Of a stretch of 64,000 nt of DNA, positions 1 through 64,000 are shown one piece after another. Position numbers and translations under genes: made by a program. Every line of letters begins with the position of its first letter. Position 1 is the stretch's first letter. The stretch comes from Pectobacterium actinidiae (lineage in GTDB: Bacteria > Pseudomonadota > Gammaproteobacteria > Enterobacterales > Enterobacteriaceae). The notes beneath the pieces are model-generated. The model had not been told where the DNA came from, ran no database searches, and was given only the letters and a program-made list of their open reading frames with translations. Location of the stretch: contig NZ_JRMH01000001.1 in NCBI RefSeq assembly GCF_000803315.1, positions 3,782,001-3,846,000 on the forward strand, read 5' to 3'.

Positions 1-659
1 CAGTGATGCTGCCGGATTACGTTGCGCTGGTGCCGGAACTGACCATCAGCATGCCGTCGCATATTGCCGCTTCAACCGGTATCGATGCGCTCTGCCACCT
101 GATCGAGTGCTTCACCTCGACGATTGCCAACCCGGTCAGCGACAACTACGCGTTGATTGGCCTGAAAAAGCTGTTTGCCAACCTCGAAACCTCCGTGCGC
201 GAACCGAACAATATGGAAGCCAAGCTGAATATGCTGTGGGCGTCCTATTACGGCGGGGCTGCTATTGCCCACTCGGGTACGCATCTGGTTCATGCCATGT
301 CTTATCCGCTGGGCGGCAAATATCACATCCCGCACGGCGTGGCGAACGCCATCCTGCTCGCCCCTTGCATGCGTTTCGTGCAAGACGCCGCGCAGGACAA
401 ATTCGCACAGGCGTATGACCTACTGCCGGATGCCGACCTGACGCTGAGTACCGCGGAAAAAGCGCAGGCGCTGGTGGCCTATTTCAGCGAGTTGGTTAAA
501 CGACTCAATCTGCCTAACACCTTACAGCAGCTCGGCGTGGAAAAAGACCACCTGCCGTACCTGGTTGATGCCGCGCTACAGGTTCAACGTCTGATGAAAA
601 ACGTACCAACGCAGGTCAGCGCCGACGATGTCCGTGAGGTTTATCTGACCCTGTTTTAA
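1..659 (+). CDS. Iron-containing alcohol dehydrogenase, C-terminal part (5' end outside window)
   Basis: About 218 C-terminal residues of a group III (iron-type) NAD(P)-dependent alcohol dehydrogenase; reading is open from the window edge, so the true start lies upstream. The metal-binding elements of the family are visible: DALCHLIE supplies the Asp and first His ligands, and the stretch from GTHLVHAMSYPLGG to HIPHG supplies the later His ligands. These enzymes interconvert alcohols and aldehydes or ketones in the cytoplasm. It ends 68 bp before a DapA-family lyase on the same strand and probably belongs to the same catabolic operon, perhaps acting on the aldehyde product of the lyase (inference). 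The substrate cannot be read from sequence. Confidence 0.9.
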   Translation, partial: VMLPDYVALVPELTISMPSHIAASTGIDALCHLIECFTSTIANPVSDNYALIGLKKLFANLETSVREPNNMEAKLNMLWASYYGGAAIAHSGTHLVHAMSYPLGGKYHIPHGVANAILLAPCMRFVQDAAQDKFAQAYDLLPDADLTLSTAEKAQALVAYFSELVKRLNLPNTLQQLGVEKDHLPYLVDAALQVQRLMKNVPTQVSADDVREVYLTLF

Positions 660-727
660 AGCACGCAGGTTTAGGTAGAACGGTTTTAACTTTTCATCTT
701 TTTGATTACGTGTCACGAGGAAGAACA

Positions 728-1612
728 ATGAATAAAAATATTACCGGCGTCCTAACCGCCATCGTCACGCCATTTGATAACCAGGGCGAATTTAACCCCG
801 CAGCCATGCGCCTTCAGGTACAGCGCCAGATGCGCTACGGCAACGGTATTTTCTGTAACGGCACCAACGGTGAGTTTTTCGTTCTACACACCGATGAGAA
901 AGTAGCCGTCACAGAAACCTGCGTGGATGAAGTTGCCGGAAAAGTACCGGTTGTCGGCCACATCGGTGAAATCTCCACGCGGGAAACCATCAAGCTCGGC
1001 AAGCGCATCGCCGCGCTGGGTGTTGATGCCGTTTCAGTCATCACCCCGTATTTCATCCCACTCAAACAGGAAGAACTGATTGCCCACTACACCGCCGTCG
1101 CCGATGCGCTGACTGTGCCGGTGTTTCTCTACAACATTCCTGCGCGCACGGGGAATACGCTGGCACCGGAAACCGTCCGCACGTTGGCGGATCACCCGAA
1201 CATCATCGGCATCAAAGACAGCGCAGGCAGCTATGAAAGCCTGAGCGGTTATGTGCAAGCGGTGAAAGGTGTACAGGGCTTTAACGTTCTGAACGGCCCA
1301 GACTCGCTCATTCACCAGGGCTTTGTCGACGGCTGCTCCGCTTGTATTTCCGGGCTGGCTAACGTGGCACCGGAACCGATCAGCCAGATTTGGCACCGCT
1401 TTCACGCGGGTGACATCGAAGGCTCTCGTCAGGCACAAGAACAGGTTGCCGAGTTGCGTAAGACACTGTACGCCATCGCGTTCTCACCGGCTGTGGTGAA
1501 AAAAGCGCTGGCGATTATGGGTGAAGATGTCGGTGTTAGCCGCTATCCGATCCAGTTTTCCGCACAGGATGAAGACAACATCCGCAACATACTGAGTCAA
1601 TTCTCGCAGTAA
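728..1612 (+). CDS. Dihydrodipicolinate synthase/N-acetylneuraminate lyase family protein
   Basis: A 294-residue class I (Schiff-base) lyase of the DapA/NanA family. Catalytic Tyr135 sits in LYNIPARTG and the Schiff-base Lys163 in IIGIKDSAG; the carboxylate-binding loop is GTNGE (residues 45-49) rather than GTTGE of DapA or GSTGE of NanA, so it is probably neither. I start it at the ATG at 728 because GAGGAAG lies 5 nt upstream; an in-frame ATG at 710 has no ribosome site. Family enzymes cleave or form 2-keto-3-deoxy acids with pyruvate as one product. Its partners (symporter, sialidase-like protein, YhcH) suggest cleavage of an imported 2-keto-3-deoxy sugar acid. Confidence 0.9.
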   Translation: MNKNITGVLTAIVTPFDNQGEFNPAAMRLQVQRQMRYGNGIFCNGTNGEFFVLHTDEKVAVTETCVDEVAGKVPVVGHIGEISTRETIKLGKRIAALGVDAVSVITPYFIPLKQEELIAHYTAVADALTVPVFLYNIPARTGNTLAPETVRTLADHPNIIGIKDSAGSYESLSGYVQAVKGVQGFNVLNGPDSLIHQGFVDGCSACISGLANVAPEPISQIWHRFHAGDIEGSRQAQEQVAELRKTLYAIAFSPAVVKKALAIMGEDVGVSRYPIQFSAQDEDNIRNILSQFSQ

Positions 1613-1650
1613 CAGAGAAATATCAATTTCCACTTATAGGCCGAGAAGAT

Positions 1651-3066
1651 ATGAACCATTTTAACTTAACTGATACCCTCATCATCGTTGGGATGATTGT
1701 GTTTTATATCGCATTCACCTCATGGTTAACCTACAAGCTCCGCAGTAAATCGAACACCGAATTCATGGAAGGCTCACGCGCGCTGCCGGCGTTTATCGTC
1801 GGCATCCTGCTGATGACCGAGTTCATCGGTGCCAAATCCACCATCGGTACGGCACAGTCCGCCTTTGAGAACGGCTTTGCCGCATCATGGTCAGTCATTG
1901 GTGCCGCCATCGGTTTCCCGCTGTTTGGTATGATTCTGGTGAAGAAGATTTATAACACCGGGAAAATCACCATCTCCGGTGCCATTGCCGAGAAATACGG
2001 AACCAGCACCAAGAACATCATTTCAATCATCATGATCTATGCGCTGTTGCTGGTGAACGTGGGCAACTACGTCAGCGGCGCGGCAGCCATCGCCACGGTA
2101 TTGAAAGTCTCCCTGCCTGTCGCCGCGTTGATCACCGCTGTCGTCAGTACCTTCTACTACTATTTCGGTGGCTTGAAAGGGACGGCCTACATCACGCTAA
2201 TCCACAGTGCCGTGAAGTACGCTGGCGTGATGATCATCCTGTTTGTAGCATTGAAAATGACCGGCGGCTTCAAGCCAATGATCGAACAAATGCCGGATTA
2301 CTACTGGACGTGGGACGGTAAACTCGGTGCCAGCACCATCTTCGCCTGGCTGATCGGGACCATCGGTTCTATCTTCTGTACGCAGTTCGTGATTCAGGCC
2401 ATTTCATCAACAAAAGATGCCACCAGCGCCAAACGTGCCACCTGGGTTGCCTTCTTCTTCTGTATGCCGATTGCGCTTGCTATTGCGGTCATCGGTGTTG
2501 CGGCGAAGTTTGCTCACCCTGAAATTAACAGCCTGTACGCGATGCCTGTCTTCCTGCAAGACATGAACCCGTGGCTCGCCGGTCTGGTCACTACATCACT
2601 GGTCGCATCTATCTTCATCAGTGTGAGTATGGTGGCACTGGCTATCGTTTCCCTGCTGATTAAGGACTTCTACGTTCCTTACTGGAAACCGACGCCAGAA
2701 AAAGAAATGAAAATGACCCGGATCCTCTCGCTTGTCGTAGGTTTCGCGCCGCTCGTCTTCGTTCTGTTCGTCCCTGAAATCCTGAAGCTGTCGTTCTTTA
2801 CCCGTGCCATTCGCCTGTCGATTTCCGTGGTTGCCGTCATTGCGTTCTATCTGCCGTTTTTCAACAGCGCACGCGGCGCAAACGCCAGCCTGATCTCCGC
2901 CTGCGTGGTCACCTCCGTCTGGTATATTCTCGGTAACCCATACGGCATCGATAACATGTACGTCGCGTTGATTACCCCAGCTATCGTCATGTTGATCGAT
3001 CGCATGATTCCGAACAAAGCGAACAAAATCAAAATCTCTCCAACTGAAAATAAATCAGGAGCCTGA
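1651..3066 (+). CDS. Sodium:solute symporter (SSS family)
   Basis: A 471-residue polytopic inner-membrane protein with roughly 13 hydrophobic segments, of the SSS family that contains PutP, PanF and the NanT-type sialic acid symporters. Early glycine-rich segments such as FIGAKSTIGTA match the substrate and sodium region of the family, and the C-terminus is a short basic cytoplasmic tail. CCGAGAAG precedes the ATG. It lies 38 bp after the lyase gene and 3 bp before the sialidase-like gene, so it is most likely the uptake system of this operon. The transported solute is unknown; a sugar acid fits the context. Confidence 0.9.
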   Translation: MNHFNLTDTLIIVGMIVFYIAFTSWLTYKLRSKSNTEFMEGSRALPAFIVGILLMTEFIGAKSTIGTAQSAFENGFAASWSVIGAAIGFPLFGMILVKKIYNTGKITISGAIAEKYGTSTKNIISIIMIYALLLVNVGNYVSGAAAIATVLKVSLPVAALITAVVSTFYYYFGGLKGTAYITLIHSAVKYAGVMIILFVALKMTGGFKPMIEQMPDYYWTWDGKLGASTIFAWLIGTIGSIFCTQFVIQAISSTKDATSAKRATWVAFFFCMPIALAIAVIGVAAKFAHPEINSLYAMPVFLQDMNPWLAGLVTTSLVASIFISVSMVALAIVSLLIKDFYVPYWKPTPEKEMKMTRILSLVVGFAPLVFVLFVPEILKLSFFTRAIRLSISVVAVIAFYLPFFNSARGANASLISACVVTSVWYILGNPYGIDNMYVALITPAIVMLIDRMIPNKANKIKISPTENKSGA

Positions 3067-3069
3067 GTC

Positions 3070-4257
3070 ATGAGTAGCGAAACCATTACTGTGGAACGTA
3101 GCGGAAAAGTTCATCACGCAGAAGGCGATGCCGCGCGTCTGGATGCCTACATTCCATCGGAATGCCCGCAGAATCATGCGGCCAACCTGCTCCATCTGCC
3201 AAACGGCGATGTACTGTGTGTCTGGTTTGGTGGCACACAAGAAGGGATTGCGGATATCTCTATCTACATGTCCCGCCTGGCGAAAGGCAGCGATAACTGG
3301 AGTAAAGCCGTTAAGCTGTCTGAAGATGCTACGCGTTCCGAGCAGAACCCGGTTCTGTTCCTCGCGCCGGACAACGTGCTGTGGCTGCTGTACACCGCGC
3401 AGAAATCCGGTAATCAGGACACCGCCATTGTGCGCTACCGTCAGTCTACGGATTTGGGCGCCACCTGGGGTGAGATCGATACGCTGCTCGATCAGCCGGG
3501 CACCTTCATCCGCCAGCCCATCACCGTGTTGGCAAACGGTGACTGGCTGCTGCCAGTATTCTACTGCCGCGTTCAGCCGGGTGAGAAATGGGTTGGCAAC
3601 GATGATGACAGCGCCGTGAAAATTTCCAGCGATCAGGGGAAAACCTGGCAGGAATATCCGGTGCCAAACAGCACGGGCTGCGTGCATATGAACATCACCC
3701 CGTTGCTGGATGGCACACTGTTGGCGCTGTACCGCAGCCGCTGGGCGGATTTCATCTACCAAAGTCATTCAACGGACGGCGGTAAAACCTGGTCAGATCC
3801 CGTGCCAACCGATTTACCGAACAACAATTCGTCCATTCAGGTGACGACGCTGCAAAACGGCCATCTGGCGCTGGTGTTCAATCACATGAGCGCCGCTGAT
3901 GCCACCGAGCGCCGTCTGTCGCTGTACGATGAAATCGAGGATGAAGAAGACAAAGCCAGCAATGCCAAAATGCCGGAAGTGCAAGCCGGTGGTCGTAGCG
4001 CCTTCTGGGGTGCGCCGCGAGCCCCGATGACACTCGCCATTTCGGAAGACGGCGGTAAGAGCTGGCCGTGGCAGCGTAATATCGAAGTGGGCGACGGCTA
4101 CTGCATGACCAATAATTCAACCGAGAAGCTGAACCGCGAGTTCTCTTACCCCAGCGTCAAGCAAGCGCAGGACGGTAAGCTGCACGTGGCGTTCACCTAC
4201 TTCCGTCAAGCGATCAAGCACGTCGTGGTAAGCGAGGAGTGGGTCAAAGCGAACTAA
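3070..4257 (+). CDS. Sialidase-like BNR/Asp-box repeat protein
   Basis: A 395-residue six-bladed-propeller candidate with four Asp boxes (S/T-x-D-x-G-x-x-W): STDLGATW (126-133), SSDQGKTW (186-193), STDGGKTW (234-241) and SEDGGKSW (325-332). It belongs with the sialidase/neuraminidase-like domain family. A strongly acidic insert lies near residues 287-299. No signal peptide or membrane segment is present, so it should be cytoplasmic, unusual for a host-glycan sialidase. AGGAGCC precedes the start, and the start is 3 bp after the symporter stop, so the two are probably translationally linked. It may hydrolyse or isomerise an imported ulosonic-acid glycoside; genuine sialidase activity is not shown. 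Confidence 0.85.
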   Translation: MSSETITVERSGKVHHAEGDAARLDAYIPSECPQNHAANLLHLPNGDVLCVWFGGTQEGIADISIYMSRLAKGSDNWSKAVKLSEDATRSEQNPVLFLAPDNVLWLLYTAQKSGNQDTAIVRYRQSTDLGATWGEIDTLLDQPGTFIRQPITVLANGDWLLPVFYCRVQPGEKWVGNDDDSAVKISSDQGKTWQEYPVPNSTGCVHMNITPLLDGTLLALYRSRWADFIYQSHSTDGGKTWSDPVPTDLPNNNSSIQVTTLQNGHLALVFNHMSAADATERRLSLYDEIEDEEDKASNAKMPEVQAGGRSAFWGAPRAPMTLAISEDGGKSWPWQRNIEVGDGYCMTNNSTEKLNREFSYPSVKQAQDGKLHVAFTYFRQAIKHVVVSEEWVKAN

Positions 4258-4450
4258 ACCGCGCTCAGCCCGTACAAAACTATTTGCGAAACGAAAACGG
4301 TGATAATGGGATAGAAGAGTAAAGCGTCCGCGCCAAGGATGGCGCGGCTCGAGCTTACAGGGACGTACTTGCAGCGTCTTTACGATCTACCCATTACCAC
4401 CGCCCGACGTACCTTGTCAGCAGGGGGGATATCCCTGCTATACCCGGGAT
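4258..4450. other. Structured intergenic leader before the YhcH-family gene
   Basis: No gene. Two hairpins are visible: CGCGCCA/TGGCGCG (4329-4335 with 4340-4346) and AGCAGGG/CCCTGCT (4419-4425 with 4433-4439), the second ending 11 nt before the next start codon. The stretch 4330-4390 looks like a dispersed pectobacterial intergenic repeat, but only one copy is in this window, so that is an inference. Confidence 0.4.
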
Positions 4451-4927
4451 ATGATTATGATTGCAGGAAACCTCAACACCCTCAAACTCGCCACGCTGCC
4501 CGATGCACTGTGGACCATTCTGTCCGCACCGGGCATGTCGTTAGCTGAACTGAATGCGCTGCCCGAAGGCCGTTATCAGCCGGAAGGCGCCGAATGGTTC
4601 TACAACATCGGCACCGTGAACACCGCACCGCGCGCCACGCGACATACCGAATTCCACAGCAACTATCTCGATATTCAACTGATTCTGGAAGGCGAGGAGA
4701 TTATCGGTTACGGTCTGAATGATGTGCATGGTCAGCCCGCGACTGAACGTAAGCCGGATCTCTATATTCTGGATAATCCTCAGGTGCCGCATCAGATCCA
4801 CCTACAGGCAGGCGACTTTGTCACGTTTTATCCGGGCGAAGCCCATCAGGCACTGTGTGCGATTAACGACAGCCCTGCACCGGTCAAAAAAGCCGTGTTT
4901 AAAATCCCCGTAACGTTGTTGCAATAA
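4451..4927 (+). CDS. YhcH/YjgK/YiaL family protein
   Basis: A 158-residue small cupin-fold protein of the YhcH/YjgK/YiaL family (DUF386). The family core is seen in RHTEFHSNYLDIQLILEGEE followed by IGYG, and near the C-terminus in FVTFYPGEAHQA with a conserved His. E. coli YhcH sits in the nan sialic-acid operon, where the family is thought to handle sugar anomers or epimers. Its presence with a lyase and sialidase-like gene supports a sialic-acid-like pathway. Two in-frame ATGs (4451, 4457) are 3 nt apart from the same weak GGGAT ribosome site, so the exact start is uncertain. The gene sits between a structured leader and a palindromic repeat. Confidence 0.85.
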   Translation: MIMIAGNLNTLKLATLPDALWTILSAPGMSLAELNALPEGRYQPEGAEWFYNIGTVNTAPRATRHTEFHSNYLDIQLILEGEEIIGYGLNDVHGQPATERKPDLYILDNPQVPHQIHLQAGDFVTFYPGEAHQALCAINDSPAPVKKAVFKIPVTLLQ

Positions 4928-4934
4928 GAACAGT

Positions 4935-5065
<131 letters not shown>

Positions 5066-5078
5066 GGAGACGTATTTC

Positions 5079-5768
5079 ATGTCATCTACAGCCCCTAAAC
5101 ACGCGCTAATTACCGGTAGCAGCTCAGGGATCGGTGCCGCCATCACACAAAAATTACTGGCGGAAGGCTGGCGGGTAACAGGTCTGTCACGCAAGCCGGG
5201 TGACTATTCACATCCAAATTTTACCCACCGCGCAGTGGATATCATGGATACGCCCGCGCTGACGGCCATTCTGGACGAGATTACGCAGGTTGATGCCGTC
5301 ATCCATGCCGCTGGCATTATGAAAGCAGCCCCGCTCGGTCAGCTTTCGCTGGAAGACGGTGAAACGCTATGGCGCTTGCATATCAACGCGGCACAGGTGC
5401 TTGCCGATCGTCTGGTCGATAAACTGCCGCAGGGTGGAAGAATTGTACTGCTGGGCAGCCGCACGTCCAGCGGTTCGGCAGGACGTAGCCAGTACGTCAC
5501 AACCAAATCCGCGATGATCGGCATGGCGAGAAGCTGGGCGGCAGAACTGGCCCCACGCGGCATTACGGTAAACATCGTCGCGCCAGGCGCCACAGAAACC
5601 CCGATGTTGACCATGCCGGGGCGGCAAAGTTCTCCGCCGAAGCTGCCGCCAATTGGGCGCTTCATCCAGCCACAGGAAGTGGCCGATCTGGTAGGCTATT
5701 TGCTCTCCCCTTCTGCGGCAGCCATTACCGGCCAGCAGTTGGTGATGTGTGGTGGTGCATCGCTGTAA
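5079..5768 (+). CDS. SDR family NAD(P)-dependent oxidoreductase
   Basis: A 229-residue classical short-chain dehydrogenase/reductase. The nucleotide-binding motif TGSSSGIG is at residues 13-20, the central HAAG replaces the usual NAG, and the catalytic pair is YVTTK (YxxxK) with a preceding serine cluster in GSRTSSGSAG. IVAPGATETPM is the family's substrate-loop region. AAGGAGACG precedes the ATG. As the last gene of the plus-strand cluster, separated from YhcH by repeat copy A, it may oxidise or reduce the sugar acid handled by the cluster (inference); it could also be separately transcribed. Confidence 0.88.
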   Translation: MSSTAPKHALITGSSSGIGAAITQKLLAEGWRVTGLSRKPGDYSHPNFTHRAVDIMDTPALTAILDEITQVDAVIHAAGIMKAAPLGQLSLEDGETLWRLHINAAQVLADRLVDKLPQGGRIVLLGSRTSSGSAGRSQYVTTKSAMIGMARSWAAELAPRGITVNIVAPGATETPMLTMPGRQSSPPKLPPIGRFIQPQEVADLVGYLLSPSAAAITGQQLVMCGGASL

Positions 5769-5828
5769 TCTGATACACAGGAATAGCGGCATGATTTATC
5801 ACAGGACAGTTGCCGCTTATTCCACACC

Positions 5829-5971
5829 TATCCCCGTCATACTTCAAGTTGCATGTGCGTTGGCTGCGTTCGTTACTCGGCTCATCCATGAGCCTCGCCC
5901 TAAAGGGATAACGCTTCGCGTTATTCAAAACGTTCTCGTTTTGTCCTGAAACTCGAATTATTTGGGGTATA
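5829..5971. repeat. Palindromic intergenic repeat, copy B (143 bp)
   Basis: Carries the TATACCC-type termini and an internal hairpin region with TAACGCTTCGCGTTA and AAAACGTTCTCGTTTT arms. By hand alignment it is the reverse complement of copy C (10571-10713) with only five mismatches over 143 bp. Together the two copies bracket the AT-rich accessory segment. Confidence 0.92.
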
Positions 5972-6342
5972 GATAAATTATCGCTAAGTAAATGAGGAAG
6001 ACGGCATCTTGTTATGCCGAGGTTTTTATTTTCCTTAATTTCCAATAAAGAATAAATAGCCCGCCCCCAAAGAAACATTCAAAAAAATTATTATTTATAG
6101 ATAAAAAACAATAAGATAATCATTCCAGCCATAGTTATATCTTCTTTAGCAAGAGAATATTCAGGAGAAACCAAGTTAATTAAAGAAAATAAATTTTTCT
6201 CTTCCTACATTCCCCATCTAGCTTATGTCAAAAAACTCTTTATCAAGCGCGGCACGCCTCCTTACTCTCAGAAAAGTAATATTTTCACCCTGATATTTTA
6301 TCTGGCTGCACACAGCCCTAACACATTGACGGACAGGTCATT
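5972..6342. other. AT-rich intergenic region upstream of the orphan binding protein
   Basis: 371 bp with no credible gene on either strand. It is strongly AT-rich, with many short A and T runs, and must hold the promoter of the gene at 6343. I see no operator I could name. Confidence 0.6.
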
Positions 6343-7404
6343 ATGCATAATAAAAGTCATACAATTCGCCCTCTTCACTCTGGGAACGCTTTACGCCGTA
6401 AATGGCTTGGTTTGACAGTCGCCAGCGCGGTGTTGTTGTCGGGACTCGGTCTGCCAGCTCTGGCACAAGCGGAAGGACAGCTGCGTATCGCGCAGCAATT
6501 CGGCATCGTTTATCTGCTGCTGAATGTCGCGCAGGATCAAAAGCTGATTGAGAAACAGGGCAAGGAAGAAGGACTGGATATCAAGGTCGAGTATCTGCAA
6601 CTTTCCGGTGGCGCCGCGGTGAACGATGCTTTGCTCTCCGGCTCGGTAGATATTGCCGGAGCAGGCACCGGACCGCTATTTACGCTGTGGGATCGTACCA
6701 AAGGGCGTCAGAATGTCCGCGCCGTGGTAGCAACCGGCAACTTCCCGTATTACCTGATCAGTAATAACCCTAACGTCAAAACCATTGCAGACCTGACGGA
6801 CAAAGATCGCATCGCCATTCCTGCGGTCGGTGTCTCCGTGCAATCACGTTTCCTGCAACAGGCCTCCGCCGAGTTGTGGGGCGATAAAGCCTATAATCGT
6901 CTGGATAAACTTCAGGTCGCCATTCCCCATCCAGAAGCTACCGCCGCCATTATCAGCGGCGGAACGGAAATCACCACGCACTTTTCCAACTCCCCTTTTC
7001 AGGAACAAGCGCTGGCAGGCAACCCCAAGGCGCATATTATTCTGAACTCCTATCAAGTCACCGGTGGGCCAAACTCACCAGTAGTACTCTACGCCACTGA
7101 AAAATTCCGCCAGGACAATCCACGAACCTATCGCGCCTTTGTTAATGCCATCGCGGAAGCAGCAGATTTCGCCAGCGCGCACCCTGAAGAGGCCGCTGAC
7201 GCCTTCATCCGCGTGACAAAATCGCGTATCGATCGCGAGCTATTGCTGAACATTCTGAAAAGCCCGGAGGTGTCGTTCAGTGTGACGCCGCACAATACCT
7301 TGCAGCTTGGTCAATTCCTGTATCGCGTTGGAGCGATTAAAAACAAACCGGAATCCGTCAAAGACTACTTCTTCGACGATAAGCACGTCGACGCAGGCAG
7401 CTAA
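6343..7404 (+). CDS. ABC transporter substrate-binding protein, NMT1/TauA/SsuA-like (orphan)
   Basis: A 353-residue periplasmic binding protein. A long basic N-terminus and hydrophobic core end in ALAQA before EGQLRIAQQ, a good signal-peptidase I site near residue 43. The mature part resembles the NitT/TauT and sulfonate-binding family: LRIAQQFG at the first strand, GAAVNDALLSGSVDIAG in the first lobe and a second-lobe region around HPEATAAIISGG. Such proteins deliver sulfonates, taurine, nitrate or pyrimidine precursors to an ABC permease. No permease or ATPase gene lies beside it, so it must share a transporter encoded elsewhere or be a relic. Its base composition is less AT-rich than the two genes downstream. 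Confidence 0.85.
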   Translation: MHNKSHTIRPLHSGNALRRKWLGLTVASAVLLSGLGLPALAQAEGQLRIAQQFGIVYLLLNVAQDQKLIEKQGKEEGLDIKVEYLQLSGGAAVNDALLSGSVDIAGAGTGPLFTLWDRTKGRQNVRAVVATGNFPYYLISNNPNVKTIADLTDKDRIAIPAVGVSVQSRFLQQASAELWGDKAYNRLDKLQVAIPHPEATAAIISGGTEITTHFSNSPFQEQALAGNPKAHIILNSYQVTGGPNSPVVLYATEKFRQDNPRTYRAFVNAIAEAADFASAHPEEAADAFIRVTKSRIDRELLLNILKSPEVSFSVTPHNTLQLGQFLYRVGAIKNKPESVKDYFFDDKHVDAGS

Positions 7405-7421
7405 TCACATCGCGTGTGGCG

Positions 7422-7446
7422 AGCCTGCATGAGAAAGATGCAGGCT
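7422..7446 (+). terminator. Hairpin after the substrate-binding protein gene
   Basis: AGCCTGCAT and ATGCAGGCT form a perfect 9-bp stem around a GAGAAAG loop, 18 nt after the stop codon. No T-run follows, so intrinsic termination would be weak. Confidence 0.5.
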
Positions 7447-7767
7447 TGCTCAGATCCCTTCTTCCCCCCCTCGGCCTTCCATCATCAGTCTGGCAGCTAT
7501 CGCTGCATGTTAGTAAAAAATAAAATAACAGTAATTTTTGATGAATTAATCTCAGACTAAATATTTTTAAATAAGTATCCCCATGAAAATACTAGCTAAT
7601 AAAAAAACACCAGAAAAAATTAATAATACGCTTTATATCTAATAGCAGTAACAGTAACGCTCTCACCTTGAATAAAAAAAACACAGAACTATACTGGAAA
7701 AAAATCACTTTTAACCACCATGCGACATTAATTTAACACTACACATAGAAAACTAAGGAAGGTATTT
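7447..7767. other. AT-rich intergenic region upstream of the dehydrogenase-like/desaturase pair
   Basis: 321 bp without a plausible gene. It becomes very AT-rich after about 7510 and presumably holds the promoter of the two-gene unit. A strong ribosome site (AAGGAAGG) lies at its end. Confidence 0.6.
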
Positions 7768-9384
7768 ATGGACTGCAACGACAAGATTAAGAAAATAATA
7801 GAAATGGAATTGTTTGATACCCGATCCAGGCATCATATTTCATCACGTGATTATGTGGATTTAACGGTAAAGAGAATGAGAGTTATTTTTCATGAAGGAT
7901 TGATTAATAACGATATGTGGCTAGGGCAAAACAAGCAATCAAAGTTTGAGGAACTCTGCCAGAATATCGCTTTGTTCGGTACTCTGGATCTGTCACTAGG
8001 CATCTCTCTCGCCGCACACCTTATCGCGGGAAATGTGATATTGACGCAATCCAGCCCTCAACAGATAAGTCAGTATCGTGATGAAGTAATTAACTTAGAC
8101 AGGATCTATTCTTTCTGCTGTACAGAAATAGCCTGTGGCACGAACTTACGCAACATAAAAACAACGGTAACCTACGATCATACTCAAAAAAGGCTGTTTC
8201 TCCATTCCCCCACTCCTGACTCTTATAAATTCTGGATAGGCAATGCCCTTTATTCTGCCACCGTCGGAATGGTGCTTGCGAGGCTTATTGTTAACAATCG
8301 TGACGAGGGCATTCACTGGTTTCGAGTGCCTCTACGCGATGAAGAAAATGGCAGTCTGCTACCGGGGATCCGGGCTATTTCCTGCGATCCTAAAGGCGGT
8401 GTGGAAGGCTATCAGATTTCGGGCATTCGGTTTGATCAAGTCAGCTTACCACCTGACGCAATGATGCAACGTCATGCTGAGATTACGCAACAGGGAACAT
8501 TTTATAGTCAGTTTTCAAAATCCCAACGTTTTGCCTCACTGTTTGAGACATTTTTACAAGAGCGTATTTTTCCATTAAGTAGTGGTAGCCTTTCAGCAGC
8601 CGTTGCTCTTTATATTACTTATAAATTCTCCGAACATCGTGTCACATCATTGAAACCGACATATCAAACCTTAATTATGGAGCCATTATTCTGCCAAAGG
8701 CTCTACCCAGAGTTATTAAAAGCATTTTCACTACATGTTTTAAATAAGGTTATAATTCATCAATTCAAAAAAAACTGGGACGATAAAAGCACACATAAAA
8801 AATTGCAAATTTTAGTCGCTGTTGGTAAGTATCTAGGGTCATCATTAGGATTAGACATCCTACGTAAATGCCGAGCAATGTGTGGGGCACAAGGTTTACA
8901 CCACTATAACCAGATTATGTCTATGCAAATTGACTATGAAGCTAATATTACTTTTGCAGGCGACAACTCCGTCATGTCTTATCAAATAGCCAAATATATG
9001 ATCGGACTCGATAGATTCAAAAACGATGATGTTGTACCCCAAAATATTGCGCAAGAGGTAGAAAAGAGCGTTGTTGCCGATTGTCATCAACGTCGATTTA
9101 CCCATGCAGAGGCACAGGCTCTCACCTATACCTATGCCTTGGATCTTATTATTCAGGAAATACAAGAAAACAGGATTGTGGATAAGGAAATACTTCAAGA
9201 TCTTAGTAATAGCTTTATCCCTTACATGTTGGAAAAACAGTCTTTTAACATTATTACTCCAACGATAGAGAAGATAAACTATTTGATGAAGATCCTTACT
9301 CCTCCCATTGAGTTGATCACGGCGCCGATAATCAACCAAAACTACACCGAGATATTTACCTCAGAGTTATACACGACATCATAG
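7768..9384 (+). CDS. Acyl-CoA oxidase/dehydrogenase-like flavoprotein lacking the canonical catalytic Glu
   Basis: A 538-residue protein of the acyl-CoA dehydrogenase superfamily, closest in pattern to acyl-CoA oxidases. The flavin/substrate region TEIACGTNLRNIKTTVTYD starts at residue 119, followed by HWFRVPLRD and LPGIRAISCDPKGG, and the C-terminal signature is CRAMCGAQGL then TFAGDN. In oxidases the last motif reads FEGEN, whose first Glu is the catalytic base; here that position is Ala397 (codon GCA at 8956-8958). It is shorter than the usual 650-residue oxidases. AAGGAAGG precedes the ATG. It is AT-rich compared with flanking genes and is followed after 28 bp by a desaturase. It may be a non-dehydrogenating member (oxygenase-like, structural or acyl-binding), or use a base elsewhere. 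Confidence 0.8.
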   Translation: MDCNDKIKKIIEMELFDTRSRHHISSRDYVDLTVKRMRVIFHEGLINNDMWLGQNKQSKFEELCQNIALFGTLDLSLGISLAAHLIAGNVILTQSSPQQISQYRDEVINLDRIYSFCCTEIACGTNLRNIKTTVTYDHTQKRLFLHSPTPDSYKFWIGNALYSATVGMVLARLIVNNRDEGIHWFRVPLRDEENGSLLPGIRAISCDPKGGVEGYQISGIRFDQVSLPPDAMMQRHAEITQQGTFYSQFSKSQRFASLFETFLQERIFPLSSGSLSAAVALYITYKFSEHRVTSLKPTYQTLIMEPLFCQRLYPELLKAFSLHVLNKVIIHQFKKNWDDKSTHKKLQILVAVGKYLGSSLGLDILRKCRAMCGAQGLHHYNQIMSMQIDYEANITFAGDNSVMSYQIAKYMIGLDRFKNDDVVPQNIAQEVEKSVVADCHQRRFTHAEAQALTYTYALDLIIQEIQENRIVDKEILQDLSNSFIPYMLEKQSFNIITPTIEKINYLMKILTPPIELITAPIINQNYTEIFTSELYTTS

Positions 9385-9412
9385 TTCATTATTTAAACCT
9401 GCATTATTACTT

Positions 9413-10477
9413 ATGGATAAATATATCATGGACATATCAAAATCAAATATTGAATACAATGATGATATTTCAAGAGCAAAAATAATAAGAAAAGTCATCA
9501 TTGATCATGGAAAAGTGCTACGAAAAAGACATCCGATTCTTAACCATCAGGATTTACTAGGATTTAGCGCATGCACTGCGATTACAGTTATTATATTACT
9601 AAGCTCTTTATGTTATCTTTATGGGTATATTCCTTGGTGGGTTTGTTTGATAATAAATACCATATGTATCTCTATCGCGCATGAAATTGAACATGATTTA
9701 ATACACAATCTGTATTTCAGAAAAAACCGATTTATACATCACATAATGATGGCGATCGTCTGGTTAATGCGCCCAAGTACAGCCAGCCCTTGGATGCGCC
9801 GCGACGTACATTTACTGCATCATCAGGTATCAGGATCTGAAAATGACGTGGAAGAGAAGTTCTTGGGAAATGGACGAAAATGGGGACTTCTTCGGATTTT
9901 AATGCTCAGTGATTTAGTGGTTGCTGCTGTAGTTATGATGCTTAATGCCAGGTCGGAGCTAGAGAGAAAGAAACTACTTTCATTTTCGGTAAAAGCATTT
10001 TTTCCTTTTGCCGTATTCTATTCACTAATCTGGTATTCATTTTTAATTTTTCATAGCATAAATATTTATTCAACATTAACAGAAACTCCCGTCATGTGGT
10101 CTGATAGAACAACGACCGTAATGAATTTTATTGACGTTGCCGTAGTTATTATTGTTGGCCCCAATATGCTATGGTCATTTTGCCTGCACTTTATATCTTC
10201 AAATTTACATTATCACGGTGACAATGAAAGCGGTAATGTCATTCAGGAAACACAAGTGCTTAATCCCTGGTGGCTCTACCCCATTAACTTATTCTGTTTT
10301 AACTTTGGCAGCACACACGCCATACACCACTTCGTTGTGAATGAACCCTTTTACATAAGGCAGCTATCTGCCCCCGTCGCTCATAGGATAATGAAAGAGA
10401 TGGGAGTGAGATTTAACGATTTTGGCTCCTTCAGCCGTGCTAACCGCTGGAAGCAAGGTCAACAAAAGCATGAATAG
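9413..10477 (+). CDS. Membrane fatty-acid desaturase-like protein
   Basis: A 354-residue integral membrane protein with the three His boxes of di-iron desaturases and hydroxylases: HEIEH (90-94), HLLHH (133-137) and HAIHH (302-306), plus an extra HYH (266-268). Hydrophobic segments lie near 50-90, 160-178, 193-218 and 238-262. These enzymes use O2 and electrons from a ferredoxin, cytochrome b5 or flavoprotein to introduce double bonds or hydroxyls into lipid chains; no reductase is fused. The ATGs at 9413 and 9428 both lack a clear ribosome site, so coupling to the upstream gene is likely. It is AT-rich, suggesting acquisition together with its neighbour. The substrate is unknown. Confidence 0.85.
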   Translation: MDKYIMDISKSNIEYNDDISRAKIIRKVIIDHGKVLRKRHPILNHQDLLGFSACTAITVIILLSSLCYLYGYIPWWVCLIINTICISIAHEIEHDLIHNLYFRKNRFIHHIMMAIVWLMRPSTASPWMRRDVHLLHHQVSGSENDVEEKFLGNGRKWGLLRILMLSDLVVAAVVMMLNARSELERKKLLSFSVKAFFPFAVFYSLIWYSFLIFHSINIYSTLTETPVMWSDRTTTVMNFIDVAVVIIVGPNMLWSFCLHFISSNLHYHGDNESGNVIQETQVLNPWWLYPINLFCFNFGSTHAIHHFVVNEPFYIRQLSAPVAHRIMKEMGVRFNDFGSFSRANRWKQGQQKHE

Positions 10478-10570
10478 GCGTTAAAGCATGACGCGTACGC
10501 AAGTTCTACACAGGCTTCAACGATCAAAGCATACGTTTTGGACGTAGACCTCTTGTTATCTTTATTACTA

Positions 10571-10713
10571 TATACCCTAAATAATTCGAGTTTCAGGACA
10601 AAACGAGAACGTTTTGAATAACGCGAAGCGTTAGCCCTTTAGGGCGAGGCTCATGGATGAGCCGAGTAACGAATGAAGCCAACGCACATGCAACTTGAAG
10701 TATGACGGGTATA
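10571..10713. repeat. Palindromic intergenic repeat, copy C (143 bp)
   Basis: Begins TATACCCTAAATAATTCG and ends TATGACGGGTATA. It is an inverted copy of the repeat at 5829-5971 (five mismatches by hand). It lies between the desaturase and the convergent LacI-type gene, where its internal stems could also stop transcription from either side. Confidence 0.92.
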
Positions 10714-10739
10714 TTTCATCGGTGACACTTCCCCCCCTG

Positions 10740-11930
10740 CTAGCTGCTAGCGCGGGGTTCAAAGATAAATTTCACCTTTTCCAGTGCGGGTGGGTGCTCG
10801 TCGTTGTCCATCATGGCGAGCACCAAACGCCCGACCTCCGCGCCCAACTTTTCATAGTCAAGCCGCATCGCGGTCAGCGCAGGGAACGTGTGCTCACATT
10901 GTTCAGAACCATCAAGACAGGCGATCGCCAGATCGTAAGGGACTTTCATCAGGCGGCGTTGGCATTCAAAGAGCGCGCCCAGCGCGATCTCCTCATGGCT
11001 ACAGATAATCGCGTCCAGCTCCGGCTGATTTTGCAGCAGCTCCGTGAGTGCATAGCGTCCAAACTGTAAATTGGGAGCTTCTGGGATCGTAATTTTCAAA
11101 TCCGCATTATGGTAATGCGCCAGCATGGCTTTATTCCAGCCGTTCAATTGCTGTTTTTGCAAACGGTTATCCGTATGAGCACCAATATAAGCTACGTGAC
11201 GATACCCCTTTTCCAGCAGCGACATCGTCAGTTGCTCTGCCGCGTCGGCAAGAGCGATATCAATATTGATATTTGCGCTCAGCACATCAGCGCCCGAGAC
11301 GTTCACCGTAATGACGTTACTGGCCTGGATGATATCCTGGGTACGTTGTGAAAGCTGCGCACTGAACAGCACCAGTGCGGCTGGCCGTTGCTGTAGGAGC
11401 TTTTCGACCATTCCCGCTTCAGTATGCTGGCGATATTCATGGCAGCCCATGATTAACGGAATGTTGTGTTTGCCCACGGCCTGTTGCAGCGCCTGCACAA
11501 AACGAACGCTGGTGCGATCTTGCTGAAAAGGATAAAGCACCGCAATAGCAGGCTGATAGGCTGATGCCAGTGCACCTGCGGCCTGATTCGGTACATAGCC
11601 CAGCGTTTTTATCGCATCATTAATTTTCTTCTGCGTGGCATCAGAGACCAGTCCCGGCTCCCGCAAGGCGCGGGACACCGTCATCGCACCGACACCGGCG
11701 TGGTTCGCGATGTCCTGTAGCGTGACGCGATGGGTGCTCTCGGTAAGCTGGCTGGCTTCTTGATTGGGTTCATAGCCTAATGCTCTGGCGGCCAGTTCCA
11801 CTTTGCTGCGTAACTTTTCAGAAACCAGATCGGGTTTGCGCATTACGCGCGATACCGTCATCGTCCCTACGCCCGCGTAGTCAGCGACATCCTGTAGCGT
11901 AACCTTACCGGTACTGCGACGCTTACGCAT
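10740..11930 (-). CDS. LacI-type repressor with two tandem HTH domains
   Basis: A 396-residue regulator, longer than the usual 330-340 because the LacI DNA-binding headpiece is duplicated. HTH 1 spans about residues 10-57 (VTLQDVADYAGVGTMTVSRV) and HTH 2 about 69-116 (VTLQDIANHAGVGAMTVSRA); each ends in GYxPNQ. The usual periplasmic-binding-protein-like effector domain follows from about 127. The start at 11930 is preceded by GAGGAAG; in-frame ATGs further upstream (e.g. 11999) have no better site. It is divergent from the PTS/aldolase operon and presumably controls it. Similarity between the two headpieces is visible at DNA level, consistent with an internal duplication. Confidence 0.9.
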   Translation of the reverse strand: MRKRRSTGKVTLQDVADYAGVGTMTVSRVMRKPDLVSEKLRSKVELAARALGYEPNQEASQLTESTHRVTLQDIANHAGVGAMTVSRALREPGLVSDATQKKINDAIKTLGYVPNQAAGALASAYQPAIAVLYPFQQDRTSVRFVQALQQAVGKHNIPLIMGCHEYRQHTEAGMVEKLLQQRPAALVLFSAQLSQRTQDIIQASNVITVNVSGADVLSANINIDIALADAAEQLTMSLLEKGYRHVAYIGAHTDNRLQKQQLNGWNKAMLAHYHNADLKITIPEAPNLQFGRYALTELLQNQPELDAIICSHEEIALGALFECQRRLMKVPYDLAIACLDGSEQCEHTFPALTAMRLDYEKLGAEVGRLVLAMMDNDEHPPALEKVKFIFEPRASS

Positions 11931-12098
11931 GTTCACTTCCTCTCCATTCGTCATTTTCCCATCGCACAGAGGTATTACACCGTCCGAGCATGCTGCCACG
12001 CCGTGTCATCGCCGTTCATAGTGTGCCTGTGACGACACGGGGGAACAAATAATGGCTCCGCTTGTGCTAAGCCGGTCACAGTTAATGATACGCATATC

Positions 12099-12112
12099 AG
12101 TTAGCGCTACCT
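12099..12112. promoter_or_regulatory. Candidate LacI-type operator
   Basis: AGTTAGCGCTACCT is palindromic at 12 of 14 positions around a central CG, the form of LacI-family operators, and lies 75 bp before the EIIA start in the divergent intergenic region. Assignment to the neighbouring regulator is an inference. Confidence 0.4.
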
Positions 12113-12186
12113 TTTTAGATGTTAATCACATTATTTTCGCAATCAGCACACTATCCTGCGTTCAGAATGATACAGAGGTGACTCTA

Positions 12187-12630
12187 ATGCTTAACACTTT
12201 ACTAACACCAGACGTTGTTCAGATTTTACCTGCCTGTGATGACTGGCGTCACGCTATCGCCTTGTCCTGTCAGCCTTTACTGGATAACGGTTCGATTGAA
12301 CCCACCTATGTTGAGGCGATATACCGCTCTCATGAGGCCATCGGCCCTTACTATGTCGTCGGCCCTGGGATTGCCATGCCGCATGCGCGCCCGGAAGACG
12401 GCGTGAACCAACTTGCCGTCAGCCTGACACTGATTCGTGACGGCGTGATTTTCCATTCCGAAGATAACGATCCCGTGCATTTACTCATTGTTTTGGCCGC
12501 CACGGACAGCAATAGCCACATCGATATTATTTCACAGCTCGCTCAGTTGTTCGACACGCCTGATGACGTCGCCGCGTTACTCCACGCGACGGACGTAGAA
12601 CAGGTGCGTTCCGTTATTTCTCGTTATTAA
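12187..12630 (+). CDS. PTS sugar transporter subunit IIA
   Basis: A 147-residue EIIA protein of the mannitol/fructose/ascorbate fold. The phosphorylated His is in GPGIAMPHARPEDG. It accepts phosphate from HPr and passes it to the EIIB encoded 22 bp downstream. The ATG at 12187 follows GAGGTG; a longer reading frame from 12052 has no support. It is the first gene of a IIA-IIB-IIC-aldolase operon opposite the tandem-HTH LacI regulator. Confidence 0.92.
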   Translation: MLNTLLTPDVVQILPACDDWRHAIALSCQPLLDNGSIEPTYVEAIYRSHEAIGPYYVVGPGIAMPHARPEDGVNQLAVSLTLIRDGVIFHSEDNDPVHLLIVLAATDSNSHIDIISQLAQLFDTPDDVAALLHATDVEQVRSVISRY

Positions 12631-12652
12631 TTGCCACCAGAGGACACAGATT

Positions 12653-12940
12653 ATGAAAATTACAGTCGTATGCGGTAACGGCCTGGGTACCAGCCTGATG
12701 ATGGAAATGAGCATTAAAAACATCGTTAAAGAACTCGGCGTAGCTGCTGACGTGGATCACGTCGATTTAGGCTCAGCGAAAGGCACGGATAGCGACATTT
12801 TTGTCGGTACAAAAGATATTGCCGATCAGCTCGTCGCACAGGCGGTGGGGGGAAAAATTGTCTCCCTGAGTAACATGATCGATAAAGTGGCGATGAAAGA
12901 GCGTCTATCGGTCGCCCTGACAGAACTTGGCGCCTTATAA
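12653..12940 (+). CDS. PTS sugar transporter subunit IIB, ascorbate (Ula) type
   Basis: A 95-residue EIIB domain of the lactose/ascorbate type. The phosphorylated cysteine is at the P-loop VCGNGLGTS near residue 8. Later strands (DIFVGTKDIADQL, KIVSLSNMID) match UlaB-like proteins. It transfers phosphate from EIIA to the sugar bound by EIIC. It lies 16 bp before the IIC gene. Type is clear; the sugar is not. Confidence 0.9.
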   Translation: MKITVVCGNGLGTSLMMEMSIKNIVKELGVAADVDHVDLGSAKGTDSDIFVGTKDIADQLVAQAVGGKIVSLSNMIDKVAMKERLSVALTELGAL

Positions 12941-12956
12941 GCGGGGGGAATCAAAA

Positions 12957-14216
12957 ATGGAATTCTTCCGTTTTTTAATGAGTGACGTGCTGTCTGAACC
13001 CTCCATTCTGGTCGGTTTAATTGCGCTTATCGGCCTGATTGCACAAAAAAAACCGGCCACGGAATGTATCAAGGGAACGGTGAAAACCGTCATGGGTTTC
13101 CTGATCCTCGGGGCGGGAGCCAGCCTGATCGTGTCCTCGCTGGGAGATTTCGCCCAGATTTTCCACCATGCGTTTGGTATTGCCGGTGTGGTGCCTAACA
13201 ATGAAGCCATTGTCGCCGTCGCCCAGAAGAACTTCGGCACCGAGATGGCAATGATCATGTTCTTTGCGATGGTCATTAATATCGCAATCGCACGATTTAC
13301 GCCGTGGAAATACATTTTCCTCACCGGCCACCACACGCTGTTTATGTCGATGATGGTTGCCGTGATTCTGGCGACAGCGGGCATGAAAGGCGTGCTGCTG
13401 ATTATCGTTGGGTCGCTGGTGGTTGGGGTATCGATGGTGCTGTTTCCCGCCATTATTCACCCGTATATGAAGAAAGTAACCGGCTCGGATGATGTCGCCT
13501 TTGGTCACTTCTCTGCGATATCACAGCTACTGTCGGCCTTTATCGGCAGCAAGTTTGGTAATAAAGAGAAATCAACGGAGGACATGGAAGTACCGAAGAG
13601 CCTGCTGTTCCTGCGTGATACACCGGTCGCCATCGCCTTTACTATGTTTTTCATCTTCATTTTCACCTGCCTGTTTGCCGGCCCGGAAGCGGTTAAGACG
13701 ATGAATGCCGGTGGAAAAAACTGGTTCATGTTTTCGCTGATTCAATCCATTACCTTTGCGGCTGGCGTGTACATCGTACTGCAAGGGGTACGCATGGTGA
13801 TTGCGGAAATCGTCCCCGCGTTTAAAGGCATTTCGGACAAACTGGTTCCCAATGCAAAACCGGCATTAGATTGCCCTGTCGTCTTCCCCTATGCCCCGAA
13901 TGCCGTTCTGGTCGGCTTCCTGAGCAGCTTTGCCGCGGGTGTCATCGGAATGGTTCTGCTCTACCTGTTGGGCATGACGGTGATCATTCCCGGCGTAGTG
14001 CCACACTTCTTCGTCGGCGCAGCGGCAGGCGTGTTCGGTAACGCCACTGGCGGGCGTCGCGGTGCGATTTTAGGTTCTTTTGCCAACGGACTGCTGATTA
14101 CTTTCCTGCCTGTTTTCCTGCTGCCCGTGCTGGGCAGTATTGGACTGGCGAACACCACGTTCAGCGATTCCGATTTCGGCGCGGTAGGCATTCTGCTAGG
14201 TATTATCGTGCGCTAA
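12957..14216 (+). CDS. PTS sugar transporter subunit IIC, ascorbate (UlaA/SgaT) type
   Basis: A 419-residue membrane permease of the UlaA/SgaT family, with about ten hydrophobic segments and glycine-rich family motifs such as HHAFGIAGVVPNNEA and FVGAAAGVFGNATGGRRGA. The start at 12957 follows a GGGGGGA ribosome site; an upstream in-frame ATG overlaps the IIB gene and is unlikely. E. coli UlaA imports L-ascorbate, but none of the ula catabolic genes (lactonase, decarboxylase, epimerases) is here, so the substrate may differ. Confidence 0.92.
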   Translation: MEFFRFLMSDVLSEPSILVGLIALIGLIAQKKPATECIKGTVKTVMGFLILGAGASLIVSSLGDFAQIFHHAFGIAGVVPNNEAIVAVAQKNFGTEMAMIMFFAMVINIAIARFTPWKYIFLTGHHTLFMSMMVAVILATAGMKGVLLIIVGSLVVGVSMVLFPAIIHPYMKKVTGSDDVAFGHFSAISQLLSAFIGSKFGNKEKSTEDMEVPKSLLFLRDTPVAIAFTMFFIFIFTCLFAGPEAVKTMNAGGKNWFMFSLIQSITFAAGVYIVLQGVRMVIAEIVPAFKGISDKLVPNAKPALDCPVVFPYAPNAVLVGFLSSFAAGVIGMVLLYLLGMTVIIPGVVPHFFVGAAAGVFGNATGGRRGAILGSFANGLLITFLPVFLLPVLGSIGLANTTFSDSDFGAVGILLGIIVR

Positions 14217-14269
14217 GCCAGCATGATGAATGTCATCCAACAGACCGGTTTTAGTTTACGGAGGAAATG

Positions 14270-14935
14270 ATGGAATTCTATTTAGATACGGCGGATGTAG
14301 CCGCAGTAGAACGACTCGCTGGCGTGTTGCCGATTAAAGGCGTGACCACCAATCCGAGTATTGTCGCCCGCGGAAAATCCGATATTTATCGTGTACTACG
14401 GGACATGCAGGCCGTTATCGGCACGGAAGGACAGCTGTTTGCTCAGGTGATGTCACGCGATCCTGACGTGATGGTGGAAGAGGCGTTGAAGCTCAGAGAC
14501 GTGATCCCCTCTCTGGTCGTCAAAATACCGGTGACGCATGCGGGTTTGAGTGCCATTAAGCAACTGACGGCGCTGGATATTCCCACCCTCGGCACCGCAG
14601 TCTACGGTGCGGGGCAAGGGTTTTATGCCGCGCTGGCTGGCGCTCGCTATATCGCGCCTTACGTTAACCGCATTGATGCGCAAGGTGGCGATGGGATTGC
14701 GCTAGTGAAAGAACTGCAAACCCTGATTAACCTGCACAGCCCACAGACTCAGGTGCTGGCAGCCAGCTTTCGCACGCCGCGTCAGGTCCTGGACTGCTTG
14801 CTGGCTGGGTGTCGGGCGATTACAGTCGACCCTGTGGTTGCTGAACTGTTCCTGCAAGATCCGGCGGTTGACGATGCGCTTAACCGGTTCGATCATGACT
14901 GGCAGGCACGCTTTGGTCATGCCGATCTTGGCTGA
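14270..14935 (+). CDS. fsa: Fructose-6-phosphate aldolase (FSA/TalC-type transaldolase family)
   Basis: A 221-residue class I aldolase very close in pattern to E. coli FsaA/FsaB (220 residues). [15 protein letters not shown], the Schiff-base Lys85 in [28 protein letters not shown] [10 protein letters not shown] and AASFRTPRQ are all present. FSA enzymes split or form fructose 6-phosphate from dihydroxyacetone and glyceraldehyde 3-phosphate, with relaxed donors. GGAGG precedes; the ATG at 14270 has better spacing than 14267. As the last gene of the PTS operon it probably cleaves the phosphorylated import product, pointing to a ketose-type 6-phosphate intermediate (inference). Confidence 0.9.
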
Positions 14936-14943
14936 TTGATAAA

Positions 14944-14970
14944 AACACCACCCGCTCGTCGGGTGGTGTT
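14944..14970. terminator. Terminator between the aldolase gene and yacL
   Basis: AACACCACCCG and CGGGTGGTGTT form an 11-bp stem around CTCGT. The T-run is on the minus-strand side (AAAAA at 14941-14945 on plus), so it terminates yacL best and may act weakly on the PTS operon. Confidence 0.85.
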
Positions 14971-14997
14971 CCCCACATTATCGTGCGACCAAAACGT

Positions 14998-15357
14998 TCA
15001 ATGCAGAACGAACTCGCGATACTTTTCCACCAGCGTCAGAAAATCATCCAGACCGCATAAAGACAGGCTCTCTTCGTCGTAATAACTCATGCCTTCCTCC
15101 AGCTCATCTGTGGTGAAAGACAGCTGGTTTGCCTGCACCATCACTTCTTCTTCATCCAGCAACAGCGTGTATTCATGGCCCACGCGCCGCCACTGCCGCT
15201 CGCTGCCTGCGACGGAACGCGCGGCGTCTTCAACGTCAGTCAATATCGTCAGTTGGCCTTTCACTTCTTCATTGAACCAGTGCCCGATCGCTTCATGTCC
15301 CATCGACATACGAACGATGACCTGGCCCGTCACATCCCGCAAAAATTCATAGTCCAT
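14998..15357 (-). CDS. yacL: UPF0231 family protein YacL
   Basis: A 119-residue cytoplasmic acidic protein, full length for the YacL family and similar to E. coli YacL throughout ([40 protein letters not shown]). Its biochemical role is not established. The position next to acnB is conserved in enterobacteria. GAGGATGG lies upstream of the ATG. Confidence 0.93.
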
Positions 15358-15495
15358 GATGCCATCCTCACTGTGATGTTTCTTTTGTTCAGTTTAGTCG
15401 TCTCTGCCCCCTATCGTCGTGATGCACCTTCACCTTTCATGTTGCAGATGCACACAATCCCGTATGCCAATTCCAGCAGAGATGGCGCATAAAAA

Positions 15496-15516
15496 AAGGA
15501 GGCACAAGGCCTCCTT
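15496..15516 (-). terminator. acnB terminator
   Basis: AAGGAGGC and GCCTCCTT pair around ACAAG; on the minus strand the stem runs into a T-run (AAAAAAA at 15491-15497 on plus). It lies 28 bp after the acnB stop codon. Confidence 0.9.
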
Positions 15517-15543
15517 CAATGTTGGGATGCGAACTATAGCGAG

Positions 15544-18141
15544 TTAGACCGTCGTCTGGAAGATCACGCCATCGGCTTTCTCGGTATATTGACCTAACTG
15601 GTCAAAATTCAGATAGCGATAGGTGTCCTGGGCGGTTTTATCCACCTGCGACATGTAGGTCTGATACTCTTCTGAGGTCGGCAAGCGACCCAGCAGCGAA
15701 GCCACCGCAGCCAGTTCGGCAGATGCCAGATACACGTTGGCACCGGTTCCCAAACGGTTCGGGAAGTTACGAGTCGAGGTCGAAACCACCGTCGCACCAT
15801 CCGCCACACGCGCCTGATTACCCATACACAGCGAGCAGCCTGGGATCTCGATACGCGCCCCGCTCTTACCAAACACGCTGTAGTAGCCCTCTTCGGTCAG
15901 CTGTGCCGCATCCATCTTGGTCGGCGGCGCAACCCACAGGCGGGTCGGCAGCTGGCCTTTGTGGCTATCCAGTAGCTTACCTGCCGCACGGAAGTGACCG
16001 ATGTTGGTCATACAGGAACCGATGAAGACTTCATCAATCTTCTCGCCCTGCACGTCAGACAGCCAGCGTGCATCGTCTGGATCGTTCGGCGCACACAGGA
16101 TCGGCTCTTTGATGTCGGCCAGATCGATGTCGATCACCGCCGCGTACTCAGCATCGGCATCCGCTTCCAGCAGTTGCGGATCGGCCAGCCATTTTTCCAT
16201 GCCCTGAATACGGCGCTCCAGCGTACGACGATCGCCGTAGCCTTCAGAGATCATCCACTTCAGCAGCACGATGTTGGAATTCAGGTACTCGATAATCGGT
16301 TCTTTATCCAGCTTGATCGTACAGCCAGCCGCAGAGCGTTCCGCCGAGGCGTCAGTCAGTTCAAACGCCTGCTCGACTTTCAGATCCGGCAGACCTTCGA
16401 TTTCCAGAATACGACCCGAGAAGATGTTCTTCTTACCTTTCTTCTCAACGGTCAGCAGGCCTTGCTTGATGGCATACAGCGGGATGGCGTGAACCAGGTC
16501 GCGCAGAGTAATTCCCGGCTGCATTTTGCCCTTGAAGCGCACCAGAACGGATTCTGGCATATCCAGCGGCATGACGCCGGTCGCGGCAGCAAACGCCACC
16601 AAACCGGAGCCCGCAGGGAAAGAGATACCGATAGGGAAACGCGTATGGGAGTCACCGCCCGTACCAACGGTATCCGGCAGCAGCATACGGTTCAGCCAGG
16701 AGTGGATAACCCCATCGCCCGGACGCAGCGATACGCCACCACGGTTCATGATGAAATCTGGCAGCGTGTGGTGCGTGGTCACGTCAACCGGCTTCGGATA
16801 GGCCGCCGTGTGGCAGAATGACTGCATCACCAGATCGGCGGAGAAGCCCAGACAGGCCAGATCCTTCAGCTCATCACGGGTCATCGGCCCAGTGGTATCC
16901 TGTGAACCTACCGAGGTCATCTTCGGTTCACAGTATTCGTCAGGGCGAATGCCCGCAACGCCACAGGCACGACCCACCATTTTCTGCGCCAGCGAGAAGC
17001 CTTTTTTGCTGGCTTCAACTGCTTTGGAAATACGGAAGACATCGCTGTGCGGCAAGCCCAGTGACTCACGCGCTTTGGAGGTCAGCCCGCGGCCGATAAT
17101 CAGTGGAATACGGCCACCGGCGCGTACTTCATCCAGCAATACGTCGGTCTTCAGCGCGAACGTCGCCAGAACTTCATTGGTGTCATGGCGGCGTACTTCA
17201 CCTTCATACGGGTAAATGTCAATCACATCGCCCATATTCAGATCGTTCACATCCACTTCGATCGGCAGCGCACCAGCATCTTCCATCGTGTTGAAGAAGA
17301 TCGGGGCGATCTTGCCGCCCAGCACCACGCCACCGCCGCGTTTGTTCGGAACGTAAGGGATATCTTCGCCCATGAACCACAGCACGGAGTTAGTCGCCGA
17401 TTTACGCGATGACCCCGTACCGACGACGTCACCGACGTAAGCCAGCGGGAAGCCTTTCTTGTTCAGTTCTTCGATCTGTTTGATCGGGCCTACCGCGCCA
17501 GGTTGATCGGGATCGATACCTTCACGGGCGTTTTTCAGCATTGCCAGCGCGTGCAGCGGGATATCAGGTCGTGACCAGGCATCAGGTGCCGGAGACAGGT
17601 CATCGGTGTTAGTTTCACCGGTGACTTTAAAGACGGTAACGGTAATTTTTTCCGCCAATTTCGGGCGGGACAGGAACCACTCGGCATCAGCCCAGGATTG
17701 GATCACTTTCTTGGCGTGCGCATTGCCTGCCTTCGCCTTTTCTTCCACATCATAGAAGTTATCAAACATCAGCAGCGTGTGAGACAGCGCTTCGGCGGCA
17801 ATTGGTGCCAGCTTGTCGTTATCTAACGCATCAATCAGCGGATGAATATTGTAACCCCCTTGCATGGTGCCCAGCAGCTCAATCGCTTTTTCCTGGGTGA
17901 CCAATGGGGAAGTGGCTTCGCCTTTAGCGACGGCAGCCAAAAAACCGGCCTTTACGTAGGCGGCTTCATCAACACCGGGGGGGACACGGTTAATCAGCAG
18001 GTCAAGCAATGCTTCTTCTTCGCCCGCCGGGGGATTCTTGAGTGACTCAACCAGCGCGGCCATCTGCGTGGCATCTAACGGTTTAGGAACAATCCCCTGT
18101 GCAGCCCGGTCGGCTACGTGCTTACGATATTCTTCTAGCAC
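15544..18141 (-). CDS. acnB: Aconitate hydratase B
   Basis: An 865-residue bifunctional aconitase and 2-methylisocitrate dehydratase of the TCA cycle, the same length as E. coli AcnB and similar throughout. The N-terminal HEAT-like and swivel domains precede the [4Fe-4S] domains; cluster ligand cysteines include those of [11 protein letters not shown] near the C-terminus. I place the start at a GTG (18141-18139), giving VLEEYRKHV as in E. coli, with GAGGAG 6 nt upstream; an in-frame ATG at 18207 would add 22 residues absent from the family. Its own terminator follows. Confidence 0.96.
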
Positions 18142-18586
18142 GACGTTCTCCTCGCTCTCATTGTCTTCATTATGCCCGGCGCTCTTGTTCCCGCTTGTGG
18201 TGTCCATGCCTGGGTGTCAGCGTGTGGATGTAAGGTAGTAGAGTGTCCGGTCCAGCCTCGTCAGCATATCAGGATTTGAATTGATTGTTAATTCGTTCAC
18301 ATAATAGCAACATTAATTTTTATTCAACTACGCTATGTGCCCAACGTCACTCTCACTGAAAAATGCCGACATCAGCAGAATAGCATGTCCCTGACGGCGC
18401 ACACTAACTATGCTGAGTTAACCACATAATAGGTAGGTTTTTAACAACATAGCGTGATTAATCATCGTTAGATGGCGTAGCGATAATCAGAATGTTCGCA
18501 ATAGAGTCAGGAAAAGTGTTAACAGATGATAAGAGCCTTCACGGCAACGATGCCGGATGACCTCTTTGATAACAGGAAAAGACTCC
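18142..18586. other. Divergent intergenic region acnB / DUF3060 gene
   Basis: 445 bp that must hold the promoters for acnB and for the gene at 18587. It is AT-rich in 18270-18330. I see no gene, and no operator that I can name with confidence. Confidence 0.5.
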
Positions 18587-19093
18587 ATGACGATAAAACG
18601 GTATCTGCCAATGGTTTCCGTCACTGCCTTCGCGTTCACCGCATCCGTCTATGCCGCGCCTATTGAACTGGAGGGTATCGGTTTAACACGCGATATTCCT
18701 TGTAATGGCAATGATGTCACTATTTCAGGTAACAGCAATAACATCGTGCTAACGGGCAAATGTGCCGCTATTTCCATCGCGGGTTCCGAGCACAACGTCA
18801 CATTCGATACCGCCACATCGCTGACCGTGACTGGCTCAGAGATTGCCGCCACGGGTCAATCAACGGGCGATCTGACCGTCGCCGCGTACAAAAACACGAT
18901 CCACACTCACATCCTTGCCGATGATAAGCCAGCAAAGGTGAACGTGACCGGTACGGAACATCATCTCGATCTCGATTTTAAAGGCCCGACTGTTGTTTCC
19001 TTCAATGGCATCAGCAACCGTCTCTCATGGGGAGGAACAGAACCGAAACTTTCTTCTAGCGGTGCTAATAACGTCATCAAACAAAAACCATAA
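18587..19093 (+). CDS. Exported DUF3060 domain-containing protein
   Basis: A 168-residue secreted protein. The signal peptide MTIKRYLPMVSVTAFAFTA ends near SVYA before APIELEG. The mature part consists of short beta-rich units of the DUF3060 type (DVTISGNSNNIVLTGKC, ISIAGSEHNVTF, KVNVTGTEHHLDL), suggesting a small parallel beta structure. Two cysteines (in DIPCNGN and TGKCAA) could form a disulfide. Function is unknown for the family. AGGAAAAG precedes the ATG at 18587; a longer frame from 18557 is less likely because it would bury the signal peptide. Confidence 0.8.
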   Translation: MTIKRYLPMVSVTAFAFTASVYAAPIELEGIGLTRDIPCNGNDVTISGNSNNIVLTGKCAAISIAGSEHNVTFDTATSLTVTGSEIAATGQSTGDLTVAAYKNTIHTHILADDKPAKVNVTGTEHHLDLDFKGPTVVSFNGISNRLSWGGTEPKLSSSGANNVIKQKP

Positions 19094-19147
19094 CGCGCGG
19101 CTTTCTTTCCTCTGACTGACCCGGCACCGACAACAGAAAACATACGA

Positions 19148-19172
19148 CCCAATCAATCACGTGTTGATTGGG
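19148..19172. terminator. Hairpin after the DUF3060 gene
   Basis: CCCAATCAA and TTGATTGGG form a 9-bp stem around TCACGTG. Neither side has a long T-run, so efficiency is uncertain; it lies between two convergent genes. Confidence 0.5.
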
Positions 19173-19227
19173 CCATAATGTTTAGTATACAAAAATATCG
19201 ACTCAATTCCCGCAGAAACGGGGCACG

Positions 19228-20628
19228 TCAGGCCTTAAATGTCAGCCACGGGCGCAGTCGTGCTACGGGTTGAATCAGCTCCGACTGTTCCTGAATATCA
19301 ATCACGGGCGTGACTGGCTTATAGGCCGCCGGCGCTTCTTCCCGCAGGCGCTCATCCTTCAGCGTAATACACTGCCAGGGCAACGTATCTGCCTGCTTCG
19401 CTGTATCGATCTTGTTACGCATATTCTGCCGACGCTCGGCACGCCCCGCGCCGTGTGAACACGACCACAGCCAATCGGGATTTCCTTTCCCCGTAACGAG
19501 GTAGGAGTAGTCTCCCATTGAACCGGGAATCAGCGCAAATCCCCCGGCTTTGGCGGGCGTCGCGCCTTTACGATGCAGGTTCATTCCGTGTTCCGGCAGG
19601 ATAATGTTATGCGACAGATCGACCACCAGTTTGCTGGCGTCATGCGTAAACACCTGCTTCCAGGAGGAACGAATCAGTTCAGTCAGCACGATCCGGTTGA
19701 TCCACGCATAGCGAGCGGCGACGCCCATGGCTTCCATATAATCCGTCGCCTGCTCATCAACCAGACCAAACAGGCCGGATGCCGGATATTTCTCTCCCGC
19801 AGGCCAGCAGGTTCGCGCTTTATCGATCCCACGCTGGCCGACATAAAAGCCAACGTCCCGTGAACCGGTGTGAATCATAATCACAACCTCGCCTTCCTTT
19901 ACGCCAGCTTGATACGCCGCATGCCTGTCTAAGACGGCATCAACAATTTGCAACTCAACGAAATGGTTACCCGACCCTACCGTGCCCAGACTGGCAGGTC
20001 GAAGTATCTCGCGAGGCGCGAAAAACGGCTCAGGCGCATGTCGGCTATCGGCACGAACCGCATCAGTTCCAGCGATAGAACCGAGTTCCGCTGCCAGCCG
20101 TTGGAAGTCCACGTCCTGCCAAAGCCCCAGTAAGGGCAAGGCCGCCAACCACGCCGACAGCCCTTCATCAAAGAGTGCGGAAAACGAATCTGGCGTAACG
20201 GGAACATCGCGCTGATCCAGCAGTAACGTATTTTTGAGCGCCTGAATCAGCGCAGGCTTGTGCGCATCCGCATCCGCATGATGCACGCCCGTCGTCAACA
20301 ATCGCATGCCGCAGTTGATATCCGTCCCAATCGCCGCAGGGATAACAAAGTTCTCCGTTGTAGCGACAATACTGCCAACTGGCGCAAGCGTGCCAGGATG
20401 GAAATCCGGCGTCGCGCGGGCGGCACAGACGCGCGCATCGCTGCCCGGTAGGTGTACCGAGGCGAAATCCAGCAGTTGCTGAACCGCCTTTTCTTCCAGC
20501 GGCAACGTTTCCGGCAACAGAACCTGCGCTTCTGCATTCTGCCTGCGGAGATGATAAATAGAATGTTGGTAATCGGTGTCTATCCCCAAACGGGATAAAC
20601 GTTTTTGTAAGCGAGTAAATGTAGACAT
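19228..20628 (-). CDS. RtcB family RNA ligase
   Basis: A 466-residue RtcB homologue, longer than E. coli RtcB (408). Conserved active-site elements are present: ATPDFHPG, GTDINCGMRL (Asp103 and Cys106, metal ligands), GSGNHFVEL, HTGSRDVG and SHGAGR, whose His is the one guanylylated in RtcB. These enzymes join 2',3'-cyclic phosphate or 3'-phosphate RNA ends to 5'-OH ends using GTP. No rtcA, rtcR, prfH or archease gene is adjacent. AGGTAG precedes the ATG. It is divergent from an ArsR regulator, with 254 bp between them. Confidence 0.88.
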   Translation of the reverse strand: MSTFTRLQKRLSRLGIDTDYQHSIYHLRRQNAEAQVLLPETLPLEEKAVQQLLDFASVHLPGSDARVCAARATPDFHPGTLAPVGSIVATTENFVIPAAIGTDINCGMRLLTTGVHHADADAHKPALIQALKNTLLLDQRDVPVTPDSFSALFDEGLSAWLAALPLLGLWQDVDFQRLAAELGSIAGTDAVRADSRHAPEPFFAPREILRPASLGTVGSGNHFVELQIVDAVLDRHAAYQAGVKEGEVVIMIHTGSRDVGFYVGQRGIDKARTCWPAGEKYPASGLFGLVDEQATDYMEAMGVAARYAWINRIVLTELIRSSWKQVFTHDASKLVVDLSHNIILPEHGMNLHRKGATPAKAGGFALIPGSMGDYSYLVTGKGNPDWLWSCSHGAGRAERRQNMRNKIDTAKQADTLPWQCITLKDERLREEAPAAYKPVTPVIDIQEQSELIQPVARLRPWLTFKA

Positions 20629-20854
20629 GGTGCTACCTAGAAAAACAAAAAATCGCTCCTCCCGTTTCGGAGAGAAGGTTGTTTTTCCTGCAGCAGCAGA
20701 TTCAGGAAAGGATGTCGGGCTATTCTAGGGAGGAACGCCCCTATTGTAAACAGCAGGCCGCATCGCTTTGGCTCCGTTATCAGCTATTTTATCGATGCCA
20801 GCCATTCTCCTCGCTCAAGGCTAAGGGTATGGTAAGCTCAATACATTAGGGATC

Positions 20855-20865
20855 ACTAAATTAGT
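20855..20865. promoter_or_regulatory. Candidate operator upstream of the ArsR gene
   Basis: ACTAA-A-TTAGT is a perfect 5-1-5 inverted repeat, 17 bp before the ArsR-family start, where an autoregulatory site would be expected. Short, hence low confidence. Confidence 0.3.
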
Positions 20866-20882
20866 CAGTCACGCAGGACGGT

Positions 20883-21200
20883 ATGAATATGACGTTGAGC
20901 AATTCGCATCGCGAATTCATGCAGGAGGGTGCGGTAAAAGCCGCCGCGCTGCTGCGCGCGATTGGCAACGAGAACAGGCTGCTGGCGCTTTGCCTGCTCA
21001 TTGAACACAAGGAAATGTCGGTGGGTGCGCTGCTTGAACACATCCCGCTAAGCCAGTCCGCCCTCTCACAGCATCTGGCGAAAATGCGTGAAGAAGGATT
21101 GATTAGCTACCGGCGCGAGTCACAAACGCTGTACTACCGCATCGAAAACCAGGATGTGGAGAAAATCGTCGCCACCTTAAAAGGCATTTTCTGTCCCTGA
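20883..21200 (+). CDS. ArsR-family regulator of the YgaV/BigR persulfide-sensor type
   Basis: A 105-residue winged-helix repressor. The recognition region LSQSALSQHLAKMREEGLI and wing SYRRESQTLYYRI match the BigR/YgaV/SqrR group, and the two cysteines typical of that group are present: Cys37 in LLALCLLIEHKEMSVG and Cys104 in GIFCP. In characterised members these form a di- or tetrasulfide when reactive sulfur is present, releasing DNA. No rhodanese or sulfide-quinone reductase gene is nearby, so targets may be distant, or include the divergent RtcB gene (inference). ATGs at 20883 and 20889 are both possible. Confidence 0.85.
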   Translation: MNMTLSNSHREFMQEGAVKAAALLRAIGNENRLLALCLLIEHKEMSVGALLEHIPLSQSALSQHLAKMREEGLISYRRESQTLYYRIENQDVEKIVATLKGIFCP

Positions 21201-21243
21201 TAGCGGTGACACGAAACGGCATAGACAGAATACCCACAATAAA

Positions 21244-21269
21244 AACGCCACAGGATTTCCCGTGGCGTT
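21244..21269 (-). terminator. Terminator after the FepA-like gene
   Basis: AACGCCAC and GTGGCGTT form an 8-bp stem; on the minus strand it is followed by TTTTTATT. It lies 27 bp past the receptor stop codon and could also end the ArsR transcript. Confidence 0.75.
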
Positions 21270-21296
21270 GGCAATGCCGTATGACGGATAGAGCAC

Positions 21297-23600
21297 TTAG
21301 AACGACGTCTTCACATTCACAAAGAACGTCCGACCTGGTTCGTTATAGGTTGCTGCACCTGCACCCGCAATAGTAACAACACCGTTATTCACCACGTCCT
21401 GCGCATTACCTGCACGGAACAGGCGTTTATCAAACAGGTTCTCTACGCCACCTGTCACGCTCAGGTTCTTGTTAAACTGATAGGTACTGCTTAAGCCGAA
21501 CAGCGCATAAGGGCTTAACTCATTGGTGGCGCTACCGGTTACGCGTTCACCTTTGTAGTTATACATCTTCGGCTTTTGGCGACCATACCAGGTCACATCG
21601 GCCAGGAAGGAAAGACTCTCCGTCGCCTGCCAGTCCACTGATGAATTCAGAGTAAATTCCGGCGTAATCGACAGATAATCGCCCGTGGTTTTATTTTTCG
21701 ATTCCAACATCCAGGTCAGGTTGTTACGCCAGTTGATGCTCTCCGTGACGGGAACGGTCAGGCTACCTTCCAGACCCTGAATGACGGCTTTCGGCACGTT
21801 GCCCCACTGGAAGATATTGGCGTTAGCATATTGAGCATTGGTTCCGCCCACCGCTTTACCAATGACCGTGTTGCCTGCTTCAATCTTGTTACGGTAATCG
21901 TTATGGAAGTAAGTGATGCCCGCAATCAACCCATCACGATGAAATTCCAGACCAATCTCTTTATTCAGACTGGTTTCCGCTTTCAGATCTTCGTTACCGA
22001 TCAGGTAGCAGGACGTACCACCCGCACAGCCCTGCCCACGGCTATAAAGGAGGTAATTCTCGTTGGTCTGGTACAGGTTAGGCGCTTTATAAGCACGAGC
22101 GATACCTAACTTCAGCGTGTAGTCGTCACCCAATTCCTGCGACAGGTTGAGCGATGGGCTCCAGTTGGTGCCTGCCGTGCTGTGATGATCGACACGCAGC
22201 GCTGGCGTCAGAATGGTACTGTCCGTCAGTTGGACGTTATCTTCCACGAAGGCCGAAGCCAGACGCGCGGCAGATTTCTCACTGCGACCACTGCTGCTCA
22301 GCGACCCCACGCTGCCCGCTTCGGTTGTCGTCTGCGTGTTCGACACCGGATCCGTCATCTTCTGTTCGTTCCATTCAACCCCAAACGTGAGCACCTGATC
22401 GACCCACAGATTCAGCGGAAGATTGACCTCGTTGTGCGCGGTAAAATTATCCAGTTTGATGGTGCCGTATTGGTTCGGATTATTGGTATCAAAAATACCT
22501 TCTAAGCCGCCGGACAGCCCCTCAAGAATACGGGTATTGTGCGTACGTTCATATTGCAGATACGACGTAGAACTGACGCCGCTGTCCCAGTAGCCGCGAT
22601 GCGTAACCGCAAAATTCTGGCGGTACATGCGGTTAGTTTCCTTGCCATAATTACTGACAACCAGCGCGTTAGTGTTGGTGTTTTGCGAATCACCCGCATA
22701 GATATTGCCCTGACGGCTGTAACCCGTTTCAAACTCCAGCGACTGTTGCTCGGTCATATCCCAGCGCAACAGACCGTTGATATCCTTATTACGCACCCCT
22801 TCGCGCCCGGAAGGCAGTGAAGCTGACTGATTACCTGCGCGTGCAGACTGATGCCCTTCGTTAATATCGCGTGCATCGGCCTCGGTTTTATTCAGGTTAC
22901 CATACAGACGGAAGCTCAGGCTGTCGGTCAGGCCGCCCATCAGGCTGAAATCGGTACGCTTGGTGGCGCCTTCCGAGCTATGCTCCGGCGCGTTCAGGTA
23001 GGTGTTCCAGGTGCCGTGCCATTCCTGCGTCGGCTGTTTGGTGAGGATGTTGACCACACCGCCCGCCGCACCGTTACCATAGCGTGCCGCCGCCGGGCCG
23101 CGCAGCACTTCAATACGCTCAACCATGTCGGCAGGCACCCAGTTGGTGTCACCACGGGTATCGCGCTCGCCGCGCCAGCCGTAACGCACAGCGGTACGGC
23201 TCGATACAGGTTTGCCATCCACCAGAATCAGCGTGTTTTCCGGTCCCATACCACGGATATCGATCTGGCGATTGTTACCGCGCTGGCCGCTGGTTGAGTT
23301 ACCAGACAGATTAACACCCGGCATAGTGCGAATCAGATCTGACAGATCGTTAGCAGGCGGACGCTTGCTGATATCCTCAGCCGTAATCACCGACACGCCC
23401 GGAGCCTGACGGGTTTGCTCAGCGGCCGTCACCACCATCGTATCGCCCGACGCTTTATTTTCGGCCTGATTCTGCACCTGAGGGGCAGGTTCTGTTGAAG
23501 ACGTCGTCGAGGTTTGCGCCGCACTCAGAAACGATGTCATCCCGCAGCTAACGCCAATGAGCGTCGCCAGATAACGACGCGATTGTGGTAGTTTCATCAA
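21297..23600 (-). CDS. fepA: FepA-type TonB-dependent catecholate siderophore receptor
   Basis: A 767-residue outer-membrane receptor. A signal peptide (basic MMKLPQSRRY then a hydrophobic core, ending near LSAAQT) is followed by a TonB-box-like DTMVVTA, the plug domain (APGVSVITAEDI, NSTSGQRGNNRQIDIRGMGP, GPAAARYGNGAAGGVVNI) and a 22-strand barrel ending in FVNVKTSF. The plug is nearly identical to E. coli FepA, so ferric enterobactin or a related catecholate is the likely ligand. No fes/ent genes are present. The divergent AraC gene and the Fur-like box in between suggest iron- and ligand-dependent control. The symbol is by similarity; PfeA/PirA-like relatives are alternatives. Confidence 0.9.
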   Translation of the reverse strand: MMKLPQSRRYLATLIGVSCGMTSFLSAAQTSTTSSTEPAPQVQNQAENKASGDTMVVTAAEQTRQAPGVSVITAEDISKRPPANDLSDLIRTMPGVNLSGNSTSGQRGNNRQIDIRGMGPENTLILVDGKPVSSRTAVRYGWRGERDTRGDTNWVPADMVERIEVLRGPAAARYGNGAAGGVVNILTKQPTQEWHGTWNTYLNAPEHSSEGATKRTDFSLMGGLTDSLSFRLYGNLNKTEADARDINEGHQSARAGNQSASLPSGREGVRNKDINGLLRWDMTEQQSLEFETGYSRQGNIYAGDSQNTNTNALVVSNYGKETNRMYRQNFAVTHRGYWDSGVSSTSYLQYERTHNTRILEGLSGGLEGIFDTNNPNQYGTIKLDNFTAHNEVNLPLNLWVDQVLTFGVEWNEQKMTDPVSNTQTTTEAGSVGSLSSSGRSEKSAARLASAFVEDNVQLTDSTILTPALRVDHHSTAGTNWSPSLNLSQELGDDYTLKLGIARAYKAPNLYQTNENYLLYSRGQGCAGGTSCYLIGNEDLKAETSLNKEIGLEFHRDGLIAGITYFHNDYRNKIEAGNTVIGKAVGGTNAQYANANIFQWGNVPKAVIQGLEGSLTVPVTESINWRNNLTWMLESKNKTTGDYLSITPEFTLNSSVDWQATESLSFLADVTWYGRQKPKMYNYKGERVTGSATNELSPYALFGLSSTYQFNKNLSVTGGVENLFDKRLFRAGNAQDVVNNGVVTIAGAGAATYNEPGRTFFVNVKTSF

Positions 23601-24023
23601 AATTATCCTGCCCTGTAAGAAATGAATAAGTAGCCTGAAAAAGGATCAACATCGCAGCCGGTACAGCGACACCTAAACGACAATCAGCAAACGCGCTGAA
23701 TAATGGCGGAGATAAAACGCGCAGACGTGGCGGTTATCGGGAGAGAAGCGTCATGCCAACGGGCATCACGTTGTGTTGTTATGAAATGCTGTGTGTAATC
23801 AATCAGCCCTTTTCTCCGCATGGCCGGAAATGGAAAATGCATTTATCGTACAATGTGATGTTCCCAACGAAAAATGCTATTGAGAAGTATTTGCATTACC
23901 ATTTTGGCGCGGTCATTGTTACATTTGTCATTCAGGACGGGGTTTGCTCTAGCAGCAAAATGTTTTGCCAAAGCATCAAAATGGAAGGCGCAGGTCGAAG
24001 GGTTTAATCAGATAGGTAATCAC
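23601..24023. other. Divergent regulatory region between the receptor and AraC-family genes
   Basis: 423 bp. The AraC frame stays open back to an ATG at 23874, but those upstream residues are not family-like and lack a ribosome site, so I treat the stretch as regulatory. It contains the Fur-like box at 23881-23895. Confidence 0.5.
23881..23895. promoter_or_regulatory. Probable Fur box
   Basis: TGAGAAGTATTTGCA matches the 7-1-7 Fur consensus TGATAATNATTATCA at 11 of 14 positions. It sits between the divergent receptor and AraC-type genes, as expected for iron-regulated siderophore uptake. Confidence 0.5.
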
Positions 24024-25007
24024 GTGCGCAGCTTCACTCAATCATCAAAGCCGATCTATAAAGATCATATCGTTCAGCAATCGAGCCTGGTTGCGAACAA
24101 TTACCGTTTTATCGGCCCTCGGCTGATCGATAACACGCCAGTGCTATTTGGGTCGTTCACTGTCATGCAGCTCAACCCGCATCTGATCCTGCATACCGCG
24201 GATGTGATTAATCGCCACAACATGAAAACCCAAAACCTGCTGGATGGCGCGATCAAGCTAGCCATCGTGGTGAGTGGCAATGCGCATATCTCATTTGGTC
24301 ATCAGGAACTGCATCTGGGAGAGAACCAGCCCGCCTCGCTGATTACGCTGACAGAGCCGACGATGTTTACCCGTATCGGCAAGCGTGATGAATATGAAAG
24401 GACGATTACGCTGACGTTCGACAGGGAATGGCTGTACGGCAATATGATGGATACCGTTGGCGACTGGCAGGCCATCCACGATTTCACGCAGACTCATCTG
24501 GCGACACACCTGTGGACACCGTCCCGACAGGCGCTGGCGATTGCCTTACAAACGCTGGACGCAGAACCTTGTCAAACACCGCTCCAGCGCCTTTATCTGG
24601 AAATGCAGTGTATGAGCCTGATTATCGAGGCGTTTACTTCATTAACCGCCAGCGTGGCGCAGGAGAAAAGCAGCGGTGTCACCCTGCGCAGCTACCATCG
24701 CATTCAACAGATCAAAGAGATGCTGGAAAGCGGCAGCGCCGATAATCTATCGATGAGCGAAATCGCCAAAAGCGTCAACATGAGTGAAAGCACGTTGCAG
24801 CGCCATTTCCGTCAAACGTTCAATATGAGCGTTTTTGAATACCTGCGTAACTGCCGTTTGCAGCGTGCCATGCTGGCCTTGCAGAAAGATGGCATCGGTA
24901 TTGCGCAAGCGGCCAGCATCGCCGGTTACAACAGCCCAGCCAACTTTGCCACCGCCCTGCGCCGTGCATTCGGTATTACGCCGGGTCAGTTAAAAGACCG
25001 CTTCTGA
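24024..25007 (+). CDS. AraC-family regulator, PchR-like
   Basis: A 327-residue regulator if it starts at GTG 24024 (AGGT 8 nt upstream). The N-terminal region resembles PchR-type sensor domains, and the C-terminal ~100 residues carry two HTH motifs: LSMSEIAKSVNMSESTLQRH and IGIAQAASIAGYNSPANFAT, followed by FGITPGQLK. PchR-like regulators bind a ferric siderophore and activate the matching receptor, so it probably controls the divergent FepA-like gene. A longer frame opens at 23874 but would overlap the Fur-like box and begins with unrelated residues. Confidence 0.85.
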   Translation: MRSFTQSSKPIYKDHIVQQSSLVANNYRFIGPRLIDNTPVLFGSFTVMQLNPHLILHTADVINRHNMKTQNLLDGAIKLAIVVSGNAHISFGHQELHLGENQPASLITLTEPTMFTRIGKRDEYERTITLTFDREWLYGNMMDTVGDWQAIHDFTQTHLATHLWTPSRQALAIALQTLDAEPCQTPLQRLYLEMQCMSLIIEAFTSLTASVAQEKSSGVTLRSYHRIQQIKEMLESGSADNLSMSEIAKSVNMSESTLQRHFRQTFNMSVFEYLRNCRLQRAMLALQKDGIGIAQAASIAGYNSPANFATALRRAFGITPGQLKDRF

Positions 25008-25019
25008 TATTGAATCACT

Positions 25020-25056
25020 AATAACCAAATGAAATTTGTTATTCCATCTGGTTATT
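25020..25056 (+). terminator. Hairpin after the AraC gene
   Basis: AATAACCAAATGAAAT pairs with ATTCCATCTGGTTATT over 16 positions (two G-U pairs) around TTGTT. It begins 13 nt after the AraC stop codon; AT-rich and without a long T-run. Confidence 0.55.
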
Positions 25057-25117
25057 AATCGCCACTCAATAATGCGCAGTAAATTAGTGCTTTTATGCCA
25101 GCGACACATGACGACTC

Positions 25118-26446
25118 ATGATCAATCAGACTGATATCACCGCAACGCTTGCCCACTACATCATCCATAGCGAACCCAATCGAGAAGCGATTGATGCCGC
25201 CCGTGAAGGCGTAACCGATTTTATCTCCACCGCGCTCCCTATCACGCAGGGAGCCATTGCCGATAGCGGGCTCGCACCGTTAAAGCAGGTTTTCAGCGGT
25301 ACGGACAGCCTGACGCGTAGTCTGATACTGGGTTATGCCGGTCACGTACTGGACTTTGACGATTATCATCCGGCGTTTCGTGGTCACCCCAGCACCGTTA
25401 TTCTCCCCGCGCTGTTTGCGCTTGCCGCAGAAGCATCATCCGTGACGGAAGAGTCCTTTTTGACGGCATACGTGATCGGTGTGGAAACCGCAGGCAGAAT
25501 CGGGCTGGCGTGCGGCCCACGTCATTACAGCCTCGGTTACCACAACACCGCTACGCTCGGCGCTATCGCCGCTGCCGCTGCTGCGGCACGTCTGGCTGGC
25601 GCATCGGTGGCGCAGACACAAACGATTCTTGGCCTGGCCGCTACACAGGCCGCCGGGCTGCGAGCACAGTTTGGTTCAGCGGTTAAACCGCTACACGCCG
25701 GGCTTGCCGCCAGAGCGGGACTGACCGCCGTCAAGCTGGGGTTAGCGGGCTTTGAGGGTAATCAACAGCAGGTAATTGACGCCTTTCTTGCCGCACATGG
25801 CGATCAAAAACAGCAGCCGGAGCTGTTGATTGAAAACTGGGGAGCGCCGTGGCGTATGCTTTCTCCCGGTCTGGAGTTCAAACGCTACCCGACCTGTGGT
25901 GGCACCCACAGCGCCGCCGAAGCTGCGTTTGCGTTGCGGGAACAGTGGCATCAGCAGAATGGTGCGGATGCCGATCTGGCCGATGCCATCGAACATATCA
26001 CGGTGGCCTTCCCGCCAGGCGGCGATGTCGCACCCTTTATCCGTAACGCGACAAACGGCGTAGAAGCACGGTTCAGTCTGGAGTATGTGATTGCAGCAGC
26101 GCTGATTGAAGGGGAACTGAAGCTGGCGCATTTTTCGGAAGCACCGGTTGAAACCACAATCTCCGCACTGGCGAATCGCGTCATACGCCGTGCCGATGAA
26201 ACCGCCCCACCCGACGAGCTTGACCCGGAGGCGCGTTTTCATGAAGTTACACTGCACTTGCGTAACGGCGGCACGCTAATTCAGCGCACCACACGTCAGG
26301 AAACCTCGGCACGCCCTACCGATTTACGCGCCAAATTGCAGCAAACTATCGGTTCTCTGGCACATCTCGACAGCAACCAGATCGCCGACCGCTGCGCATT
26401 ACGGCAGGAAGGCGATTTGCGCTATTTACTCGGGCTACTGTTTTAA
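25118..26446 (+). CDS. MmgE/PrpD family protein
   Basis: A 442-residue protein of the MmgE/PrpD family, which includes 2-methylcitrate dehydratase and cis-aconitate decarboxylase. Family features are HVLDFDDYHPAFRGHPS near residues 75-91, LGYHNTATLGAIAAAAAAAR, and KRYPTCGGTHSAAEAA in the second half. No prp or citrate-cycle genes accompany it, so its substrate is open. The family is usually 440-490 residues, so it is full length. The ATG at 25118 has only a weak ribosome site. A strong hairpin follows. Confidence 0.88.
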   Translation: MINQTDITATLAHYIIHSEPNREAIDAAREGVTDFISTALPITQGAIADSGLAPLKQVFSGTDSLTRSLILGYAGHVLDFDDYHPAFRGHPSTVILPALFALAAEASSVTEESFLTAYVIGVETAGRIGLACGPRHYSLGYHNTATLGAIAAAAAAARLAGASVAQTQTILGLAATQAAGLRAQFGSAVKPLHAGLAARAGLTAVKLGLAGFEGNQQQVIDAFLAAHGDQKQQPELLIENWGAPWRMLSPGLEFKRYPTCGGTHSAAEAAFALREQWHQQNGADADLADAIEHITVAFPPGGDVAPFIRNATNGVEARFSLEYVIAAALIEGELKLAHFSEAPVETTISALANRVIRRADETAPPDELDPEARFHEVTLHLRNGGTLIQRTTRQETSARPTDLRAKLQQTIGSLAHLDSNQIADRCALRQEGDLRYLLGLLF

Positions 26447-26486
26447 TTTTCCACGACTAAAATCGCAATAACGGTTTTAGGTTTCT

Positions 26487-26519
26487 GGCGCTGCCGATAA
26501 CCTTCTTATCGGCAGCGCC
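26487..26519. terminator. Strong hairpin between the MmgE/PrpD and lipoprotein genes
   Basis: GGCGCTGCCGATAA and TTATCGGCAGCGCC form a perfect 14-bp stem around CCTTC between two convergent genes. No pronounced T-run, but the stem is very stable and could serve both directions. Confidence 0.7.
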
Positions 26520-26544
26520 GTTATCAACACACCGCTACAGCAAC

Positions 26545-28257
26545 TCAATCTGCCTGATGGGAAAGCCATTTCCCTTTTTCATCAAAGACCGTCACACCCG
26601 GCTCACTGGAGTAGCGCCCTTCCCCCAGTGGTTTATAGTGGGTCGCCAGTATATGGGGAGCACGATATTTAAAATCGAAATAGCCCTCATCAGGATTCTT
26701 GATAATCAACTTGCCCGTGCTATCGATAAGACCTTCGTTTACTTTGAAGTAGCGATCATCAAGGTTGTTTTTAAAAGACGTCGCTTCCTCATACGTAAAC
26801 AGGTTCTTTCTCTCTTGCTCAGGAATAGCCGGGAAACCCGTCACATCAAGCTGACGTAATACATGCAGGAACATCAGGCGTTCCAGCGGTGTTCCTGCAT
26901 CTTTTGGTACTAAAAATTGTAATGTCAGCCCACTTCCCACATTCACATCGTATTCATAACCGACAAATGCGCTGTCACCATAAATAAAAATGTTATCGAC
27001 TTCTTTGCCTTCAGGAACGATCTCTTTGGTTTCCGCCATGAGCTCGGGAATAGATTGAGAAGAGACTTTAAAATAAATGTCATATTTAAAACTTTCCGAC
27101 GGAAACTTTATCTCAATACGCGTTTTTGACATGCTCCGTTTAATAAAGCGTTCCGGTTTTTCCATGCGCTGTTCGAGTTTTTTCCATATCGCTTTGTGCA
27201 TATCGGCAATAGCAAACTCGTCAGCAATCTTTACACCATACTTCGCTTCCAACGCCTGCTGAGATAATGCCAGATCGTACATCGACAGCTTCTGTTCACC
27301 GCGGTAGCGTTCATCCATCGTCCGTAATACGGCAAACGCTTTGGCTAACGCAACGGAGTCTTCAGCATTCGCTAATCCAATAAAATAGCGGTGCTTCGCC
27401 TCATCATATTGAAAATAGACGGCTTCCAGTTTGCCTTGTTGATTATCGTATGCCGCACCGTTTTCCGATTGGAACAACACCCCTTTTTGCCCTTCCAGCC
27501 ACGATGCCAGCGTAAAATCCTCTTTCGCCGCACTCACGGTGAACAGGTCAACGTCGGTGTTATTCTGCCGATCATGATAGGTATAAATCTGCGTGTCTTC
27601 ATTTTCCCGATCGATAAGCAGACGCCCCATTCTGCGCACATAAGTCCCGTGTTCCCGCAGGCTCAGCTTGTCGTATAGGTTAAACGGCAGCTTAATCGTA
27701 AAGTCATCTTTAGGGTGAAAAGGAATTCCAGGAAAGTCGTTCATTGGCGCGTGGTTGAATGCTGCTTTCTCTTCAAGAAGCCACGCCTGATAGGCTTTTT
27801 TATGTTCGTCAAAACGTTGCTTTATCTTAAGTAAATCGAGTGACTGTTCTTCCGTCTTTTTCAAGACCATGGTGATTTCACAATAATAAAACGCACAGGC
27901 AGCGCTTTTATCCGAGACGAACTGTACCGTGTTTTTTCCGGTAATTTTTAGCGTATGCCACATGCCGTTGATCTGTATACGGTTGTCTTTCATTTCCTTG
28001 GTATATTCGCCCTCCGCGCTGTAGTAACTCACCTGCGTCGGCGTCAGATTAAAATAAAGGTCGTTTTTAATGCTTTTGAGGTTTTGCGCGATATGCTCCT
28101 GAAGCTCATCTCTGTTTTTATTCGCTTCTTTATGCTCGCTGTTATCAAACACCACGCGAATATCTTCAACCAGATATTTCCCCTCACGAAGCTTTTCTTC
28201 TCCGTTACAGCCCGACAGCCATAACGTCATGATTAAAACACCCAGATATTTCTTCAT
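26545..28257 (-). CDS. Large lipoprotein of unknown function, possible C-terminal WG-like repeat
   Basis: A 570-residue protein with a lipoprotein signal: MKKYLGVLIMTLWLSGC, with lipobox LSGC and Asn at +2, so probably outer-membrane sorted. I do not recognise the family. The mature part is charged and mixed alpha/beta, with two cysteines close together (CAFYYC) near residue 121. Near the C-terminus, EGLIDSTGKLIIKNP and later GVTVFDEKGKWL look like degenerate WG (KWG) beta units. AGGGA lies 8 nt upstream of the ATG at 28257. No functional partner is adjacent. Confidence 0.8.
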   Translation of the reverse strand: MKKYLGVLIMTLWLSGCNGEEKLREGKYLVEDIRVVFDNSEHKEANKNRDELQEHIAQNLKSIKNDLYFNLTPTQVSYYSAEGEYTKEMKDNRIQINGMWHTLKITGKNTVQFVSDKSAACAFYYCEITMVLKKTEEQSLDLLKIKQRFDEHKKAYQAWLLEEKAAFNHAPMNDFPGIPFHPKDDFTIKLPFNLYDKLSLREHGTYVRRMGRLLIDRENEDTQIYTYHDRQNNTDVDLFTVSAAKEDFTLASWLEGQKGVLFQSENGAAYDNQQGKLEAVYFQYDEAKHRYFIGLANAEDSVALAKAFAVLRTMDERYRGEQKLSMYDLALSQQALEAKYGVKIADEFAIADMHKAIWKKLEQRMEKPERFIKRSMSKTRIEIKFPSESFKYDIYFKVSSQSIPELMAETKEIVPEGKEVDNIFIYGDSAFVGYEYDVNVGSGLTLQFLVPKDAGTPLERLMFLHVLRQLDVTGFPAIPEQERKNLFTYEEATSFKNNLDDRYFKVNEGLIDSTGKLIIKNPDEGYFDFKYRAPHILATHYKPLGEGRYSSEPGVTVFDEKGKWLSHQAD

Positions 28258-28350
28258 CACTGCATCCCTGTAAAATTAAAAAGCCTCTGAATGCTACAGC
28301 ACGCAGAGGCGGGTCATGCATCAGTAATCTGATGTTATCAAAAAACTTAT

Positions 28351-28387
28351 TATACTCGTCATACGTCAAGTTGCATGTACGTTGGCT
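28351..28387. repeat. Fragment of the palindromic repeat (copy D, one end only)
   Basis: 37 bp matching the TATACCCGTCATACTTCAAG end of copies B and C and continuing to GTTGGCT with few differences, after which the similarity stops. It abuts the hydrolase gene and covers two of the three bases of its stop codon. Confidence 0.75.
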
Positions 28388-29564
28388 AGGGTTTTAGCCA
28401 CTGGTCCAGAAAGCTAAAGACTTCTTCCTGCTGCTCCTGATAGAAAACGTGTCCCAGTTCAGGCCAGATCTTGGTTTGCAGCTTGCTGTCCGCCCGCTGG
28501 GATTGCCACACCTTGTGCATTTTGGCGTAAGCGTCTTCAACGGATTGCGTCGGAAACAGCTTGTCTTTGCCACCGTTAAATAACAGCATCGGTTTTGGCG
28601 CGGCGACGCTCGCCACATCAGGGAAATCAAAGCGTGTCGGTAGCCCCGGATGCAGCATATAGAATGCCGACTGGCCTCTCAGCACATTATTGCCCGGCGT
28701 CATCAGCCCGTCGTACGTGCCAATCCAGGACACCGCAGCCGTTGCTGCTACCTTGTCAGACAGCGCCGCGAGCTGCCAGGCGCGATAAGCGCCCATCGAG
28801 AAACCGACGACGCCAATACGTTGTTTATCAACCTGTTCAAGCGATGCCAGAAAATCCGTTGCTCGCATATCTTCGTAGGCCATCAGCCCCGCGAGCGAGC
28901 GCCCCAGATTAAAGAAATTGCTCGCCAGCGCCTGCTGCTGCTCATATTTTATCGGCCCACGCGATCCCCAACCTAGCGCATCCACCGCCAGCACCACATA
29001 GCCCCGTTTCGCCAGTTCATCCCCGACAAAGCGCCCGGTGAAAAACTTATCGGCCCATGCCTGTGCAGAATCAAGCTGTGCGTCATTGCCCCACGGCTTG
29101 ATCATCTTCTCTTTGCCGATATCAAACTTCGCACCGTGGTCATGCAGCAGGATCACCGCCGGATGTGGCCCCGCGCTTTTTGGCGTCAGGAGCAACGCGT
29201 CTACGCGGCTTTCATCGGTCAGGTTGAAGGCGACTTTCTCCGCCGTGTAGCTGCCGCGATCTTGTTTTTCAATCGCTTGTGGCGCGAAATCTTTGGTGGA
29301 GTCTGGCGTCAGAAGCAGCGAACGCAACGTTTTTCTCGACTGGGATTGCCACTGGCTAAAATCCGTAAAATTCCCAGAAAGCCAGGAATCCGAGTAGGTC
29401 ATCTGCTGTTTAAGCTGCGGATAAAATGAAGGAAGCCCTTCATCCGTCACCGCCTGATTCGTCGCTGATTGAAGAGTAGGTTTCATATCGTTCGCCATCA
29501 GTGAAGGGCTAGCCAGCAAAGCAGCCAGTAACCAGACAGAGGTGCGCAAGGTATTAATATTCAT
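28386..29564 (-). CDS. Secreted alpha/beta hydrolase (putative acetyl/carbohydrate esterase)
   Basis: A 392-residue exported serine hydrolase. The signal peptide MNINTLRTSVWLLAALLASP ends near SLMA. HDHGAKFDIGKEKMI resembles abhydrolase_7/acetyl-xylan-esterase-like proteins; the nucleophile Ser256 is in VVGFSMGAYR, the acid in GGKDKLFP and the His in PELGHVFYQ. The start at 29564 is used because GAGG lies 5 nt upstream; the frame extends further back without family similarity. It is followed upstream by a secreted rhamnogalacturonan lyase on the same strand (161 bp), so it may de-esterify pectin side groups (inference). The stop codon overlaps repeat fragment D. Confidence 0.8.
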   Translation of the reverse strand: MNINTLRTSVWLLAALLASPSLMANDMKPTLQSATNQAVTDEGLPSFYPQLKQQMTYSDSWLSGNFTDFSQWQSQSRKTLRSLLLTPDSTKDFAPQAIEKQDRGSYTAEKVAFNLTDESRVDALLLTPKSAGPHPAVILLHDHGAKFDIGKEKMIKPWGNDAQLDSAQAWADKFFTGRFVGDELAKRGYVVLAVDALGWGSRGPIKYEQQQALASNFFNLGRSLAGLMAYEDMRATDFLASLEQVDKQRIGVVGFSMGAYRAWQLAALSDKVAATAAVSWIGTYDGLMTPGNNVLRGQSAFYMLHPGLPTRFDFPDVASVAAPKPMLLFNGGKDKLFPTQSVEDAYAKMHKVWQSQRADSKLQTKIWPELGHVFYQEQQEEVFSFLDQWLKP

Positions 29565-29693
29565 CATAACCTCAAAAACAAAACGTCGTTTCTTTTTTGA
29601 GGTTTGATTGTAATTGATACGGATAAAAATAAACGAATAGAAGACGTATTCTGCGAAGCGCCCCGAAAAAATAGCGCTGTACGTTGAAGGGAA

Positions 29694-29719
29694 ATCGGCA
29701 CGATCGCGATCGTGCCGAT
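29694..29719. repeat. Perfect 26-bp palindrome downstream of the PL11 gene
   Basis: ATCGGCACGATCG is followed directly by its reverse complement CGATCGTGCCGAT, starting 6 bp past the lyase stop codon. A weak TTTCCC follows on the minus strand. It could be a terminator stem or a protein-binding site. Confidence 0.7.
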
Positions 29720-29725
29720 GGGCGC

Positions 29726-31639
29726 TCACTTCTTCGGTGCGGTATAGACACTTTCCCATTTCACAGGGAGCGTCATCCCATCGCCAAGGTAAAAGCTGGT
29801 GTGTGGTGGTTGGTTATAGCCTGCATTCTGAGCCGCAACCTGTGTCCGATAGGCCGGATCGTGCATCAAGGTTGGCATACGGTATGCGGTTTCTGACGTG
29901 GTGCTGAAAATCTGGAGTTCGCTGCTATCAGATTTAGGAATAATGAACTCTTCGCGCCAGTCACCAAACAGGTCAGCACTCAGGACGGGTGTCGCTTTCG
30001 TCCCGTTTATCCACGTCCCTGAATTGTAGGTATAAGCACTGAATAGCCGAGTCGAGCCCGGTTTGGCTGGTAGCCACTTATCAATCACCGAACGATCCCA
30101 TGTTTCACGCAGCAGGTCGCCATCCCACCAGATACCAAAATTGATATGTGATGGTTTCTTATCGGAGATCTGTTCGCCTTTCGCGTTGAACAGCCCACCC
30201 TGTGAAGACCAGCATTCCACCCCTAGGTGGGCAGGATCGATATCCATACAGACGCCACGTCCATTATCGCCACCCGAACCGTTACTGTATCCCCAGAGGA
30301 TCTCGCCCGTAGCCGCATCATGCATTTCCATCGCGTTATCGCCATATTGTTTCGCACCCTCATGCACCATGAAGACTTGTTTACCTTCACGCGAAGGATC
30401 CAGTACACCAAAATGCAGCGCGTCACCATGGCCCAGGCCTTTCGAATTCAATAACTTACCGTTGCTACCAATCGTTGCGGCACCAAAGATGATATCGTCT
30501 TTCCCATCACCATCAGCATCGCCAGTGCGGAAATGGTGCGCACCTTGGCCATAGGCGGTGTTCAAGGTATCACCCGACGTTCCGCTGTCATACGTCCAGC
30601 GCTGCGTCAGCTTGCCATCACGCCAGTCCCATGCCACCACTACGGCCCGACCATAATAACCGCGTGAGAACACCGCGCTAGGGCGCTCGCCATCAAGATA
30701 GGCGACCCCTGCCAGAAAACGGTCAACACGGTTGCCATAGCAATCCCCCCAAGCGCACACATCGCCGCGTTCGGGGAGATAATCTGTGGTTGCCATCGCT
30801 TTCCCTGTTTGACCATTAAACACCGTCAGGTACTCAGGCCCGGTGAGAACACGACCATTAGTATTACGGTAATCCGCCTGGCTATTGCCAATGACCTTTC
30901 CTGCACCATCCACGGTGCCATCGGCGGTTTTCATCATCACTTCTGCCTTGCCATCGCCATCCAGGTCATACACGATGAAGTCGTTGTAATGTGGCCCAGA
31001 CCGGATGTTTTTCCCTAAATCAATACGCCACAGTCGCGTTCCATCCTGTTTATAGGCATCGATATACACATTGCCGGTGTAGCCAGAATGCGCATTATCT
31101 TTCGAGTTACTCGGCGCCCACTTGATCACATACTCATATTCTCGATCACCGTCCAGATCGCCAACCGAGCCATCATTCACACCATAGGAATAGGCATCAC
31201 CATTAGGCGTAACCCCATCAGCAGGTTTATTTAAAGGAATCGATTGATAACGCTTGCCACTCAATACACTTTTAGCGACCTCAGCCACGCCTTCAACGCC
31301 ATTAATAACGGGACGTATAGAATAAACGGAATCGGCGTTGCCATTAGGATCAATGAAATTGGTACTGGTGCTCAGTGGGGAAGTATTAATGCGCTGACCA
31401 TCACGATAAATATTAAAGGCAATATTTTCAGGATCGGTGGCAAACAGCCGCCAGCTCAAAAAAACATGTTTCGATGATTTGAATGCAAATAGCCCACGAT
31501 CCAGCAATTCAATCTGCTTACTTTTTCCTGCCGCATAAGCTGACGTCATCAGCCCACCCTGACCACCAGCCATCACGGTTGCAAGCAATCCAAAAGCAAG
31601 GATGCTTGTTCGCGGCGTTATGCATAAATAGCGTTTCAT
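29726..31639 (-). CDS. Secreted rhamnogalacturonan lyase, PL11 family
   Basis: A 637-residue exported polysaccharide lyase of family PL11 (YesW/YesX-like), which cleaves the rhamnose-galacturonate backbone of rhamnogalacturonan I by beta-elimination. A signal peptide ends near TSAYA before AGKSKQIE. The N-terminal beta domain is followed by an eight-bladed propeller rich in calcium-binding loops: DLDGDREYEY, DLDGDGKAEV, DADGDGKDD. Conserved sections include FLSWRLFATDPENIAFNIYR and LSADLFGDWREEFI. Dickeya RhiE, by contrast, is PL4. With the adjacent secreted hydrolase it likely attacks plant cell walls. I found no convincing KdgR box upstream. Confidence 0.93.
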   Translation of the reverse strand: MKRYLCITPRTSILAFGLLATVMAGGQGGLMTSAYAAGKSKQIELLDRGLFAFKSSKHVFLSWRLFATDPENIAFNIYRDGQRINTSPLSTSTNFIDPNGNADSVYSIRPVINGVEGVAEVAKSVLSGKRYQSIPLNKPADGVTPNGDAYSYGVNDGSVGDLDGDREYEYVIKWAPSNSKDNAHSGYTGNVYIDAYKQDGTRLWRIDLGKNIRSGPHYNDFIVYDLDGDGKAEVMMKTADGTVDGAGKVIGNSQADYRNTNGRVLTGPEYLTVFNGQTGKAMATTDYLPERGDVCAWGDCYGNRVDRFLAGVAYLDGERPSAVFSRGYYGRAVVVAWDWRDGKLTQRWTYDSGTSGDTLNTAYGQGAHHFRTGDADGDGKDDIIFGAATIGSNGKLLNSKGLGHGDALHFGVLDPSREGKQVFMVHEGAKQYGDNAMEMHDAATGEILWGYSNGSGGDNGRGVCMDIDPAHLGVECWSSQGGLFNAKGEQISDKKPSHINFGIWWDGDLLRETWDRSVIDKWLPAKPGSTRLFSAYTYNSGTWINGTKATPVLSADLFGDWREEFIIPKSDSSELQIFSTTSETAYRMPTLMHDPAYRTQVAAQNAGYNQPPHTSFYLGDGMTLPVKWESVYTAPKK

Positions 31640-31830
31640 TTTCTCTCCTTGATGATGTGAAGAATGCCCTTACTCCCAGTTGTACAAATTACATACAGGC
31701 ATATCCACGCCAGAATAGTACAGCAGCGTAATTATCAATCACGAAAATAAGGCAAGAAATCATGGCGTCTATGTATGATAAATAAACAATTATTACGCTA
31801 GGAAAAATCACAGACAGAAAATTTGACACT

Positions 31831-33015
31831 TTACCGTCGTACTATGGGAAAGCCGTGTTGTCTGGCAAACCAGACAACAACGAGTGCAATCAATAACAGC
31901 ACCAGCAGAACCGGAGAGAAGGCGGCAACACCAAGACGCTCCAGTAGAACACCACCGATAATACCACCCCCTGCAATAGCCATGTTCCACACTGTAACCA
32001 ACATAGACTGCGCCACATCGGCGCCCCCTTCTGCCGTTCTGACAATAGCCGTCTGGAATAACGTCGCCGCGCCGCCGAAGGCAAGCCCCCACATGGCCAC
32101 AGCCGCATAGAGCACAGCCAGTACATCACCTGCCACGCCAAGCGCCAGTACGGACAGGCAGAACAATGCCGAGCAGGCAAGCGTCAAGGCTCGCAAATAG
32201 CGGTCAATCAGCACGCCAATAACCCAGATACCCAGCAGCGAGGTGATGCCAAATACCAGCAGTACCAAACCAATCTGTGCAGCCATGCCTGCGGCCGCGA
32301 GAAACGACGCAATGTAGGTGTAAAGAATGTTATGCGCCAGTACAAAGGCCAGCACGGCACATAACACTGGCCGCACGCCCGCCATCGTGAACACGCGCAC
32401 CAGAGATAGCCTCTTGCCTGCGGATTGCCCTGCGAAATCTGGCACCTGAATGCGCACCCACAACATGAGTATTACGGCCAAACCGCTCATCATAGCGAAA
32501 CACATGCGCCAGCCGATCACGTTGCCAAGCAAGGTGCCAGCGGGCACGCCGATAGACAACGCCAATGGGGGGCCCACCATCGCTATCGCAATAGCCCGCC
32601 CCTTCTGGTGTTCTGGCACCATACGCGCCGCGTAGCCTGCCAGTAGCGCCCACAGCAGCCCAGCAGAAACCCCCGCCAGAAAACGTGCCGCCATCGTCAG
32701 CAGATAGCTACCGGAAAACGCCGTAACCGTATTGGCGACGGCGAAACCGACGATAGCCGTCAACAGCAACTGACGGCGTCGCATACCTTGCGTAGCGGCG
32801 GTCAACGGGATCGCGGCCACCAGAGAACCCACGGCATAGATAGTGACGGTTTGCCCGACCCAGGCTTCGGACACCGCCAGCCCCTGTGCCATTTGCGGCA
32901 GCAGGCCAGCAGGCAGCGCTTCGGTCAGAATAGTGATGAAGGCTGCCGTAGCCAGCGCCAGCAATGAGGCAATAGGCAGTCTGTCACGGTGTATATCGGT
33001 CAGTGAGGCTGTCAT
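31831..33015 (-). CDS. MFS transporter, DHA1 type
   Basis: A 394-residue, 12-segment major facilitator superfamily protein, resembling the AraJ/YdhP group of drug and sugar effluxers. Motif A-like GMRRRQLLL follows the second segment, and GRAIAIAMVGPPLALSIGVPAG is the antiporter-type motif C region. Its ATG overlaps the stop of the serine hydrolase gene by 4 bp (ATGA), so the two form an operon. The divergent LysR regulator probably controls both. Substrate unknown. Confidence 0.88.
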   Translation of the reverse strand: MTASLTDIHRDRLPIASLLALATAAFITILTEALPAGLLPQMAQGLAVSEAWVGQTVTIYAVGSLVAAIPLTAATQGMRRRQLLLTAIVGFAVANTVTAFSGSYLLTMAARFLAGVSAGLLWALLAGYAARMVPEHQKGRAIAIAMVGPPLALSIGVPAGTLLGNVIGWRMCFAMMSGLAVILMLWVRIQVPDFAGQSAGKRLSLVRVFTMAGVRPVLCAVLAFVLAHNILYTYIASFLAAAGMAAQIGLVLLVFGITSLLGIWVIGVLIDRYLRALTLACSALFCLSVLALGVAGDVLAVLYAAVAMWGLAFGGAATLFQTAIVRTAEGGADVAQSMLVTVWNMAIAGGGIIGGVLLERLGVAAFSPVLLVLLLIALVVVWFARQHGFPIVRR

Positions 33016-34205
33016 CGTACCGCCTCCAGCTCGTCATATACTGCATCGCGCAATTCGGTGACAAAACGCCCCGACATCCCCTCGTACATCGTGTTGGTGA
33101 AAGCCACCACGCTCAAACCCTGTGTTCGATCGACAAACCATGAATGGCCGTAGGCACCGCCCCAGCGCCAGGTGCCTGACGATTCCGGCGACTCGGCCAA
33201 CTGTGGATTACGCAAGACTGAGAAACCGAGGCCAAAACCGCAGCCCGGTGCATTGGGCAGCTCCAGATCCTGAGTCTGATCGCGCCCCATCTCCTCAAGC
33301 AGCGCATCAGGCAGCGGGACACCGCCCCCTTTACGCAAAGCTTCCAGCAAACACAGCAGATCCCACGCAGTCCCCGCCATGCCAGCACCGCCTGACGGAA
33401 AGGCCTGTGCATCAAAGATACGGGCAGGACTGTACGCAATGCCGACTGCGCCTTCAAAGGGAGACACCGTTTCACCTTCGCTCAGGCGATGCGGCTGCGG
33501 GGTGTCGTTCACGTAAGCGGTAGTCAGACGTAAAGGATCACGCACAACGAAACCCGTATCGTGCATACCCAATGGATCGGTCACCAGTTGGCGAATCGCC
33601 TCATCCAATGACGAACCGTGAATGCGTTCGATCAAGGCACCCAATACGTCCGTCGCCAGTGAATAGCCCCAACCCTCTCCCGGCACGTATTGCAGGGGAA
33701 CGCTGGCGATACGGCGTAGGTTCTCATTCAGGCTGATACCGGAGGCATCCATACCGTCAGAGACACCCGCTCGCGCGTAGGGGCCGTCCGCGTGAGTTTC
33801 AAAAAAGCGGTAGCCTAACCCCGCGGTGTGACTGAGCAGTTGTCGCACGGTGACGCGCGCTGGGCTGCCGTCGGCCAGTCGGAGCTGGAACGTCGGCATC
33901 CAGCAAGTGATATCCTCATCCAGATCGAGCCGGCCTTGCGCCACAAGCACCAGCGCCGCCACGGACACGATGGGCTTGCTGACAGAAGCCAGCCGGAAGA
34001 TAGCATCCAGCGCCATGGGGCGTGCGCGCTCCCGGTCAGCCCATCCAGCCGCCTGCTGATGCATCAATTCTCCATGACGCGCGACCAGCACAACAGCACC
34101 AACCAAACGTCGGTCGTCCAGCGCCTGTTGAACAACAGCCTGAATTCGGGCTGAGAGCGGTGCTGAAGAAGCATCGGTATACAGAGGAAATGCGGGAGTG
34201 ATCAC
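33012..34205 (-). CDS. Serine hydrolase, class C beta-lactamase/esterase VIII family
   Basis: A 397-residue cytoplasmic (no signal peptide) member of the beta-lactamase-like serine hydrolase family. The catalytic Ser/Lys is SVSKP near residue 76; the Tyr motif is in GYSLATDVLG. The family includes esterases, D-aminopeptidases and lactonases. It starts at GTG 34205, with AAGGAAC upstream. It overlaps the MFS gene by 4 bp and is divergent from a LysR gene, a layout seen in small detoxification or export operons. The true substrate cannot be read. Confidence 0.85.
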   Translation of the reverse strand: MITPAFPLYTDASSAPLSARIQAVVQQALDDRRLVGAVVLVARHGELMHQQAAGWADRERARPMALDAIFRLASVSKPIVSVAALVLVAQGRLDLDEDITCWMPTFQLRLADGSPARVTVRQLLSHTAGLGYRFFETHADGPYARAGVSDGMDASGISLNENLRRIASVPLQYVPGEGWGYSLATDVLGALIERIHGSSLDEAIRQLVTDPLGMHDTGFVVRDPLRLTTAYVNDTPQPHRLSEGETVSPFEGAVGIAYSPARIFDAQAFPSGGAGMAGTAWDLLCLLEALRKGGGVPLPDALLEEMGRDQTQDLELPNAPGCGFGLGFSVLRNPQLAESPESSGTWRWGGAYGHSWFVDRTQGLSVVAFTNTMYEGMSGRFVTELRDAVYDELEAVR

Positions 34206-34277
34206 GAAATGTTCCTTTCATCAATGAGCGTTCCCGTTACGATAAAAAATCAACAATTAAAGAAAAAGTGGGCTACA

Positions 34278-34296
34278 GTTCCTCGATATACGGAAC
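34278..34296. promoter_or_regulatory. Candidate LysR-type operator
   Basis: GTTCC-N9-GGAAC inverted repeat in the 119-bp space between the divergent serine hydrolase and LysR genes, 28 bp before the LysR start. Placement suits autoregulation; not confirmed. Confidence 0.35.
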
Positions 34297-34324
34297 AAGT
34301 TGTCCGCAATAGAAAGGAAATTGT

Positions 34325-35221
34325 ATGGATAGCCTGAATGGCTTCCTGGTGTTTGTGCAAGTGGCGGAAACACGCAGTTTCGTTGCGGCGGGCCGACTAC
34401 TGGGCGTGTCAGCGTCTGCGGTAGGCAAAAGCGTCGCACGGCTCGAAGAGAAACTGGGCGTGAGGCTGTTTCACCGCAGTACGCGCAGCATCACACTGAC
34501 GGCTGAAGGCTCACTGTTTCTGGCACGTAGCCGACGTATTCTGGCCGAAATCGAGGCCGCAGAAGTGGAACTGTCGCAAACCAGTGTCGTTCCACGCGGA
34601 CGCCTGCGCGTAAGCCTGCCGCTGGTCAGTTCACTGGTGCTACCCGTGCTCGGCGAATTCATGCGTGAATACCCCGAAATCGAACTGGATCTGGATTTCA
34701 CCGACCGAATGGTGGATGTGATTGAGGAAGGTTTCGATGCCGTCGTACGGACAGGTGACCCCGTTGATTCACGCCTCACCGCTCGCAGGCTGGGTACTTT
34801 CCGTTTTTTGCTGGTGGCCGCGCCAGAGTACCTTACTCGGTACGGTTCCCCCCAGACACCTGCCGACCTAATGCAGCACACCTGTCTGCATTATCGCTTT
34901 CCCAACAGCGGCAAGCTGGAACCGTGGGCGCTGCGGCTTCCCCCCGACGAACCAGAGCTGCGATTGCCCACCTCGATGATCTGCAACAACATCGAAACGC
35001 GCGTCTGCTTCGCACTACAAGGGCTGGGCATTGCTTACCTGCCAGATTTCTCTATCCGCGAACCGCTGGCCGGAGGCCACCTACAGCCGATTCTGACCGA
35101 CTACATAGAACGCAGCGGCGTCTTCCATGTGCTGTGGCCAGCCAGCAAGCATCCGTCCCCCAAAGTACGGGCACTCGTGGATTTCCTCTGCGAGCGAGTA
35201 TTTCCCGCCGCTGAGACGTAA
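34325..35221 (+). CDS. LysR-family transcriptional regulator
   Basis: A 298-residue LysR-type regulator. The N-terminal winged HTH covers LNGFLVFVQVAETRSFVAAG and GVSASAVGKSVARLEEKLGV; the effector domain follows from about residue 90. AAAGGA precedes the ATG. It is divergent from the serine hydrolase/MFS pair and most likely regulates it. A bidirectional terminator separates it from lpd. Confidence 0.9.
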   Translation: MDSLNGFLVFVQVAETRSFVAAGRLLGVSASAVGKSVARLEEKLGVRLFHRSTRSITLTAEGSLFLARSRRILAEIEAAEVELSQTSVVPRGRLRVSLPLVSSLVLPVLGEFMREYPEIELDLDFTDRMVDVIEEGFDAVVRTGDPVDSRLTARRLGTFRFLLVAAPEYLTRYGSPQTPADLMQHTCLHYRFPNSGKLEPWALRLPPDEPELRLPTSMICNNIETRVCFALQGLGIAYLPDFSIREPLAGGHLQPILTDYIERSGVFHVLWPASKHPSPKVRALVDFLCERVFPAAET

Positions 35222-35224
35222 AAA

Positions 35225-35252
35225 AATCCGGCACCTATCAAGGTGCCGGATT
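35225..35252. terminator. Bidirectional terminator between the LysR gene and lpd
   Basis: AATCCGGCACCT and AGGTGCCGGATT form a 12-bp stem around ATCA. The T-run lies on the minus-strand side (A-run from 35221), fitting the lpd transcript; it also follows the LysR stop directly. Confidence 0.9.
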
Positions 35253-35281
35253 GAATTCACGCTATTCGAACCTGAGAGAAC

Positions 35282-36706
35282 TTACTTCTTCTTCGCTTTC
35301 GGGTTCGGCAGGTCGGTGATGCTGCCTTCAAAGATTTCAGCGGCCAGACCAACAGACTCATGCAGCGTTGGGTGCGCATGGATGGTCAGTGCGATGTCTT
35401 CTGCATCACAGCCCATTTCGATCGCCAGACCGATTTCGCCTAACAGTTCACCACCGTTAGTACCGACAATCGCCCCACCGATAACACGATGAGTTTCTTT
35501 GTCGAAAATCAGTTTGGTCATACCGTCAGCGCAGTCAGACGCGATAGCACGGCCAGATGCCGCCCATGGGAAGGTCGCGGTTTCGTAGCTGATGCCTTTT
35601 TCTTTCGCTTCTTTCTCGGTCAGACCCACCCATGCCACTTCCGGTTCGGTATAGGCAATAGAAGGAATCACTTTCGGATCGAAGTAATGTTTCTTACCGG
35701 AGATCACTTCAGCAGCAACGTGGCCTTCATGCACGCCTTTGTGCGCCAGCATCGGCTGACCGACGATGTCACCGATAGCATAGATGTGCGGCACGTTGGT
35801 GCGCATTTGCTTATCAACATGGATGAAGCCGCGATCGTCAACTTCCACGCCTGCTTTGCCCGCATCCAGATTTTTGCCGTTCGGTACACGACCGATAGCA
35901 ACCAGAACCGCATCGTAACGCTGTGGCTCAGCTGGCGCTTTTTTGCCTTCCATCGTCACATAGATGCCGTCTTCTTTGGCTTCTACTGCCGTCACTTTGG
36001 TTTCCAGCATCAGGTTGAACTGCTTGCTGATACGCTTGGTGAAGACCTTAACGACATCTTTGTCAGCAGCCGGGATAACCTGATCGAACATTTCAACCAC
36101 GTCGATCTGTGAACCCAGAGCGTGGTAAACGGTACCCATTTCCAGACCGATGATACCGCCGCCCATCACCAGCAGACGTCCTGGAACGTTTTTCAGCTCC
36201 AGCGCATCGGTAGAATCCCATACGCGCGGGTCATCATGAGGAATGAAAGGCAGTTGGATCGGACGTGAACCCGCAGCGATAATCGCGTTATCGAAGCTGA
36301 TCGTCGTTTTGCCGTTTTCACCGTCAACTTCCAGCGTGTTAGCGCCAGTAAATTTGCCCAGACCGTTAACGACTTTAACTTTACGGCCTTTTGCCATACC
36401 AGCCAGACCACCGGTCAGTTGGGTGATGACTTTTTCTTTCCACAGACGGATTTTATCAATGTCGGTTTTAGGTTCACCGAACACGATGCCGTGTTCTGCC
36501 AGTGCTTTGGCTTCTTCAATGACTTTAGCAACGTGCAGCAGGGCTTTGGAAGGAATACAACCCACATTCAGACACACCCCACCCAGCGTGGAGTAGCGCT
36601 CTACCAGTACGGTTTCCAGACCCAAATCCGCCGCGCGGAATGCAGCAGAGTAACCTGCGGGGCCGGCACCAAGTACCACTACCTGAGCTTTAATTTCAGT
36701 ACTCAT
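35282..36706 (-). CDS. lpd: Dihydrolipoyl dehydrogenase (E3)
   Basis: A 474-residue flavoprotein, same length as E. coli Lpd and almost identical in sequence. FAD-binding GAGPAGYSAA at the N-terminus, redox-active disulfide in GGVCLNVGCIPSK, NAD-binding GGGIIGLEMG, and the C-terminal catalytic HAHPTLHE. It reoxidises dihydrolipoamide for pyruvate and 2-oxoglutarate dehydrogenases and the glycine system. ATG 36706 (M-S-T-E) is preferred over 36709 because GAGG spacing is better. A 233-bp gap to aceF with a terminator suggests its own promoter as well. Confidence 0.97.
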   Translation of the reverse strand: MSTEIKAQVVVLGAGPAGYSAAFRAADLGLETVLVERYSTLGGVCLNVGCIPSKALLHVAKVIEEAKALAEHGIVFGEPKTDIDKIRLWKEKVITQLTGGLAGMAKGRKVKVVNGLGKFTGANTLEVDGENGKTTISFDNAIIAAGSRPIQLPFIPHDDPRVWDSTDALELKNVPGRLLVMGGGIIGLEMGTVYHALGSQIDVVEMFDQVIPAADKDVVKVFTKRISKQFNLMLETKVTAVEAKEDGIYVTMEGKKAPAEPQRYDAVLVAIGRVPNGKNLDAGKAGVEVDDRGFIHVDKQMRTNVPHIYAIGDIVGQPMLAHKGVHEGHVAAEVISGKKHYFDPKVIPSIAYTEPEVAWVGLTEKEAKEKGISYETATFPWAASGRAIASDCADGMTKLIFDKETHRVIGGAIVGTNGGELLGEIGLAIEMGCDAEDIALTIHAHPTLHESVGLAAEIFEGSITDLPNPKAKKK

Positions 36707-36913
36707 CATGACCTCTTAATTGATTTCCGGCGGGTCTGTGACGTCACACCCGTCGTCATTCTGATTGAGGGTGCATTTTTAATAACGCCCTCTTCCACCG
36801 GGACGTGTCTTTGCCGCTGTAGTTTACAAAATCGTTAACAATTTTGAAACAACAAGCGACTAACGATTTGTCCTTGATCACTGACAGCTGTAACACATCA
36901 CAGCTTATCAGAA

Positions 36914-36939
36914 AAAAGCCGGCCGTCAGGCCGGCTTTT
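36914..36939 (-). terminator. aceF terminator
   Basis: AAAAGCCGGCC and GGCCGGCTTTT pair perfectly (11 bp) around GTCA, ending in a T-run on the minus strand, a few bases past the aceF stop. Readthrough or a separate promoter must supply lpd. Confidence 0.92.
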
Positions 36940-36942
36940 CGA

Positions 36943-38832
36943 TTACATCACCAGACGGCGGATGTCAGACAACGTGTTGTTAATGATGGTAATGAAGCGA
37001 GCACCATCAGCACCGTCAATGACCCGGTGGTCGAAGGACAGAGACATTGGCATCATCAGACGCGGAGTGAACTCTTTACCATTCCAAACCGGTTCCATCG
37101 CGGACTTAGACACACCCAGAATAGCAACTTCCGGCGCGTTGACGATCGGCGCAAAGTGCGTAGTCCCGATGCCACCCAGGCTGGAGATGGTGAAGCATCC
37201 GCCCTGCATTTCGCCTGCGGTCAGCTTACCGTCACGGGCTTTCTTGGAGATCGCCATCAGTTCGCGAGACAGCTCAGTGATGCTCTTCTTGTTCACATCT
37301 TTGAACACTGGAACCACCAGACCATTCGGGGTATCAACCGCTACACCAATGTTGATGTATTTCTTCAGTGTCAGACGTTGAGCGTCTTCAGACAGTGAAC
37401 TGTTGAAGCGTGGCATCTGCTCAAGGGCAGCAGCAACGGCTTTCATGATGAAGACAACTGGGGTGAATTTCACATCCAGTTTGCGCTTCTCAGCTTCGGC
37501 ATTCTGCTGTTTACGGAACGCTTCCAGATCGGTGATGTCGGTTTTATCAAAGTGCGTAACGTGCGGGATCACCACCCAGTTACGGCTCAGGTTGGCACCA
37601 GAGATTTTCTGGATGCGACCCAATTCCACTTCTTCCACTTCACCAAACTTGCTGAAATCGACTTTCGGCCACGGCAGCAGCCCCGGCAGAGAACCACCGG
37701 TAGCAGCGGCAGGCGCAGACTCAGCGCGTTTCACGGCATCTTTCACGTAAGCCTGAACGTCTTCGCGCAGGATACGGCCTTTACGACCAGAACCCTTCAC
37801 TTTCGCCAGATTCACGCCAAATTCACGAGCCAGACGACGGATAACCGGCGTGGCGTGAACATAAGCGTCATTCTCAGCGAACTCGCCCTTGCCTTCAGCT
37901 TTCGCTGCTGGTGCAGCAGCAGGTTTTGCCGCTGGAGCCGGTGCAGCCGCTTCTTGCTTGGCAGCCGGAGCTGGAGCCGCAGCAGGTGCAGCACCTTCCA
38001 CTTCGAAGACCATGATCAGTGAGCCGGTTTTCACTTTATCGCCGGTGCTGATTTTGATTTCTTTAACCGTACCCGCAAACGGCGCAGGGACTTCCATTGA
38101 AGCCTTGTCGCCTTCAACGGTAATCAGTGACTGCTCAGCTGCGATTTTATCGCCAACTTTCACCATCACCTCAGTGACTTCAACTTCGTCACCGCCGATA
38201 TCCGGTACGTTAACTTCTTTCGCCGCAGAGGCCGCTGGCGCAGCGGCAGGAGCCGCTTCTGCTTTAGGTTCAGAGGCAGCAGGTGCAGCACCCGCCACTT
38301 CGAATACCATGATCAGAGAACCGGTGGAAACTTTATCGCCGGTGCTGATTTTGATCTCTTTAACCGTACCTGCGAAAGGTGCCGGGACTTCCATAGATGC
38401 TTTGTCGCCTTCTACGGTGATCAGAGATTGTTCAGCCGCAACGGTGTCGCCTACTTTAACCAACACTTCGGTCACTTCGACTTCATCACCGCCGATATCC
38501 GGTACGTTGACGTCTTTCGCTGCCGATGCCGCTGGGGCAGCAGCCGGAGCTGCTTCTTTCTTCTCTTCTGCCTTGGCAGGCGCAGCATCAGCTGCACCGT
38601 CGGCGGAATCGAAAATCATGATCAGTTTGCCAGTTTCAACTTTGTCACCGACAGAGACTTTAATCTCTTTCACGACACCAGCTTGTGGAGAAGGGACTTC
38701 CATAGAAGCCTTATCACCTTCAACCGTGATCAGCGACTGTTCAGCTTCAACTTTGTCGCCAACCTTCACCAGCACTTCGGTGACTTCAACTTCATCTGCA
38801 CCGATGTCCGGTACGTTGATTTCGATAGCCAT
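36943..38832 (-). CDS. aceF: Pyruvate dehydrogenase E2, dihydrolipoamide acetyltransferase
   Basis: A 629-residue E2 core subunit with three tandem lipoyl domains, each with [10 protein letters not shown]; the lipoylated lysines are Lys41, Lys144 and Lys243. Ala/Pro-rich linkers separate them. An E3/E1-binding domain ([20 protein letters not shown]) and the catalytic domain with [13 protein letters not shown] follow. The three lipoyl units are close repeats at the DNA level. It starts 14 bp after aceE. Confidence 0.97.
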
Positions 38833-38846
38833 GTAATCTTTACCTC

Positions 38847-41510
38847 TTATGCCAGACGCGGGTTAACTTTATCTGCATCGATGTTGAATTTAGTGATGGC
38901 ATCTGCAACCACTTTCTTATCGATTTCACCGCGTTTAGCCAGTTCACCCAGAGCAGCAACCACGACGTAAGACGCATCCACTTCGAAGTGGTGACGCAGG
39001 TTCTCACGGCTGTCAGAACGACCGAAACCGTCAGTACCCAGTACGCGGTAATCGCTAGCAGGGACGAAGTTACGAATTTGCTCAGCAAACAGCTTCATGT
39101 AGTCAGTAGATGCAACCGCTGGCGCATCGCTCAATACCTGAGCTACGTAAGGGACGCGTGGCGCTTCGGTCGGATGCAGCATGTTCCAACGCTCACAATC
39201 CTGACCATCACGAGCCAGTTCAGTGAAGGACGTTACGCTGAATACGTCAGAACCGATGCCGTAGTCTGTCGCCAGAATCTGAGCCGCTTCACGTACGTGA
39301 CGCAGGATAGAACCTGAGCCCAGCAGCTGCACTTTACCTTTGCTACCCTCAACCGTTTCCAGCTTGTAGATACCTTTACGGATACCTTCTTCCGCACCCT
39401 GCGGCATCGCAGGCATGTGGTAGTTTTCGTTCAGCGTGGTGATGTAGTAGTAAATGTTTTCTTGCGCGTCGCCATACATGCGGTGCAGACCGTCATGCAT
39501 GATGACAGCCACTTCGTAGGCAAATGCCGGATCGTAAGAAATACAGTTCGGGATAGTCAGAGACTGAATGTGGCTGTGACCATCTTCGTGTTGCAGACCT
39601 TCGCCGTTCAGCGTCGTACGGCCTGAAGTCCCACCGATCAGGAAGCCACGCGCCTGTTGGTCACCCGCTGCCCAGCACAGGTCGCCGATACGTTGGAAAC
39701 CGAACATGGAATAGTAGATGTAGAACGGAATCATCGGCAGGTTGTTGGTGCTGTAAGACGTTGCCGCTGCCAGCCAGGAAGAACCTGCGCCCAGCTCGTT
39801 GATACCTTCCTGCAGAATCTGACCTTTCTGGTCTTCTTTGTAGTAGGCAACCTGCTCACGGTCCTGCGGGATGTACTGCTGGCCTTTCGGACTATAAATA
39901 CCGATCTGGCGGAACAGACCTTCCATACCGAAGGTACGCGCTTCGTCGGCGATGATCGGAACCAGACGATCTTTGATAGATTGGTTCTTCAGCATCACGT
40001 TCAGGGCACGTACAAACGCGATAGTGGTAGAGATTTCTTTGTTCTGCTCTTCGAGCAGCGTGCTGAAATCTTCCAGCGTTGGCAGGTCCAGCTTCTCATC
40101 AAAGTTCGGCTGACGAGATGGCAGGTAGCCACCCAGCGCCTGACGGCGTTCGTGCAGGTATTTGTACTCTGCAGAATCTTTATCGAAAGTGATGTAAGGC
40201 AGTTTTTCGATGTCGTCATCCGACACCGGCACGTTGAAGCGGTCGCGGAAGTAACGCACGCCATCCATGTTAACTTTCTTAACCTGGTGAGCGATGTTCT
40301 TACCTTCAGCCGCGTCGCCCATACCATAACCTTTAATGGTATGCGCCAGAATAACGGTTGGTTTACCTTTGGTGTCCTGCGCTTTTTTCAGTGCAGCGTA
40401 GACTTTCTTCGGATCGTGACCACCACGGTTCAGTGACCAAATCTGATCGTCGCTCCAGTCTTTAACCAGTGCAGCCGTCTCCGGGTATTTACCGAAGAAG
40501 TGCTCACGCACATAGGCACCGTTTTTGGATTTGAAAGTCTGGTAGTCGCCGTCGACGGTTTCGTCCATCAGTTGGATCAGTTTACCGCTGGTATCGTTAC
40601 GCAGCAGTTCGTCCCAACGGTCGCCCCACATGACTTTGATCACGTCCCAGCCAGCGCCGCTGAAGATACCTTCCAGCTCATTGATGATCTTACCATTACC
40701 CGTAACCGGACCATCCAGACGTTGCAGGTTACAGTTGATAACGAAGACCAGGTTGTCCAGTTTTTCACGGGTCGCGATAGTGATCGCGCCTTTGGATTCT
40801 GGCTCGTCCATTTCACCGTCGCCCAGGAAGGCATAAACGGTTTGCTTAGACGTATCTTTCAGACCACGATTTTCCAGATACTTCAGGAATTTAGCCTGGT
40901 AGATGGCACCGATTGGGCCCAGACCCATAGAAACGGTCGGGAACTGCCAGAAGTCCGGCATCAGTTTAGGGTGCGGATAAGAAGACAGACCGTTACCGTG
41001 AACTTCCTGACGGAAGTTGTTCATCTGATCTTCAGTCAGGCGGCCTTCAAGGAAGGCACGAGCGTAAACGCCCGGAGAAATATGGCCCTGGAAGTAGACC
41101 AGGTCTCCGCCGTCCTGCGCAGTGCGAGCACGGAAGAAGTGGTTAAAGCACACTTCGTAGAAAGTGGCGGAAGACTGGAAAGAAGCCATGTGGCCGCCCA
41201 GATCCAGATCTTTTTTAGAAGCGCGCAGTACCGTCATGATCGCGTTCCAGCGGATTGCTGAGCGAATACGACGTTCCAGATCCAGATTACCAGGGTATTC
41301 CGGCTCGTCTTCCACTGCGATGGTGTTGACGTATTGACGCGCCGCCAAACCAGCAACAACACTTACGCCGCCTTTACGGGCTTCACTCAGAACCTGATCT
41401 ATCAGGAACTGAGCGCGCTCAACACCCTCTTCACGGATGACCGATTCGATCGCCTGCAGCCAGTCGCGGGTTTCGATCGGATCCACGTCATTATTTAAAC
41501 GATCTGACAT
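38847..41510 (-). CDS. aceE: Pyruvate dehydrogenase E1 component
   Basis: An 887-residue homodimeric thiamine-diphosphate E1, same length as E. coli AceE. The ThDP motif [10 protein letters not shown] is visible near residues 230-240, and the later GISFEAGDG-type region is represented by [20 protein letters not shown]. It decarboxylates pyruvate and acetylates the E2 lipoyl groups. It follows pdhR with a 142-bp gap that contains a large stem-loop. Confidence 0.97.
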
Positions 41511-41547
41511 GGTTATTCCTTATCTTCTCTAATCAGTTAGTTTATTG

Positions 41548-41610
41548 GAGCCTGTCTTCCTGCATTCTGACTTAGGTTTCACCCTAAGAAAAACGCAGGA
41601 AGACAGGCTC
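41548..41610 (-). other. Large stem-loop in the pdhR-aceE intercistronic region
   Basis: GAGCCTGTCTTCCTGC (41548-41563) pairs perfectly with GCAGGAAGACAGGCTC (41595-41610), a 16-bp stem; the loop contains a smaller CTTAG/CTAAG stem. It lies between the pdhR stop and the aceE ribosome site. No T-run, so attenuation, RNA processing or mRNA stabilisation are all possible. Confidence 0.75.
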
Positions 41611-41652
41611 ATCGTCGTCATTACCGCATTCAGAGCCCCAAAGTGCGGGTGC

Positions 41653-42417
41653 TCAATCCCTGCGTTGCTGGAGCCGACGCAGCGATCTCTCGCGCCGACT
41701 ATGTTCCCGGTTAAGATCCAGCAATACTTCCTCAATAAACGCCAGATGACGGTGTGATGCTTCGCGCGCCTTTTCCGGCTCACGGGCAACAATCGCCTCA
41801 AAAATGCTGGCGCGATGAATGCTAACCTGAGCCAACACTTCGCGGCTCAAATAAAGCAACTCAAAATTCTGCCTCACGTTCTGTTCGAGCATTGGCCCCA
41901 TACAACGCACCAAATGCAGCAACACCACATTATGCGTGGCTTCTGTTACAGCAACCTGATACTGCATAACGGCTTCTGACTCAGCGTCCAGATCGCCCGC
42001 TTCCCTCGCCTTCTCAATCACGGCATGACAATCACGGATACGTTGCAGATCCGACTCTGTGCCACGCAACGCAGCATAGTAGGCAGCAATGCCTTCCAGC
42101 GCATGACGCGTTTCCAGAAGATCGAACTGTGATTCGGGATGTGTGCTCAGTAATTCTGCCAGCGGATCGCTGACGCTTTGCCATAGATTGGCTTGAACGA
42201 AGGTACCACCACCCTGACGGCGCAAAAGGAGACCTTTGGCTTCCAGGCGTTGAATGGCTTCTCTCAGAGAAGGGCGGGAAACATCGAACTGTTTTGCCAG
42301 TTCGCGCTCCGGTGGGAGCTTCTCGCCGGGGCGCAAGGTTCCCTCAAGAATCAGAAACTCCAGCTGCTGTTCAATCACATCTGACAGTTTGGGCTGACGG
42401 ATCTTGCTGTATGCCAT
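41653..42417 (-). CDS. pdhR: Pyruvate dehydrogenase complex repressor PdhR
   Basis: A 254-residue GntR/FadR-type regulator, same length as E. coli PdhR. The winged HTH is at the N-terminus ([30 protein letters not shown]) and an all-helical FCD effector domain binds pyruvate. It represses its own operon with aceEF-lpd unless pyruvate is present. A perfect PdhR box lies 34 bp upstream of the start. Confidence 0.96.
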
Positions 42418-42450
42418 AGTGAATTCTTCTCTGCGAATGGCGCGGAGTCA

Positions 42451-42465
42451 ATTGGTAATACCAAT
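42451..42465. promoter_or_regulatory. PdhR operator
   Basis: ATTGGTAATACCAAT is a perfect match to the PdhR half-site pattern ATTGGT-N3-ACCAAT, 34 bp upstream of pdhR, the expected autoregulatory position. Confidence 0.92.
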
Positions 42466-42753
42466 TTAAAAAACGTGACGCTAAAGTAACAAAGTATTCA
42501 CCTTCTGTCCATAAGGACCTTGAGCTAAATCACCAATCCCACCAGATTTTAACAAATGCACGAGAAACCTGCGGCAAAGTGATAGCCCGCCTGTGGTATG
42601 ACCATTAATCCCCTCTGTCTATATTTTAACTTTTTTGAAACGTAAAGCAGGCGTTGCTGAACCGTTTAAATACGAAAATAGTGAATTTTAATTCAAAAAA
42701 TCAGGTTTTTTATTCTCACAAGGAAAGCGTAATTACTCGCAGATCTCTATCGT

Positions 42754-42771
42754 GGTAAACACCATTTTACA
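42754..42771. promoter_or_regulatory. TyrR box
   Basis: GGTAAACACCATTTTACA matches TGTAAA-N6-TTTACA with one mismatch. E. coli aroP is TyrR-regulated, so this probably represses aroP with aromatic amino acids, though it lies 327 bp before the start codon. Confidence 0.7.
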
Positions 42772-43098
42772 GCGGGGATAAAGAGATAATAAAAAGGAGT
42801 AAACCTAAAGGGGTAGCAAGTTCCCTTCCCCCCTAAAAATCATCTCTCAATTTCTTGTTATCAGGTTCTTAATCAGGGAGAGGTAAAATTTTTGATGTGG
42901 CGATAGTTTTTAATTATCAGATTATAAGAAATCAGTGCAATCTGGCGTACTTATCACTATTCTCTGCCAAACGGTAGCGGCTTTCTTATTTTAAGAAACA
43001 CCAACCCGTAAAAATAAAATTACACAAACGTATAGTCACTAATACGCGTGTTCGTTCACACCGTGTTTTTTACTTGCACTGGCAGAGGGTTAAATTTG

Positions 43099-44457
43099 AT
43101 GGATAATCAACACACGGACGGCACGCTAAAGCGTGGTTTGAAAAACCGTCATATTCAGTTGATTGCCTTGGGTGGCGCGGTAGGTACTGGCCTCTTTCTT
43201 GGTATTGCGCAGACAATCAAAATGGCCGGGCCATCGGTCCTGTTAGGCTATGCAATTGGCGGGCTGATCGCGTTTCTCATTATGCGCCAACTGGGCGAGA
43301 TGGTGGTCGAAGAACCGGTAGCCGGATCGTTCAGCCACTTTGCTTATAAATACTGGGGCGATTTCGCGGGCTTTGCATCGGGATGGAACTACTGGGTGCT
43401 GTATGTGCTGGTCGCCATGGCCGAGCTCAGCGCTGTGGGGATTTATGTCCAGTACTGGTGGCCAGACATTCCGACCTGGGTGTCCGCCGCTGTCTTCTTC
43501 CTGCTGATTAACGCCATCAATCTGGCGAACGTCAAAGTCTACGGTGAGATGGAATTCTGGTTTGCCATCATCAAAGTCGCCGCGATTATTGGCATGATCG
43601 TCTTCGGCGGCTGGCTGCTGCTCAGCGGTACGGGCGGGCCGGAAGCAACCGTGACCAACCTGTGGGCGCAGGGCGGATTCTTCCCGAATGGCGTGCTTGG
43701 TCTGGTGATGGCGATGGCCGTTATCATGTTCTCATTTGGCGGGCTGGAACTGGTGGGGATTACCGCAGCAGAAGCGGATGACCCAGAGAAAAGCATTCCA
43801 CGTGCAACCAATCAGGTTATCTACCGTATCCTGATTTTCTATATCGGTTCACTCGCTATCCTGCTGTCACTGTACCCGTGGGGCAAGGTTGTGGAAGGCG
43901 GTAGCCCGTTTGTCATGATCTTCCATGAACTGAACAGTAACGTCGTGGCGACGGTGCTGAATATCGTGGTATTGACCGCTGCGCTGTCCGTTTATAACAG
44001 CTGTGTTTATTGCAACAGCCGCATGCTGTTCGGTCTGGCGAAACAGGGTAACGGGCCGAAAGTACTGAAAACTGTTGATGGCCGTGGCGTTCCCGTTGTT
44101 GCTATCGGCATCTCCGCGCTGGCAACGGCACTGTGCGTGCTGATCAACTATCTCATTCCCGGCAAAGCGTTCGAGCTATTGATGGCGCTGGTCGTGTCTG
44201 CTCTCGTGATTAACTGGGCGATGATCAGTCTGGCGCACCTGAAATTCCGTGCGCAAAAGGACAAAGAAGGGACGGTGACCAAGTTTAAAGCGCTGCTTTA
44301 TCCGCTGGGTAACTACCTCTGCCTGCTGTTCCTGGCGGGTATACTGGTCATCATGTTCCTGACGCCGGGCATTCAAATTTCCGTCATGCTGATTCCGGTC
44401 TGGCTGGTTATTCTGGGCGTGGGATACTTTATCAAAAAGAAAAATCAGGCGAAGTAA
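43099..44457 (+). CDS. aroP: Aromatic amino acid transporter AroP
   Basis: A 452-residue amino acid-polyamine-organocation superfamily permease with 12 predicted segments, imported substrates being Phe, Tyr and Trp. LKRGLKNRHIQLIALGG starts the similarity to E. coli AroP, which continues to near the end. The ATG at 43099 follows GAGGG by 9 nt; an in-frame ATG at 43048 would add 17 non-homologous residues. A terminator follows. Confidence 0.95.
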   Translation: MDNQHTDGTLKRGLKNRHIQLIALGGAVGTGLFLGIAQTIKMAGPSVLLGYAIGGLIAFLIMRQLGEMVVEEPVAGSFSHFAYKYWGDFAGFASGWNYWVLYVLVAMAELSAVGIYVQYWWPDIPTWVSAAVFFLLINAINLANVKVYGEMEFWFAIIKVAAIIGMIVFGGWLLLSGTGGPEATVTNLWAQGGFFPNGVLGLVMAMAVIMFSFGGLELVGITAAEADDPEKSIPRATNQVIYRILIFYIGSLAILLSLYPWGKVVEGGSPFVMIFHELNSNVVATVLNIVVLTAALSVYNSCVYCNSRMLFGLAKQGNGPKVLKTVDGRGVPVVAIGISALATALCVLINYLIPGKAFELLMALVVSALVINWAMISLAHLKFRAQKDKEGTVTKFKALLYPLGNYLCLLFLAGILVIMFLTPGIQISVMLIPVWLVILGVGYFIKKKNQAK

Positions 44458-44487
44458 GCCTCAGCGTTAACCGTGTTTCCTCGATTC

Positions 44488-44510
44488 AATGGCCGACCCT
44501 GTCGGCCATT
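44488..44510. terminator. Terminator between aroP and ampE
   Basis: AATGGCCGAC and GTCGGCCATT form a 10-bp stem around CCT, followed by TTTC on the plus strand. Serves aroP and possibly the convergent ampDE transcript. Confidence 0.85.
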
Positions 44511-44535
44511 TTCACATCAGGCTAAGGGGGAAACA

Positions 44536-45390
44536 TCAAACCAACGCTCCATATATTGTCAGGAGTGCGACCACCACCACCAGCACCAGCGTCACCTTTT
44601 TCGCCAGCGTCACAGCAGCTTTGGGCGTCTCTACAGGCTCGATATGGGATTCACGCGCCAGAGAAAACTGAGCCAACTGCGTTAACACCCAGTATTGCGA
44701 GCTTCGGGAATCCCCCAGCGAGGCAAACCAGGCTGGCAGCGCTTTTTCGCCGTGTCCCAGCAAGGCGTATGCGGCACCGGCTAAACGTGCAGGGATCCAG
44801 TCAAGCCAATGCAATAAGCTATCAACACCTGATTGTGCACGCTCCAGCGGAGTGTGGTGGCGGGCAAGCCAGGTCTGTCTGGCGCGTAAAAACGCATACC
44901 CCGTCAGCGCAATCGGCCCATATGGCCCGGCAGCGATGAACCAGAACAGCGGAGCTAAATAAAAGCGGAAATTTATCCACAGCAGCGCGTTTTGCAGCTC
45001 TTTCAACTGCTCACTTTCGCCTGTGCCAACGGGCAGACCGTGAATCAGCGCCAGTTCTGCCGCCATTTCCCGACTCGCATCGGCTTCGCCGCGCTGTGCC
45101 GCCTGCAAATAGCGCCGATAGTGCTGGCGGATTTCACCCGCACCAATGCACATCAGGCTAATGATAATCCACAGCAAAAGAGAAATCAGGCCAAACAGAA
45201 TGCCGCTTGTGAGACACAGCAGGCCCGCCACCACGCCCATGCTACACAGCGTGAGGAACAGCGTTTGCAACAAAGACGGAGACGGCATGTGCCGGAACAC
45301 GACCTCAAGCCGATGATCGATCTGCCAGTGCTCGCCCTGTTTGAACAAGCGCTCCCATGCCAGCGTAAGCAACAGTGTAAACAGCGTCAT
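44536..45390 (-). CDS. ampE: Regulatory protein AmpE
   Basis: A 284-residue inner-membrane protein, full length for AmpE, with hydrophobic segments near 45-85, 145-165 and the C-terminus. It belongs to the AmpE/CobD-like family; its role in beta-lactamase induction is accessory and unclear. The start ATG overlaps the ampD stop by one base (TAATG), so the genes are coupled. Start is [15 protein letters not shown] as in E. coli. Confidence 0.94.
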
Positions 45391-45962
45391 TAATCCAGGC
45401 TCCCTTTGTTCTCTGTCCAGTTTTCTTGTAGCAGATGATGATAGCCGTCCCAGTCAAATGCCGGGCCGGGGTCGGTTTTACGACCCGGAGCGATGTCGCT
45501 GTGTCCGGTAATGCGCGACGGCGTAATGGGATAGGCCTGCATTAACAGGCGTGTAATCGCAGCCAAAGAATGATATTGCTCTGTGGTAAAAGGCAGCGTA
45601 TCCGTCCCTTCCAGCTCAATGCCGATAGAAAAATCATTACAACGTTCCCGGCCTTCAAACTCCGAAACGCCAGCATGCCAGGCGCGCTGATCGAAAGACA
45701 CATACTGCGTAGTTTGCCCGTCGCGGCGAATCAGACAGTGCGCCGCGACGCGTAAATGAGAAATATCGGCGAAATAGGGATGCACCGAGGGATCCAAAGT
45801 AGCCGTAAACAGTTGGTCAATATAGGGACCGCCAAACTCACCGGGCGGCAAACTAATATTGTGGATCACCAGTAGGGAAGGCACCTCATTATTCGGGCGG
45901 CCATCATAATGCGGTGAAGGCGTGTGTGTAATGTCGGATAACCAGCCATTTTCCAAAAGCAT
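45390..45962 (-). CDS. ampD: 1,6-anhydro-N-acetylmuramyl-L-alanine amidase AmpD
   Basis: A 190-residue cytoplasmic zinc amidase of the peptidoglycan recycling pathway; it removes the peptide from anhydro-muropeptides and so keeps AmpC-type induction low. Zinc ligands are expected in [28 protein letters not shown], with the catalytic region [21 protein letters not shown] start at 45962 (MLLENGWL), aligned with E. coli; GAGG is 9 nt upstream. The frame stays open to 46073, adding 37 residues without family support. Confidence 0.93.
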
Positions 45963-46378
45963 CGGCGATAACCTCGCATCGTATCGTTTGCCGGCTGAAT
46001 CAGGCGAAAAATCAATTTCAGGCGTAAAAACCATGTAGCCAAAAATCCTTGTATCCAAGATACCATGTTTCACGTCATGCTATCTATTCAACTGGGCATC
46101 AATAGATTTTACCGTTTGTTTTGTGATATTCCTGCCGTTTCCCTGCCTGAATGCAATCCGATACCTTTTTAGTAAGGTGAAATCTCCCACATCATTATGT
46201 GATAAAAGTCACATTACAAATGTAATGACGCAACAATAGGCAATCGTTTTCGTGCATTGCGTCTATTTTTACTTAAAATACATGACAAAATTATCTTCTG
46301 ATTTTTTTAGATATTACCAAAACTTATTTTGCGGTCTTACGTACGACGTACATAACGTCTAACACTATGGTACTTAAC
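45963..46378. other. Divergent intergenic region ampD / tsx
   Basis: 416 bp with the ampD promoter on one side and the tsx control region on the other, including the CRP site at 46198-46213. No gene seen. Confidence 0.5.
46198..46213. promoter_or_regulatory. CRP site upstream of tsx
   Basis: TGTGA-TAAAAG-TCACA is a perfect match to the CRP consensus, 165 bp before the tsx start. E. coli tsx is under cAMP-CRP and CytR control, so the site fits. Confidence 0.85.
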
Positions 46379-48275
<1,897 letters not shown>

Positions 48276-48592
48276 CCGTTCCTCTATTTCTACCTGCGAG
48301 GTGCTATTACGCACCTCGTACACCTCTCATCCTCTCGCACACCATCGTAACGCCATAGACTGACAATCCCACACGAACATCCTGCCCCGACAGCGTGAAA
48401 TTGCGTCTCTACTCGCAAAAAACTTTCAATCCTCTGCAAATATCTAAAAACATGTCGTGACGCTTTCCTATTTCGCTTTTCCCTGCTCGTCAGCCTTCAT
48501 ACGCTTTTCTATGCTGCCAGCCATCCGTAGGGATTTATGTAACGCAACATTTATGCGCCACAAAATTTATATGCAACAACAGGGAAATCAAC
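48276..48592. other. Intergenic region nadC / ppdD
   Basis: 317 bp. A hairpin CGAGGTGC/GCACCTCG (48297-48304 with 48311-48318) soon after nadC may terminate it. Otherwise nothing recognisable; the ppdD promoter must lie here. Confidence 0.5.
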
Positions 48593-49039
48593 ATGACAAA
48601 ACAACAAGGATTTACGCTGATTGAGCTGATGATCGTCATTGCGATCATCGCCATCCTCAGCGCTATTGGCGTACCGGCTTATCAAGGCTATCTGCAAAAA
48701 GCAGCGCTGACGGACATGCTGCAAACGATGGTGTCTTATAAAACGCCAGTCGATCTCTGTGGTCTGGAAAATGCCGCTTTTACGGCCTGCAATGCAGGTA
48801 ATCAGGGAATACCGGGTAGCAAATCTTCACGCTATGTCAGCGCCGTTAGCGTCACTCAAGGAGTGATTACGCTAACCGGACAATCCACGCTGCAAGGTCT
48901 GCGCGTGATTCTGACACCAACATGGGATACCGAAATCGGCGCTTCACGCTGGACGAAAAACTGTGCCACGGATAACAATACAGAGAGCCTGCAATCCGCC
49001 TGTCAGGACGTTTTCCGTTTTGATAATACGGCAGGCTAA
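48593..49039 (+). CDS. ppdD: Type IV major prepilin, PpdD/PilA-like
   Basis: A 148-residue type IV pilin. The short leader MTKQQG is followed by FTLIELMIVIAIIAILSAIG, so prepilin peptidase should cleave after Gly6 and methylate Phe. Four cysteines lie in the globular domain, including the C-terminal pair around KNCATDN and QSACQDV that forms the D-region loop. It is first of a ppdD-hofB-hofC operon conserved next to nadC in enterobacteria. Confidence 0.94.
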   Translation: MTKQQGFTLIELMIVIAIIAILSAIGVPAYQGYLQKAALTDMLQTMVSYKTPVDLCGLENAAFTACNAGNQGIPGSKSSRYVSAVSVTQGVITLTGQSTLQGLRVILTPTWDTEIGASRWTKNCATDNNTESLQSACQDVFRFDNTAG

Positions 49040-49041
49040 TC

Positions 49042-50514
49042 ATGACAGACTCATCCTTTTCCTCCGAGCATACGCTCAGCGAGTTACAGACGCTGTGCCG
49101 ACGGTATCAGGCATTGTTGCTCAGCCTCGATGAACAAACGCTGTCGGTCGCCGTCACGGCTTCCCCTTCTGCGGAAATGATTGCCGCGCTGCGTTTCGCC
49201 AGCAATCGCCGAATTATGGTGGAACAATGGCCACAGGCCAGAATGGAACAACAGCTTAACCCGCTGAACGCCGTTGCCGAGCCCGCAGAAACCTACCATG
49301 CCAATACTTATAACAGCAGCACCAGGCCGCAGGATCATGACGATGACTCCCCCGTTGCACAATTTATCCATCAAACGCTGCGTCTCGCCGTTCAGCGACG
49401 CGCTTCTGATATCCACTTTGAGCCGTTACTGGACAGCTATCGCGTACGTCTGCGCATTGACGGCGTGCTACAGGCCATATCCGCACCGCCTCCCGAACTG
49501 ACAAACCGTATTACCGCACGGCTGAAAATCATGGGTAAGTTGAACATCGCCGAACGGCGATTGCCGCAGGACGGTCAATTTAGCCTGACGCTGGATCAAC
49601 AAGCCTATTCGTTACGCATTGCGACCCTACCCGTACAACAAGGAGAAAAAGTCGTGCTGCGTATCTTGCAAACGCACCAGCAGGAGTTAGCACTGGATAA
49701 ACTCGGCCTCACCACAAAGTCATTACAGCAGGTGATTAGCGTACTGAGCGCCTCACAGGGGATGCTGTTAGTCACGGGTCCAACGGGCAGTGGAAAAACC
49801 GTCACGCTTTACAGTGCGATACGCTGGCTAAACGAGTGCAGCCGCAATATCTGTAGCGTAGAAGATCCGGTCGAAATTCCCCTGGAAGGAATTAACCAAA
49901 CGGCAATCAATCCTAAAGCTGAACTGGGATTTGGCCGAATTTTACGAGCCCTGCTGCGACAGGATCCTGACATCATTATGATCGGTGAAATACGCGATGC
50001 CGAAACCGCAGAAATTGCAGTAAAAGCCGCACAAACTGGCCATCTGGTTATGTCCACGCTGCATACCAACTCTGCCGTAGACACGTTAACTCGCCTCAGT
50101 CATCTAGGCATCCCCGGTTACCTGTTAGCGGCGGCGCTAAAACTCATCATTGCCCAACGCCTTGTACGTCGGCTATGCCCGCACTGTAAAACCCCAGGAG
50201 AACCGCTACTTTCACTGCCAAACAACCTATGGCAAGGGCCACTGCACCATTGGAAAGCCCACGGTTGTAGTCACTGTTTTTCTGGCTACTATGGCCGCGT
50301 CGCGCTCTATGAATTATTGCCCATCACGCCAGATTTTCAGGCAGCACTGGCGGGCAACGCCAGCACAGGGGAATTATCCACACTGTCTCACCACTCAGGT
50401 TTTCCAACCTTGCTCGCCGCAGGGCTTGAGTTGGTCAACGATGGCCTGACCTCACTTGAGGAAGTCTACCGTGTAGTGGGCGATGAGCACGCAATGAACC
50501 AGGAGACGCAATGA
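49042..50514 (+). CDS. hofB: Type IV pilus assembly ATPase HofB (PilB/GspE family)
   Basis: A 490-residue traffic ATPase. Walker A is VTGPTGSGKT near residues 244-253, Walker B with the Asp box RQDPDIIMIGEIRD, the His box STLHTNSA, and a zinc-binding CPHC..CSHC set near the C-terminus. It powers pilin assembly together with HofC. It begins 2 bp after ppdD and overlaps hofC by 4 bp. Slightly longer than the E. coli protein. Confidence 0.94.
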   Translation: MTDSSFSSEHTLSELQTLCRRYQALLLSLDEQTLSVAVTASPSAEMIAALRFASNRRIMVEQWPQARMEQQLNPLNAVAEPAETYHANTYNSSTRPQDHDDDSPVAQFIHQTLRLAVQRRASDIHFEPLLDSYRVRLRIDGVLQAISAPPPELTNRITARLKIMGKLNIAERRLPQDGQFSLTLDQQAYSLRIATLPVQQGEKVVLRILQTHQQELALDKLGLTTKSLQQVISVLSASQGMLLVTGPTGSGKTVTLYSAIRWLNECSRNICSVEDPVEIPLEGINQTAINPKAELGFGRILRALLRQDPDIIMIGEIRDAETAEIAVKAAQTGHLVMSTLHTNSAVDTLTRLSHLGIPGYLLAAALKLIIAQRLVRRLCPHCKTPGEPLLSLPNNLWQGPLHHWKAHGCSHCFSGYYGRVALYELLPITPDFQAALAGNASTGELSTLSHHSGFPTLLAAGLELVNDGLTSLEEVYRVVGDEHAMNQETQ

Positions 50515-51716
50515 AGCTACAGCGCTTATACCACTGGCAGGCCATCACGTCTGAGGGCGAATTTATCGATGGAGAACTCATCAGCACACACCGCCAGTAC
50601 GCCTATGCCAGCCTGATTGCGCAGGGCTACCAGCCGCTTCTTGTAAAAGCCGGCGATTATCTGTCGCTACGCTACTGGAAACGTGAGCAGCTAGGCGAGT
50701 TAATCAAACAGCTTGCTGCCCTGCTACAAGCGGGATTGCCACTGCTGGAAGCATTAAAACTGGTGTCGGAACAGCACGAGCGCCCCGGCTGGCGCTGCAT
50801 ATTGCGGGAGGTTCGTACCCATGTTGCGCAGGGAAGCTCGCTGTCTGAGGCATTACACGAATATCCCCATATCTTTCCCGTTTTGTATCAATCCCTCATT
50901 GCCGTCGGCGAATTGACTGGGAAGTTAGACGCATGCTGCCTACAGCTCGCTCAGCAGCAAGAAAAACAGTCCAGACTGCAACAGAAAGTCATCAAAGCAC
51001 TACGCTACCCCTGCTTTGTTTTGGCCATTGCCATAGTGGTCAGCATGATGATGTTGACGTTGGTTCTGCCCGAGTTTGCGACGCTCTATTCCTCGTTCGA
51101 TACACCGTTGCCGTGGTTTACCCGGCAGTTGCTGCATCTGGCAGAGATAGTCACTGACTACGGATTTATTGGGTTGCTGGTACTCAGTGGCCTGATAGTG
51201 GGCTACGCCCGCTTGAGGCAGAAACGGCCATTATGGAAAATCCGAGAGCAGGAGTGGCTGCTGAAGCTTCCTATCGTATCTAGCCTGCTACGCGGTAAAT
51301 CGCTGAACCAGATATTCCATATCCTCGCCATGACGCAACATGCTGGTTTGACGCTCCCGGAAGGGCTCGATGCCGCCGCGACGATCCGTCACCCGCTTTA
51401 TCAGACCGCGATTCAACAAATACAAACGCAACTGCATCAGGGCACGTCGCTGTACCATGCCACACAACATCACGCCTCGCTGTTCCCCGCACCTTGTCCG
51501 CAGTTAATTCGCGTGGGGGAAGAAACCGGTGCATTGGATACGATCTTTACACAACTGGCAGAATGGCATGAGGGTCGGGTACAGCAGCAGGCAGACATGT
51601 TGACACAAACGCTGGAACCGTTGTTGATGATGGTCGTCGGGGGAATGGTCGGGGCGCTGGTGATTGGCATGTATTTGCCTATCTTTCAGTTGGGGAATGT
51701 ATTGGCCGGTGCCTGA
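50511..51716 (+). CDS. hofC: Type IV pilus inner-membrane platform protein HofC (PilC/GspF family)
   Basis: A 401-residue GspF-like platform protein with two repeated helical domains (LAALLQAGLPLLEALKLVSE and LAMTQHAGLTLPEGLDAAAT) and three hydrophobic segments, the last at the C-terminus (MMVVGGMVGALVIGMYLPIF). It anchors the HofB motor to the pilin. ATGA overlap with hofB. No other pilus genes are in the window, so the rest lie elsewhere. Confidence 0.94.
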   Translation: MKLQRLYHWQAITSEGEFIDGELISTHRQYAYASLIAQGYQPLLVKAGDYLSLRYWKREQLGELIKQLAALLQAGLPLLEALKLVSEQHERPGWRCILREVRTHVAQGSSLSEALHEYPHIFPVLYQSLIAVGELTGKLDACCLQLAQQQEKQSRLQQKVIKALRYPCFVLAIAIVVSMMMLTLVLPEFATLYSSFDTPLPWFTRQLLHLAEIVTDYGFIGLLVLSGLIVGYARLRQKRPLWKIREQEWLLKLPIVSSLLRGKSLNQIFHILAMTQHAGLTLPEGLDAAATIRHPLYQTAIQQIQTQLHQGTSLYHATQHHASLFPAPCPQLIRVGEETGALDTIFTQLAEWHEGRVQQQADMLTQTLEPLLMMVVGGMVGALVIGMYLPIFQLGNVLAGA

Positions 51717-51794
51717 ACCGACCAATACAGAACCAAAAAGCTACATCGTACCCGCCACCGTTAGCGGCAGACAGACGACGCGAAACAGCAGCAA

Positions 51795-52835
51795 TTACCC
51801 GTTGAAAATACGGTTTTCCTGCTCGGCCACGCGGATAAACGTCGTACGCTTCGTCAGTTCTTTCAAACGGGATGCGCCGACATAGGTGCAGGCCGAACGC
51901 AGGCCGCCAAGAATATCGCGCACGGTATTGTCTACCGGACCACGCAGAGGCAATTTCACGGTTTTTCCTTCCGCAGCCCGGTACTCCGCCACGCCACCGA
52001 CATGGCGCTCCATCGCGGATGCAGAACTCATGCCGTAGAACAGCATCATTTTCTCACCGTTTTCTTCGACGATGGTTCCTTCACATTCATCATGTCCTGC
52101 CAACATACCGCCCAACATGACGAAATCGGCTCCGCCGCCAAAGGCTTTCGCTACATCGCCTGGCATGGCGCAACCGCCGTCGCTCACAATTTGTCCACCG
52201 AGACCATGCGCTGCATCGGCGCATTCAATCACCGCCGAGAGCTGAGGATAACCGACCCCCGTTTTAACGCGCGTCGTGCAGACAGAACCGGGGCCAATAC
52301 CGACTTTAACAATATCCGCGCCAGAAAGAATAAGTTCCTCAACCATTTCACCAGTCACAACGTTTCCAGCACAGATAACCTTATCTGGGCAGGCCTCGCG
52401 CGCTTTTTGCAGGAACGTGACAAAGTGCTCAGAATAGCCATTGGCCACATCGATACAGATAAATTTCAGCTCAGGCGATAGCGCCAGAATTTGCTTTAAC
52501 TTGATGAAATCAGCCTCAGATGTCCCGGTCGAGACCATCACATGGCGCAATACCGATGCCGGTGTGCGTTGCACAAACTGAGACCATTGCTCGACAGAAT
52601 AGTGTTTATGGACCGCCGTCAGAACATCAAAAGAGGCCAGGACCTCCGCCATACTAAACGTACCCACGGTATCCATATTGGCTGCGATAATCGGTACACC
52701 GGACCAGTTGCCGCCGGCATGGAGGAAGGTGAATTGGCGTTCCAGTTCAACGTCGGAGCGGCTTTTCAGCGTCGAACGCTTTGGCCGGATGAGAACATCT
52801 TTAAAGCCTAACTTTAAATCTTCTTCAATACGCAT
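51795..52835 (-). CDS. guaC: GMP reductase
   Basis: A 346-residue TIM-barrel enzyme converting GMP to IMP with NADPH in purine salvage. The catalytic Cys is in [15 protein letters not shown]; the phosphate-binding loop is [19 protein letters not shown]. Same family as IMP dehydrogenase but without CBS domains, as expected. Full length relative to E. coli GuaC. Convergent with hofC. Confidence 0.96.
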
Positions 52836-53121
52836 GAGGTTCGAGTTCCTGGTGAGTGACGGCGGAATGCTCAGTATTGATTATTACTGAGTGAAAAAAT
52901 AATGCCCTTTACCAGTGACGTTATCATACGCAGGAATAATCCTGCGGCAAGACTGCGATTTTCACTTTATTTGGGATAAAATCAGAGAAATTTACCTATC
53001 ACCGAGCAACGTGATAGCGTGAAGCACACTGCGGTTTATGCCTGATTGACTTCAGGGGCAGAGGAAAGTATTCCTCTCCACTTGAAAATAGTAGCAATGT
53101 TAACTTTTCAACACGGGTGCA

Positions 53122-53748
53122 ATGACATACATCGTAGCCTTAACGGGCGGTATCGGCAGCGGCAAAAGTACCGTAGCCGATGAATTTGCCAAATTAGGGG
53201 CCACTATCGTTGACGCTGATATCATCGCGCGTCAAGTAGTCGAGCCTGGGAAACCCGCGCTGGATACCATCAGGATCCGGTTTGGCGACGCTATACTCAA
53301 TATCGATGGTTCATTGAACCGCACCGCACTACGCCAACGGATTTTTTCCTCACCTGAGGAGAAGCAGTGGCTGAATAATTTACTCCATCCGTTGATCCAT
53401 CAGGAAACACAGGCCCTGTTTCAGGCTGCATCCGCACCGTATATTCTGTGGGTCGTCCCTTTACTGGTGGAGAACGGTTTACAACAGCGAGCGCAGCGTA
53501 TCCTGGTCGTTGATGTAGACAAAGAAACACAGCTTGCACGCACGCTGGCCCGCGATGGCATCAGCCAGCAACAAGCAGAAAATATACTGGCAGCACAGGC
53601 TACCCGAGAACAGCGCCTGGCTTATGCCGATGATATTATTGATAACAGTCGCTGCCCAAACGCGCTGGCTCCACAGGTTGCGGAATTACACCGCCAGTAC
53701 CTGAAGCTCGCCGCCTACGCAGCCGACAGGATGACTAAGAATGAGTGA
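53122..53748 (+). CDS. coaE: Dephospho-CoA kinase
   Basis: A 208-residue kinase catalysing the last step of CoA synthesis. P-loop GGIGSGKST at residues 9-17, adenosine-binding [10 protein letters not shown], and the lid region with RQRIFS and LLVENGL are present. It overlaps zapD by 8 bp, the conserved arrangement. Confidence 0.96.
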
Positions 53749-54493
53749 CGCTCCCTCAACGATTTTATTCGAATACCCGCTGAACGAAAAAACACGTACC
53801 TGGTTGCGTATCGAGTCATTATTGCAGCAGTTGCACCAAAACCACTCCCTGACCGATATGGGAGGCGCTCTGACATTTTTTCGTGCTATCGCCGAACTGC
53901 TCGATGTGCTGGAACGTGGAGATGTACGTACCGAGCTACTGAAAGAACTAGAGCGGCAACAGCAAAAACTGCTGCAATGGAGTGACGTACCAGGCGTTGA
54001 CATGGAGCGCATCCATACGCTGAGACGCCAGTTGAAAGATCTGGCCAGTACGCTGATGGCTGCACCACGAATGGGGCAGTTCTTACGGGAAGATCGCCTG
54101 ATTGGCATGGTTCGCCAGCGACTGGGGATCCCCGGTGGATGTTGCAGTTTCGATTTACCTACACTGCATAGCTGGTTACACCAACCTCAGGAACTGCGTG
54201 AGAAATTGGTTTCCGGCTGGCTTAACTCTTTGTCTCCGCTCAAACAAGCGCTGGATATGATCCTGGAACTGATCCGCCACTCCGGCACATTCCGCCCTCA
54301 GACAAGCCTGAACGGTTTCTTCCAGGACAATGCCTCCGATGCTGATCTGCTGCGTTTGCGCCTTGAACTGGTACATCAGCTCTATCCACAGATATCCGGT
54401 CATAAGACACGCTATGCCATCCGTTTTCTGCCATTAGATATCGAAAACGGCCACATCCCTCCGCGTTTAACATTTGAACTGGCCTGCTGCTAG
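53741..54493 (+). CDS. zapD: Cell division protein ZapD
   Basis: A 250-residue FtsZ-ring crosslinker (formerly YacF). It is full length, with the helical and beta domains of the family and a C-terminal FELACC. It binds the FtsZ C-terminal tail at midcell. The start overlaps coaE by 8 bp, with a ribosome site within coaE. Confidence 0.94.
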
Positions 54494-54550
54494 ACTCAGC
54501 TCTGGCAAATCAGAATGTGTTGAGTCACAAATAGAGTGAAAAAGAATTTT

Positions 54551-54745
54551 ATGACCACAGAAATTACGACAGTGAAATGCCCAACCTGCAAGCAGGCGGT
54601 CATCTGGGATGAAACCAGCATCTATCGCCCATTTTGCAGCAAACGTTGTCAACTCATCGATTTAGGTGAATGGGCTGATGAAGAAAAGCGCATTCCAAGT
54701 GATGATATGGTTTCTGATAGTGAAGAGTGGAGCGAAACGCGCTAA
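54551..54745 (+). CDS. yacG: DNA gyrase inhibitor YacG
   Basis: A 64-residue zinc-binding protein. The four zinc ligands are in CPTC and CSKRC (the second pair Cys-X3-Cys), followed by [17 protein letters not shown]. coli YacG binds GyrB and blocks DNA binding. I start at 54551 ([11 protein letters not shown]), matching E. coli length; an upstream in-frame ATG at 54536 adds five residues. Terminator hairpin overlaps its stop codon. Confidence 0.92.
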
Positions 54746-54759
54746 CGGCCGCGTTTCGC
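54732..54759 (+). terminator. Hairpin at the yacG stop codon
   Basis: GCGAAACGCG and CGCGTTTCGC form a 10-bp stem around CTAACGGC, spanning the yacG stop. No T-run on the plus side. Confidence 0.5.
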
Positions 54760-54789
54760 GATGATGGCTTTCAGACAGGTAAAGCTAGA

Positions 54790-55185
54790 TTAAAGCGATT
54801 TCAGCCAGCGGATCATCTCTGCATTCGCTGGCGGAAATTCTTCCTCACGTAATTCTTCTACGCTAACCCAGCGAGACTCCTGACCTTCCCGGCCATAGGG
54901 TTCCCCCTGCCATGTTTCAACCAGAAAGAAATGAAGCGTGATAATTCTCTCCGGCGTAGAAAACGTTTTGTCGTTTAGCGCCTGTGGTGCGCTCGCTTCA
55001 ATGCCCGTTTCTTCACGCAGTTCACGAATCAGCGCCTGCTCTGGCGTTTCGCCCTCTTCAACTTTACCGCCGGGAAATTCCCACATCCCTGCCATATGAA
55101 CGCCATCAGGGCGGCGAGCAATGAAATATTGCTGCTCCACATTGCGGATGATGCCGACCGCGACGGATAACTGTTTTTGCGTCAT
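54790..55185 (-). CDS. mutT: 8-oxo-dGTP diphosphatase MutT
   Basis: A 131-residue Nudix hydrolase that removes 8-oxo-dGTP from the nucleotide pool. The Nudix box is GGKVEEGETPEQALIRELRE followed by ETGIE. The start at 55185 (MTQKQLSVAVG) follows AGGAAG; the frame is open 21 codons further without homology. It lies downstream of secA, after a terminator-like hairpin. Confidence 0.94.
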   Translation of the reverse strand: MTQKQLSVAVGIIRNVEQQYFIARRPDGVHMAGMWEFPGGKVEEGETPEQALIRELREETGIEASAPQALNDKTFSTPERIITLHFFLVETWQGEPYGREGQESRWVSVEELREEEFPPANAEMIRWLKSL

Positions 55186-55217
55186 GACACTTCCTATCAG
55201 GTTCTTATCAAGTAAAA

Positions 55218-55234
55218 GGCGGTCAATGACCGCC
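55218..55234 (-). terminator. secA terminator-like hairpin
   Basis: GGCGGTCA-A-TGACCGCC is a perfect inverted repeat, followed on the minus strand by TTTTACTT. It lies between secA and mutT, so mutT is probably only partly co-transcribed. Confidence 0.65.
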
Positions 55235-55275
55235 CTTGTACTTATCACATTTTAATCACTGGATTCAGCGGCCAA

Positions 55276-57978
55276 TTATTTCTGTAAGCGACCGTGGCAC
55301 TGCTTATATTTCTTGCCTGAACCACAGGGGCAAGGGTCGTTACGTCCAATTTTACGGTCAGCCTGCGCCGGTGAACCCATGTTCAGGCTATCTTCTTCCT
55401 GATGGCTAAACTGTTGCTGCTGCGCCAAACGCTCAGCTTCTTCACGGCGTTGCTGCTCCAGCGCTTCGATTTCTTCCGGCATTCTCACCTGAACTTTGCT
55501 CAGCGTACTGATCACCTCATATTTCAGTGATTCCAGCATTGCGGCAAACATAGAGAACGACTCTCGCTTATATTCTTGTTTCGGATCTTTCTGTGCATAG
55601 CCACGCAAATGGATGCCCTGACGCAGGTAATCCATTGCCGCCAGATGCTCTTTCCACAAGGAATCGAGCGTTTGCAGCATCACGCCTTTCTCGAAGTTGC
55701 GCATGACTTCCGCGCCAACCACTTCTTCTTTGCGATGATAAACCTCAAGCGCCTGCTGGAAAATACGCTCACGCAACGTTTCTTCATGTAGCTCAGGCTC
55801 TTTATCCAGCCACGCCTTGATCGGCATATCCAGGTCGAAGTCGTTCTTCAGGCGCTGCTCCAGGCCTTCCGTATCCCACATTTCTTCCAGAGATTCCGGT
55901 GGAATATAGCTGTCGATAGTCGCTTTAAACACATCCTCACGAATACTGGTGATGGTTTCACTGATATCGGACACATCCAGCAGTTCGTTACGCTGTGTGT
56001 AGATCGCACGACGTTGGTCGTTCGCCACATCATCGTATTCCAGCAGCTGTTTACGAATATCAAAGTTACGGCTTTCCACTTTACGCTGTGCGTTAGCAAT
56101 CGCCTTGGTGACCCACGGGTGCTCAATCGCCTCGCCCGGTTTCATACCCAGTTTACGCATCATGTTGGAAACGCGATCGGAGGCAAAAATACGCATCAGC
56201 GCATCTTCCATCGACAGGTAGAAGCGTGATGAACCCGCATCCCCCTGGCGACCAGAACGACCACGCAACTGGTTATCGATACGGCGAGACTCATGGCGCT
56301 CTGTACCGATAATATGCAAACCACCCGCAGCCAACACCGCATCATGGCGCACTTTCCAGGCCGCTTTGATTTCTGCAATTTGTGCGTCATCTGGATTTTC
56401 CAGATGTGCGACTTCTGCCTGCCAGCTACCACCCAATACAATGTCCGTACCACGACCGGCCATATTAGTCGCGATAGTCACCGCGCCAGCCTGACCCGCC
56501 TGAGCAACGATATCGGCTTCCATGGCGTGGAATTTCGCATTCAACACATTATGTTTGATGCCCGCTTTTTCCAACGCATGAGAAACCACTTCCGATTTCT
56601 CGATAGAGATCGTACCGACCAGAATCGGCTGGCCTTTTACCGAGCGGTCTTTGATATCTTCAATAATAGCATCGATTTTTTCCTGCTCAGTCATGTAGAC
56701 CAGGTCAGGCAAGTCTTTACGAATCATCGGACGGTTGGTCGGCACCACAATCGTATCCAGCTTATAGATGGAGCTGAATTCGAACGCTTCGGTATCTGCC
56801 GTACCGGTCATACCAGCCAGTTTTTCATACAGGCGGAAGTAGTTCTGGAAGGTAATGGAAGCCAGCGTCTGGTTTTCATTCTGAATGGTCACCTTCTCTT
56901 TCGCTTCAACAGCCTGATGCAAACCATCGGACCAGCGACGCCCCTGCATGGTACGGCCAGTGTGTTCGTCAACGATGATCACTTCACCGTCTTTCACAAT
57001 GTAATCCACATCGCGGGTAAACAGCACGTGCGCACGCAGCGCGGCGGTCACATGGTGCATCAGCATGATGTTCGTCGGAGAATACAGTGATTCGCCCTCC
57101 TCCATAATGCCTTCTTTCACCAGCAATTCTTCTACCAGAACCAGACCTCGCTCGGTGAGGTTAACCTGACGCGCTTTCTCATCAACAGAGAAGTGGCCTT
57201 CGCCGTGGAAGGTATCCGAATCTTCTTTCTCCTGACGGATCAGGTGAGGGATGATTTTATTGACGCTGATATAAAGCTCAGAGCTGTCTTCAGCCGGGCC
57301 AGAAATGATCAGCGGCGTACGCGCTTCATCGATCAGGATGGAGTCAACCTCATCCACCAGCGCGTAGTACAATTTACGCTGCACACGCTCTTCTGGGCTG
57401 AACGCCATGTTGTCACGCAGGTAGTCAAAACCGTATTCGTTATTGGTACCGTAGGTGATGTCTGCGGCATACGCTTCACGCTTCGCAGGAGCAGGCATAC
57501 CCGGCAGGTTGATGCCGACACTCAGGCCAAGGAATTCAAATAAAGGACGGTTATTTTCAGCATCACGCTGTGCCAGATAATCGTTCACGGTCACGACGTG
57601 TACGCCACGACCCGTCAGCGCGTTCAGGTACGCAGGCAACGTTGCCGTCAGCGTTTTACCTTCACCAGTACGCATCTCTGCGATGCAGCGTTCGTTCAGT
57701 ACCATACCGCCAAGCAGCTGCACGTCAAAGTGGCGCATACCAAATACACGCTTACTGGATTCACGCACCACGGCGAAGGCTTCAGGCAACAGACTCTCGA
57801 GCGTTGCGCCTTTTTCCAGACGAACACGGAACTCCAGCGTTTTCGCTTGCAGTTCCTCATCTGAAAGTTTTTCCATTTCTGGCTCTAAACGACTGATGAC
57901 ATCAACATTTTTACGCATACGACGCAGCGTACGATCGTTACGGCTACCAAAAATTTTGGTTAGGATATTCATGACCAT
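55276..57978 (-). CDS. secA: Preprotein translocase ATPase SecA
   Basis: A 900-residue motor of Sec protein export, nearly colinear with E. coli SecA (901). Walker A is MRTGEGKT, Walker [14 protein letters not shown], and the C-terminal zinc-binding [14 protein letters not shown] is intact. It binds SecB and pushes precursors through SecYEG. I start at 57978, aligning with E. coli; a second ATG is at 57972. Translation is expected to be coupled to SecM arrest in the preceding gene. Confidence 0.96.
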
Positions 57979-58089
57979 AATAGTTTTAATCTCACAAATG
58001 CCACGTATCCAGTGGCAACACAACATCGAAAAACTGAGAAACTCAGCAAAAACGAGAGAAATTTCTTCAGCTAATTATCCACTACACTT

Positions 58090-58605
58090 TCAGCTGAGAA
58101 TATATGGCCCTGCACGGATGCCGCGGATTTGGGCAAGCCAGATGCCGATTTGATGGTGTGCCTGAGGATAAAAAGTGACGCGCCCAGCATGAGGGGAGAT
58201 CACAAAGGGATACTGTGAATCCTGCGTCAGCAATGCATTTAGCGTATCTAGCAAAACCAGAGAATGAGGTTGAAGCTCGTCAACCTGCTGGGCACTGGCC
58301 GTCTGTGGCGTCGTCAACGCAAAAGAAAGGTGGCGGATTACCGTACGAATCGCATGCTGATGCCAGTAGTCAACGCTGTAGGACGAGCGCCGATGCGCTT
58401 CTTTCAACGCAACCAGATCGGTAAGGTTCAGCGATACGTTATTCTGGCGACTAACGCTAGAGCTTGAATTAGGGAGTGAGGCGATATCCTGTGAGTCGTT
58501 CAGGCTTGTCGGCAGGCCAAAACTCGCCGCGACCATCCCTAATAAGAGATGCGGCCAGAAATAACGTCTGCCAAATTGTCGCCAACGATTTAGAATACCA
58601 ATCAC
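58090..58605 (-). CDS. secM: Secretion monitor SecM
   Basis: A 171-residue regulatory nascent chain. The N-terminal export signal (YFWPHLLLGMVAAS) is conserved, as is SVDYWHQHAIRTVIRHLSFA. The arrest region ends IWLAQIRGIRAGP then YILS. GIRAGP is identical to E. coli, and Trp155 is kept, but the Phe150 position is His and Ile156 is Leu. Stalling exposes the secA ribosome site when export is slow. GTG 58605 gives the E. coli-like N-terminus; ATG 58614 has poor spacing. It is divergent from the DciA-like gene, 26 bp away. Confidence 0.93.
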   Translation of the reverse strand: MIGILNRWRQFGRRYFWPHLLLGMVAASFGLPTSLNDSQDIASLPNSSSSVSRQNNVSLNLTDLVALKEAHRRSSYSVDYWHQHAIRTVIRHLSFALTTPQTASAQQVDELQPHSLVLLDTLNALLTQDSQYPFVISPHAGRVTFYPQAHHQIGIWLAQIRGIRAGPYILS

Positions 58606-58631
58606 GAGTAACATCCACCGGAGCCAGGTCT

Positions 58632-59159
58632 ATGCGTGATAGCCGCCCACAATCACTGGAATTTCTGTTTGATAGCGCATCTATGTCGGGTAAAGGCCCG
58701 CTACAAGATGTGCAACAGCGCGCTATCGCCTTATTAAAACTCAATCGTGCCGTACGCGGATTACTGCCAGCACCGTTGCACCCATGGTGTCGCGTCGCTA
58801 ATTACCGGCAAGGTTTACTAATACTGGAAACCGCCAACGCCAGTTGGCTGATGCGGTTACGTTACGAACAACCTGCGTTGCTCTCTGCATTACGCGCACA
58901 AATACTACCATCATTGGCTTCAATCGACATCAGGATTAATCCAACGCTTGCCGCAAAAGGGCATGAAATCGTGAAAAATAGTGACATTGCAGCGACGGAA
59001 AATACCGACGACAAACCGTTGCGTCAGTTGAGTGAACAAAGTGCGGAGACATTGAGGACGTTAGCAGGCAACAGCCCGGAAAAACTCAGAAAGATATTAG
59101 AACGACTGGCTTCACTGGCCGGAGAGAGTACCAGAAAAACCAGTCGTAATAAGAAGTAA
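58632..59159 (+). CDS. DciA-like DUF721 protein
   Basis: A 175-residue protein whose first ~100 residues match the DUF721/DciA fold (LLPAPLHPWCRVANYRQGLL, LETANASWLMRLRYEQP, LLSALRAQILP), followed by a hydrophilic, probably disordered tail ending in basic residues. DciA proteins load the replicative helicase in bacteria lacking DnaC. Enterobacteria usually rely on DnaC, so this may be a divergent relic or have another job. Located between secM (divergent) and lpxC (convergent), where E. coli has no gene. ATG 58632 follows GGAG. Confidence 0.82.
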   Translation: MRDSRPQSLEFLFDSASMSGKGPLQDVQQRAIALLKLNRAVRGLLPAPLHPWCRVANYRQGLLILETANASWLMRLRYEQPALLSALRAQILPSLASIDIRINPTLAAKGHEIVKNSDIAATENTDDKPLRQLSEQSAETLRTLAGNSPEKLRKILERLASLAGESTRKTSRNKK

Positions 59160-59171
59160 CGGCTTTAAGCG

Positions 59172-60122
<951 letters not shown>

Positions 60123-60193
60123 CTAGTATACACCAGGCTCGGTGGCACAGTTTAGCACAAAGAGCGGAGATTCCAACGTTATCTGGCAGCAAA

Positions 60194-61345
60194 TTAGTCT
60201 GCCTGCTTACGCAGAAACGCTGGGATATCCAGATAGTCTGGCTCTTTATTCGTCTGCGGATTCTGGTCGTTAACCACTTTGGCAGCCGGTTTTTCCTGCG
60301 CCAGTGGCGTCATACCGTGTTGCTGATAACGATGATCCATCACAGGCTGGCTGGCCTGCTTGTTCGTTACCAGAGTAATCTCAGGACGCTTGTCCATACC
60401 GATACCCGTCGCAACAACCGTTACACGCAGTTCATCATTCATTTCCGGGTCAAGCGACGTACCGATTACGACTGTCGCATTATCGGACGCGAATGCACGG
60501 ATGGTATTACCTACCGTCTCGAACTCATCCAGACGCAGGTCAAAGCCCGCCGTAATGTTGACCAACACGCCACGTGCGCCGGACAGATCGATGTCTTCCA
60601 ACAGTGGGCTGGAGATCGCCATTTCAGCCGCTTCTTCTGCACGGTCTTCACCACGCGCAACACCGGAACCCATCATGGCATAACCCATTTCGGACATCAC
60701 GGTACGCACGTCTGCAAAGTCGACGTTCATCAGACCCGGACGCGTAATCAGCTCGGCAATACCTTGTACCGCGCCTTTCAGTACATCGTTTGCCGCGCCA
60801 AATGCATCCAGCAGGGAGATACCGCGTCCCAGAACTTTCAGCAGTTTGTCGTTTGGAATGGTGATCAGCGAGTCGACGTGCTTAGACAGCTCAGCGATAC
60901 CCTGCTCCGCAAATGCCATGCGCTTTTTGCCTTCAAAGTTGAAAGGCTTGGTCACGACAGCAACGGTCAGAATACCCAAATCTTTTGCGACTTCGGCGAC
61001 TACTGGCGCAGCACCTGTTCCCGTACCACCGCCCATACCGGCGGCGATAAACACCATATCAGCACCTTCCAGTGCTGAACGCAGTGCTTCGCGATCTTCT
61101 TCAGCCGAATTACGGCCAACCTCAGGGTTAGCACCTGCACCCAGACCTTTTGTGATACCGCTACCGATCTGAATAGTCTGGCCAACAGCCGTTTTACGTA
61201 ATGCCTGCGCATCCGTGTTGACCGCGAAGAACTCGACGCCTTCGATGCGCTCACGCACCATGTGTTCGACGGCATTACCACCGCCGCCACCGACGCCGAT
61301 GACTTTAATCACCGCGTCGTTGGTTAATTCCATTGGTTCAAACAT
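60194..61345 (-). CDS. ftsZ: Cell division protein FtsZ
   Basis: A 383-residue tubulin-like GTPase that forms the Z ring, the same length as E. coli FtsZ. The tubulin signature [25 protein letters not shown] at the N-terminus and the C-terminal conserved peptide [14 protein letters not shown] are present. It binds FtsA, ZipA and ZapD through that tail. It follows ftsA with 67 bp between. Confidence 0.98.
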
Positions 61346-61412
61346 AATTTCTCTCCGTTTGTGCCTGTAACTACGAGATCATAAACTGTGCCAGGTGATC
61401 TCTTTGATAAAA

Positions 61413-62669
61413 TTAAAATTCTTTCCTCAACCAGCTGTTGATTCTCTTGAACCAGTTGCTCACTGAGGCACGTTTTTCGACTTCATGCTCACCACCCAGA
61501 TGAGATTCTTTTCCGTAATGCAGCAACCCAACCGCCGTTGAGTAATAAGGCTCTTGGGCATAATCCGTCAGCCCTGTTATATTCATTGGTTGTCCAATAC
61601 GCACCTGTGTATGGAACACACGCTGCGCACAAGCCGCCAGACCGTCTATTTGCGCGGCACCGCCCGTCAGCACAATCCCTGCCGCCAGATGGTGTTTCAC
61701 GCCTTGTTGACGCAACTGCTCCTGCAACTGTAAAAGTTCATCGTTCACCAAGTTCAACAGCTCGGTGTAACGTGGTTCAATCACTTCCGCCAATGTCTGT
61801 CTTTGCAGACTGCGAGGTGGACGTCCTCCAACACTCGGGACCTCCACATTCTCATCTTTGCCGACAATCGCGCCTAATGCACAACCGTGTCGCACCTTGA
61901 TCGCTTCGGCATCCGTCGGCGGCGTACCAAATGCGTAGGCAATATCGCTGGTAACCACATTGCCCGCATACGGAATCACTTTAGTGTGTCGCAATGCGCC
62001 GCCAGTATAGACAGCGATGTCCATTGTACCGCCGCCGATATCAACAACACACACGCCCAGCTCACGTTCGTCTTCAGTCAGAACCGCATAACTGGAAGCC
62101 AGCCCCGCAAAAATAAGCTGGTCAACTTTTAAGCCGCAGCGTTCAACGGCTTTAACAATGTTCTTCGCCATATCGTTATGGCAGGTTATCAGGTGGACTT
62201 TCGCCTGCATACGCACGCCGGATAAGCCAACTGGGTTTTTAATCCCTTCCTGATAATCGATCGCGTACTCCTGTGGAATCACATGGAGAACACGGTGTTC
62301 ATCACGCACGCGCACGGATTTAGCGGTATGCACCACGCTTTCTACGTCGTCCTGCGTGACCTCTTCTTCTGAAATAGGCACCATCCCTATTTCATTCTGG
62401 CAGCTGATGTGTTTTCCCGAGAGCGCCAGATACACGGAAGAGATCTGGCAGTCTGCCATCAACTCAGCTTGATCAATAGCGCGCTGAACACATTTAACGA
62501 CCGATTCCAGATCGTTTACGCCGCCTTTATCCATACCGCGTGACGGGCAACTGCCTACGCCAATAATATTGACCATGCCATCGGGCAGAACTTCCCCTAC
62601 CAGCGCAGCCACTTTTGCTGTACCGATTTCCAGCCCAACTACCAGTTTTCTGTCCGTCGACTTGATCAT
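61413..62669 (-). CDS. ftsA: Cell division protein FtsA
   Basis: A 418-residue actin-like ATPase that tethers FtsZ to the membrane by a C-terminal amphipathic helix (WFKRINSWLRKEF). ATP-binding motifs VVDIGGGTMDIAV and GIVLTGGAAQIDGL are present, and the SHS2-like 1C domain sits between. The start ATG (62669) overlaps the ancient ftsQ stop TGA. In this genome ftsQ stops earlier, so direct coupling is broken. Confidence 0.97.
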   Translation of the reverse strand: MIKSTDRKLVVGLEIGTAKVAALVGEVLPDGMVNIIGVGSCPSRGMDKGGVNDLESVVKCVQRAIDQAELMADCQISSVYLALSGKHISCQNEIGMVPISEEEVTQDDVESVVHTAKSVRVRDEHRVLHVIPQEYAIDYQEGIKNPVGLSGVRMQAKVHLITCHNDMAKNIVKAVERCGLKVDQLIFAGLASSYAVLTEDERELGVCVVDIGGGTMDIAVYTGGALRHTKVIPYAGNVVTSDIAYAFGTPPTDAEAIKVRHGCALGAIVGKDENVEVPSVGGRPPRSLQRQTLAEVIEPRYTELLNLVNDELLQLQEQLRQQGVKHHLAAGIVLTGGAAQIDGLAACAQRVFHTQVRIGQPMNITGLTDYAQEPYYSTAVGLLHYGKESHLGGEHEVEKRASVSNWFKRINSWLRKEF

Positions 62670-62722
62670 TGTTGTTTAGCCTGTGCTCGTTTCTGGTTAC
62701 TGTTCTGTTGCTGATCAATGTC

Positions 62723-63547
62723 TTATTGCTGACCAACTCGTTGCCGATCAACGTCTTGTTGATCAAGCAAGGCTGGAGCCCAGCCTATCGCAGCTCCGCT
62801 GTCGTACCGCAAGTCGACATGGCTGATGCGTTTGTTTTCACTCTGAGCCTGCCGCTGTAATAGCGGATACAACTCGATAAAGCGTTGCAGACGCTTGGCC
62901 CTATCGTCCCGCCCCAGCTCCAGGCGAGTATCATCGTCTAATCCTAGTTGCCACGAATGCCGAGCACTCATCGCAACCATTTTTAACGTAAACTTCCCGG
63001 CTGCCAGCGTCTGATTCATTGTGCGGTAGCCTTCCAACACTTCAGCCTCACTGCCTTCCGGGCCATACAGCAATGGCATCTTGCGATTACCAATACGTTC
63101 GGCGGGTACACTGAACGAATTTCCTTCCGCATCAACCATCAGTTGGTCATTCCAACGTGCTACCGGAACATATTCAACCAGATGAATCTTTAATTCGTCC
63201 GGCCACTGCTTACGCACGCTGGCCTGTTTTATCCACGACAGGCGTTCAATCTGCTGCTGGATCACGTTCACATCCTGTGTCATGAACGTTCCCGGCGCCC
63301 CCAACGACAAAATGGCCTGACGGATATCGTCGTTGGTGGTGTACTGCCTTTCTCCTGTCACTGCCATGCGGGAGAGCGGTAAACGGCTGGCATCTTTCAT
63401 CCACCCCACTACCATCCAGCTTCCCCAGACGATCGTCCCTATCACCATCAGCAGGAAAATCATCCCTGCCAATTGGCCTCCATTACTGCGACGTGTTCCT
63501 TTCGTTTCAGGCTCTCGTCCGCGTGTATTCAGCGCTGCCTGCGACAT
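62723..63547 (-). CDS. ftsQ: Cell division protein FtsQ (C-terminal tail shortened by an in-frame stop)
   Basis: A 274-residue bitopic division protein: cytoplasmic tail, membrane segment ([20 protein letters not shown]), POTRA domain and beta domain that recruits FtsB-FtsL. It stops at TAA (62725-62723). Reading on in the same frame gives 18 more codons rich in Gln/Asn that end at a TGA overlapping the ftsA ATG, exactly where E. coli ftsQ ends. The tail DNA contains a roughly 30-bp tandem repeat, and the TAA is an extra triplet in the second copy. The start is 1 bp after the ddl stop. Confidence 0.95.
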
Positions 63548-63548
63548 A

Positions 63549-64000
63549 TCAGCCAGCGAGCTCTAAAATTTTCACGACCAGTTGCGAGAAAGTCAGCCCA
63601 CGTTGGCGCGCAGCCATAGGAACCAGGCTGTGGCTCGTCATCCCGGGAGACGTATTCACTTCAAGCAGATAGAAAGCGCCGTCGCTATCCAGCATAAAAT
63701 CGACACGTCCCCATCCACGGCAGCCCACGGCACGATAAGCCGCCATAGCCAGTTCAGCTAACGCCTGCTCTTTATCGTCCGGCAAACCACTCGGGCAGAA
63801 ATACTGCGTATCGTCCGACAAATACTTCGCTTCATAGTCGTAAAACGTACCCGCAGGCTGAATACGGATAGAAGGCAATACCTCGTCACCCAGAATAGCA
63901 ACCGTATACTCAGGGCCGGTCAGCCATTTTTCGACCAGAACATCGTCATCGTGGCGGAATGCTTCTTCCAGTGCCGCAGGCAGCTCGCTAAGCGTGTTCA
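63549..64000 (-). CDS. ddlB: D-alanine--D-alanine ligase, C-terminal part (5' end outside window)
   Basis: The last ~150 residues of an ATP-grasp ligase making D-Ala-D-Ala for peptidoglycan. [35 protein letters not shown] and the metal/phosphate-binding [15 protein letters not shown] match DdlB. The gene continues beyond the right edge of the window (minus strand). Confidence 0.95.

Follow-up and report, generated by a model that had tools for sequence, protein, structure and literature searches.

UndB, a membrane diiron enzyme of the FADS superfamily in Pseudomonas (Pmen_4370) with homologues in Acinetobacter, Paraglaciecola, Nocardia and Leptospira, synthesises 1-alkenes. It has been studied as a biofuel enzyme. 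In the passages of PMC12746148 that concern us here, UndB of both classes, I and II, acts as a decarboxylase, and R121 and E139 are reported to be necessary for activity. The published identities of UndB homologues to Pme-UndB span 36-77%. A desaturase-like gene beside a flavoprotein gene has also been noted in a phage. The authors of Yersinia phage vB_YenM_42.18 described genes 036 and 037 as a fatty acid desaturase and an acyl CoA oxidase, which may benefit host fatty acid metabolism; the passages of that paper dealing with the two genes make no link to UndB or to a moved catalytic base (PMC9224151). No paper joining UndB and Yersinia was found in the literature searched. The phage genes are the same pair as the one described below.

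In the window, which is the whole 64-kb stretch of DNA that was analysed, the pair comprises gene 1 (7768..9384, + strand), encoding a 538-residue flavoprotein with an acyl-CoA-oxidase fold, and gene 2 (9413..10477, + strand), encoding a 354-residue UndB-like integral-membrane diiron protein. They are separated by 28 bp. Among the window's 42 non-overlapping ORFs with 200 aa or more, whose GC content averages 0.530 (sd 0.043), these two have the lowest values, 0.401 for gene 1 and 0.377 for gene 2. The spacing and AT-richness of the two genes were as originally predicted. The AT-richness did not extend to the whole 4.6 kb, as the gene of an SsuA/NMT1-like periplasmic binding protein (named by family match; 353 aa; 6343..7404, + strand) has a normal GC content of 0.535. 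Because this gene occupies the same slot without the pair in five other genomes of the genus, its history is separate from that of the pair. The slot is variable. Family scanning and locus comparison placed an SDR oxidoreductase (5079..5768, + strand) at its left border, and the ORF list and locus comparison placed a regulator at its right border (10740..11999, - strand), which we take to be LacI-type from the look of its sequence. No thioesterase or ligase adjoined the pair among its neighbours in the window.

Gene 2 matched the Pfam family FA_desaturase; the desaturase of the original prediction can be refined to an UndB-like protein, as opposed to a generic desaturase. It shares 50-51% identity over nearly its whole length with P0179, a value within the published range for UndB homologues. 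P0179 has R121, Y188 and R246 at exactly the Pme-UndB positions given in PMC12746148, and by this residue numbering only we take it to be Pme-UndB or a near-copy. Nine His residues (H94, 98, 133, 136, 137, 266, 302, 305 and 306) did not vary across 139 sequences once gaps were disregarded; they are putative metal ligands, judging from the equal count in the passages of PMC12746148. The ion-pair residues E85, R112, R121, D137 and E139, a further likeness to UndB, were present in all 139. In contrast, the residues of the distal carboxylate site differ in the window protein (Y188F and R246W). R246W occurred in 35 of the 139 sequences, the window included, and 34 of those 35 also carried Y188F; in the class II-like sequences L043-L049, Y188 was also changed and R246 was kept. 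The two substitutions imply that the substrate or the reaction may differ from that of UndB. Gene 2 is further set apart from UndB by its regular partner gene, its AT-richness and its phage-borne relatives. Our best reading is that it belongs to the UndB family or is a close relative.

Gene 1 matched the Pfam family ACOX_C_alpha1, and ACOX1 gave the best match both in the PDB sequence searches and in Foldseek. The structure model had a pLDDT of 91, and its matches supported an ACAD/ACOX fold. The acyl-CoA dehydrogenase-like flavoprotein of the original prediction can be refined to an acyl-CoA-oxidase fold with a putatively relocated base position. The motifs TE..GT, W.G and CG..G, which presumably line the FAD site, align with those of ACOX1. 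Unlike ACOX1, gene 1 encodes 538 rather than about 660 residues, the ACOX C-terminal domain PF01756 was not detected by Pfam (residues 427-536 were largely helical in the model), and the usual catalytic Glu of the J-K loop (TFEGEN) is replaced by Ala (A397). E265, R266 and A397 were invariant in all 56 rows of alignment A2, which consisted of the window protein and 55 of 103 homologue hits, the distant rows P0091-P0103 being left out. As a control, six of six ordinary bacterial ACOX-type proteins had Gly in the 265 column and Glu in the 397 column.

In the model, E265 lies at the start of helix 264-290, 25 residues before the helix end, and a one-residue break separates this helix from helix 251-262. 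A397 falls in the stretch that joins helix 382-394 to helix 400-414. According to passages of PMC11153573, helix G of LCAD spans residues 279-317 with the base Glu291 26 residues before its end, and the MCAD-type base sits in the J-K loop. Gene 1 resembles LCAD and IVD in having a Glu on the putative equivalent of helix G and none at the J-K loop position, although its overall identity to them is low (IVD, 15% over 365 aligned residues). E265 is thus a possible catalytic base, modelled where LCAD and IVD place theirs and matched by distance from the helix end. Around E265, the single-sequence ACOX1 alignment was shifted by two residues relative to the profile alignment.

Both genes were found in three of 25 Pectobacterium genomes, the source genome counted, and neither in the other 22. 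In the three carriers, the pair always lay in the variable slot between the SDR and LacI genes. The genes were adjacent in nine loci, namely the window, L050, L051, Providencia alcalifaciens (L054), Yersinia massiliensis (L055) and four phage or viral contigs (L136-L139), with a common gene order and an ORF spacing of 28-54 bp. These observations uphold the original view of an imported, conserved two-gene unit. The genes were neither always separate nor core genes of normal GC, but a Serratia-like genus has gene 2 alone. Reading frames were open in the seven loci checked. In six Pectobacterium comparisons dN/dS was 0.05-0.13, at dS values near saturation (0.87-1.99), and the sequence of the pair is on this basis conserved under purifying selection. 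The pair diverged far more than its neighbours between L051 and the window, with identities of 86% for gene 1 and 80% for gene 2, compared with 99% for the SDR gene and 95% for the LacI gene.

The pair occurs in the chromosomes of Providencia and Yersinia and also in phages. In vB_YenM_42.18, both genes lie between gpV and gpS and antisense to them, and L137, L138 and L139 carry the pair at the same site. The GC content of the phage-locus pair was 0.35-0.36, compared with 0.48 for the L136 stretch and 0.46 for the L137 stretch. With its opposite strand, its location between structural genes and its odd composition, the pair has the features of a P2-phage moron in the Yersinia loci L136-L139. 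No phage genes surrounded the window copy, whose neighbours are the SDR, binding-protein and LacI-type genes, and none lay among the neighbours scanned beside the L054 and L055 copies.

The reading that we tentatively prefer, at a little short of an even call, is that the pair is a mobile cassette whose two enzymes make, from an acyl substrate, a hydrocarbon or a related product. It would spread horizontally: in Yersinia, P2-like temperate phages carry it as a moron, and in Pectobacterium it has settled in a variable slot of the chromosome. Gene 1 would probably dehydrogenate an acyl thioester, bound to CoA or to a carrier, with E265 on helix G as the base as in LCAD and IVD. The UndB-like membrane diiron enzyme would form a terminal alkene by oxidative decarboxylation of a fatty acid. 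From a fatty acyl chain, the two may together produce an unusual hydrocarbon, possibly with extra unsaturation, or a related oxidised lipid. The protein families, key residues, adjacency, phage carriage and sequence conservation are observed, whereas the enzyme activities, the order of the steps, the product and any benefit to the host are what we infer. Passages of PMC12746148 report that UndB is inhibited by H2O2; a dehydrogenase would therefore fit better than an H2O2-making oxidase, or else the pathway is argued against.

Other observations run against this pathway. The substrates of UndB are free acids and those of ACADs are thioesters, yet neither a thioesterase nor a ligase adjoins the pair. 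The preferred reading is also opposed by Y188F and R246W, by two Serratia-like genomes that have the UndB-like gene without the flavoprotein gene, by Yersinia alsatica, whose flavoprotein gene is broken across two reading frames, by the two-residue shift between the ACOX1 alignments around E265, and by the P450/RidA-like context of the flavoprotein relatives in Pseudomonas. These relatives, 41-46% identical to gene 1, preceded a P450 and a RidA-like gene in 13 of 13 loci and had no UndB-like partner. As in the window, the gene that immediately follows the homologous flavoprotein encodes an O2-activating iron enzyme; the Pseudomonas rows differ in that a P450 replaces the UndB-like partner and that a RidA-like gene and often hydrolase genes are added. 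This context hints at a different, perhaps nitrogen-containing, product. CYP221A1 is presumably the name of one such ACAD-P450 fusion in Pseudomonas.

The original prediction also offered the flavoprotein as an electron donor, a possible role though not the best reading. As such a redox partner, which we consider rather unlikely, it would draw electrons from an acyl thioester and hand them on to the iron centre, be it diiron or P450. In proteobacterial loci readable on both sides, the flavoprotein adjoins an O2-activating iron enzyme whose fold is one of two that are unrelated: UndB-like enzymes fill this place in the window and eight other loci, enterobacterial or phage, and P450s do so in the 13 Pseudomonas loci. 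In addition, four of the 103 homologues are fused to a P450. However, Pfam showed no FMN, ferredoxin or ferredoxin-reductase domain in gene 1, ACAD-fold proteins donate electrons to ETF or O2, and the possible base is invariant in 56 of 56 rows, as in a substrate-oxidising enzyme. None of six actinomycete loci had such a partner directly downstream of the flavoprotein.

Similarly improbable is a role in remodelling the lipids of the membrane or envelope, in which acyl chains would be desaturated or hydroxylated and no hydrocarbon released. The FA_desaturase match fits this proposal, R246W and Y188F suggest a substrate other than free fatty acid, and temperate phages often carry lysogenic-conversion genes. 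Against it, R121 and E139, reported as necessary for UndB activity, are kept in all 139 sequences, and the UndB enzymes of classes I and II, which are the nearest relatives to have been characterised, are decarboxylases in the passages of PMC12746148. Still less probably, the pair is a module for prophage fitness or exclusion, acting through a lipid product in superinfection exclusion or competitor inhibition. The antisense location between structural genes of P2-like phages would suit it, and the related volatile 1-undecene is active against another bacterium according to passages of PMC10614000. However, PADLOC gave a single weak match (ZorA, E 0.00099, flavoprotein residues 402-504), PHROGs gave none for the pair, and the neighbours scanned beside the window, L054 and L055 copies include no phage genes.

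Sequence comparison confirmed the two inverted repeats that had been predicted around the segment, at the exact coordinates given. The copies at 5829..5971 and 10571..10713 are inverted with exactly five mismatches in 143 (97% identical), and the match lengthens to 150 nt with eight mismatches (95%). Each copy reads as a string of short hairpins and not as a single long palindrome. The repeat is not special to the segment 5829-10713: sequence comparison showed a third related copy upstream of the SDR gene (4935..5063), which we take to carry an ERIC core, and at least 63 matches were dispersed in the genome, where 40 of 142 first-look candidates were scored. Among the scored copies, shorter matches reached 100% over 68 bp. 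That the repeats delimit an invertible or transposable 4.6-kb segment with the genes as cargo is already disfavoured and highly improbable: the bracketing copies are inverted on both flanks and closer to each other over their full length than to any other scored copy (next 85%), but the family is dispersed, both relatives that carry the pair in this slot lack the repeat beside it, the orientation of the pair is identical in three of three genomes having both genes, and the segment's three gene-sized ORFs match other families in Pfam, none of them a recombinase.

The UndB work, in the passages of PMC12746148, supplies the enzyme with a cyanobacterial ferredoxin system, not with a natural partner. 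A conserved neighbour gene that is carried by phages, and whose relatives are paired with P450 in Pseudomonas, is a genetic lead on the natural role of UndB-type enzymes. A bolder proposal, conceivable if on balance doubtful, is that P2-like phages give their lysogens an acyl dehydrogenase with a moved base together with an UndB-type decarboxylase, which would yield an undescribed volatile alkene or diene, the oxygenase slot being filled by an UndB-like enzyme or a P450. If this is true, lysogenic conversion would extend to volatile or lipid chemistry.

The interval between the SDR gene (5079-5768, + strand) and the LacI-type gene (10740-11999, - strand) is a slot of variable content in the genus; it can be empty, or contain the pair, glycyl-radical-enzyme-like genes or a binding protein, alone or in combination. 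It was compared in the 23 of 25 genus genomes with an SDR gene at no less than 96% (window 5079-11999 and loci L050, L051 and L143-L162). Seven had an empty slot, with ~50 bp from SDR to LacI, and three contained only the SsuA/NMT1-like binding protein (6343-7404, + strand, in the window). A glycyl-radical-enzyme-like gene, its activase and an SMR-type gene, so named from the look of the sequences without a family scan, were followed by LacI in three genomes, lacked a LacI match in the fetched 13 kb in three others, and were combined with the binding protein in two. In another two, none of the tested genes adjoined the SDR gene. The pair, a flavoprotein of the acyl-CoA-oxidase fold (gene 1, 7768-9384, + strand) and a UndB-like membrane diiron protein (gene 2, 9413-10477, + strand), occupied the slot in the window, in G004 (locus L051) and in G011 (locus L050); in G011 the binding protein is a fragment and the LacI and PTS genes gave no match.

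The original prediction placed the pair in a segment bracketed by inverted repeats that might invert. The repeats (5829-5971 and 10571-10713) were borne out, with five mismatches in 143 nt. When the first copy was used as query, its own genome gave 63 matches (40 of 142 first-look candidates scored). Together with a further related copy at 4935-5063, which contains what we take to be the ERIC core, this marks the repeat as a dispersed element. The two flanking copies are 97% identical over their full length and the next scored genome copy reaches 85%; local duplication or gene conversion possibly lies behind their mutual likeness. An invertible or mobile bracket found no support, since the pair has the same orientation in all three genomes and the repeat is absent beside it in both relatives (L050 and L051). 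The repeats look incidental.

By sequence, the nearest characterised relative of gene 2 is UndB, a membrane 1-alkene synthase. As the UndB reference we took P0179 (352 aa, named Ectopseudomonas hydrolytica) by residue numbering only, its R121, Y188 and R246 falling exactly at the Pme-UndB positions in the available text of PMC12746148; gene 2 is 50-51% identical to it. The earlier assignment as a desaturase is refined by this, and gene 2 probably belongs to the UndB family or its close kin. Among 139 sequences with many near-copies (the window, the best 120 of 1880 matches and 18 loci), E85, R112, R121, D137, E139 and nine His were invariant. According to the same available text, R121 and E139 of UndB have mutant support, and Y188 and R246 form a simulated distal lauric-acid site (PMC12746148). 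Position 246 is Trp in 35 of the 139, from Pectobacterium, Yersinia, Providencia, Serratia, phage copies and some unnamed sources. Because this distal-site position has changed, the substrate of gene 2 may differ from that of UndB. In a quick 52-row tree, rooted by our choice on L045-L049, an enterobacterial clade, a Pseudomonas clade and the viral-contig protein of L141 met at an open fork, and L043-L049 fell outside; L141 and P0188 had long branches. The S188/G160 pair that the accessible part of PMC12746148 describes for the class II segment occurs in L043 and L044.

The flavoprotein has other partners elsewhere, as seen by tblastn at 22 loci from named genomes. In all 13 Pseudomonas loci (L056-L060, L062, L063, L065, L066, L068-L071), a P450-similar sequence starts 20-42 bp past the flavoprotein stop and is followed by a RidA-like gene; ten also have a gene of an alpha/beta-hydrolase cluster (scanned member, L059). 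The flanks fetched for these 13 loci, up to 10 kb long, gave no UndB-like match, and a paper search found nothing on this row. Neither a UndB-like nor a P450 partner lay directly downstream at six actinomycete loci. At L064 and L073, a P450 of weak similarity (26-28%) is encoded a few kb from the flavoprotein, on the opposite strand. A hydrolase lies directly downstream in L072, and L067 has its homologue by clustering. P450 fusions occurred in 4 of 103 flavoprotein homologues. In a quick 45-row flavoprotein tree, five labels needed four changes, the minimum possible.

In the scheme we propose, gene 1 would dehydrogenate an acyl thioester and gene 2 would oxidatively cleave or otherwise oxidise a fatty acid; a step joining the thioester product to the free-acid substrate is missing from it. 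The available text reports that H2O2 is harmful to UndB (PMC12746148), which makes gene 1 likelier a dehydrogenase than an oxidase. An alkene-type product is a tentative reading, and the order of steps is held with lower confidence still.

The expected co-occurrence was found within the genus, where 3 of 25 genomes carry both genes and the other 22 carry neither. Across the order (394 genomes), the flavoprotein matched in five, three of them weakly (27-29%); both strong ones, our own and G280 (Yersinia alsatica), also carry a UndB-like gene, which occurs alone at 41-45% in seven further genomes. In the family sample (392 genomes), the flavoprotein matched in nine, seven weakly (25-31%), and the UndB-like gene in four. 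Two of these four had no strong flavoprotein match and no flavoprotein beside the UndB-like gene; in the tree they group with Serratia proteins from named sources. In Yersinia alsatica (L052/L053/L075) the two genes are on different contigs, each at a contig end, so their adjacency cannot be read there; the flavoprotein is broken over two frames. Conserved adjacency was confirmed at locus L054 of Providencia alcalifaciens, at L055 of Yersinia massiliensis and in four contigs of phage or viral origin, in the same order and 28-54 bp apart. An O-methyltransferase gene (PF00891, L054:13776-14804) lies ~1.1 kb downstream of the Providencia pair; no ORF of the other compared loci clusters with it.

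In phage vB_YenM_42.18 (OM046624) the pair (genes 037 and 036) runs antisense to gpV and gpS and lies between them. The IMG/VR contigs L137, L138 and L139 share this insertion site, judging from their flanking ORFs, which by eye resemble the annotated gpV and gpS. Among the four phage or viral contigs, L136 and L139 have identical sequences for both pair proteins as aligned. The phage authors, in the available part of their paper, consider both genes possibly of benefit to host fatty acid metabolism (PMC9224151). Separately, a UndB-like gene in the metagenomic viral contig L141 (7980-9068) lies near tail/baseplate genes, a PF00144 protein and mutS; a partner flavoprotein was not found for it. 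Another (L174) sits among ordinary chromosomal genes in records named Acinetobacter phage MD-2021a, which look mislabelled.

The predicted AT-rich, imported unit survived as the pair, whose genes are the two ORFs of lowest GC among 42 in the window; the binding-protein gene between the same repeats has normal GC. Pair GC was 0.34-0.40 at the seven loci examined; the fetched stretches had 0.46-0.50 in Pectobacterium and phage. In Providencia and Y. massiliensis they had 0.40, which makes the pair less conspicuous there. Between L051 and the window, the pair proteins are 86% and 80% identical, versus 99% for SDR and 95% for LacI. Both genes are open at all seven loci. Six Pectobacterium comparisons gave dN/dS of 0.05-0.13, and six others gave 0.10-0.31. 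This excess divergence, the low GC, the open frames and the dN/dS values suggest that the pair was most likely acquired horizontally and is under purifying selection, and it is very likely a mobile cassette.
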